From assembly GCA_030828175.1 (NCBI GenBank), contig JAURDB010000012.1, positions 1-34,259 of the forward strand: a stretch of DNA of 34,259 nt. Direction: 5' to 3'. The position numbers and the translations under genes were made by a program. Positions within the stretch are counted from its first letter, which is position 1; the number at the start of each line of letters is the position of its first letter. Below are positions 1 to 34,259 of the stretch, one piece after another. The notes under the pieces are model-generated. The model was given only the letters and a program-made list of their open reading frames with translations, was not told where the DNA came from and searched no databases. Source of the DNA: Flavobacteriales bacterium (GTDB lineage: Bacteria; Bacteroidota; Bacteroidia; Flavobacteriales_D; Sanyastnellaceae).

Positions 1-38
1 GCCCGTCTCAGGGCGGGCCCTTCTTCCGAATGCACCCC

Positions 39-71
39 GACACCGCTCCTCCGGGGGCGGTGTCCTTTTTT
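39..71 (+). terminator. Intrinsic terminator of a gene upstream of the window
   Basis: A perfect 8-bp stem GACACCGC/GCGGTGTC with a GC-rich loop is followed by a run of six T. It should end a plus-strand transcript coming from outside the window. A second short GC stem (GCCCG/CGGGC, bases 1-18) sits at the very edge and is cut, so it cannot be judged. Confidence 0.8.
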
Positions 72-107
72 GAATGAACAAATCCGCCGATCGCTATTTT
101 ACAGGAC

Positions 108-1244
108 ATGCATGCTTCTTTTCCCCAATTGACCACCCTGCTCATGTTGCCCCTCTTTCTCCTAGGCCTAACAGGAGAAGTCAACGCACAATGGCCCTAC
201 AATCCCAACGCCGATGGGGACACCCTGATCGGTACTGGGGATGTCCTTCAACTGCTCACCCTTTTCGGTTTGCCTTGGGAAGATGAGGGGGTTCTGGGTA
301 TTGAGAGCGGAGGTACTGGCGCATCGTCTGTGGATTCTGCCCGCGTTGCGTTGGAATTGAGCTACATCTCGGACTCCACCACCATCTCTGGGATCAATAC
401 TTACATCTGGACCTGGATAGAGAGCCGAGCCCGAATCACGGAACAAATGGCCCAAGGTCGCGATGTCACCGCCACAGGTTCCTATGCTTCCGCGCTGGGT
501 GACGGAGCCAATGCGCCGGGCAACTACAGCCACGCCACCAATCGGAATACCACGGCCAGCGGAACTTGTTCGAGTGCCATGGGTGAGGGAACCGAGGCGA
601 CCGGGACAGCAGCCCATGCACAAGGCATGTTCACGGATGCCACCGGCACTACCGCCCACGCACAGGGCTACAACACCAAGGCATTGGCCAACTACGCACA
701 CAGCGAAGGATACGGTTGCCAAGCCACCAATACAGCGGCTCATGCTGAAGGATATAACACGGCCGCCACGGGCTTTTTCAGCCACAGTGCCAATCGGAAT
801 ACCGTGGCCAGTGCCACTTGTGCCCATGCCGTGGGTGAGGGCACGCAAGCCACAGCCGATGCATCGGCCAGCGAGGGCTACTACACCGTCGCTTCCGGTT
901 TCGCCGGACACGCAGAAGGCTATGAAACGCTGGCCAGCGCCTATGCTTCCAGTGCCGGTGGATACTATACGGTAGCCGATCAACCGTACCAGACGGCTGT
1001 CGGCAAGTACAACGCTGCTGAACAGACCGGGCAACTCTTCGCTGTCGGCAACGGCAACGGAGTCGATGACCGCTCCAATGCATTTTCAGTAGATGACATG
1101 GGCAATGCCACCGTGGCCGGCGGACTGCAGGTCGGAGACATCAGCGTACAAGACACCATCGCCAACCTCAATGCAAGGATTACCGCTTTGGAGGCGGTGA
1201 TCGAAAGCCTCATCGAAGTCGTGGGTCCCATCGACGCGGATTGA
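108..1244 (+). CDS. Secreted YadA-head-like repeat protein with dockerin-like N-terminal motif
   Basis: The 378-residue protein has a signal peptide (about residues 1-27, hydrophobic core LLMLPLFLLGL, cleavage near NAQ). Residues 30-55 (PNADGDTLIGTGDVLQLL) resemble the Ca-binding dockerin-like tag seen at the start of many marine Bacteroidota surface proteins. An 'ESGGTGASSVDSARVALEL' segment resembles tail-fibre GGTGATT..AR.NL motifs. Residues ~119-302 form about 13 consecutive 14-residue repeats of the type AHAxGxxTxAtGx, the left-handed beta-roll pattern of trimeric adhesin heads. A SNAFSVDDMGNATVAGGLQVG piece and a short heptad-like C-terminus (IANLNARITALEAVIESL) follow, consistent with a trimeric coiled coil. 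I see no YadA anchor, S74 chaperone or T9SS C-terminal domain. Start ATG is chosen because it gives the signal peptide; AGGA lies just upstream, as does a weak TATTTTAC box (95-102). The role is probably adhesion or structure at the surface (inference). Confidence 0.75.
   Translation: MHASFPQLTTLLMLPLFLLGLTGEVNAQWPYNPNADGDTLIGTGDVLQLLTLFGLPWEDEGVLGIESGGTGASSVDSARVALELSYISDSTTISGINTYIWTWIESRARITEQMAQGRDVTATGSYASALGDGANAPGNYSHATNRNTTASGTCSSAMGEGTEATGTAAHAQGMFTDATGTTAHAQGYNTKALANYAHSEGYGCQATNTAAHAEGYNTAATGFFSHSANRNTVASATCAHAVGEGTQATADASASEGYYTVASGFAGHAEGYETLASAYASSAGGYYTVADQPYQTAVGKYNAAEQTGQLFAVGNGNGVDDRSNAFSVDDMGNATVAGGLQVGDISVQDTIANLNARITALEAVIESLIEVVGPIDAD
462..1013 (+). repeat. Tandem 42-bp (14-residue) coding repeats
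   Basis: This stretch encodes about 13 in-register 14-residue units (for example AAHAQGMFTDATGT, TAHAQGYNTKALAN, AAHAEGYNTAATGF). Units 2-3 and 8-9 are more alike than the others: the segments starting at 541 and 793 ('atcggaatacc...') are offset by exactly 252 bp, or six units, pointing to a block duplication inside the array. Confidence 0.8.
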
Positions 1245-1289
1245 ATCGACTTCTTCCCGCCGATTTGCGGTGGAGATGATGTCTTTTCT

Positions 1290-1297
1290 TAATTTCG
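1290..1297 (+). promoter_or_regulatory. Candidate -7 box of tRNA-Gln (TAATTTCG)
   Basis: TAATTTCG differs from the Bacteroidota -7 consensus TAnnTTTG by one base and ends 19 nt before the mature tRNA 5' end. The tRNA-Val gene in this window has TATATTCG at the same 19-nt distance, which strengthens both calls. No clear -33 element is visible. Confidence 0.55.
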
Positions 1298-1316
1298 CGG
1301 CTCATTCTTCGCGGAA

Positions 1317-1390
1317 TGCCCCATGGTGTAATGGTAGCACACCGGTTTTTGGTACCGTTTGTCAAGGTTCGAGTCCTTGTGGGGCAACCA
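1317..1390 (+). tRNA. tRNA-Gln (anticodon UUG), CCA encoded
   Basis: The sequence folds as a cloverleaf. The acceptor stem is TGCCCCA/TGGGGCA, the anticodon stem is CCGGT/ACCG(T) with loop TTTTGGT giving anticodon TTG (1349-1351), and the T arm is CAAGG-TTCGAGT-CCTTG. The discriminator is A1387 and the 3' CCA is encoded at 1388-1390. The first anticodon-stem pair (C1342/T1358) is mismatched. It lies alone between two protein genes and has its own box upstream and a terminator downstream. Confidence 0.95.
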
Positions 1391-1424
1391 CGAAAAGCAT
1401 GACAAGAGTCAATGCAACCGCACG

Positions 1425-1459
1425 AAGACCGGCACGTTTGTGACCGGTCTTTTTCTTTT
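1425..1459 (+). terminator. Intrinsic terminator after tRNA-Gln
   Basis: The stem AAGACCGG/CCGGTCTT (8 bp), extended by an inner CAC/GTG pairing, is followed by TTTTCTTTTC. It separates the tRNA from the aldehyde dehydrogenase gene that starts at 1492. Confidence 0.8.
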
Positions 1460-1491
1460 CGTCCCCACCTTGTGGTCCCAAGCGGTAATCG

Positions 1492-2940
1492 ATGGAAAAG
1501 GACATCCTCAATCTCATCAACGGTGAATCCGTCCCTGCCCTGAGCGGGCAATGGCTGGACAATGTGGAACCCGCAACGGGCGCGGTGTATAGCCGAATCG
1601 CACGATCGGGCGCCGAGGATGTGGAAGCCGCCGTGGCGGCCGCCCGCAAGGCTTTTCCTGCCTGGCGTGCATGGGAACCTGCCCAAAGACGGGCGGTGCT
1701 CATGCGGCTCGCGGACAAAATCGCCGAACACGCGGACATGCTGGCAGAGGCCGAATCCCGGGACAACGGCAAGCCCGTTTCGGTGGCCGCCGCTGTGGAC
1801 ATTCCCCGCGCAGAACACAACCTTCGCTTCTATGCTTCTGCAGCCGAGCAGTTTGCCAGCGAAAGCCACACCATGGGGGATGGCACGGTAAACTACACAC
1901 TGCGCAAGCCCTTGGGCGTTGTCGGCTGCATCAGTCCGTGGAACCTGCCCCTTTACCTCTTCACCTGGAAAATCGCGCCCGCCCTGGCCAGCGGCAACTG
2001 CGTGGTGGCGAAACCCAGCGAGGTGACCCCAATGACAGCCTTCCTGCTCGGCACGTGGGCCAAGGAAGCCGGACTGCCCGATGGGGTGCTCAACATCCTG
2101 CAAGGGCTGGGACCCGAAGTCGGCCAAGCCATGGTAGAACACCACTATGTGCGCGCCATCTCCTTTACGGGTGGCACCGCCACAGGGGCCGCGATTTCTG
2201 CATTGGCCGCGCCCAAATTCAAAAAGCTCTCCCTCGAACTCGGCGGGAAGAATGCCACCGTGGTCTTCGATGACTGCGATTTCGACGAAGCCGTTTCCAC
2301 TGCGGTTCGTGCTGCATTCTCCAACCAGGGTCAGATCTGCCTGTGCGGGTCGCGCATCCTGGTGCAAGAAGGCATCTACGACCGGTTCCGCGATGCCCTG
2401 GTGGCCAAGGTCTCCAAGCTGCGCATCGGCGACCCCATGGACCCCGCTACACGGATGGGCGCGGTTGTATCGAGGGCGCACCGAGACAAGGTGATCGCCG
2501 CCATACAGACCGCAAGAGGAGAAGGCGGGCGCATCCTGTGTGGAGGCGGGCGCCATCAACCCGGGGAGCCCCGCATCCGCGAAGGATTCTTCGTCCAACC
2601 CACCCTCATCGAAGGGTTGGGTCACGATTGTGTCACCAACCGCGAAGAGATCTTTGGTCCGGTCGCGACCCTCCAGCCCTTTTCCGACGAGCAGGAAGCG
2701 CTGGGCCTGGTCAACTCCACCAAGTACGGCCTTTCCGCATCGGTCTGGACACGGGACCTTCAGCGAGCACACAGATTCGCCGCCGGCATTGACACGGGCA
2801 TGGTCTGGTTGAATTGCTGGTTGGTCAGGGACTTGCGGACGCCTTTCGGAGGCACCCGTCATTCAGGGGTGGGACGGGAAGGCGGTTACCACTCCATGAA
2901 CTTCTTCACCGAGCCGCAAAACGTCTGCGTGAAGCTGTGA
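1492..2940 (+). CDS. ALDH8-type NAD-dependent semialdehyde dehydrogenase (2-aminomuconate/2-hydroxymuconate type)
   Basis: This 482-residue protein is a full-length aldehyde dehydrogenase. Visible motifs are SPWNLP (N151), AKPSE (K174), FTGG, the general-base Glu in SLELGGKN (E249) and the catalytic Cys in NQGQICLCGSRI (C283). The GQICLCGSRI sequence and the C-terminal WLNCWLVRDLRTPFGG..SGVGREG..S..FFTE pattern match the ALDH8 group, which oxidises 2-aminomuconic or 2-hydroxymuconic semialdehyde in kynurenine or meta-cleavage pathways. The reaction would be aldehyde to acid with reduction of NAD in the cytoplasm. No other kynurenine-pathway gene is in the window, so the exact substrate is inferred from family resemblance only. 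The ATG start directly precedes a normal ALDH N-terminus (LINGESV). Confidence 0.85.
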   Translation: MEKDILNLINGESVPALSGQWLDNVEPATGAVYSRIARSGAEDVEAAVAAARKAFPAWRAWEPAQRRAVLMRLADKIAEHADMLAEAESRDNGKPVSVAAAVDIPRAEHNLRFYASAAEQFASESHTMGDGTVNYTLRKPLGVVGCISPWNLPLYLFTWKIAPALASGNCVVAKPSEVTPMTAFLLGTWAKEAGLPDGVLNILQGLGPEVGQAMVEHHYVRAISFTGGTATGAAISALAAPKFKKLSLELGGKNATVVFDDCDFDEAVSTAVRAAFSNQGQICLCGSRILVQEGIYDRFRDALVAKVSKLRIGDPMDPATRMGAVVSRAHRDKVIAAIQTARGEGGRILCGGGRHQPGEPRIREGFFVQPTLIEGLGHDCVTNREEIFGPVATLQPFSDEQEALGLVNSTKYGLSASVWTRDLQRAHRFAAGIDTGMVWLNCWLVRDLRTPFGGTRHSGVGREGGYHSMNFFTEPQNVCVKL

Positions 2941-2947
2941 ACTGCTC

Positions 2948-2988
2948 AAAGGGACGCAATCCACATTCGTTTGTTGCGTAAGCCCTTT
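2948..2988 (+). terminator. Possible hairpin terminator after the ALDH gene
   Basis: AAAGGG-ACGCAA pairs with TTGCGT-(AAG)-CCCTTT around a 14-nt loop, eight bases after the ALDH stop codon. There is no T tract, so it could be an mRNA 3' structure rather than a true intrinsic terminator. Confidence 0.35.
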
Positions 2989-3031
2989 CAACCGACTGAG
3001 GGACAGGCCGCAGGGTGGAGAACTTGGTGTC

Positions 3032-3982
3032 ATGAATTTTCGCGCCCCTTTGTCCGCATTTACAGCGGCTGTGCTCCTGCTCGTCGGATGTGTGCCCATG
3101 AGCCAATTCACCGAAGTCCGGGACGACCGGGATGCGTTGGACCAGAGCGCAGCAGAGTTGACCGAACAGGTGCAAGCCCTGCGCTTGGCGGTGGCAGAGA
3201 AAGACGGCCAACTGCGCGAAGATGCGCGGCGAATGGAGGCTCTGCGGTCCGACACTTCCGGCTTGGGCAGTCGTCTCAGGCAGTGCGAATTGCGAAACGA
3301 AGGGCTGGAAGAATTGAATGCCATGCTGTCCGCTGAATTGGATGACAAGCGGTCCTCCAGCGGAGCAGAGCAGGCCGCGTTGCTTGCGGAACTGCAACGC
3401 ATACGCGCCGACCTCCAGTTTCAGCAGGACAGCCTGTACGCCTTGGAACAAGACCTGAAGGCCCGAGAAGCCAAGGTCGCAGAGTTGAGCCGCCTGCTCG
3501 ACGCCCAAAAAGCGGCTGGAGCCGCTTTGAAAGAACGCCTTTCCGATGCGCTGTTCGCGTTTCGGAACAAAGGACTCGAAGTCGAAGAGCGAGATGGCAA
3601 AGTATACGTGCGCCTTTCTTCCAAACTCCTCTTTGCTTCAGGCAGCACCGCCATTGATCCAGAGGGAAGAAAAGCCTTGTCCGACCTCGCCCGCGCCATC
3701 GAGGACGAAGACGGTTTTGAAGTGGTCGTGGAAGGACACACGGACGACGTCGCTTTTTCCTCAGCTTCCTCTCCGCGCAACAATTGGGAGCTGAGCGTCC
3801 TTCGCGCGACGGCGGTTGTCGAGGTCCTGACGTCAAGCAGCTCACTGAAGCCGGAGGTGCTTACTGCTGCCGGACGCAGTCAATACCATCCCCGGGACCC
3901 GCAAGACCGGAACCGGAACCGCCGAATCGAAGTGGTCCTCAGCCCCCAATTGGGCAGTCTTTACGAACTGCTCGAAGAGTGA
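3032..3982 (+). CDS. OmpA-family peptidoglycan-binding lipoprotein with coiled-coil stalk
   Basis: The 316-residue protein starts with a lipoprotein signal (FTAAVLLLVGC, lipobox Cys20), so it should be anchored in the outer membrane. Residues ~25-180 are rich in heptad-like Leu, Glu and Gln repeats, typical of a long coiled coil. Residues ~195-305 form an OmpA C-terminal domain (KLLFASGSTAIDPEGRKALSDLA ... VEGHTDD ... NNWELSVLRATAVVEVL ... AGRSQYHP ... NRNRRIEVVL) that binds the peptide stem of peptidoglycan. The ATG start is fixed by the signal peptide. Its role is probably to tether the outer membrane to the wall; a MotB-like role is unlikely without a transmembrane helix. Its stop codon abuts the stop of the opposite-strand gene. 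Confidence 0.85.
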   Translation: MNFRAPLSAFTAAVLLLVGCVPMSQFTEVRDDRDALDQSAAELTEQVQALRLAVAEKDGQLREDARRMEALRSDTSGLGSRLRQCELRNEGLEELNAMLSAELDDKRSSSGAEQAALLAELQRIRADLQFQQDSLYALEQDLKAREAKVAELSRLLDAQKAAGAALKERLSDALFAFRNKGLEVEERDGKVYVRLSSKLLFASGSTAIDPEGRKALSDLARAIEDEDGFEVVVEGHTDDVAFSSASSPRNNWELSVLRATAVVEVLTSSSSLKPEVLTAAGRSQYHPRDPQDRNRNRRIEVVLSPQLGSLYELLEE

Positions 3983-3985
3983 TCA
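3980..3985. other. Palindrome TGATCA supplying both stop codons of a convergent gene pair
   Basis: The plus-strand OmpA-type gene ends with TGA at 3980-3982, and the minus-strand repeat lipoprotein ends with TGA read from 3985 to 3983. Together they make the palindrome TGATCA, with no spacer between the two genes. Confidence 0.9.
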
Positions 3986-4945
3986 GTTGATGGGCAACTG
4001 GAAAGTGCCCTGGGCAATCGAGATGCCTCCGGTACCGTCGCTGCCTATGAGGCTACCTCCGAACGTACCGATGGCGATGCCTCCATCTTCCGGCAGGATG
4101 TAGATGATCTCCACCGTGAAATTCGCGCCTGGCAGGGTAGAAGTATAGGTCTGACCCGAAGGGCTGTTGTACGTGCAGACGCCGGTCGGGGCGCTTCCTT
4201 CATTCAATGTGACCTGGGCGCCGTCCAGCCAGCCTACCGATGGCTCCGGAAGCGTCATGCCAATGGCATCGGTCGTCACGGAAACCCCTCCAATCGTAAG
4301 GGTACCGGAACCGTCAATCGTACATGTGGTTTCGAAATCCGCCACCAACTCGGTGCCGTTGGCCTTCCATTCCATATTTCCCTCGCACGGTGGGCAAATC
4401 GTACCACCGCAATCGATGTAGAGCTCATCGCCGTCCAACAAACCGTTGGTGCAATCGCCGTCGGTCGGACAGGGTGGGCAATCCGGTCCACCGCAGTCAA
4501 TGCCGAGCTCCTCACCATTGAGCAGTTCATCCTCGCAACTCGGACAAGGCTCACAGTCCGGGCCTCCACAATCAACATCGATTTCGTTGCCGTTGAGCAG
4601 GCCGTCACCGCACAATTCGCCGCAGTCGATGCCCGTGTCTCCACCGCAGTCGATGCCGGTCTCTCCTGGATCGAGTTGGCCATTGAAGTTCAAGTCACAG
4701 GGGGCACAGGAGCCACCACAGTCTACCCACTGCTCGCCGAGCACCTGATCCCAGACTCCATTTTCACAGGGGTCACAAGGCTGGCATATGGAACCGCCGC
4801 AGTCTACCAACTCCTCACCATTGTTGAGGATGCCGTCGAAACAATTGGGACCAATGAGGTTGTCATCGTTGAGACATGAGCTCAGGGACAACGCAGCGAC
4901 GGTGAGCAGGAGGAGAGAAATGGAGGGAAGGCGAAACGAGGTCAT
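3983..4945 (-). CDS. Cys-rich 'DCGG' repeat lipoprotein
   Basis: From the ATG at 4945 the protein has 320 residues. It has a lipoprotein signal (SISLLLLTVAALSLSSC, Cys24), six Cys-rich repeats of the form C..G.L(N/D)GxE..(V/I)DCGG..C.PC (residues ~35-189), and a C-terminal ~130-residue beta-rich domain ending GGISIAQGTFQLPIN. The repeats are acidic with regular D, N, G and Cys pairs, suggesting disulphides and/or metal binding outside the cytoplasm. Repeat 3 is irregular (GIDCGGDTGIDCGE). The track's longer form begins at a TTG at 4969; the ATG is preferred because a TAATTTGC box lies at 4966-4973, which would overlap the TTG. I know such repeats from Bacteroidota surface proteins but not a defined function. 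Confidence 0.7.
   Translation of the reverse strand: MTSFRLPSISLLLLTVAALSLSSCLNDDNLIGPNCFDGILNNGEELVDCGGSICQPCDPCENGVWDQVLGEQWVDCGGSCAPCDLNFNGQLDPGETGIDCGGDTGIDCGELCGDGLLNGNEIDVDCGGPDCEPCPSCEDELLNGEELGIDCGGPDCPPCPTDGDCTNGLLDGDELYIDCGGTICPPCEGNMEWKANGTELVADFETTCTIDGSGTLTIGGVSVTTDAIGMTLPEPSVGWLDGAQVTLNEGSAPTGVCTYNSPSGQTYTSTLPGANFTVEIIYILPEDGGIAIGTFGGSLIGSDGTGGISIAQGTFQLPIN
4379..4843 (-). repeat. Six DCGG Cys-rich coding repeats
   Basis: Six units of about 25 residues each carry DCGG and most end in C.PC. Unit 3 departs from the pattern and contains a duplicated GIDCG. The spacing and the Cys pairs are visible directly in the translation. Confidence 0.8.
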
Positions 4946-4965
4946 CGTTGTATCTTTCAAGCTGC

Positions 4966-4973
4966 GCAAATTA
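4966..4973 (-). promoter_or_regulatory. Candidate -7 box of the DCGG lipoprotein gene (TAATTTGC)
   Basis: TAATTTGC on the minus strand lies 20 nt upstream of the ATG at 4945. It is close to TAnnTTTG and has the same distance class as the boxes of dnaG and prs. Confidence 0.4.
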
Positions 4974-5043
4974 AGGGAGTAAGGACCGATTCAATGCGGT
5001 TGTTCCCAGATCCGTGATCACCCCAGCAAGGCAAACAACGGAA

Positions 5044-6762
5044 ATGACCCGTCAACCTCATATCCCACCCGCCGATTGGTCACCCCGTGCGAGACGAGAT
5101 GGACTCCAGAGGAACAACGGGATTGCAGATGATGTGGTTGCACAATTGCTCGGCCTGAGGGGGATTTCCCAAAATGACGCCGACCGGTTCTTTGCCCCTT
5201 CCTTGGACGATCTGCACGACCCTTCGAGGATGCGGGACATGGATCGCACGGTGGATCGATTGATTCGGGCGCAAAGGGAAGGGGAGCGGATCATGGCTTA
5301 TGGCGACTACGACGTGGATGGCGCCACCTCCGTTTCGTTGATCTTGGATTTCCTTCAGAACAACGGTTTTGATGTGATTCCCTACATCCCAGACCGATAC
5401 AACGAAGGTTACGGACTCTCCTCCCAAGGCATTGCTGCGGCAAGCCAAAGCGGATGTGCCATCATCATCACCCTGGATTGTGGGATTCGCGCCACTGAAC
5501 GCGTCGCTGAAGCCAATGCTGCGGGCATCGATGTGATCATCTGCGACCACCACCTTCCGGGTGAGGACATGCCCGATGCCCATGCCATCCTCAACCCCAA
5601 GCATCCGGAATGTGAGTATCCCTTCAAGGAACTCAGCGGTTGCGGTGTCGCGTTCAAACTGACCCAAGCGCTGACAGAAAGAATCGGGCTGTCGCCCATG
5701 AGCGCATATGACGGCCTCGACTTGGTCGCTTTGAGCATTGCTTCAGACCTGGTCGAAGTCACCGGAGAAAACAGGGTGCTTCTCTATCACGGTTTGCGCG
5801 CCATCTCCAAGAATTCCCGGCCCGGCATCCGGGCCTTGCTTCAGGTTGTCCACTGTTCTCCCGACTATCTGACCGTTCGCGACATCATCTCCCGCGTCAG
5901 TCCTCGGATCAATGCCGCCGGTCGCATGTCCCGCGCCACAGAAGCGGTGGCCCTCCTGACGGAAAAGGAAGACGCCAAAGCCAATGAGTTGGCCTTGAAT
6001 CTCGACCGTTTGAATCAAGTCCGGAGATCTTACGACGCGCAGGTTACCCAAGACGCCATCAACCAATTGGCCGAACGCGAAGAATTCGAGCACATCAACA
6101 TTGTCTGGGGCGAGAATTGGCACCGAGGGGTCATCGGCATCGTGGCCACCCGGCTCATCGAGCACCGCTACCGGCCCAGCATCGTAATCAGCGATGACGA
6201 CGGGGTTCTTGTGGGCAGTGCCCGTTCAACGCCCGGGTTGGACATCCACGACCTCATCAAGGCCTGCTCCGTTCACCTGGAGCAATTCGGAGGCCATTCC
6301 ATGGCAGCTGGCATCACGGTCAAGGCCGGACAGGCCGATGCCTTCGCGCGCGCCCTGGATGCTGCCGTAGGAGAAAGACTCGCCGCCATAAGCAAGCGCG
6401 AACCGCGGTACTTCGACTTGGAAATTCCGATTTCGGATTGCTCTCCGGAGCTGTTGGGAAAACTCAGAAAATTCGAGCCCTATGGGCCCGGGGCTCCCGC
6501 TCCCGTTTTCCTTTCAAGGGACGTTCGCCTTTCCCTTCCGCCGAAAAAAGTCGGCAAGGACGGACGCCACCTGAGGGTCACCTTCACTTCAGCCGATTCG
6601 TCCCAGGCCCTGTCAGCGGTTGGTTTTGGTTTGGGCCATCGGTTCGAAGCCCTGTCTTCTGCCCAGCACCTCGACGTCGTCTTCAAAGTAGAGACTGAAT
6701 GCTACCGCGGTATGCTTCAGCCGCGCATTACCCTGCTGGACTTCTGGACGAAGCGGCACTGA
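5044..6762 (+). CDS. recJ: Single-stranded-DNA-specific exonuclease RecJ
   Basis: RecJ degrades single-stranded DNA 5' to 3' in recombination and repair. From the ATG at 5044 it has 572 residues, normal for Bacteroidota RecJ. The DHH phosphoesterase motifs are intact: YGDYDVDGATS (~88-96), ITLDCG, and CDHHLPGED with DHH at ~168-170. The DHHA1 part contains WHRGVIGIVATRL and FGGHSMAAG, followed by the OB-fold and C-terminal region (DLEIPISDCSPEL..KFEPYGPGAPAPVF). The track begins at GTG 5014, which adds ten residues (MITPARQTTE); I prefer ATG because the extension is not family-like, but neither start has a strong ribosome site. It is divergent from the DCGG lipoprotein and convergent with dnaG, 18 bp away. 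Confidence 0.93.
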   Translation: MTRQPHIPPADWSPRARRDGLQRNNGIADDVVAQLLGLRGISQNDADRFFAPSLDDLHDPSRMRDMDRTVDRLIRAQREGERIMAYGDYDVDGATSVSLILDFLQNNGFDVIPYIPDRYNEGYGLSSQGIAAASQSGCAIIITLDCGIRATERVAEANAAGIDVIICDHHLPGEDMPDAHAILNPKHPECEYPFKELSGCGVAFKLTQALTERIGLSPMSAYDGLDLVALSIASDLVEVTGENRVLLYHGLRAISKNSRPGIRALLQVVHCSPDYLTVRDIISRVSPRINAAGRMSRATEAVALLTEKEDAKANELALNLDRLNQVRRSYDAQVTQDAINQLAEREEFEHINIVWGENWHRGVIGIVATRLIEHRYRPSIVISDDDGVLVGSARSTPGLDIHDLIKACSVHLEQFGGHSMAAGITVKAGQADAFARALDAAVGERLAAISKREPRYFDLEIPISDCSPELLGKLRKFEPYGPGAPAPVFLSRDVRLSLPPKKVGKDGRHLRVTFTSADSSQALSAVGFGLGHRFEALSSAQHLDVVFKVETECYRGMLQPRITLLDFWTKRH

Positions 6763-6780
6763 ACCCGCACAACGCAGACA

Positions 6781-8805
6781 TCAAAGCCCTTCATCGCTGC
6801 CCATCCGGTGCAAAATGGTGCTCCCGAAGTGTGCAGCGAGCCGCTCAATGCGCTTTGAAACGGTGATTTTGCGCTTCAACAAATCCACTTCTTCGGCCAT
6901 GGGATCCTCTGAAGTTCCCGGGTCCTCCGCCAATTCCCCCAGCCTGGAGGTAATGCGCTGCCCGTCGCGTCGCGCTTCGTCCAAGAGGAGGCGATACAGC
7001 GCGCCTTGAAGAGCGGGCAACAGCAGTTCCGCCTCCGTTTCAGGAATGATGCCGTGGCGGTTTTCCCAATTGTCACTGAGTGTGAACTCGGTCACCAGAA
7101 TGTCTGCAGTCATGGCGGCCACCTCCGGGCCGCTTTGGGCCCAGATCTCCGGACCGGGAATGCGGCCTTCCTTCATGTGCGCCCGGTACATTTGGATCAC
7201 CTCATCCACGATCGGGTGCCGAATGGCGATGCCCATGGTATCCAGCTCGTGCATGAGCACCTCCGCCAAGGGGGCTTCTATGCTCGGATTTTCCTCCCCA
7301 TCTTCCTGTGTTACCACATCCTCCGGCAAATCCAAAGTGATCTTCTGCGGCCCGTATTGCAACAAGAGCCGAAGCAAATCTTGCTCCCTTCCCGGGCGCC
7401 CCACCTTGCCCAGCAGCCTGGGCTTGCCAATGGGTGCCTCCCGCTCTGGCTGCAGCGAGGGCAAAGGCGCCTTGGCTTCTTTTTCCAGTCTGGCGCGGGC
7501 CTGGCGTGACAACTCTGCAAGCAAATCCTCGACCTGCATGCCCAATCGACCGGCACTTTCCTGGATGTAAACGGTTCTTTTCAGTTCGTCTGGCACATGG
7601 GCAATGCTTTGCACCACGCTGCGCACGAGTTCCGTCCGCTTGATAGGGTCATCCGCTGCCTCGGCATCGAGGAGATCGATCTTGAATCGGATGAAATCGC
7701 GGCTGTGCTCGGCAAGCCACTCCATCAAGGCCTCGCGGCCCATCCGCTTGGCGAACGTGTCCGGATCTTCCCCATCGGGAAGCACCGCCACTTTCACATC
7801 GAGCCCCTCGCCCAGAACGATGTCCACCCCGCGGATGGCCGCACGAAGGCCGGCTGGGTCACCGTCGAAGAGCATGGTCATGCGCTTGCTGAACCTGCGC
7901 AACAGCCGTACCTGCTCTACCGTCAATGCCGTACCTGAACTCGCCACCACATGCTCGACCCCTGCTTGGCGCATCGCCATCACATCGGTGTAGCCCTCGA
8001 CCAGAATGGCGCGGTCTTCCCTGACGATGGCATTGCGGGCCAGGTAGATTCCATACAGCGCCCTCGACTTGTCGTAGAGTGGACTTTCCGGGCTGTTGAC
8101 GTATTTCGGAACCTTTTTGTCCGTCTTGAGGGTACGCCCACCAAACCCGATGAACCGACCGGTCACATCGCGGATCGGAAATATGACCCGGCCCCTGTAG
8201 AAGTCATACAGCGTGCCGTCCTCTCTTTCTTTGCACAGTCCGCTGGCCGTCAGCCATTTGTCCTTGTATCCCGCTTTGCGTGCAGCCACTACCAGGGCGC
8301 CTTCCTCGCCCCAAGGGCGGTCCGGACAATAACCGAGCGCGAAATCGGAAAGGGTCGCATCGGAGAAATCTCTGCTCCTGAAATAAGCGAGGCCGACGCT
8401 CTTGCCCTCTCCCGTCTCCAACAGTTGAGTGGTGAACCACTTTTGGGCCCATGCCGATAGATTGGCCAGGCTTTCTCGCTCCGTCTGTTCCTCGAGTTCC
8501 TCCGGCGTCATCTGCCGTTCCTCGATCTCGATGCCATACTTCCTGGCCAGCCAACGAAGCGCCTCTGGATACGAGAGCTTTTCGTGCTCCATCAGAAAGC
8601 TCACAGCACTGCCCCCCTTGCCAGAGCTGAAATCCTTGAAGATTCCCTTGCCTGGCACCACATAGAATGAAGGGGTCTTCTCGTTGGTGAACGGGCTCAT
8701 GCCACGCAGGCTCGTGCCGCTCTTCTTGAGCTGCACGAAGTCTCCGACCACCTCTTCAATGACGGTGGCCTGCAGAATGGCATCAACGGTATCCTTGGGA
8801 ATCAT
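6781..8805 (-). CDS. dnaG: DNA primase DnaG with degenerate zinc-binding domain
   Basis: DnaG makes RNA primers for replication. The 674-residue protein has an N-terminal CHC2 domain (~30-90), a catalytic core with TOPRIM motifs (LVEGYTDVMAMRQAG, LFDGDPAGLRAA, LPDGEDPDTF) and a C-terminal helicase-interaction region. In E. coli the zinc ligands lie in RGLCPFHNEKTPSF and HCFGCG. Here the same places read RGMSPFTNEKTPSF and KDFSSG, so all four ligands (S37, T40, D58, S61) are lost while the surrounding residues are kept. From memory, flavobacterial DnaG proteins share this, so it is probably lineage-typical and not damage. The gene is last in a minus-strand block after rprXY, with 73 bp and its own candidate box between. 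Confidence 0.95.
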   Translation of the reverse strand: MIPKDTVDAILQATVIEEVVGDFVQLKKSGTSLRGMSPFTNEKTPSFYVVPGKGIFKDFSSGKGGSAVSFLMEHEKLSYPEALRWLARKYGIEIEERQMTPEELEEQTERESLANLSAWAQKWFTTQLLETGEGKSVGLAYFRSRDFSDATLSDFALGYCPDRPWGEEGALVVAARKAGYKDKWLTASGLCKEREDGTLYDFYRGRVIFPIRDVTGRFIGFGGRTLKTDKKVPKYVNSPESPLYDKSRALYGIYLARNAIVREDRAILVEGYTDVMAMRQAGVEHVVASSGTALTVEQVRLLRRFSKRMTMLFDGDPAGLRAAIRGVDIVLGEGLDVKVAVLPDGEDPDTFAKRMGREALMEWLAEHSRDFIRFKIDLLDAEAADDPIKRTELVRSVVQSIAHVPDELKRTVYIQESAGRLGMQVEDLLAELSRQARARLEKEAKAPLPSLQPEREAPIGKPRLLGKVGRPGREQDLLRLLLQYGPQKITLDLPEDVVTQEDGEENPSIEAPLAEVLMHELDTMGIAIRHPIVDEVIQMYRAHMKEGRIPGPEIWAQSGPEVAAMTADILVTEFTLSDNWENRHGIIPETEAELLLPALQGALYRLLLDEARRDGQRITSRLGELAEDPGTSEDPMAEEVDLLKRKITVSKRIERLAAHFGSTILHRMGSDEGL

Positions 8806-8824
8806 GCGAACCGAACCGGGAGAA

Positions 8825-8832
8825 CCAAATTA
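8825..8832 (-). promoter_or_regulatory. Candidate -7 box of dnaG (TAATTTGG)
   Basis: TAATTTGG on the minus strand lies 19 nt before the dnaG ATG. A weak CCCG-TTTT-CGGG hairpin directly upstream could terminate the rprXY transcript. Confidence 0.4.
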
Positions 8833-8878
8833 AACCCCGAAAACGGGCCCCCGAGAACCGTTCGTCAATTTGTCTTGT

Positions 8879-9574
8879 TCAATCCGCGATGAGCTTGAAG
8901 CCTTTGCCATGCACATTGAGGATTTCCACGCGGGGATCCTCCTTCAAATGCTTGCGCAGTTTGGCTATGTAGACATCCATGCTCCTGCCATTGAAGTAGT
9001 TCGCGTCTCCCCAGATGGCATTGAGCGCATACTCCCTCTCCAGCAGGGCGTTTTTGGCTTTCGTGAGGAGGAAGAGGAGTTCGTTCTCCTTGGTCGTCAG
9101 TCGCTGTGCCTCATCTCCAAGCCGCAATTCCTGCCGATTGTAATCGTAGGCATAGTGTCCAATGGTCATCTCCTCGACGTCATCGGTGTTTTCCGGTAGG
9201 GCAGCCGATCGGCGCAAGATGGCCTCGATTCGGGCCTCCAGCTCATCCATTGAGAACGGTTTCGTCATGTAGTCGTCCGCTCCCACTTTGAAGCCCTGCA
9301 GGGTGTCTTCGCGCTGGCTCTTTGCGGTGAGAAACAAAATGGGAACGTGCCGATTGAGCCCTCTGATCTCCTCCGCTACCTGGTAACCATCCTTGACCGG
9401 CATCATCACATCGAGGATCACGAAGTCAAATGAACCCACGCGGAAATTCCGCACACCTTCGGCACCGTCCTGCGCCCAAGTAGTATTGTATCCCTTGCGA
9501 TTGAGAAAGTCCCTCAGGAGCTTTCCGAGGTTGGGGTCGTCTTCACAGAGAAGAATGTCGAGCTGTTGTTTCAT
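8879..9574 (-). CDS. rprY: OmpR-family response regulator, RprY-like
   Basis: The 231-residue protein has a receiver domain (residues ~5-120) with acidic pocket ED at 11-12, phospho-acceptor Asp55 in VILDVMMP, and switch Lys in YMTKPF. A winged-helix OmpR DNA-binding domain follows (ENELLFLLTKAKNALLEREYALNAIWG ... MDVYIAKLRKHLKEDP ... VHGKGFKLI). It would be phosphorylated by the kinase encoded just upstream; the two genes overlap by 4 bp (9571-9574). Assignment to the RprY group rests on strong resemblance and pairing with the RprX-like kinase. Regulon unknown. Confidence 0.88.
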   Translation of the reverse strand: MKQQLDILLCEDDPNLGKLLRDFLNRKGYNTTWAQDGAEGVRNFRVGSFDFVILDVMMPVKDGYQVAEEIRGLNRHVPILFLTAKSQREDTLQGFKVGADDYMTKPFSMDELEARIEAILRRSAALPENTDDVEEMTIGHYAYDYNRQELRLGDEAQRLTTKENELLFLLTKAKNALLEREYALNAIWGDANYFNGRSMDVYIAKLRKHLKEDPRVEILNVHGKGFKLIAD

Positions 9575-10893
9575 GACGTTTTCTTTGTTTGGGGAAAAAC
9601 CAATGTGAACGTGCTGCCCTTGCCGGCTGTACTCACAACGTCAATTTGGGCGCCATGTTGCTGCATGACTGCCTTTACGTAGCTCAATCCGAGTCCGAAT
9701 CCCTTCACGTCGTGCACATTTCCGGTAGGAACGCGGTAGAGTTTATCAAAAACCTTGCCTAAATGTTCCCGCGGGATTCCAATGCCATTGTCGACGAAAG
9801 CGATGTGCAAGGAACCGGCCTGGTTCCATGACTTCACCCGGAGATGCGGTTCAACCCCTCCGTACTTGATTGCGTTGTCTACCAAGTTGAAGACCACATT
9901 CGTCAAATGGGTGCGGTCACCTGTCACCACCGGGTCCGTTGCTTCCAGTTGCGAAGAGGTGCTTCCTCCTTGCTTCTTGATGTGAATGGCCTGGTTGCGC
10001 AGAACCTCCTTGACCAGGTCATGGAAATTCAAGGGCTGGCGGTACAGCTCCAATTCACCTTGGTCGAGCATCGCCGCCCGCAACACGTTTTCTACGAGCA
10101 GCCCCAGCCTCTTGTTTTCCGAACGGATGAGCTGAACGTAGTATCGAAAGTTCTCTGGGTCGGCTGACATTTCTTCATCCAACAGGGCCTCTCCCGCCAA
10201 TCCAATGGTGGAAATGGGGGTCTTCAACTCGTGCGTCATGTTGTTGATGAGGTCGCTTTTCAGACGATTCAATTGCTCTGCCTTGCGCAGGCCGTTTGCG
10301 GCATACACCGTGAAGGCCAACAGCACCACCATCAGGAGCAGATTGGCCGTCAGTTCCAGCCACATGTCTTTCGCGAGCACCAGTCTCTTGCGGGGAAAAA
10401 ACACAGTGTAGAGCTGCACGTCGTCCAAGCGCTGTGCGTCTCCTGCGGGAATGCGATAGCCTTGATCTTGCAGTTCATCCAGAAATTGCACATCCTCGTC
10501 CTGCAAGAAAATGGGTCGGCCATAACGGTCCAGCAGCGCAGACCGGAATTCAAAATCAATGCCCCGGTCCCTCAAAATGATGGTCAGGATGCTGTCTGCC
10601 ACCAGCATGGCCGCTTCGCGCTTCAAAGTGCCTTCGGCGCGAACGACCACCAAACTATCTGCTGCTGGCCCGGACACCGGAGCCAATCCTGCGGGAGGAG
10701 GTGGGGGAGGGAAATCGGCCGTAGACAGAGCGAGAACGGACTGGACTTCAACCAACGCCGTGCGGGCCTGCTCGTCAAACAAATCGCTGCGCGCTTCCAC
10801 CAATGCGCGCACCCATCCAAACTGGAGCGTCAGCAGGCCGGAAAGCAGGGCGCCCATGCCCAGGACGAGTACAGCTGTGCGGCGGCTTCTCAT
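9571..10893 (-). CDS. rprX: Membrane sensor histidine kinase, RprX-like
   Basis: The 440-residue kinase has a transmembrane helix at ~6-26, a periplasmic sensor of ~150 residues and a second helix at ~180-199. The HisKA domain follows with H221 in NNMTHELKTPISTI. The HATPase domain carries the N box (VFNLVDNAIKYG), G1 (VDNGIGIP) and G2 (GFGLGLSYV). The sensor contains a run of six prolines (residues 62-67) just after the membrane-proximal helix. The start ATG is 4 nt after a perfect TAATTTTG box, suggesting a leaderless message. It is divergent from prs across a 70-bp gap. The signal it senses cannot be read from the sequence. Confidence 0.88.
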   Translation of the reverse strand: MRSRRTAVLVLGMGALLSGLLTLQFGWVRALVEARSDLFDEQARTALVEVQSVLALSTADFPPPPPPAGLAPVSGPAADSLVVVRAEGTLKREAAMLVADSILTIILRDRGIDFEFRSALLDRYGRPIFLQDEDVQFLDELQDQGYRIPAGDAQRLDDVQLYTVFFPRKRLVLAKDMWLELTANLLLMVVLLAFTVYAANGLRKAEQLNRLKSDLINNMTHELKTPISTIGLAGEALLDEEMSADPENFRYYVQLIRSENKRLGLLVENVLRAAMLDQGELELYRQPLNFHDLVKEVLRNQAIHIKKQGGSTSSQLEATDPVVTGDRTHLTNVVFNLVDNAIKYGGVEPHLRVKSWNQAGSLHIAFVDNGIGIPREHLGKVFDKLYRVPTGNVHDVKGFGLGLSYVKAVMQQHGAQIDVVSTAGKGSTFTLVFPQTKKTS

Positions 10894-10897
10894 GCGA

Positions 10898-10905
10898 CAA
10901 AATTA
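10898..10905 (-). promoter_or_regulatory. -7 box of rprX (TAATTTTG), 4 nt from ATG
   Basis: TAATTTTG is a full match to TAnnTTTG on the minus strand. Only four bases (TCGC) separate it from the ATG at 10893, so transcription would begin at or next to the start codon. Confidence 0.55.
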
Positions 10906-10935
10906 CAGGTGTGTCAGGGGCATTGACGTCCGAAC

Positions 10936-10943
10936 TATCTTTG
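10936..10943 (+). promoter_or_regulatory. -7 box of prs (TATCTTTG)
   Basis: TATCTTTG is a full match to TAnnTTTG and lies 20 nt before the prs ATG at 10964. A TTG at 10923-10925 is too close to be the usual -33 element, so only the -7 part is called. Confidence 0.6.
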
Positions 10944-10963
10944 CGCCCTTGAATCACGCTACG

Positions 10964-11905
10964 ATGGACGATTCTTTGCGCATCCTGGCCGGCTCGGCAT
11001 CGAAAGAACTCGGTGGTCGGATTGCCATGGGCTATGGTGTTCCATTGTGTGAAACCACCCACACGGTTTTCAGTGATGGGGAGATTCGCGTGAGCATTGA
11101 GGAGACCGTTCGGGGCAAGGAAGTGGTGATTGTGCAGAGCACTTTCCCCCCTACCGACAACCTGTTCGAGCTTCTGATGCTCATCGACGCAGCCAAGCGT
11201 GCGTCCGCGAAGAGAATCGTGGCGGTGATCCCCTATTTCGGCTTTGCCAGGCAGGACCGCAAGGACGCGCCCCGCGTGGCCATTGGCGCCAAGCTCATCG
11301 CCAACATGCTCACAGCTGCAGGCGTAGACAGGGTCATCACCATGGACCTGCACGCCGACCAGATCCAGGGATTCTTTGAAGTGCCCGTCGACCACATCTA
11401 CGGTTCGGCCATCTTCCTCCCCTACCTCGAAAATCTGGGGTCCGACAATCTGCTGATTGCGACGCCGGACACGGGCGGTACCAAGCGGGCCAATGCTTTT
11501 GCGAAGTACCTCGGTGTGGACATGGCCATCTGTTACAAGCAACGCAAAGTGGCCAATCAAGTGGCCAGCATGCGGGTCATTGGAGACGTTGAAGGCAAGG
11601 ATGTGGTGCTCGTGGATGACATCTGCGACACCGGAGGTACCTTGACCAAAGCAGCAGACATGATGAAGGAACACGGTGCACGCAGTGTGCGCGCAGTGTG
11701 CACCCATGCTGTTCTGTCCGGACCCGCCTACGAGCGGATCGAGGCCAGTTCGCTGACCGAACTCGTCGTGACCGACAGCATTCCGCTGCGCAGCGACAAA
11801 CCCACAGACAAGATTACCGTGCTCGATTGTGCGGACCTTTTTGCCACCGTTGTCCGGTGCCTGGTCCAGAACGAGAGCATCAGTTCGCATTTTCTCATCA
11901 CCTAA
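10964..11905 (+). CDS. prs: Ribose-phosphate pyrophosphokinase
   Basis: Prs makes PRPP from ribose 5-phosphate and ATP for nucleotide, His and Trp synthesis. The ORF track extends far upstream into the antisense of rprX. The true start is ATG 10964, giving 313 residues (MDDSLRILAGSASKELGG), the usual family length. Motifs are FSDGEIRVSIEE, PYFGFARQDRK (flexible loop), the DLHADQIQGFF segment and the PRPP-binding loop VLVDDICDTGGTL. It heads a plus-strand unit with rplY and pth; the gap to rplY is 9 bp. Confidence 0.96.
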   Translation: MDDSLRILAGSASKELGGRIAMGYGVPLCETTHTVFSDGEIRVSIEETVRGKEVVIVQSTFPPTDNLFELLMLIDAAKRASAKRIVAVIPYFGFARQDRKDAPRVAIGAKLIANMLTAAGVDRVITMDLHADQIQGFFEVPVDHIYGSAIFLPYLENLGSDNLLIATPDTGGTKRANAFAKYLGVDMAICYKQRKVANQVASMRVIGDVEGKDVVLVDDICDTGGTLTKAADMMKEHGARSVRAVCTHAVLSGPAYERIEASSLTELVVTDSIPLRSDKPTDKITVLDCADLFATVVRCLVQNESISSHFLIT

Positions 11906-11914
11906 TACAAAACC

Positions 11915-12535
11915 ATGAAAACTGCTTCATTGAGCGGCTCTCCCAGAGAGGGCGTAGGGAAAAAGGATGCAGCCGAACTGCGCGCCAAGGGTCAGGTTCC
12001 CGGCGTGCTTTACGGAGGCGCCGAGCAGGTTCACTTCCATGTGAACGAGATTCAGCTGAACAAGCTGGTCTTCACCCCTGAGACCTACCGACTGAATTTC
12101 GAGGTCGGAGGCACCACGTACGACTGCGTGGTTCAGGACATCCAGTTCCACCCGGTCACTGACCGCATCGTACACGTCGACCTATTGCAGGTCGTGGCGG
12201 ACAAGCCGATTCGTGTGAAACTGCCCGTTCGTACAACCGGCACGAGTGTGGGTGTGCGGAATGGCGGTCGCCTCCACGTCGTATACCGCCGCCTGCCTGT
12301 CGTTGGTCTTGCCGACCAGATTCCGGAAGACGTGAGCTTGGACATCAGTCCCTTGGACATCGGAGATTCCCTGCGTGTCGAAGGCTTGTCCGTTGAAGGT
12401 TGCTCCATTCCGTTGAACCCGTCCGCTGTTGTTCTCAGCGTTCGCCGTACCCGTGCTGCCATGTCTGCTGCGGCTGAAGTCGCCGATGACGGTGCCGGAG
12501 AAGGTGAAGGCGGAGAGGAAGGCGGAGAGGACTGA
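11915..12535 (+). CDS. rplY: 50S ribosomal protein L25, long (Ctc-like) form
   Basis: The 206-residue protein has the L25 5S-rRNA-binding beta-barrel at the N-terminus (REGVGKKDAAELRAKGQVPGVLYGG, then FHPVTDRIVHVDLLQV) and the TL5/Ctc C-terminal domain (VGVRNGGRLHVVYRRLPVVGLADQIPEDVSLDISPLDIGDSLRVEGL). It ends with a very acidic low-complexity tail (DDGAGEGEGGEEGGED). It sits between prs and pth, a common bacterial order. Confidence 0.95.
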   Translation: MKTASLSGSPREGVGKKDAAELRAKGQVPGVLYGGAEQVHFHVNEIQLNKLVFTPETYRLNFEVGGTTYDCVVQDIQFHPVTDRIVHVDLLQVVADKPIRVKLPVRTTGTSVGVRNGGRLHVVYRRLPVVGLADQIPEDVSLDISPLDIGDSLRVEGLSVEGCSIPLNPSAVVLSVRRTRAAMSAAAEVADDGAGEGEGGEEGGED

Positions 12536-12560
12536 TATCCTCGCCCGCTTTCAATAGCCG

Positions 12561-13124
12561 ATGAAATTCCTCCTGGTCGGATTGGGTAATCCGGGAGCCG
12601 ATTATGTGCGCACGCGTCACAACATCGGCTTCATGGCCCTTGACGCTCTGGCCGGTGCTTCAGAGGTGGCTTTTTCGCCGGACCGGTTGGGAGATGTCGC
12701 CCGTTGCCGGCACAAAGGACGCCAGCTCGTTCTCGTGAAGCCATCGACCTTCATGAACCTGAGTGGCAAGGCCGTGAGGTACTGGATGGACACGGAAAAG
12801 GTGCCCGTGGAACGGATGATGGTCATCACCGATGACATCAACCTGCCCTTTGGCACCCTGCGTGTTCGCGCCAAGGGAAACGACGGCGGCCACAACGGCC
12901 TCAAGGACATCCAATCGGTACTGGGCTCATCCGCCTATCCCAGGCTCCGCTTTGGGGTCGGTGCGGATTTTGGCCCAGGTCGCCAGATCGACCATGTCTT
13001 GGGCCGGTTCTCCGATCAGGAAGAGTCCGCATTGGGCGAGCGTTTGGAGCGCACTACGGCGTTGATGCAGTCCTTTGCCTTTGCGGGTTTGCAACGGACC
13101 ATGAACACCTTCAACAACACCTGA
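12561..13124 (+). CDS. pth: Peptidyl-tRNA hydrolase
   Basis: Pth releases tRNA from peptidyl-tRNA that drops off the ribosome. The 187-residue protein has GLGNPGADYVRTRHNIGFMALD (catalytic His in RHNIGF), KPSTFMNLSG, the DDINLPFG Asp loop and GGHNGLKDI. Length is normal. It follows rplY after 25 bp and is the last gene of the prs unit; a GC hairpin follows. Confidence 0.96.
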   Translation: MKFLLVGLGNPGADYVRTRHNIGFMALDALAGASEVAFSPDRLGDVARCRHKGRQLVLVKPSTFMNLSGKAVRYWMDTEKVPVERMMVITDDINLPFGTLRVRAKGNDGGHNGLKDIQSVLGSSAYPRLRFGVGADFGPGRQIDHVLGRFSDQEESALGERLERTTALMQSFAFAGLQRTMNTFNNT

Positions 13125-13127
13125 CGG

Positions 13128-13146
13128 GCGCCCTGGAAAAGGGCGC
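13128..13146. terminator. GC hairpin between convergent pth and nadD
   Basis: GCGCCC-TGGAAAA-GGGCGC lies 3 bp after the pth stop and 8 bp beyond the nadD stop. No proper T tract follows on either strand, so it may be a weak two-way terminator. Confidence 0.45.
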
Positions 13147-13154
13147 TGTTGGCT

Positions 13155-13763
13155 TCAATTCTGAGGGGAGAAGGCGTAGAGCTTTTTCTCGCGGATGTAA
13201 CTGGCAGCGGCGTCCGGCAGCAAGTAACGCGCGGAATCTCCGTGGGCCAACGCAGTCCGCAAATACGTGCTGGAAATGCTGATGATGGGAGCCGGGCTCA
13301 TGACGATGCCCTTTCCATCCGGGATTACGGTGCCGTTGGAACCTGTCGATTCCCCCTGCTCGGGGGCTCGGGGGTACACCAGAAACCCATGTCCGTCCAC
13401 GAGTTCGCGCCAACGCGCCCATTGTTGCAACGTACGCAGGTTGTCTTCACCAATGATGATCCGGAACTCCTCTTCCGGATGCCGGCGGCGCAGGAAGTCC
13501 ATGGTATGGGCGGTGTAGTTGGGCCGTGGCAATCCAAACTCGACATCCTCTGCTTTCAATCGGGGGTTGTCTGCGACGACGCGACGTACCATCTCCAGCC
13601 GGTCCCCTTCAGGAGCCAATTCCTCCGCCGCTTTCATTGGGTTGTGGGGAGTAACCACAAACCAGACTTCATCGAGGCCGTGGTGGGTCAGCATGTGCTG
13701 ACCTATGATGAGATGCCCGGTGTGAATGGGATTGAAAGAGCCGAAGTAGAGTCCAACTTTCAT
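13155..13763 (-). CDS. nadD: Nicotinate-nucleotide adenylyltransferase
   Basis: NadD adenylates nicotinate mononucleotide in NAD synthesis. The 202-residue protein carries the nucleotidyltransferase motifs GLYFGSFNPIHTGHLII and ISISSTYLR, plus VTPHNPMK, which binds the nicotinate side in this family. Its start overlaps the gmk stop by 4 bp, making it the last gene of yicC-gmk-nadD. Confidence 0.94.
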   Translation of the reverse strand: MKVGLYFGSFNPIHTGHLIIGQHMLTHHGLDEVWFVVTPHNPMKAAEELAPEGDRLEMVRRVVADNPRLKAEDVEFGLPRPNYTAHTMDFLRRRHPEEEFRIIIGEDNLRTLQQWARWRELVDGHGFLVYPRAPEQGESTGSNGTVIPDGKGIVMSPAPIISISSTYLRTALAHGDSARYLLPDAAASYIREKKLYAFSPQN

Positions 13764-14398
13764 TCCACCTGCATTGTCCCTGTAACCAAGAATTTCTGGG
13801 CTTTGCCAAGGAGCTCCGCGGTGGCACGATCGAGGTCGTCATTGACGAGCTCCAAATCAAAACCGGGAGCCAGGGCCATTTCCGTTTCTGCCTTGGCCAA
13901 ACGGCGCTCCACGTCCTCTTCGGAATCCGTTCCCCTGCCGCGAAGGCGTGCTCCGAGAACTTCGAGTGAAGGTGGACGAACGAAAATGGCAAGCAGCCGA
14001 TCGCCGAGCAGCTCTTTCAACCGCAATCCGCCCACGACATCCACATCGAAAAGGATGTGCCTTCCCGCCGTCCAATGACGGTCGATTTCCGATTTCAAGG
14101 TCCCGTAATACCTGCCGGGATAGACCTCTTCCCACTCTAGGAAATCGCCGGCCTCGACCTTGGCAAGGAAGACCTCGGTAGAAAAGAAGTGATAGTCTTC
14201 GCCATTCACCTCATCCCCCCTCAGCGGCCGGTTGGTGGCGGAAACACTGAAAGCAAGGTCGTTTCTCTCTGCCATGAGGCGGCGCACCAAGGTCGTCTTG
14301 CCGGCCCCTGATGGAGCGGAAAAGGCGAGTGCCCGGGTGGTGGTATGGACTGGGTTCGGCTCAGACACCGCTTCCTGCTTGATGGGATTCTCGATCAC
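13760..14398 (-). CDS. gmk: Guanylate kinase
   Basis: Gmk phosphorylates GMP to GDP. It has the P-loop SAPSGAGKTTLV, SVSATNRPLRGDEVNGEDYHF (GMP binding), LEWEEVYPGRYYGT and FDVDVVGGLRLK. The GTG start at 14398 shares GTGA with the yicC stop (4-bp overlap) and gives 212 residues with a ~22-residue tail before the kinase core. No ATG exists nearer to the core, so the extension is likely real. Confidence 0.93.
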   Translation of the reverse strand: MIENPIKQEAVSEPNPVHTTTRALAFSAPSGAGKTTLVRRLMAERNDLAFSVSATNRPLRGDEVNGEDYHFFSTEVFLAKVEAGDFLEWEEVYPGRYYGTLKSEIDRHWTAGRHILFDVDVVGGLRLKELLGDRLLAIFVRPPSLEVLGARLRGRGTDSEEDVERRLAKAETEMALAPGFDLELVNDDLDRATAELLGKAQKFLVTGTMQVE

Positions 14399-15285
14399 AA
14401 TATGTTCAGCACCTGTTCCTTGATCTTCTCGAGCTCGTCTTTCATCTGGACTACGATGCGCTGCATGGCCGCGTCTTGACTCTTGCTTCCCAAGGTGTTG
14501 ATTTCCCTTCCGATTTCCTGGCCGATGAAGCCCAATTTCTTGCCTTGACCGGAAGGGCCGTCCAGCATTTCGATGAAATATGCGCAGTTGGCTTCGAGCC
14601 TGACGAGCTCTTCCGTTACGTCGAGCTTCTCCAGGTAGAAGATCAACTCGTGCTCGAACCGGTTTTCATCCACCCGGTCGCGGGGCAGGTCGGCCTCCAA
14701 ATGTTCTTTCAAGCGGTCGCGCACGCGGTCTGTGCGGGCCTCGAGCAAGGGGGCGAGTTCCTGCCTGAGGGATTCAATCCTTCCCACCCGCTGGCGGAAA
14801 TCCAACTCCAGCGTTGCCCCCTCCTGCTTGCGGTAGGTCATGAACCCCTCACACGCCTCGCGGACCAGCTTGATCATCCCGGACCACTCTTCCTCGTTGA
14901 AGGTGTCCCTCGACGTGCTGACCGCATCCGGGAAATGCAAGGCGGAATCGAGCTTTTGCAGCTGGCCATCCACATGGCTCTTGGGCACTCCATTCTCCTC
15001 GAACAAAGGCGCGAGCTGGTCCAAGTATTGTTGGACGAGGGGTACATTGACTTCGTGCCGAACGTCGCCCGCATCGGATTCGAAGTGGATGAAGAAATCG
15101 GACTTGCCCCGGCCCACCACCTGTCCCAGCTCCTTTCGCAGCTCCATCTCCTTCTCCCGGAATTGGGGTGGCATGCGGACGGAGAGGTCCAAACCCTTGC
15201 CGTTCAACGACCGGAGTTCGACCGTGTATTTGCGGGTGCCGATGTGGGCTTCGGCTTTCCCGTAGCCGGTCATGGAAAGGATCAT
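14395..15285 (-). CDS. yicC: YicC-family endoribonuclease
   Basis: YicC/RemA-type proteins are metal-dependent RNases. From ATG 15285 the protein has 296 residues and begins with the family's hallmark MILSMTGYGKAEA. The N-terminal YicC domain has ELRSLNGKGLDLSVRMPPQ. The C-terminal DUF1732 domain has DENRFEHELIFYLEKLDVTEELVRL and GPSGQGKKLGFIGQEIGREINTLGSKS, with the conserved Glu and Asn residues intact. The track's longer ORF runs into the opposite gene and is not supported. It is divergent from the prenyl synthase gene and coupled to gmk. Confidence 0.92.
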   Translation of the reverse strand: MILSMTGYGKAEAHIGTRKYTVELRSLNGKGLDLSVRMPPQFREKEMELRKELGQVVGRGKSDFFIHFESDAGDVRHEVNVPLVQQYLDQLAPLFEENGVPKSHVDGQLQKLDSALHFPDAVSTSRDTFNEEEWSGMIKLVREACEGFMTYRKQEGATLELDFRQRVGRIESLRQELAPLLEARTDRVRDRLKEHLEADLPRDRVDENRFEHELIFYLEKLDVTEELVRLEANCAYFIEMLDGPSGQGKKLGFIGQEIGREINTLGSKSQDAAMQRIVVQMKDELEKIKEQVLNIL

Positions 15286-15288
15286 GCC

Positions 15289-15296
15289 GCAAAATA
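15289..15296 (-). promoter_or_regulatory. Candidate -7 box of yicC (TATTTTGC)
   Basis: TATTTTGC on the minus strand ends 3 nt before the yicC ATG. It pairs with a similar box for the divergent prenyl synthase gene about 50 bp away. Confidence 0.4.
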
Positions 15297-15337
15297 CATC
15301 CGTACCCCCACCCGGCATCAGGGCACGTTCGGGAAGG

Positions 15338-15345
15338 TAACTTCG
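15338..15345 (+). promoter_or_regulatory. Candidate -7 box of the prenyl synthase gene (TAACTTCG)
   Basis: TAACTTCG ends exactly 4 nt before ATG 15350. It has the same TAnnTTCG form as the two tRNA boxes. Confidence 0.4.
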
Positions 15346-15349
15346 CTTC

Positions 15350-16324
15350 ATGGCTGATCTCGCCTCGATACAAAAACCCGTGGCCCGCGAAATGCGGGAA
15401 TTCCAAGGGCACTTCAAGGAGGCGATGCGCACATCCGTGCCGCTGCTCGACCACATCACCCGGTACATCGTGCGAAGCCGCGGAAAGCAGATGCGTCCGC
15501 TGTTGGTATATCTGTCCGCTTCTGCCTCCGGAGGCACGCAGGAGAGGACCCACATCGCGGCGACCCTGATCGAACTGCTCCACACCGCCACCCTCGTTCA
15601 CGACGACGTGGTCGATGCTGCCGAAACGCGGCGTGGATTCCTTTCGATCAACGCCCTCTGGAAATCCAAGATTGCCGTCCTCGTAGGAGATTACCTCCTC
15701 TCTCGCGGACTGCTCATTTCCATGGAAAACGAGGGCATTGATTTGCTTCGAATCACCTCCAAAGCCGTCGAGGCCATGAGCGAGGGAGAGTTGCTGCAAA
15801 TCGAGAAGGCGCGCCGGTTGGACATCACGGAGGAGGTGTACTTCGAGATCATACGGCGCAAAACAGCATCGCTCATCGCGGCATGCTGCTCGGCAGGGGC
15901 CGCCAGTGCCGGAGCCGATGCGGAGCGCATTGAGCTGCTCCGCTCCTTTGGAGAGGAAATGGGCATCGCTTTCCAGATCAAGGACGACCTGCTGGATTTC
16001 ACACCTGCTGCCAACACGGGCAAGCCTTTGGGAGGCGACATCAAGGAGCGCAAGATGACCTTGCCCTTGATCCACACCCTCCAGTCCTTGGGCAAAGGCA
16101 AGCGCCGGTCTCTGATTCGTCGCATCAAGCGGAGTGCAGACCACCCCGGGGAAGCGGAATCCGTACTGAATGAGATTCTTGCAGGATCCGGTATGGCCTA
16201 TGCCGAGGAAAAAATGCGCCACCACCGAGACCGTGCCATCGCGTTGCTTCAGGACCTTCCCGATGGAGAAGCCCGAAGGTCACTGGAGGCGCTGGTGGAC
16301 TTTACGATATCCCGGACCAAATGA
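15350..16324 (+). CDS. Polyprenyl (octaprenyl-type) diphosphate synthase
   Basis: This 324-residue trans-isoprenyl diphosphate synthase elongates isoprenoid chains, probably for the menaquinone side chain. The first Asp-rich motif is LVHDDVVDAAETRRG, the second is FQIKDDLLDF, and the substrate Arg/Lys sites are RGKQMRP and GKPLGGDIKERKMTLPLIH. Chain length cannot be fixed from motifs; the small residues before the first DDxxD (HTATLVHDD) fit a long-chain product. IspB is a likely name but not certain. It overlaps the next gene by ATGA. Confidence 0.9.
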   Translation: MADLASIQKPVAREMREFQGHFKEAMRTSVPLLDHITRYIVRSRGKQMRPLLVYLSASASGGTQERTHIAATLIELLHTATLVHDDVVDAAETRRGFLSINALWKSKIAVLVGDYLLSRGLLISMENEGIDLLRITSKAVEAMSEGELLQIEKARRLDITEEVYFEIIRRKTASLIAACCSAGAASAGADAERIELLRSFGEEMGIAFQIKDDLLDFTPAANTGKPLGGDIKERKMTLPLIHTLQSLGKGKRRSLIRRIKRSADHPGEAESVLNEILAGSGMAYAEEKMRHHRDRAIALLQDLPDGEARRSLEALVDFTISRTK

Positions 16325-16755
16325 GACCGTCAACCCTCGCCTTTTTTTGCTGTACCCTGCTGTTTTCGGCATGCACAACGCCTTCCATCGAGGAAAAGGT
16401 GATCCGTACCTGGCCGGAAAGCGGGGAGCCCCGGGAAATCCACATTGCATTGCCGGACAGCTCCGGCACTGAAGTAAAGATTCTGCATGGCAATGGACGC
16501 ATTCACATGCGCGGTGTCCTGAAGGCAGGAAAGCGGGAGGGGACCTGGAACACCTACCGGGAAGACGGCATGCCATGGAGCCAGGTTCATTATGTCGACG
16601 GATTGAAAGACGGGCTTTTCAGAACGTGGCACGCCGGTGGCGTCCCTCACATTGAAGGCCAGCACCGCAACAACCAGCCGGACAGCACCTGGCACTTCTA
16701 CAGCACGGAAGGCGTGCTGGTCCAGACGGAGTTCTATGGGGAAGGGGCGAATTGA
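16321..16755 (+). CDS. Small MORN/YwqK-type repeat lipoprotein
   Basis: The 144-residue protein has a lipoprotein signal (LAFFCCTLLFSAC, Cys18). It then has three to four short repeats of the kind G.REGTWNTYREDG, GLKDGLFRTWHAGG and NQPDSTWHFYSTEG. These match MORN-like 'toxin-antitoxin YwqK' repeats common in Bacteroidota. They are short beta hairpins and do not by themselves indicate an antitoxin. It is translationally coupled (ATGA) to the prenyl synthase. Function unknown. Confidence 0.75.
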   Translation: MRPSTLAFFCCTLLFSACTTPSIEEKVIRTWPESGEPREIHIALPDSSGTEVKILHGNGRIHMRGVLKAGKREGTWNTYREDGMPWSQVHYVDGLKDGLFRTWHAGGVPHIEGQHRNNQPDSTWHFYSTEGVLVQTEFYGEGAN

Positions 16756-16813
16756 ACCGTCCGATGTGGGTCGTTTTCGACAAGACACATACCGAAGTAC
16801 TCCCTTCCGGGCG

Positions 16814-16821
16814 TTGATTTG
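16814..16821 (+). promoter_or_regulatory. Candidate -7 box of the glucosaminidase gene (TTGATTTG)
   Basis: TTGATTTG matches TAnnTTTG except for the second base and ends exactly 4 nt before ATG 16826. It is weaker than the other boxes, and the equal spacing is its main support. Confidence 0.3.
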
Positions 16822-16825
16822 TTCC

Positions 16826-17875
16826 ATGCCTCACATTCGTTTCGCATCCCGTCTCCCCCTCCTTGTTCTGCTCTGCTCGGCTTCAGCCTGCATGGCGAGC
16901 GGTGAGGAAGATCAGCGGAACTACATCCAGAAATGGAAGGATGAAGCCGTTCGGCAAATGGCCATCCATCGGATTCCGGCGAGCATCACTTTGGCACAAG
17001 GCCTTCTGGAAAGCGGGTCGGGAAAAAGCGAGTTGAGCGCACGCTCGAACAACCACTTTGGCATCAAATGCCACAAGGATTGGGAAGGGGGGCGCACCTA
17101 CCACGACGACGATGCCAAAGGCGAGTGCTTTCGGGTCTATGCTGACGCCCGGGACAGTTTTGAGGACCACAGCATCTTCTTGAAGCGCAAGCGCTATGAA
17201 AGTCTTTTCGAACTGAATATCGATGACTACAAAGGCTGGGCAAGGGGGCTCAAGAGATGCGGGTATGCAACCAGCCCAACCTATGCCAAGGCTTTGATTG
17301 AACTGATTGAGCGCCATGGGCTAGATGATTACGACGAAGAGGGCATCGCCTTGCTGAAGGCCGGCACCATCCCCAATCGAATCACCGATCAGGAAGCCGA
17401 AACCGTGTCTGATGCTCATCCGACCGACGGAGGGTCCGCGGGCCAGGGGTCATCCTCTGTTCGCGTTGGGGGAGGACGTCTGAACGGCATCACCGAGAAT
17501 GATGTGTCCTGGGTGGAAATCCGGGCCGGTGAAACCATTGGACAGATTGCAGAGCAGATGGAGTTGGCCCTTTGGCAGCTTCGCAAATACAATGACCTGG
17601 GCGAATTGAGCAAAACCACCCGCTTTGATTCGGCCCGACGTCTTTACATCCAGCCCAAGCGAAGGCGGGGCAGCCAACATTGGCACCTTGTCAAGAATGG
17701 GGAAACCCTGCGTACCATCAGCGATCTGGAAGCGGTAAAGCTGAAGGTGCTCATGAAGAGGACAGACAAAGGCCCCGATGAGGAATTGAAAACCGGTACC
17801 CTTGTTCCCCTTCGCTTCGCTACCGGCGACGATGGCAAACTGCCTTGGTATGCTTGGGGCGGTGGTGCGCGTTGA
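16826..17875 (+). CDS. Exported N-acetylglucosaminidase (GH73) with two LysM-like domains
   Basis: The track's ORF starts in the previous gene. The start ATG 16826 gives 349 residues with a signal peptide (LPLLVLLCSASACMA; Cys22 might be a weak lipobox). Residues ~35-165 are a mannosyl-glycoprotein endo-beta-N-acetylglucosaminidase-like domain with ITLAQGLLESGSGKSELSARSNNHFGIKC (catalytic Glu in LLESG) and CGYATSPTYAKALIELIERHGL. Two LysM-type segments follow (VEIRAGETIGQIAEQM..LWQLRKYND and HLVKNGETLRTISD). It should cut peptidoglycan glycan strands in the envelope, for growth or cell separation (inference). Confidence 0.88.
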   Translation: MPHIRFASRLPLLVLLCSASACMASGEEDQRNYIQKWKDEAVRQMAIHRIPASITLAQGLLESGSGKSELSARSNNHFGIKCHKDWEGGRTYHDDDAKGECFRVYADARDSFEDHSIFLKRKRYESLFELNIDDYKGWARGLKRCGYATSPTYAKALIELIERHGLDDYDEEGIALLKAGTIPNRITDQEAETVSDAHPTDGGSAGQGSSSVRVGGGRLNGITENDVSWVEIRAGETIGQIAEQMELALWQLRKYNDLGELSKTTRFDSARRLYIQPKRRRGSQHWHLVKNGETLRTISDLEAVKLKVLMKRTDKGPDEELKTGTLVPLRFATGDDGKLPWYAWGGGAR

Positions 17876-17888
17876 GGCGCAAGCGCGC

Positions 17889-17896
17889 TAAATTGC
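17889..17896 (+). promoter_or_regulatory. Candidate -7 box of the homogentisate dioxygenase gene (TAAATTGC)
   Basis: TAAATTGC ends exactly 4 nt before ATG 17901 in a 25-bp gap between genes, so there is little room for an untranslated leader if it is used. Confidence 0.4.
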
Positions 17897-17900
17897 AGAC

Positions 17901-19085
17901 ATGCCATTCTATCAGCGGAAGGGGCAGGTCCCGCACAAGCGGCACACCCAATTCACCCAGGCGGACGGAACGCTCCACCACGAACAGCTCTTCGGAACGA
18001 TCGGCTTTGTGGGCATGAGCTCGCTGCTCTACCATTTGTATCCCCCCACGATGGTGGAGTCCGTGGCCGCGCCGCGCGATGCCCGGCCCGTGGAAGGCGT
18101 GAAGGAGAACATCACCTCGCGCCGGGTCCCGGGGTTTTCCGCGCCTTCCTCCGGCAGCGCCCTGGAAGCCCGGGTGCCGCTGATGTTCAATTCGGACTGC
18201 ACGATCTCGGTGGCCAGGCCCGACCTCCCGGACGACGAGGACCGCTTTTACAAGAATGCCGACTCCGACGAGGTCGTCTTCATCCACGACGGTGAAGGCA
18301 TCCTCCACACCCTGTTTGGCGACCTGGCCTACCGCCCTGGAGACTATCTGGTCATTCCGCGTGGCGTCATCCATCGGTGGGCTCCAGCGAACGGATCGGA
18401 GCAGCGCTGGCTGGTGGTGGAGAGCGCCCATCCCATCGTCACACCCAAGCGCTATCGGAACCATTTCGGGCAATTGTTGGAGCACAGCCCATTCTGCGAG
18501 CGGGACTTGCGGGCGCCTGAGCATGTTCCGGCCGTCGACCGCGCCGGTTCTTTTCCGATTGATGTGCGCAAAGAGGGCATGATCCATACCGTCACCTACG
18601 GCCGCCATCCCTTCGACGTGGTCGGTTGGGACGGATACCATTTTCCCTACGCCTTCTCCATCCACGACTTCGAGCCCATCACGGGGCGCGTGCACCAGCC
18701 GCCGCCGGTGCACCAGACCTTTGAGACCGATGCCTTTGTCATCTGCAGCTTCTGCCCCAGGCTCTACGACTACCACCCCAAGTCCATTCCCGCCCCTTAC
18801 AACCACAGCAACATCGATTCCGACGAAGTGCTGTACTACGTAGAAGGCAATTTCATGAGCCGCAAGGGGATCTCGCGCGGGGATCTGACCCTGCATCCAG
18901 GAGGCATTCCCCACGGACCGCACCCCGGCACCTACGAGGGCTCCATCGGCAAGACCGGTACTGCCGAACTCGCCGTCATGGTCGACACCTTCCGGCCCCT
19001 GCGCCTGACCCAGCAAGCCCTGGACATCGAGGACGGTGGCTACCACACCAGCTGGCTCGGTTACACCCCAAAAATCATCGACTGA
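17901..19085 (+). CDS. hmgA: Homogentisate 1,2-dioxygenase
   Basis: The enzyme opens the ring of homogentisate to maleylacetoacetate in tyrosine breakdown, using Fe(II). The 394-residue protein has two cupin halves, each with a DSDEV...G(D)..(I/H)P.G..H pattern. The likely iron ligands are in the second half: H302 and E309 in YNHSNIDSDEV, and H338 in GGIPHGPHPG. The N-terminus (PHKRHTQF..DGTLHHEQLFGTIGF) fits the bacterial subfamily, which is shorter than the ~440-residue human-type enzyme. In the human protein the first two ligands are six apart, here seven, so the alignment needs one inserted residue. It is followed 8 bp later by the enzyme that makes its substrate. Confidence 0.92.
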   Translation: MPFYQRKGQVPHKRHTQFTQADGTLHHEQLFGTIGFVGMSSLLYHLYPPTMVESVAAPRDARPVEGVKENITSRRVPGFSAPSSGSALEARVPLMFNSDCTISVARPDLPDDEDRFYKNADSDEVVFIHDGEGILHTLFGDLAYRPGDYLVIPRGVIHRWAPANGSEQRWLVVESAHPIVTPKRYRNHFGQLLEHSPFCERDLRAPEHVPAVDRAGSFPIDVRKEGMIHTVTYGRHPFDVVGWDGYHFPYAFSIHDFEPITGRVHQPPPVHQTFETDAFVICSFCPRLYDYHPKSIPAPYNHSNIDSDEVLYYVEGNFMSRKGISRGDLTLHPGGIPHGPHPGTYEGSIGKTGTAELAVMVDTFRPLRLTQQALDIEDGGYHTSWLGYTPKIID

Positions 19086-19093
19086 ACCCTGCA

Positions 19094-20233
19094 ATGACCA
19101 TGGAACAGCAGACCCCCCAACCCGCCATCACCGTTCCCGAAGCGGACGACTTCCTGCCCCTGCTCGGCACGGACCACGTCGAGCTCATCGTCGGCAACGC
19201 CAAGCAGAGCGCCTATTACTACATGCACGCCTGGGGCTTCCAGCCGCTGGCATTCAAAGGCCTCGAGACTGGAGATTCCGACAGCGTGAGCTACGTGCTG
19301 AGACAGGATAAAATCACCCTCGTGCTGACCACGCCGCTGATGGCCGACGGGCCCCTGAACGACCACCTGAATCGCCACGGAGACGGCGTCAAAGCCGTTG
19401 CGCTGTGGGTGGACGACGCGGAGAAGAGCTGGAAGGAGACCACCTCCCGCGGCGCGGTGAGCGCCTTTGCCCCCGAAACCCGTGAAGACGGGGACGGAAA
19501 GGTGGTCCTGAGCGCCATCGAGACCTACGGCGACACCATTCACGTCTTCGTGGAGCGCAAGGCCTACAACGGGGTCTTCCTCCCTGGATACCAGGCTTGG
19601 AATCCGGTGGCGACGTCACCCGTTGTCGGCCTCAAATACATCGATCACATGGTGGGCAACGTCGGATGGGGCGAGATGAACACCTGGTGTGAATTCTATG
19701 CCAAAGTCATGGGCTTTGCGCAGTTGATCTCCTTTGATGACAAGGACATCTCCACAGATTACACCGCCTTGATGTCCAAGGTGATGAGCAACGGAAACGG
19801 GCGCATCAAATTTCCGATCAACGAGCCCGCCGAAGGGCGGAAGAAGAGCCAGATTGAGGAGTACATCGACTTTTACCAGGGCGCGGGTGTGCAGCACATC
19901 GCCGTGGCCACCGACAACATCATCGAGACGGTCACGGAGCTGCGGCGCCGCGGCATTGACTTCCTGAAAGTGCCCAGCACTTACTACGACACCGTACTGG
20001 ACCGGGTGGGTGAGATCGACGAGGACCTGGAACCCTTGCGCGACTTGGGTATCCTGATCGACCGGGACGACGAAGGGTATCTCCTGCAGATCTTCACCAA
20101 GCCCGTGGTGGACCGGCCCACGATGTTCTTCGAGATCATCCAGCGCAAGGGTGCCCAGAGCTTCGGAAAGGGCAATTTCAAGGCGCTCTTCGAGGCCATC
20201 GAACGGGAGCAGGCCTTGCGTGGCACACTCTGA
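19094..20233 (+). CDS. hppD: 4-hydroxyphenylpyruvate dioxygenase
   Basis: HppD converts 4-hydroxyphenylpyruvate to homogentisate with Fe(II) and O2. The 379-residue protein has an N-terminal vicinal-oxygen-chelate domain (FLPLLGTDHVELIVGNAKQSAYYY) and a catalytic C-terminal one. The iron ligands are H185 (YIDHMVGNV), H268 (GVQHIAVATDNI) and E347 (FFEIIQRKG). ATG 19094 or 19100 are both possible starts and differ by two residues. Placed between hmgA and the ABC ATPase gene, which overlaps its 3' end. Fumarylacetoacetase and maleylacetoacetate isomerase are not in the window. Confidence 0.95.
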   Translation: MTMEQQTPQPAITVPEADDFLPLLGTDHVELIVGNAKQSAYYYMHAWGFQPLAFKGLETGDSDSVSYVLRQDKITLVLTTPLMADGPLNDHLNRHGDGVKAVALWVDDAEKSWKETTSRGAVSAFAPETREDGDGKVVLSAIETYGDTIHVFVERKAYNGVFLPGYQAWNPVATSPVVGLKYIDHMVGNVGWGEMNTWCEFYAKVMGFAQLISFDDKDISTDYTALMSKVMSNGNGRIKFPINEPAEGRKKSQIEEYIDFYQGAGVQHIAVATDNIIETVTELRRRGIDFLKVPSTYYDTVLDRVGEIDEDLEPLRDLGILIDRDDEGYLLQIFTKPVVDRPTMFFEIIQRKGAQSFGKGNFKALFEAIEREQALRGTL

Positions 20234-21878
20234 ATCCCCCACTGCTCCTGCCCTCGCATGGCGAGGCGTGGACCTGGACATCGGGGACAAGGCCATCCTG
20301 CGTGGAATCGACCTGGCGGTGGACCACGGAAGGACCCTGGCCCTGGTCGGCGAAAGCGGGTCGGGCAAGACCATGTGCTGCATGGCCGCCCTGGGCCTCA
20401 TTCCTGGCGGAGGGCGCCTTACCGCAGGGCGGATAGAAGGGCCCGGCGGGGTGTGGATGCGGGCAGACGAAGGGGACACCGTGCCCATCCCGCGGGGCAA
20501 GGTGGTCACGATGGTTTTTCAGGAGCCGATGACCAGCCTCAACCCCACCATGCGGTGCGGTGCCCAGGTCGCGGAAGTCATCCTGAGGCACGAAAAATCG
20601 GAAGCTTCAAAGGCCCGGAAAAAAGTCCTTGGCTTGTTTGAGGAGGTCCAAATGCCCGATCCCCAGCGGGCGTGGTCTGCCTATCCTCACGAACTATCTG
20701 GTGGACAGAAACAGCGGGTTTTGATTGCCATGGCGTTGGCCAACGACCCTGACATCCTGCTGGCCGATGAACCCACCACTGCCTTGGACAGCACACTGCG
20801 TGCGGAACTCCTGGACCTCATTGCCTCCATTCAGCGCGCGCGCGGTTTGGCCTTGGTCCTCGTGACGCACGACATGGATGTGGTGGAAAGGGCGGCTGAC
20901 GAGGTGGCCGTCCTCTTGAAGGGACGGGTAGTAGAACACGGCAGCGCGGACCGCATCTTACATGCCCCAGCGCACCCATACACACGCGGCCTTTTGGCCT
21001 GTCGTGTTCCGAAGAAAGGAAGAATGACGCCGCTTCCCGTGCTCTCGGACTTCATGGGAGATGAAGCCGGCTCGGCCACCTTCCAACATCAGGAAATCCA
21101 AAGTGCCCCTGCGGACCGGCCCATGCTGTTGGAAGTGAACGCCGCTTGTAAGACCTATCCAGGGGGGGGCGTGCCCGCCTTGGACAACGTCGGCCTTTCA
21201 CTCCCGGAAGGGGGAAGCCTTGGAATTGTGGGTGGAAGCGGGTGCGGCAAGACAACCCTTGCTCGCGCCATTCTCGGTTTGCATCGACTGGACAGCGGCA
21301 GCATCCGCATCGCCGGAAAATCGGTAGAACAAAACTCCCCCGATCAGATCCGACACATCCGCAGTCAAGTAGGCCTGGTGTTCCAGGACCCTCGGGCGGC
21401 GTTGAACCCCACTCGAAAGGTGGGCGCGGCCATACGGGAGGTCCTCACCCGCTGGGGCCATACGCCCGACCAAGCCTCAACAGAAGCGGTGAAACTGATG
21501 GAGGCTGTGGGGCTTGAAGCAGATGCCCTGCATAGAAAACCAGACGCCTTTTCCGGTGGGCAACGCCAGCGGATTGTGATCGCACGGGCCCTCGCGGCCG
21601 ACCCCAAGCTGCTCATCTGTGATGAAGCTGTCGCAGCGTTGGATGTGAGCGTGCAGGCACAGGTGCTCAATCTATTGGTCGAATTGCGCAGGAAGCGCGG
21701 TCTTGCCTTGCTGTTCATCAGCCACGACCTCGGGGTTGTGAGATATCTGTGTGACCGGACGCTGGTGCTGGATCGTGGCCAAGTTGTGGAGGAAGGAGAA
21801 TCGGACCAATTGTGGGCCCATCCAACCCATGAAGTGACCCGGAGACTTCAGGCCGCCGGAGGGGGTTCGATTGCCTAA
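20220..21878 (+). CDS. Fused double-ATPase ABC protein (DppD-DppF / oligopeptide type)
   Basis: The protein (552 residues from GTG 20220) contains two complete ABC ATPase domains. The first has Walker A GESGSGKT, Q-loop VFQEPMTSLNP, signature ELSGGQKQR and Walker B ILLADEPTTALD. The second has GGSGCGKT, VFQDPRAALNP, FSGGQRQR and LLICDEAVAALDV. HPYTRGLLACRVP after domain 1 is the family mark of oligopeptide/dipeptide/nickel importers. It should power peptide import, but no permease or binding-protein gene is nearby. The GTG lies inside hppD (14-bp overlap), so it is probably cotranscribed with it; the track's ATG at 20151 would add 23 basic residues unlike the family. Substrate unknown. Confidence 0.85.
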   Translation: MAHSESPTAPALAWRGVDLDIGDKAILRGIDLAVDHGRTLALVGESGSGKTMCCMAALGLIPGGGRLTAGRIEGPGGVWMRADEGDTVPIPRGKVVTMVFQEPMTSLNPTMRCGAQVAEVILRHEKSEASKARKKVLGLFEEVQMPDPQRAWSAYPHELSGGQKQRVLIAMALANDPDILLADEPTTALDSTLRAELLDLIASIQRARGLALVLVTHDMDVVERAADEVAVLLKGRVVEHGSADRILHAPAHPYTRGLLACRVPKKGRMTPLPVLSDFMGDEAGSATFQHQEIQSAPADRPMLLEVNAACKTYPGGGVPALDNVGLSLPEGGSLGIVGGSGCGKTTLARAILGLHRLDSGSIRIAGKSVEQNSPDQIRHIRSQVGLVFQDPRAALNPTRKVGAAIREVLTRWGHTPDQASTEAVKLMEAVGLEADALHRKPDAFSGGQRQRIVIARALAADPKLLICDEAVAALDVSVQAQVLNLLVELRRKRGLALLFISHDLGVVRYLCDRTLVLDRGQVVEEGESDQLWAHPTHEVTRRLQAAGGGSIA

Positions 21879-21883
21879 TTTCG
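21876..21883 (+). promoter_or_regulatory. Candidate -7 box of the echA unit (TAATTTCG)
   Basis: TAATTTCG ends exactly 4 nt before ATG 21888. Its first three bases are also the TAA stop of the ABC gene, so part of the match is forced by the stop codon and the call is tentative. Confidence 0.35.
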
Positions 21884-21887
21884 AGCC

Positions 21888-22667
21888 ATGTCCGAAACCG
21901 CCCTCGTCACCGAGGTCCTGCACGGCCCTGTCGCCTGTTGGACACTGAACAGACCCCAGCAACTCAATGCCCTGAATGGCAAGCTCATCGAGAAACTCGG
22001 TGCCCTGGTAGAAGAAGTCCAACAGCGCGATGAAGTGCGCTGCGTGGTCCTCACCGGCTCAGGGGAAAAGGCCTTTGTCGCCGGCGCTGACATCAAGGAA
22101 TTCGCAGATTTCGACAGTGTGGCAGGACGCCGCCTCGCCGAGAAAGGTCAACGCATTCTGTTTGATGCCATCTCCCATTCGTCCAAGCCTTTTGTGGCGG
22201 CTGTGGGTGGCTTTGCGCTCGGAGGCGGGTTGGAGTTGGCACTGGCCTGCCATGTGCGTGTGGCTTCTGCCAATGCACGGTTTGGCCTACCCGAAGTTAC
22301 CCTCGGCCTGATCCCAGGATACGGTGGCACCCAACGCCTCTCCAAAATCGTTGGGCGCGGTCGCGCCATGGAGATGATTCTCTCGGCACGCATGGTGAAG
22401 GCCGACGAAGCCTTGGCCATGGGGTTGGTCAGCACGGTTGTGGAGCGAGACGTGCTCATGGATGAAGCACTGCGCATGTCCCGTGCCCTCTCAGCAAACA
22501 GCCCAAAGGCCATAGGAGCTGCCATTCGTGCCGTGCAGGCCAGCGGGTCTCCCGAAGGTTACGAAGTGGAAATCGACCAGTTCGGGCGGTGCTTCTCCAA
22601 TGAAGACTTCAAGGAAGGCGTAGCCGCCTTTCTCGAAAAGCGGAAACCTGAATTTCCCGGAAAATGA
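21888..22667 (+). CDS. Enoyl-CoA hydratase/isomerase-family protein
   Basis: The 259-residue crotonase-fold enzyme has the oxyanion-hole segments [12 protein letters not shown] and [16 protein letters not shown]. The two acid residues of true hydratases lie at [11 protein letters not shown] and [19 protein letters not shown]. That pattern favours a genuine 2-enoyl-CoA hydratase (short-chain, fatty-acid or butyrate-type) over other family members, but the substrate is not fixed. Its stop shares ATGA with dut, making it the first gene of a long overlapping run. Confidence 0.88.
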
Positions 22668-23125
22668 ACGAGTCCCCCGATTTACGCATCCGAGTGGTCC
22701 ATGCGGGAGACACGCAACTTCCCCAATATGCCACCCCGTTGAGCGCGGGTCTGGATTTGCGCGCCCACCTGCCCGGTCCGGTCGTTCTGGAGCCTGGGGA
22801 ACGCCGCTTGGTGCCCACGGGGCTCCACATTGAATTGCCGGCGGGCCATGAAGCCCAGGTACGACCGCGCAGTGGCCTTGCCTACAAGCATGGCATTACG
22901 GTGCTGAATGCCCCGGGTACCATCGATGCAGATTACCGAGGAGACATCGGTGTGCTGCTCATCAACTTGGGCCAAGCCGCATTTACCATTGAACCGGGCG
23001 AGCGCATTGCCCAACTCGTCGTAGCCCCATACACCCGTGTAGAATGGGCTCCCGTCAAAGACACTGCCGAACTCGCGGTCTCCAAACGGGGAGAAGGCGG
23101 ATTCGGACATACTGGAACCTCATGA
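22664..23125 (+). CDS. dut: dUTP diphosphatase
   Basis: Dut hydrolyses dUTP to dUMP, keeping uracil out of DNA and feeding dTMP synthesis. All five trimeric-dUTPase motifs are present in 153 residues: [49 protein letters not shown] and [10 protein letters not shown]. It overlaps both neighbours by ATGA. Confidence 0.96.
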
Positions 23126-24123
23126 ACCTCATCATCCCCATGGCGGGACGCGGCAGTCGTTTGCGTCCTCATACCCTCACGGTCCCCAAACCGCTGGTCC
23201 ACGTGGCGGGCAAGCCCATCGTCCAGCACCTTGTGGAGGACCTGGCTGCCATGAGCCCCCGTCCTTTCGCCAACATCGCCTTTGTGATTGGCGACTTTGG
23301 CGACCAGGTGGAAGCAGATTTGTTGAACCTCGCCAGCCGTCTCGGTGCCCAGGGGCACATCTGCCATCAGGACCAGCCGTTGGGCACTGCACACGCCGTC
23401 TGGTGCGCCAAGGAATGGCTGTCTGGCGAAACCGTGGTGGCATTCGCAGACACATTGTTTCGCGCGGATTTCCAGCTCGATGCAGAAGCAGACGGACACA
23501 TCTTCGTCAAGCGCATTGAGGACCCCCGCCAGTTCGGCGTGGTTGTGCTGGGTGATGATGGCGCCATCTCTGAGTATGCGGAAAAGCCAGAAGAACCCGT
23601 TTCCAACCTGGCGATGATTGGGATTTACCACTTCAAAGACGGCGGAGCGTTGGGCAGGGAAATTGACCTGCTCATCGAAAATGGCACGATGAAGGGGGGC
23701 GAGTATCAACTTCCCGATGCCTTCCGCGCCCTGACAGAACAGGGTGCGCGCTTCCGACCGGGTGAAGTCAATGCCTGGATGGACTGTGGAAACCGCGAAG
23801 TCACCGTGGAGACCAACGGCCGCATGCTCGAATTTCTGGGCGATGCTGCCGGCGTTGCGCCTGGAGCCACCGTGGAGAACAGTGTCGTGATCCCCCCTTG
23901 TATCATCCAAGAAGGTGCCGTTGTCCGAAACGCAGTCGTAGGTCCTTGCGTGACCATCGGGCCTCGAACAGTAGTAGAACGCAGCATCCTGAGCGATTGC
24001 CTCGTAGGCAGTGATGGCCATTTGAACGGTGTGAACCTCAAGGGGTCCATGATTGGAAACCACGCCTCTGTCAGCCGGTCCGGAGAGGACCTCAGCATAG
24101 GGGATTACTGCACGTCTGCATGA
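23122..24123 (+). CDS. Sugar-phosphate nucleotidyltransferase with left-handed beta-helix tail
   Basis: The start ATG 23122 shares ATGA with the dut stop; the longer track ORF runs back into dut. The 333-residue protein has the nucleotidyltransferase signature [33 protein letters not shown], a metal Asp in VVAFADTLF, and sugar-site EKPEEP and GGEYQLPDA. The C-terminal part ([52 protein letters not shown]) forms hexapeptide repeats of a left-handed beta helix. It resembles glucose-1-phosphate thymidylyl/uridylyltransferases; the actual sugar and nucleotide cannot be told. Confidence 0.85.
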
Positions 24124-25838
24124 TGTGTCGCGCGACATACTGCCTTCTGGGTTGTATCCTGGTTGCGATGTCGATGGGCTGCTCCCTGCTCGGTGGTGTT
24201 GCCGAGTCCGAAGAAGCGGGACTGGGCACCGTTGATCGGGACTTCCATGCCGCCTACTATGAGGCCCAAACAGCCAAGGTCAAAGGCGACCGCGTTGGCG
24301 CGCGCGAAGCTTTGTTGGCCTGTCTGGATGCCGACCCCGATGCTGCCATCGTGCACTTTGAGCTCGCCCGAATCGAAAGAATGGACGGCCAGTGGGCGGC
24401 AGCGATGAGCGCCGTGGAACGCGCCGTAACGCTGGACGGAGACAACCCCTGGTACCGCAGGGAGTTCGCGGAAATCGCATTGGAGCTCGGCCGCAATGAG
24501 GAAGCCGATGGTGCTTTGTCTTGGCTGCTGGAAAACAAGCCCGAAGACGATGTCGCAGCGATGATGCTGCTGGATTTGCGGAGTGCAGAAGGCCGAATAG
24601 ATGATGCTTTGAAGGTGGTCGACGTCCTCGAGCGCGAGTGGGGTCCCGATCCGGAATGGCATTTTGAACGGCACCGTTTGAACCTGTCCGCGGGACGCAT
24701 GGAAACCGCCTTGGGCAACCTACGCGCACTGGAACGGGACTTCCCAGAAGTGATCGAAGCACCCCTTCAACACGCCCGGCTGTTGATTTCCGAGGGTCGT
24801 GTGGAAGAGGCTGAATCGATGTTGCGCCAGTCCTTGGAGCGGACGGGGCATGGCCGCTTGCACCTGGAGTTGGCGCACATTTTAACGGCGAGAGGAGACA
24901 CCGAGGCGGCACGTGAACACGTCCGTTATGCCTTTGCTTCCGATGAAGTGCCATTGGAAGAAAAGCTGGACATCGCTTGGGCTTACGTTGAATTGGCGGA
25001 AATCCAGCAGGAACTTGAGCCCGAAGCTTCCCGCCTCATCGATTTGCTCCTTGAAATGAATCCAGAAGAAGCCGAGCCCTTCGAGCTCTTGGCTGCGTTG
25101 CGCGACATCCAAGGAGACGGTGAGGGGGCGCTGGAGGCCCTGGAGGCAGCTTTGGAGCGAAACCCCAATTCTGCGGAACGCTGGCTGGAAGCCTGTCAAT
25201 TGGCCATCGCCTCCCAACAATGGCAGCGACTCAATGGCCTCTCTGGGTCCGCCGGGTCCTTGTTCCCCAACCTCCCTGTTTTCCCCTATTTCCAGGGAAT
25301 GGCACAGATGGAACTCGGGCAAGACCAAGCCGCCGAAAGACAGTTGAAGATGGCCCGAAACCTCATCGTGGACCGGCCCGATTTCGAATCAGACGTCCTC
25401 GCCATGCTGGCACAGTTGGCCCATGAACGAAAAGACCATGCGGCCTCAGATGAATGGTTCGAGATGGCCATTGAGGTCAATCCGCAGAACATCCTTGCCC
25501 TGAACAATTACGCATACTATCTCGCGGTTCGGGGTCAGAAAACAGAACGGGCAGTGGAAATGGCGGCACGGGTCGTGGCCCTGTCTCCCGGCGACCCCAA
25601 TTTCGAGGACACCTACGCTTGGGCCTTGTACCGTGATGGAGACATCCAGGAAGCCCTTGATTGGATTGAATTGGCCATCCTCCACGAAGGCGATGCCCCC
25701 TCACCGACGGTTCTGGAACATTGCGGAGACATTCTCCACGCCCTGGGCAGAGAAGAAGAAGCCCTGGAGCGTTGGAAGGCTGCCCTTGCTGCCGGTGGAA
25801 ATAGGGATACGCTTGCGCCCAAAATCGAAGGTGAATGA
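24120..25838 (+). CDS. Large TPR lipoprotein
   Basis: The 572-residue protein starts with a lipoprotein-type signal (LLGCILVAMSMGC, Cys21). It continues with many tetratricopeptide-like helical repeats over nearly its whole length, such as ALLACLDADPDAAIVHFELARIERMDGQWAAAMSAVERAV and WFEMAIEVNPQNILALNNYAYYLAVRG. It is probably a scaffold on the periplasmic side of the outer membrane. Its place between the nucleotidyltransferase and DUF4292 genes is, from memory, conserved in Flavobacteriia. ATGA overlaps at both ends. No enzymatic motif seen. Confidence 0.82.
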   Translation: MMCRATYCLLGCILVAMSMGCSLLGGVAESEEAGLGTVDRDFHAAYYEAQTAKVKGDRVGAREALLACLDADPDAAIVHFELARIERMDGQWAAAMSAVERAVTLDGDNPWYRREFAEIALELGRNEEADGALSWLLENKPEDDVAAMMLLDLRSAEGRIDDALKVVDVLEREWGPDPEWHFERHRLNLSAGRMETALGNLRALERDFPEVIEAPLQHARLLISEGRVEEAESMLRQSLERTGHGRLHLELAHILTARGDTEAAREHVRYAFASDEVPLEEKLDIAWAYVELAEIQQELEPEASRLIDLLLEMNPEEAEPFELLAALRDIQGDGEGALEALEAALERNPNSAERWLEACQLAIASQQWQRLNGLSGSAGSLFPNLPVFPYFQGMAQMELGQDQAAERQLKMARNLIVDRPDFESDVLAMLAQLAHERKDHAASDEWFEMAIEVNPQNILALNNYAYYLAVRGQKTERAVEMAARVVALSPGDPNFEDTYAWALYRDGDIQEALDWIELAILHEGDAPSPTVLEHCGDILHALGREEEALERWKAALAAGGNRDTLAPKIEGE

Positions 25839-26731
25839 GGTTGTTGGCGAGCCTGTTGATCCTGGTTTTGCTTTCCGGGTGCACGAACATGCGCCGGCTG
25901 GAAAAGGGGAAGCCCATTCGCTCGGAAAGTGCGTCGACCATCTTACGGAAGCACCTGGCCACCAATGCCAATCCAGAATGGGCCACCATGCGCATGCAAG
26001 TGGAAACCCAGATAGACGGAGAGAGCAGCTCGTTCAAAGTCAATGCCCGCCTTCGGCGGGACTCCGCCATTTGGCTGAGCATTACCCCTGCATTGGGTGT
26101 GGAAGCGGCCCGCATCGTCCTGACCGTGGATTCGGTGCTTTTCCTGTCCAAAGTGCCGGGGAATCGCTTCGGCTATGTGGGAGATTATGCCGCATTCGAC
26201 ACCCTATTGGGAACGGAAATCAACTACAACATGGTCCAGCGCATCATTACAGGTGAAGCGATCAACCTGTTGGATGAAGACATCAAGTACATCTCCAAGG
26301 TGGACGGACGAGAGCACTTGCTCATCAGCAAATACAAACGGCGCGTACGGCGTTTGGTCGGGGTCAAGGAAAAAGAGATCAATCCACAAGACAGCCTGTC
26401 GGTGGAAGCGTCTCCAGAAGTCCAGGAACGCGTGATGAACCGCTCTGATGATGAAGACCTTCTCGTCAAGCGATACTGGTTCGATGGCTTGGGTTACCAA
26501 CTCACACGCACCCGCTTTGACGACTTGTACAACGGACGCTCCATCGAAATCGGACACGGTGGATTTGAGCCCGAGGCAGGAGGATGGATCCCCCACCGCA
26601 CGGAACTGATCATCGCCTCTCCATTGGGAACCCAGCGCATCAGCCTGGAAATCTTGAGGGCACGTTACAACAAGGCATATTCCATGCCCTTTTCAATTCC
26701 GGAAGACATTGAGATACGGAAAGGGCTTTAA
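25835..26731 (+). CDS. DUF4292-family lipoprotein
   Basis: The 298-residue protein has a clear lipobox (LLILVLLSGC, Cys16). Its body resembles the LolA/LppX-like fold family DUF4292: strands NPEWATMRMQVETQIDGESSSFKVNARLRRDSAIWLSITPALGVEAARIVLTVDSVLFLSK, with a middle helical piece LLGTEINYNMVQRIITGE. Such proteins are thought to handle lipids or lipoproteins in the periplasm, but the function is not established. It overlaps the TPR gene by 4 bp and the next gene by 23 bp. Confidence 0.82.
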   Translation: MRLLASLLILVLLSGCTNMRRLEKGKPIRSESASTILRKHLATNANPEWATMRMQVETQIDGESSSFKVNARLRRDSAIWLSITPALGVEAARIVLTVDSVLFLSKVPGNRFGYVGDYAAFDTLLGTEINYNMVQRIITGEAINLLDEDIKYISKVDGREHLLISKYKRRVRRLVGVKEKEINPQDSLSVEASPEVQERVMNRSDDEDLLVKRYWFDGLGYQLTRTRFDDLYNGRSIEIGHGGFEPEAGGWIPHRTELIIASPLGTQRISLEILRARYNKAYSMPFSIPEDIEIRKGL

Positions 26732-27917
26732 GCGCACGTTTTGGCTGATGGTTGTCTTGGTCGCCAGCGGATTTGCAGCTTCGGCGCAAACCGGAGACAA
26801 GGCTGCACTGGAAGCAGAACGCGAAGCCATTGCTGCCAGAATCGCTGCCACCCAGAAGCTTCTCCATGAATCTCAGGATGACCAGAAGAAGACCACACGT
26901 CAACTGGCCATACTGGAAGAGGAGCTCGCCCTTCGCCAACAATTGCTGAGCAACCTTCAAAGCGAAAGAAGGGAAACTGAGCGCCGGCTTGCGGCGAGGC
27001 AGTCCAGCGTTTCGAAAGCCGATGCCCAAGTGCAAGCTCTCAAGGATGAGTATGCCGAAATGATTCGCGTTGCAGCGCGCCTGCAGGGTCAAAATGCCCT
27101 GTGGGGACTCCTGCTGGATGCCGAAACCACCACGCAGGTCTTCCAGCGTCTTTTGCTGATCGAAGAATACGGCCGCTTACGGAAGAGCCAAGCTGAACTG
27201 ATTTCCACCTCCACTTTGGCACTCAGAGAAGAAATGGATGGCCTGCGACGGGAAAAGGCCGCGCTGGTCTCCCTCGAAGTCGAATCGCGCGAACAACGGG
27301 ATGCCGCCCGAAAAGGGGCCCTCAGACAGGAGAACATCCTTTCGGATCTCAGGTCGAAGGAGAGACAGCTGAAAGACCAATTGGCCAAGGAAGAGGCCCG
27401 GCGCGCCGAATTGGGCAAGGCCATTGACCGCATCCTCGCCGCAGCCCGGCGCAACAGCAACGAGGGTGAGGGCTTTGCAGCCACCCCGGAGGGGAAAATC
27501 ATCGGAGCTGAGTTCAAGGCGAACCGCGGCAAACTGCCTTGGCCTGTGGCAGAAGGAGTCATTGTGGGTCGGTTCGGAACACACAATCACCCTTCCATAC
27601 CGGGCATTCAGATTGAACGCCGAGGCATTGACATTGCGACATCATCAGATGCGGCAGTAACGGCTGTATTCAGCGGGCGCGTATCGAATGTGATCACCAT
27701 CCCCGGTGGCGGCATGGTGGTGATGGTGGACCATGGTTCGCATCGCACGGTGTACGCCAACCTGTCACGTGTGGACGTGCAGGATGGTGAGGATGTCATC
27801 ACCGGGCAGCCCGTGGGAACCGTTCTGGACCAGGGCAATGGACACCGGGCGCACTTCGAAATCTGGGATGCGGCGGGCAGTGCCCCGTTGAACCCTGAAT
27901 TATGGATTGCCCGATGA
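26709..27917 (+). CDS. EnvC-like murein hydrolase activator with degenerate LytM (M23) domain
   Basis: From TTG 26709 the 402-residue protein has a signal peptide with a basic n-region (MRYGKGFKRTFWLMVVLVASGFAASAQ); the next ATG (26748) would remove all positive charges, so TTG is preferred. Residues ~28-265 form a long coiled coil, and ~275-400 are an M23/LytM fold (GIDIATSSDAAVTAVFSGRVS..VMVDHGSHRTVYANL..GHRAHFEIWD). The first metal His of active enzymes (HxGxD) is Arg here (ERRGID) and the HxH motif reads RAH. It is therefore likely an activator of amidases like EnvC, not a hydrolase. It shares ATGA with feoB. Confidence 0.85.
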   Translation: MRYGKGFKRTFWLMVVLVASGFAASAQTGDKAALEAEREAIAARIAATQKLLHESQDDQKKTTRQLAILEEELALRQQLLSNLQSERRETERRLAARQSSVSKADAQVQALKDEYAEMIRVAARLQGQNALWGLLLDAETTTQVFQRLLLIEEYGRLRKSQAELISTSTLALREEMDGLRREKAALVSLEVESREQRDAARKGALRQENILSDLRSKERQLKDQLAKEEARRAELGKAIDRILAAARRNSNEGEGFAATPEGKIIGAEFKANRGKLPWPVAEGVIVGRFGTHNHPSIPGIQIERRGIDIATSSDAAVTAVFSGRVSNVITIPGGGMVVMVDHGSHRTVYANLSRVDVQDGEDVITGQPVGTVLDQGNGHRAHFEIWDAAGSAPLNPELWIAR

Positions 27918-30040
27918 AGTACGTGTTGATCGGCAACCCCAATTGCGGCAAGACCTCGCTCTTCAATCATTTGACCGGGTCTCGCGCCAAAGTAGCGAAC
28001 CTGCCAGGTGTGACGGTTGAGCCGCTGGTCGCCAACGTGAAGCGGCGCAACGGGAAGCAACACGACATTCAACTCGTGGACCTGCCGGGTACATACAGCC
28101 TGTACCCAAAGGCGCTGGATGAAGCGGTGACGCGGGATGCTCTGTTCAATCCAGACCACCTCCATCGGCCAGATGGCTTGTTGGTGGTGATGGACGCAGC
28201 GAACCTCAAGCGGAACCTCTACCTCACGTTGCAGGTTCTCGAGTTGGAGATTCCAACCTTGGTGGTGGTCAACGAAACGGCACCCACCAGCTGGTCGCCC
28301 GAAGAACTTGCGAATACGTTGGGATGCCCTGTTCTTCCGGTGCACGCCCTGAAAGGCACCGGGACGTCCTTGTTGATGGATCACCTGGAAGCGGGCCTGT
28401 CCCCCTCGCAAAACAATGCAGGTTTGGATTCAAGCGCCCGGGGATGGCGGCACCGTGTCGATCTCGGAGCGTTGTCCTCTGCCCTTCCCCACTTGAGCAC
28501 GGCTGGATTGGAATTGCTTGTCACCTCGGACGATTCGCCCGAATGGTTGTCCAAGGAGGCGCGCGAGGCGTTGCAAACGGTCCGAACTGCCACGGGCTGT
28601 GGTGCTTCTGAGCTCCAATTGGGCGAGGCAGCACACAGAAGCCGACAAGTGCGGAGCATTGCCACAAAAGCACTCGGGCAGAACCCGCCGGCCAGCAGAA
28701 ACATCAGTGCCCGTTTGGACCGGGCGTTGACCCACCGCTTTCTCGGGCCCATGATTCTGATGGCCGTGTTCTTCCTCATTTTCCAGGCCGTGTATTCATG
28801 GGCGACTTGGCCCATGGACCGCATTGATGAGGGCATGGGATGGCTGATGGAAGTCTCCAGGTCTGCGCTGCCCGAAGGCTGGTGGACAGACCTTTTGGTC
28901 GATGGGCTTTTGGCCGGCCTCGGAGGTGTGGTCATTTTCGTTCCTCAGATCGCCCTTCTTTTTGGGGCCATTGCCGCTCTTGAAGAAAGCGGATACATGA
29001 CCCGGGTGGCCTTCATGAACGACCGCTGGCTGCGCGCACTGGGATTGGATGGGCGCTCTGCCATTCCTCTGCTGGGCGGGTTTGCCTGCGCCATTCCTGC
29101 CATTTTGGGCGCGCGAACCATCCCTGGAAAAAGGGAGCGGCTGCTCACCATCCTCATCACGCCATGGATGACCTGTTCGGCCCGCCTGCCCGTGTACCTT
29201 TTTCTCATCGGGTTCGTCGTACCCTCCACGCCCTGGGGACCGGGCGGCCTGTTGAACCTTCAGGGGGTCTTTCTCTTCGGTATATATGCCGCCGGACTGT
29301 TTGCGGGACTCTTGTTGGCTTGGGCACTGAACCGAGGGATTCCGAAATCAGCGCCCACTCAATTTCTGCAGGAATGGCCCCCGTACCGTGTTCCCTCCCT
29401 GCGGCGAACACTGGAACAGATTTGGATGCAGGCGCGCGCCTTCATCGAAGGTGCTGGCAAGGTCATCGTCGTCGTTTCGATCCTGCTTTGGGTGCTGTCC
29501 AATACGTCACCCGGAGGCTTCGAAGCCATCGATTCCGAATATGCGGAACGCATGGAACAAAACGAAGCGGTTTCCGGTCCTGTTGCCGTCTCTGAAAAGG
29601 CGCAAATACAGCGAGAATGGTCCGCTGCCCGCATGGATGCTTCTTGGTCAGGCCGCATGGGCGCATTCATTGAGCCGGTCATTGCCCCTCTCGGTTATGA
29701 TGGCCGCATGGGGGTTGCGCTGATTGCGTCCTTTGCCGCCCGCGAGGTGTTCGTGGGAACCATGGCCACCCTTTATGCCGCGCCAGACAGCGACGAAGGC
29801 ATCGGGCAACTGAAGGAGCGCCTCGGTCGCGAATTGAACCCGGATACCGGAAAGCCCATCCTTACGACCGCCACTGCGATGTCGCTCATCGTTTTCTACA
29901 TGCTTGCCATGCAGTGCATCTCGACGATAGCCATCGTCCGACAAGAACTGGGAAGCTGGAACATTGCAGCATTGCAAGCACTGGGCATGACCCTGTTGGC
30001 TTACTTGGCTGCCTGGATGACGTACGGCTTGATCAGCTGA
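27914..30040 (+). CDS. feoB: Ferrous iron transporter FeoB with altered G4 motif
   Basis: FeoB moves Fe(II) across the inner membrane. The 708-residue protein has an N-terminal G domain with G1 GNPNCGKT (7-14), the switch Thr in PGVTVE and G3 DLPGTYSL (56-63). The G4 position, normally NxxD (NMxD), reads VVNETAP (N120, A123), so the guanine-binding Asp is missing. A helical GDI-like spacer and the membrane part follow, with the Cys-containing gates GFACAIPAILGARTI and FYMLAMQCISTIAI. ATG 27914 shares ATGA with the upstream stop; ATG 27902 would add four residues. It is convergent with feoA, with shared stops. Confidence 0.93.
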   Translation: MKYVLIGNPNCGKTSLFNHLTGSRAKVANLPGVTVEPLVANVKRRNGKQHDIQLVDLPGTYSLYPKALDEAVTRDALFNPDHLHRPDGLLVVMDAANLKRNLYLTLQVLELEIPTLVVVNETAPTSWSPEELANTLGCPVLPVHALKGTGTSLLMDHLEAGLSPSQNNAGLDSSARGWRHRVDLGALSSALPHLSTAGLELLVTSDDSPEWLSKEAREALQTVRTATGCGASELQLGEAAHRSRQVRSIATKALGQNPPASRNISARLDRALTHRFLGPMILMAVFFLIFQAVYSWATWPMDRIDEGMGWLMEVSRSALPEGWWTDLLVDGLLAGLGGVVIFVPQIALLFGAIAALEESGYMTRVAFMNDRWLRALGLDGRSAIPLLGGFACAIPAILGARTIPGKRERLLTILITPWMTCSARLPVYLFLIGFVVPSTPWGPGGLLNLQGVFLFGIYAAGLFAGLLLAWALNRGIPKSAPTQFLQEWPPYRVPSLRRTLEQIWMQARAFIEGAGKVIVVVSILLWVLSNTSPGGFEAIDSEYAERMEQNEAVSGPVAVSEKAQIQREWSAARMDASWSGRMGAFIEPVIAPLGYDGRMGVALIASFAAREVFVGTMATLYAAPDSDEGIGQLKERLGRELNPDTGKPILTTATAMSLIVFYMLAMQCISTIAIVRQELGSWNIAALQALGMTLLAYLAAWMTYGLIS
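30033..30040. other. Palindrome TCAGCTGA containing both feoA and feoB stop codons
   Basis: The 8-bp palindrome TCAGCTGA gives TGA for feoB (30038-30040, plus) and TGA for feoA (30035-30033, minus). The two reading frames overlap across exactly this site. Confidence 0.9.
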
Positions 30041-30266
30041 TGGGCTCGACCCACATGAGCTCTGCCTGCTCCTTGCGAAGGGTGACTACGTTTCCACCTG
30101 TGGTCACGGCCATGGGGTCTCCCAATGGAGCAATGTGCCGGACTTCGATGTCTTCGCCGACCACGCAACCCATTTCCATCAGAGCCAACATCCCTTCCGG
30201 GGCGTCGATTCGGGTGAGCTTGCCGCGCTGGCTGGCTTCGAGGTCACTCAGTCTCTTGAGATCCAT
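30033..30266 (-). CDS. feoA: FeoA-domain protein
   Basis: FeoA is a small cytoplasmic SH3-like partner of FeoB. The real start is ATG 30266 (77 residues, MDLKRLSDLEASQRGKLTRI), with GAGG 8 nt upstream; the track's longer ORF adds an unrelated leader. Typical features are the early DL..L..G....I, then LMEMGCVVGEDIEVRHIAPLGDPMAV and the final V.LRKE.A. Unlike the usual feoAB operon it faces feoB tail-to-tail and overlaps it by 8 bp. Confidence 0.9.
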   Translation of the reverse strand: MDLKRLSDLEASQRGKLTRIDAPEGMLALMEMGCVVGEDIEVRHIAPLGDPMAVTTGGNVVTLRKEQAELMWVEPIS

Positions 30267-30301
30267 GGTGCAAACCTCGCACATGAACCATCTACAGCGA
30301 C

Positions 30302-30321
30302 TCCCCTTTTGAGGGGATTTT
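30302..30321 (+). terminator. Candidate plus-strand terminator upstream of feoA
   Basis: TCCCCT-TTTG-AGGGGA followed by TTTT forms a short intrinsic-terminator-like hairpin on the plus strand. It would stop feoB transcripts that run through feoA in antisense. On the minus strand it lies in the feoA 5' region (35 nt before the ATG). Confidence 0.45.
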
Positions 30322-30351
30322 GCCCCCGCTTTACTTGCCGAAGCGTCTTCC

Positions 30352-30380
30352 AAAGAAAAACCCGGCACGGTGGCCGGGTT
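30352..30380 (-). terminator. Intrinsic terminator after tRNA-Val
   Basis: On the minus strand AACCCGGC-CACCGT-GCCGGGTT (8-bp perfect stem) is followed by TTTCTTT. It begins 5 bases past the tRNA discriminator and separates the tRNA from feoA. Confidence 0.85.
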
Positions 30381-30385
30381 TCCTG

Positions 30386-30460
30386 TGGGTCATACTGGAC
30401 TCGAACCAGTGACCTCTGCCCTGTCAAGGCAGCGCTCTGAACCAGCTGAGCTAATGACCC
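30386..30460 (-). tRNA. tRNA-Val (anticodon GAC), CCA not encoded
   Basis: Read on the minus strand, GGGTCAT/ATGACCC form the acceptor stem. CTGCC-TTGACAG-GGCAG is the anticodon arm with anticodon GAC, and the T arm is ACTGG-TTCGAGT-CCAGT. The discriminator is A and the next bases are CAGGA, so CCA must be added after transcription, unlike tRNA-Gln in this window. It lies 40 bp after the small acidic ORF and has its own TATATTCG box. Confidence 0.94.
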
Positions 30461-30479
30461 TCTTGCTGAATTCGGACGG

Positions 30480-30487
30480 CGAATATA
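30480..30487 (-). promoter_or_regulatory. Candidate -7 box of tRNA-Val (TATATTCG)
   Basis: TATATTCG on the minus strand ends 19 nt before the mature tRNA 5' end, the same distance and the same TAnnTTCG form as at tRNA-Gln. Confidence 0.55.
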
Positions 30488-30500
30488 CGATGTAGCAGCG

Positions 30501-30767
30501 TCAGTCCTCCTCCAAGGCTTCCTCATCGATGTTGTCCAGGTCGAATCCCTCATCCATGTTCTCTTCGAGTACTTCGAGCATGGCTCTGTCAATCCTGAAA
30601 AGGTAGATGGCCTCGTCAGTTCGGATCTCAAGACAGCGCATGATGCGCCCATCTGACAGGTTGATGGACTGCAGATCGTCGTCACTGAATCCTTCGGGAA
30701 AAGCCGACCCGATGAGGTCGAGGTGATGGGCCTCTACGTTGTTGTAATTCTTGATGATGCGTTTCAC
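30501..30767 (-). CDS. Small acidic protein of unknown function downstream of the DHS-like gene
   Basis: I do not recognise a named family. The 88-residue product begins at GTG 30767 (MKRIIKNYNNVEAHHLDLIGSAFPEGFSDDDLQSINLSDG), has a central RIMRCLEIRTDEAIYLFRIDRAMLEVLE, which looks like a small alpha/beta core, and ends in a strongly acidic tail (ENMDEGFDLDNIDEEALEED). No signal peptide, membrane helix or Cys pair is seen. It follows the DHS-like gene after 21 bp on the same strand, so it is probably in the polyamine operon. An acidic cytoplasmic protein here might bind a basic partner, but this is a guess. Codon pattern fits its neighbours. Confidence 0.7.
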   Translation of the reverse strand: MKRIIKNYNNVEAHHLDLIGSAFPEGFSDDDLQSINLSDGRIMRCLEIRTDEAIYLFRIDRAMLEVLEENMDEGFDLDNIDEEALEED

Positions 30768-30788
30768 GGTAAGTCTGGATTTGAGGGG

Positions 30789-31772
30789 TCACCAGTCGAG
30801 CAGCCAGCCGAAAAACAGCGGCGCCACGATGGTGGCATCCGATTCGATGACGAATCGGGGCGTCTCAACGCCGAGTTTGCCCCATGTGATTTTTTCATTG
30901 GGAACCGCTCCCGAGTAGCTCCCGTAACTCGTGGTACTGTCGGAAATCTGGCAGAAATAGGACCACAGTGGAACACCGGTTCTGCCGAGGTCCTGATGCA
31001 GCATGGGCACCACACAGATGGGGAAATCGCCCGCTATCCCGCCGCCAATCTGGAAGAAGCCAACGCCCTGTCCGGTCTCCTGAGTCGTCTGCGTGTACCA
31101 ATCCGCGAGGTACATCATGTACTCGATGCCGCTTTTGACCGTTCCGGGTTGGACATCTCCCTCCAGGCAGTGGGCGGCGAAGATGTTGCCCAGCGTGCTG
31201 TCTTCCCAGCCCGGACAGACGATGGGAAGTCCCTTCTCGGCCGCTGCGTGCATCCAACTGTCGGCCGGATCGATCTGGAAAGCGTCGTCCAGTTGTCCAC
31301 CCAAAAGAGCCTCGTAGAAGAACTCGTGTGGGAACTTCCTTTCGCCGCTCAGCTCGGCCTCCTTCCACAGATCCACCATCACCCCCTCCAGCTTGCGAAA
31401 AGCCTCCTCCTCCGGGATGCACGTATCCGTTACGCGGTTCAGTCCGCGGTCGAGCAACGCCTGCTCCTCGGCGGGCGACAAGTCACGGTAATGCGGTACC
31501 CGCTCGTAGTGGTTGTGCGCGACAAGGTTCATCACGTCTTCCTCGAGGTTGGCTCCGGTACAGCTGATGATGTGCACCTTATCCCGGCGGATCATCTCTG
31601 CGAGGCTGCGGCCCAATTCAGCCGTGCTCATGGCGCCTGCGAGGGTAATCATCATGCTTCCTCCGCCCTGCAAGCAAGTGTCGTACGCCTGCGCAGCCTC
31701 AGGGATCACAGCGGCGTTGAAGTGGCGATAATGGCGATCCGCAAAGGCGCGGACAAACGGTTTCTGCTCCAT
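30789..31772 (-). CDS. Deoxyhypusine-synthase-like enzyme with altered amine-binding site
   Basis: The protein (327 residues from ATG 31772, one base after the speB stop) has the deoxyhypusine synthase fold: GAMSTAELG, ISCTGANLEEDV, LNRVTDTCIPEEE, PGWEDSTLGNIF and IGGGIAGDF. The C-terminal motif YGSYSGAVPNEKITWGKL aligns without gaps to human DGSDSGARPDEAVSWGKI. It keeps the catalytic Lys (K299), Trp297 and Glu293. The spermidine-binding D313 and D316 are Tyr here (Y283, Y286), His288 is Asp249 and Asn292 is Cys253. Bacteria have no eIF5A, so it should act on free polyamines. As third gene of speA-speB-DHS-like it may make homospermidine or a related amine from putrescine or agmatine (inference). 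Confidence 0.88.
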   Translation of the reverse strand: MEQKPFVRAFADRHYRHFNAAVIPEAAQAYDTCLQGGGSMMITLAGAMSTAELGRSLAEMIRRDKVHIISCTGANLEEDVMNLVAHNHYERVPHYRDLSPAEEQALLDRGLNRVTDTCIPEEEAFRKLEGVMVDLWKEAELSGERKFPHEFFYEALLGGQLDDAFQIDPADSWMHAAAEKGLPIVCPGWEDSTLGNIFAAHCLEGDVQPGTVKSGIEYMMYLADWYTQTTQETGQGVGFFQIGGGIAGDFPICVVPMLHQDLGRTGVPLWSYFCQISDSTTSYGSYSGAVPNEKITWGKLGVETPRFVIESDATIVAPLFFGWLLDW

Positions 31773-31773
31773 T

Positions 31774-32724
31774 TCAGGTGGATTTTGGCTCGGCAATGGG
31801 CTCGGGTTCCAGCACGTAGGTCAACATCTTGTGCAAGAGTTTCGCTGCGGTGAATGCACTGGGGCTGCGCTCCATCCGGGGGGCGAGCTCCACAATGTCA
31901 AATCCGACAACGCGGTGCCGTTCTGCCGCTGCCCTGATGAGCCCGATGACCTGGTACCAATTCAACCCCCCGGGCTCAGGCGTCCCGGTTTCCGGCAGGT
32001 AGGCAGGGTCAAAAACGTCCAGGTCCACGGTGATGTAGAGCGGGGTACCCGCAGGCCCCAATCTGTCGACAGCAGCCGCGATCCAATCGGCGTCGGCAGC
32101 AGCATGGCAATGCGCTCCGTGAAAGACATTGCCTTCTTGCTCGTAGTGGCGCTCCTCGGCCTCCGTGCTGCGGATCCCCACCTGAACGAGTCGGGCATGT
32201 GTCGCAGCCCAATGCAAAGCGCAAGCGTGGTTACAAGCGGATCCATGGAAGGTGCTCCGCAAGTCGCTGTGTGCATCCAACTGCAAGACTGCCAATCCCC
32301 GCTCTGCAGCCGCACAGGCCTGAATCGCTCCGATACTGACGCTGTGCTCACCCCCTACCACAATGGGCATGACCCCTTTTCCCATCCACTTTCCTACTTC
32401 CCCTCGGACATCCGCGCAAACCTGCTCAGGAGACTTTGCCACGCCATCCACCTCCAGCGGAAGGGCCTCCAGAATGGCAATGCCCTCACCGTGTACTTCG
32501 GAGCCAGACTCGATGTCGAACAGCTCCATGTTCTCGAGTGCCTCAAACATGGCATCCGGTCCTTTGTCCGCCCCCTTTCCCCAAGTGCTCGTCCCATCAT
32601 AGGGCACAGGCAGGATCACGGCACGGGGAAGGCGGCCATCCGTCAGTACGGGCTCTCCGGCATAATGCCGTATGCCCAAAGTGGGAGGGTGGAAATCCGG
32701 CTCGTTGTACATGGAAACCATCAT
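31774..32724 (-). CDS. speB: Agmatinase / ureohydrolase
   Basis: SpeB splits agmatine to putrescine and urea. From ATG 32724, which overlaps the speA stop as ATGA, it has 316 residues; ATG at 32721 and 32712 are alternatives. The two-manganese site is complete: H127 (VGGEHS), D150, H152 and D154 (LDAHSDLR), and D234 and D236 (VDLDVFDPA). PYDGTSTWGKGADKGPDA fits the agmatinase N-terminus. Arginase and other guanidino hydrolases share these motifs; the speA partner favours agmatine. Confidence 0.9.
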   Translation of the reverse strand: MMVSMYNEPDFHPPTLGIRHYAGEPVLTDGRLPRAVILPVPYDGTSTWGKGADKGPDAMFEALENMELFDIESGSEVHGEGIAILEALPLEVDGVAKSPEQVCADVRGEVGKWMGKGVMPIVVGGEHSVSIGAIQACAAAERGLAVLQLDAHSDLRSTFHGSACNHACALHWAATHARLVQVGIRSTEAEERHYEQEGNVFHGAHCHAAADADWIAAAVDRLGPAGTPLYITVDLDVFDPAYLPETGTPEPGGLNWYQVIGLIRAAAERHRVVGFDIVELAPRMERSPSAFTAAKLLHKMLTYVLEPEPIAEPKST

Positions 32725-34220
32725 TGTCGGACCGATTGGGACGCCCGAAAAGCCTTGCGCCGGGACTCCGCTTGTTTGGCCTTGTTGCTCGCCTCGTCCT
32801 CCAAAAGGACGGCTTCCGAACGCTGCTGGCCGTATCCAAGCAGGGCGAGTACGTCTTCCCCCTGCTGCTCGTCGCAAAAAACCTCCGCCTGCAGACGGCC
32901 CTCCGCATCCCGGTTCAACAGCACATGCTTGGGTCCGGGAATCAAGCAATGGTGCACGCCCCCGTGGCCCCCGATGTTGTCCTGATACGCCGCAGTGTTG
33001 AAGAAGGCGAGGTACAGCGGTTTCTCCGGGCTGAACTTGGGCAGGTATATCGCATTGAGGTGCTGCTCCGAATTGTAGTAATCATCGCTGTCGCAGGTCA
33101 ACCCTCCCAGGAATACCCGCTCGTAGTTGTCCTCCCAGCGGTTGACGGGCAGCATCATGAAACGCTTGTTGATCGCCCAGGTGTCCGGAAGGGTCGTCAT
33201 GAAGCTCGAATCGATGAGGTTCCAGCGCTCCCGGTCATTCTGGCGCTTCTGGTACAGGACCTTGAAGAGCGTTCCTCCGGCCTCTCCCACCGTGAAAGAG
33301 CCGAATTCCGTGAAGATGTCCGGAACGGGAACCCCCTGTTCACTGCAGTGTACCATGATCTGTTCGAGGATGGCCTCGATCATGTAGCTGTAATCGTATT
33401 CGAAGCCCAGGGAATTCTTGATGGGAAGCCCGCCGCCGATGTTGAGTGCCGTCAATTGAGGACATTCCTTTCTCAGCAGGCAATACACGTCCAATGCCTT
33501 GCGCAGCTCGTTCCAATAGTATGCCGTGTCCCGAATGCCTGTATTCACGAAGAAGTGGAGCATGCGCAGCCTGAGATTCGGATGGTCCGCCAGGTGCTCC
33601 CGCCAGAAAGGCACGATGCGCCGGTATCCCATTCCCAGGCGAGAAGTGTAGAACTCGAATTTGGGCTCCTCCTCCGATGCAATGCGAAGTCCAACGTCTA
33701 TGGGCGATTTCACCGCCTCACTCAGCATTTCGAATTCCAGCTCGTTGTCCAGAACGGGCAGGATTCCGGTGAACCCATCCGAATGCAGGGCCGCGATCCG
33801 GTCCACGTATGCCCGGGTCTTGAAGCCGTTGCAAACCACCGTGGCCTTGCGGTCCAAATGACCGCTCCCCTCCAGCGACCGAACGATGTCAAGGTCGAAA
33901 GCGCTGCTCGTTTCCAGGCGGGCCCCATGCCGCAACACTTCCTCTGTGACATGGCGGAAATGTGAGCTCTTCGTCACGTAACAATAGTGGTAGGCGCCTT
34001 GGTAGCCCAGCTTGTCCATGGCTTCGTTGAACCAGCCAGTGGCCTTTCGGATGCTCTCGCCGATGCGGGGCAGGTAGGTGAAACGCAGAGGAGTGCCGTA
34101 ACGCTCCACGAGGTCCATCAGGTCAATGCCGTGGAAGTGGAGACTGTCGCCTTCGAGTACGAATTCGTCCTGGGGCCAGTCGAAAGTTTGCTCGATTAGG
34201 TCGAGATACCTTGTTTTCAT
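32721..34220 (-). CDS. speA: Biosynthetic arginine decarboxylase
   Basis: SpeA decarboxylates arginine to agmatine with PLP. The 499-residue protein is a fold-III (alanine-racemase-like) decarboxylase: PLP Lys84 in YCYVTKSSHF, LETSSAFDLDIV, HFFVNTGIRD, LNIGGGLP, TEFGSFTVGEAG, and the C-terminal active-site CDSDDYYN. It is shorter than the ~650-residue E. coli SpeA, as usual for Bacteroidota (from memory). After the expected end near LALLGYGQQ it has a basic tail of ~35 residues (NKAKQAESRRKAFRASQ). It is the first gene of the polyamine operon; only 39 bases upstream are visible, with no clear promoter. Confidence 0.92.
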   Translation of the reverse strand: MKTRYLDLIEQTFDWPQDEFVLEGDSLHFHGIDLMDLVERYGTPLRFTYLPRIGESIRKATGWFNEAMDKLGYQGAYHYCYVTKSSHFRHVTEEVLRHGARLETSSAFDLDIVRSLEGSGHLDRKATVVCNGFKTRAYVDRIAALHSDGFTGILPVLDNELEFEMLSEAVKSPIDVGLRIASEEEPKFEFYTSRLGMGYRRIVPFWREHLADHPNLRLRMLHFFVNTGIRDTAYYWNELRKALDVYCLLRKECPQLTALNIGGGLPIKNSLGFEYDYSYMIEAILEQIMVHCSEQGVPVPDIFTEFGSFTVGEAGGTLFKVLYQKRQNDRERWNLIDSSFMTTLPDTWAINKRFMMLPVNRWEDNYERVFLGGLTCDSDDYYNSEQHLNAIYLPKFSPEKPLYLAFFNTAAYQDNIGGHGGVHHCLIPGPKHVLLNRDAEGRLQAEVFCDEQQGEDVLALLGYGQQRSEAVLLEDEASNKAKQAESRRKAFRASQSVRQ

Positions 34221-34259
34221 AGGGGTTCGAAAAGGGGGTGAAAAGGGGAAGGGACGAAC

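Follow-up and report, generated by a model that had tools for sequence, protein, structure and literature searches.

The third gene of a polyamine operon in a Flavobacteriales contig encodes a protein like deoxyhypusine synthase (DHS), here called DHSL, which we consider to be the homospermidine synthase of Bacteroidota, coupling putrescine with putrescine to give homospermidine (with a probability of roughly 0.8). In the proposed pathway arginine would be decarboxylated by SpeA to agmatine, which the ureohydrolase (or, in other members, AguA together with AguB) would convert to putrescine; DHSL would oxidise one putrescine with bound NAD, hold it as an imine on Lys307 (Lys329 in human DHS) and hand its 4-aminobutyl group over to another putrescine, yielding sym-homospermidine. 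The putrescine site would be made of Tyr291, Tyr294, Asp257, Cys261 and Asp286. From the fold, the catalytic residues, the clade and the gene linkage of DHSL, and from its mutual exclusion with the carboxyspermidine pathway, all laid out below, we infer this reaction with its substrate and product. The best reading is that DHSL works like the bacterial enzyme SpeY (two putrescines, NAD, a lysine imine) and lies outside the SpeY family as modelled: it is distinct in sequence from the known bacterial versions, and the job itself is of an already known kind. If this is true, active sites of different build can make homospermidine within one and the same fold.

Locus, fold and relatives of DHSL

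The features discussed here are listed in Table 1 for the window, i.e. the whole stretch of 34,259 nucleotides that was analysed. The gene order is speA, then agmatinase, then DHSL, and the ATG of the ureohydrolase at 32724 overlaps the speA stop. An earlier note on this DNA had the ORF of DHSL, its strand and its coordinates right, and the speA and speB that it placed upstream correspond to the SpeA-like gene and the agmatinase that precede DHSL; the span it singled out (30876-31046) ends precisely at the catalytic Lys codon (30876-30878). The SpeA of the window matches PF02784 and NF003763/TIGR01273 with E about 1e-43, under the equivalog cut-offs. Residue numbers of DHSL refer to the 335 aa form (30789-31796, TTG at 31796); the likely start is the ATG given in Table 1.

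Table 1. Features of the DHSL locus in the window, with examples of the small acidic ORF from related loci.
Feature	Position	Strand	Remarks
DHSL, DHS-like protein, probable homospermidine synthase (judged from sequence)	30789..31772	minus	PF01916 match; 327 aa from ATG at 31772
Y291-G-S-Y294-S-G ... E301 ... W305-G-K307 motif	30876..30926	minus	catalytic Lys/Trp/Glu and two Tyr
D286 (human T308 -> Asp)	30939..30941	minus	acid common to SpeY, absent in CdmS and DHS
D257 to C261 (human H288 -> Asp, N292 -> Cys)	31014..31028	minus	from alignment
D199 to N204 (human D238 kept, D243 -> Asn)	31185..31202	minus	from alignment
Agmatinase-family ureohydrolase (SpeB-like)	31774..32724	minus	TIGR01230 182.6 bits, cut-off 174.3; PF00491
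SpeA-like arginine decarboxylase, short, alanine-racemase-fold	32721..34220	minus	499 aa; PF02784
Small acidic ORF downstream of DHSL	30501..30767	minus	GTG start, 88 aa; kept in about 25 related loci
Small acidic ORF downstream of DHSL, examples	L002:3783-4061, L017:5493-5837, L078:5549-5941, L020:3203-3637, L007:5527-5856
FeoB-like ORF	27902-30040	plus
FeoA-domain protein	30033-30368	minus
tRNA-Val	30385-30460	minus

The sole Pfam match of DHSL is PF01916 (deoxyhypusine synthase; 133.6 bits, cut-off 27, E=1.1e-38), and its AF2 model (pLDDT 89.4) aligns to DHS structures with Z about 28-29, about 290 residues being matched, so the resemblance is not due to chance, and the structural comparison that the earlier note had proposed found the DHS fold. 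The active site of DHS lies between subunits; the AF2 model is a single chain, with pLDDT <50 at residues 290-293, which adjoin or include the Tyr positions. The Foldseek/VIA matches of this model back a predicted DHS fold and are silent on the substrate. By PF01916, by its fold and by the invariant K329 equivalent DHSL is a member of the DHS superfamily, in which its clade falls far under every current NCBIfam cut-off: DHSL reaches 89.3 of 304.25 bits for TIGR00321 (dhys, deoxyhypusine synthase sensu stricto), 100.2 of 450 bits for NF001980 (SpeY) and 82.8 of 500 bits for NF002699 (CdmS, caldomycin synthase). Other genomes of the same phylum encode proteins that pass NF002699 or NF001980. As also proposed earlier, we placed the protein in a maximum-likelihood tree, in which DHSL, SpeY and CdmS form one clade each with 100% bootstrap, DHSL standing apart on a long stem; the order among the three clades is uncertain because of the long branches.

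At least 593 relatives of DHSL were found in a genome-contig scan; the best 80 of them are 66-78% identical and nearly all labelled Bacteroidota, and among the relatives listed DHSL is carried by Flavobacterium, Chryseobacterium, Winogradskyella, Riemerella and others. The loci L004, L006, L055, L064, L072 and L079 (67-72% identity) come from MAGs labelled Neomarinimicrobiota, Deltaproteobacteria, Gemmatimonadaceae, Gammaproteobacteria, Verrucomicrobia and Ignavibacteriae, and are likely mis-binned Bacteroidota contigs or transfers.

Active-site residues compared with known DHS-like enzymes

Residues were mapped on an alignment including the human DHS sequence verified against PDB, and human numbering is used for equivalents. 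The catalytic residues that the earlier note saw as kept are in place (E323 as E301, W327 as W305, K329 as K307), the substitutions it reported recur in our alignment (D313 to Y291, D316 to Y294, H288 to D257, N292 to C261), and its gap-free alignment to human DHS holds for 313-329. A further change, D243 to N204, was absent from it and takes away a third amine ligand. Of the two residues it took for amine binders, D316 stands, and D313 is unlisted as an amine ligand in the human DHS-spermidine structure (PMC7226451). In that structure one end of spermidine lies on D316 and the other on D243 and N292, so that all the spermidine end contacts are replaced in DHSL, and H288 comes near the reacting carbon (PMC7226451).

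Among 125 distinct Bacteroidota relatives (pairwise identity 59-100%), N243, C292, Y316 and D288 are found in 125/125 in place of D243, N292, D316 and His288, the ligand set of DHS sensu stricto; D316 loss alone is not diagnostic against DHS, since archaeal DHSs have Leu there. Position 313 is Y in 120 of these sequences and F in 5, and Q305, D308, E323, W327 and K329 are invariant, as are the equivalents of Asp238 and Asp342. Substitutions that are near-fixed in 125 relatives are features of the clade, neither decay nor assembly error. Imine-type chemistry is likely retained, as had been expected, the Lys, Trp and Glu being invariant, and the view that its substrate is not the one used by DHS is supported; the Tyr, Asp and Cys residues may have taken over the binding of the amine. 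The earlier note had also considered that acidic residues might be supplied from elsewhere in the pocket, and the invariant Asp288 and Asp308 are suggestive of this, as read from sequence (Asp288 is unique to the DHSL clade; Asp308 is common to SpeY and absent from DHS and CdmS).

At positions 243/288/292/313/316, human DHS has D/H/N/D/D, CdmS F/N/D/D/L, SpeY M/N/Q/T/L and DHSL N/D/C/Y/Y. SpeY, CdmS and DHSL have thus all lost His288 and the acids of positions 243 and 316, the two solved archaeal DHSs have Leu316 and differ from human DHS there, and CdmS has measured activity with Phe and Leu instead of D243 and D316 (PMC10981699). A loss that is also found in SpeY and CdmS, and for D316 in archaeal DHS, is by itself no sign of a new reaction, and we therefore reject the earlier suggestion that the lost acids point to new polyamine chemistry. 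What is private to DHSL in these sequences is the identity of the replacement residues, together with the acid at 288.

Human and archaeal DHS share with DHSL the fold, the T131/D238/D342 equivalents and the catalytic Lys/Trp/Glu, but are only about 19-21% identical to it, and their amine ligands and His288 are replaced in DHSL. SpeY (Anabaena and many bacteria; NF001980) is homologous to DHS, converts putrescine to homospermidine and has similar gene partners (PMC9992855, PMC10407285). It has the DHS fold and the Lys/Trp/Glu set in common with DHSL, lacks D243, H288, N292, D313 and D316 as DHSL does, has D308 and F289 (and Q305 in most), and is accompanied by ADC with agmatinase or AguA/AguB; however, it forms a separate clade with about 21% identity, differs at the five positions compared above, and keeps K287, which is Gly in DHSL. 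The score far under the SpeY cut-off, the identity of about 21% and the changes at all three spermidine-contact positions of human DHS and at His288 were counted against the homospermidine reading. No enzyme assay of a member of the Bacteroidota DHSL clade was found in our literature search; papers of the Michael group use SpeY for bacterial DHS homologues collectively (PMC9992855, PMC10407285), and a member of the DHSL clade may therefore already carry that name. HSS, the Rossmann-type enzyme of alpha-proteobacteria, has the same product as proposed for DHSL, but its saccharopine-dehydrogenase-like fold is non-homologous and without catalytic lysine imine chemistry, whereas DHSL has the DHS fold and matches only PF01916.

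Putrescine supply and polyamine pathways across Bacteroidota

We surveyed 78 Bacteroidota genomes (62 DHSL-positive and 16 DHSL-negative). Of the 62 DHSL genomes, 61 have SpeA or a SpeA-like gene, which in 27 lies no more than 5 kb from DHSL, and 61/62 have a strong ureohydrolase match (which is not always an agmatinase) or AguA plus AguB; the genomic link to putrescine-forming genes seen with SpeY (ADC with SpeB or AguA/AguB) is thus found with DHSL too. Six genomes (G085, G135, G179, G183, G293 and G030) have the operon DHSL-SpeA(long)-AguB-AguA, five of them confirmed in the loci and one with its gene families checked. No ureohydrolase was found in the DHSL genomes G085, G135, G179 and G108, the last of which has SpeA beside DHSL and AguA/AguB on another contig. 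AguA and AguB turn agmatine into N-carbamoylputrescine and this into putrescine, so with these genes in the operon putrescine is the natural substrate of DHSL. Of the substrates named in the earlier note, putrescine in a homospermidine-type reaction fits the pathway context best, and agmatine is disfavoured by the SpeA-AguB-AguA operons of several relatives, some in genomes without a ureohydrolase.

The main rival is that DHSL couples agmatine as CdmS does, which we hold to be unlikely. SpeA and a ureohydrolase stand beside DHSL in the operon of the window, as the caldomycin route needs, and CdmS has the same fold and catalytic Lys, the same loss of D243, D316 and H288, and a pathway that ends in homospermidine. 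But DHSL lies in a different clade (100/100), is about 23% identical to CdmS, reaches 83 of 500 bits for its model, and lacks the CdmS-specific F243, D292, D313 (kept in CdmS, which uses agmatine) and L316. CdmS would also call for a ureohydrolase in every genome to deguanidinate its product, whereas G085, G108, G135, G179 and G219 carry DHSL without one. Agmatine homocoupling as the main function of DHSL is thus disfavoured by the AguA/AguB operons. Counted against the homospermidine reading in turn is G219, a DHSL genome with no recognised putrescine route. The complete genome G271 has DHSL and ureohydrolases, and no alanine-racemase-fold arginine decarboxylase was found in it; it was counted in the same way, and its putrescine might come from arginase plus ODC or from a pyruvoyl ADC.

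CASDC (over its cut-off) with a partner CASDH occurs in 8/16 DHSL-negative genomes and 0/62 DHSL-positive genomes (Fisher p=5e-7, uncorrected for phylogeny; presence/absence counts over the 78 genomes are not phylogenetically independent). The CASDH partner has a counterpart with 98% identity on a Bacteroides plasmid. SpeD was found in 7/62 DHSL-positive genomes (three of them weak) and 5/16 DHSL-negative ones. The weak SpeD homologues, in the DHSL genomes G002, G080 and G212 (E about 1e-18), might be the neofunctionalised pyruvoyl decarboxylases of PMC10407285. As 55/62 DHSL genomes are without CASDC and SpeD, DHSL is the only recognised triamine-synthase candidate there. Three DHSL-negative genomes (G103, G134 and G216) also lack CASDC, SpeD and a recognised SpeA; G103 and G134 are complete, and are possibly polyamine auxotrophs or users of some other route. 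That the real homospermidine synthase of these genomes is of the HSS type was considered and, as far as PF03435 matches show, rejected, the strongest of them being CASDH (in DHSL-negative genomes only) or mostly saccharopine dehydrogenase-like; two of the latter were confirmed against PDB, and a few matches (e.g. L196, L211) were left unassigned.

The metabolites reported for the phylum agree with the distribution of DHSL. Every member of Flavobacteriaceae is stated to have homospermidine as its major polyamine (PMC3072086), homospermidine reaches 20-27 umol/g in two Flavobacterium species, with spermidine at 0.2-0.3 (PMC8570120), and Bacteroides thetaiotaomicron has spermidine only, made via CASDH/CASDC (PMC10135574). 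In chemotaxonomy, Bacteroidetes are divided into those that make homospermidine and those that make spermidine (Hosoya and Hamana 2004, as cited in PMC10135574), a division that could be explained genetically, and simply, by DHSL and CASDH/CASDC excluding each other. Nothing usable was found in our literature search on the polyamine chemotaxonomy of Hymenobacter, Pedobacter and Chitinophaga. These data also bear on whether DHSL might make homospermidine from spermidine and putrescine, in the manner of DHS or plant HSS. Spermidine is the aminobutyl donor in the ancestral DHS chemistry (PMC7226451); still, with spermidine merely a trace in Flavobacterium (PMC8570120), no recognised spermidine pathway in the 55 genomes above, and the spermidine-contacting residues replaced, we find such a route very unlikely.

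The small acidic ORF and other neighbours

The window, like about 25 related loci (Flavobacteriales, Saprospiraceae and Marinifilaceae), has directly 3' of DHSL a small acidic ORF, probably the fourth gene of the speA-agmatinase-DHSL operon. The protein has 88-150 aa and often a long Asp/Glu tail, matches no Pfam or NCBIfam family, and has only P24, G26 and Y55 invariant among the related loci; it is a candidate regulator or polyamine-binding partner.

Membership in the DHS superfamily and this conserved downstream ORF could also suggest that DHSL modifies a protein lysine, as DHS does in eIF5A, with EF-P or the small acidic protein as the target. We consider this extremely unlikely and reject a protein-modifying DHS: eIF5A (PF01287) was found in 0/78 genomes (two archaeal controls matched), which removes the classical substrate; the spermidine ligands D243, D316 and N292 and His288 are gone; most DHSL genomes have neither a spermidine synthase route nor CASDC for the usual donor; and the companion ORF has no invariant lysine. 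For DHSL as a homospermidine synthase, a tentative extension, rather doubtful at present, is that it represents a third DHS-derived lineage of such enzymes, whose recruitment in Bacteroidota would have been independent of that of SpeY and CdmS; its amine site would have been rebuilt with Tyr-Tyr/Asp/Cys, and the small acidic protein would be its dedicated partner, controlling the enzyme or binding polyamine.

Other genes of the window near DHSL (27902-30460) include a FeoB-like ORF convergent with a FeoA-domain protein, and a tRNA-Val that adjoins this pair.
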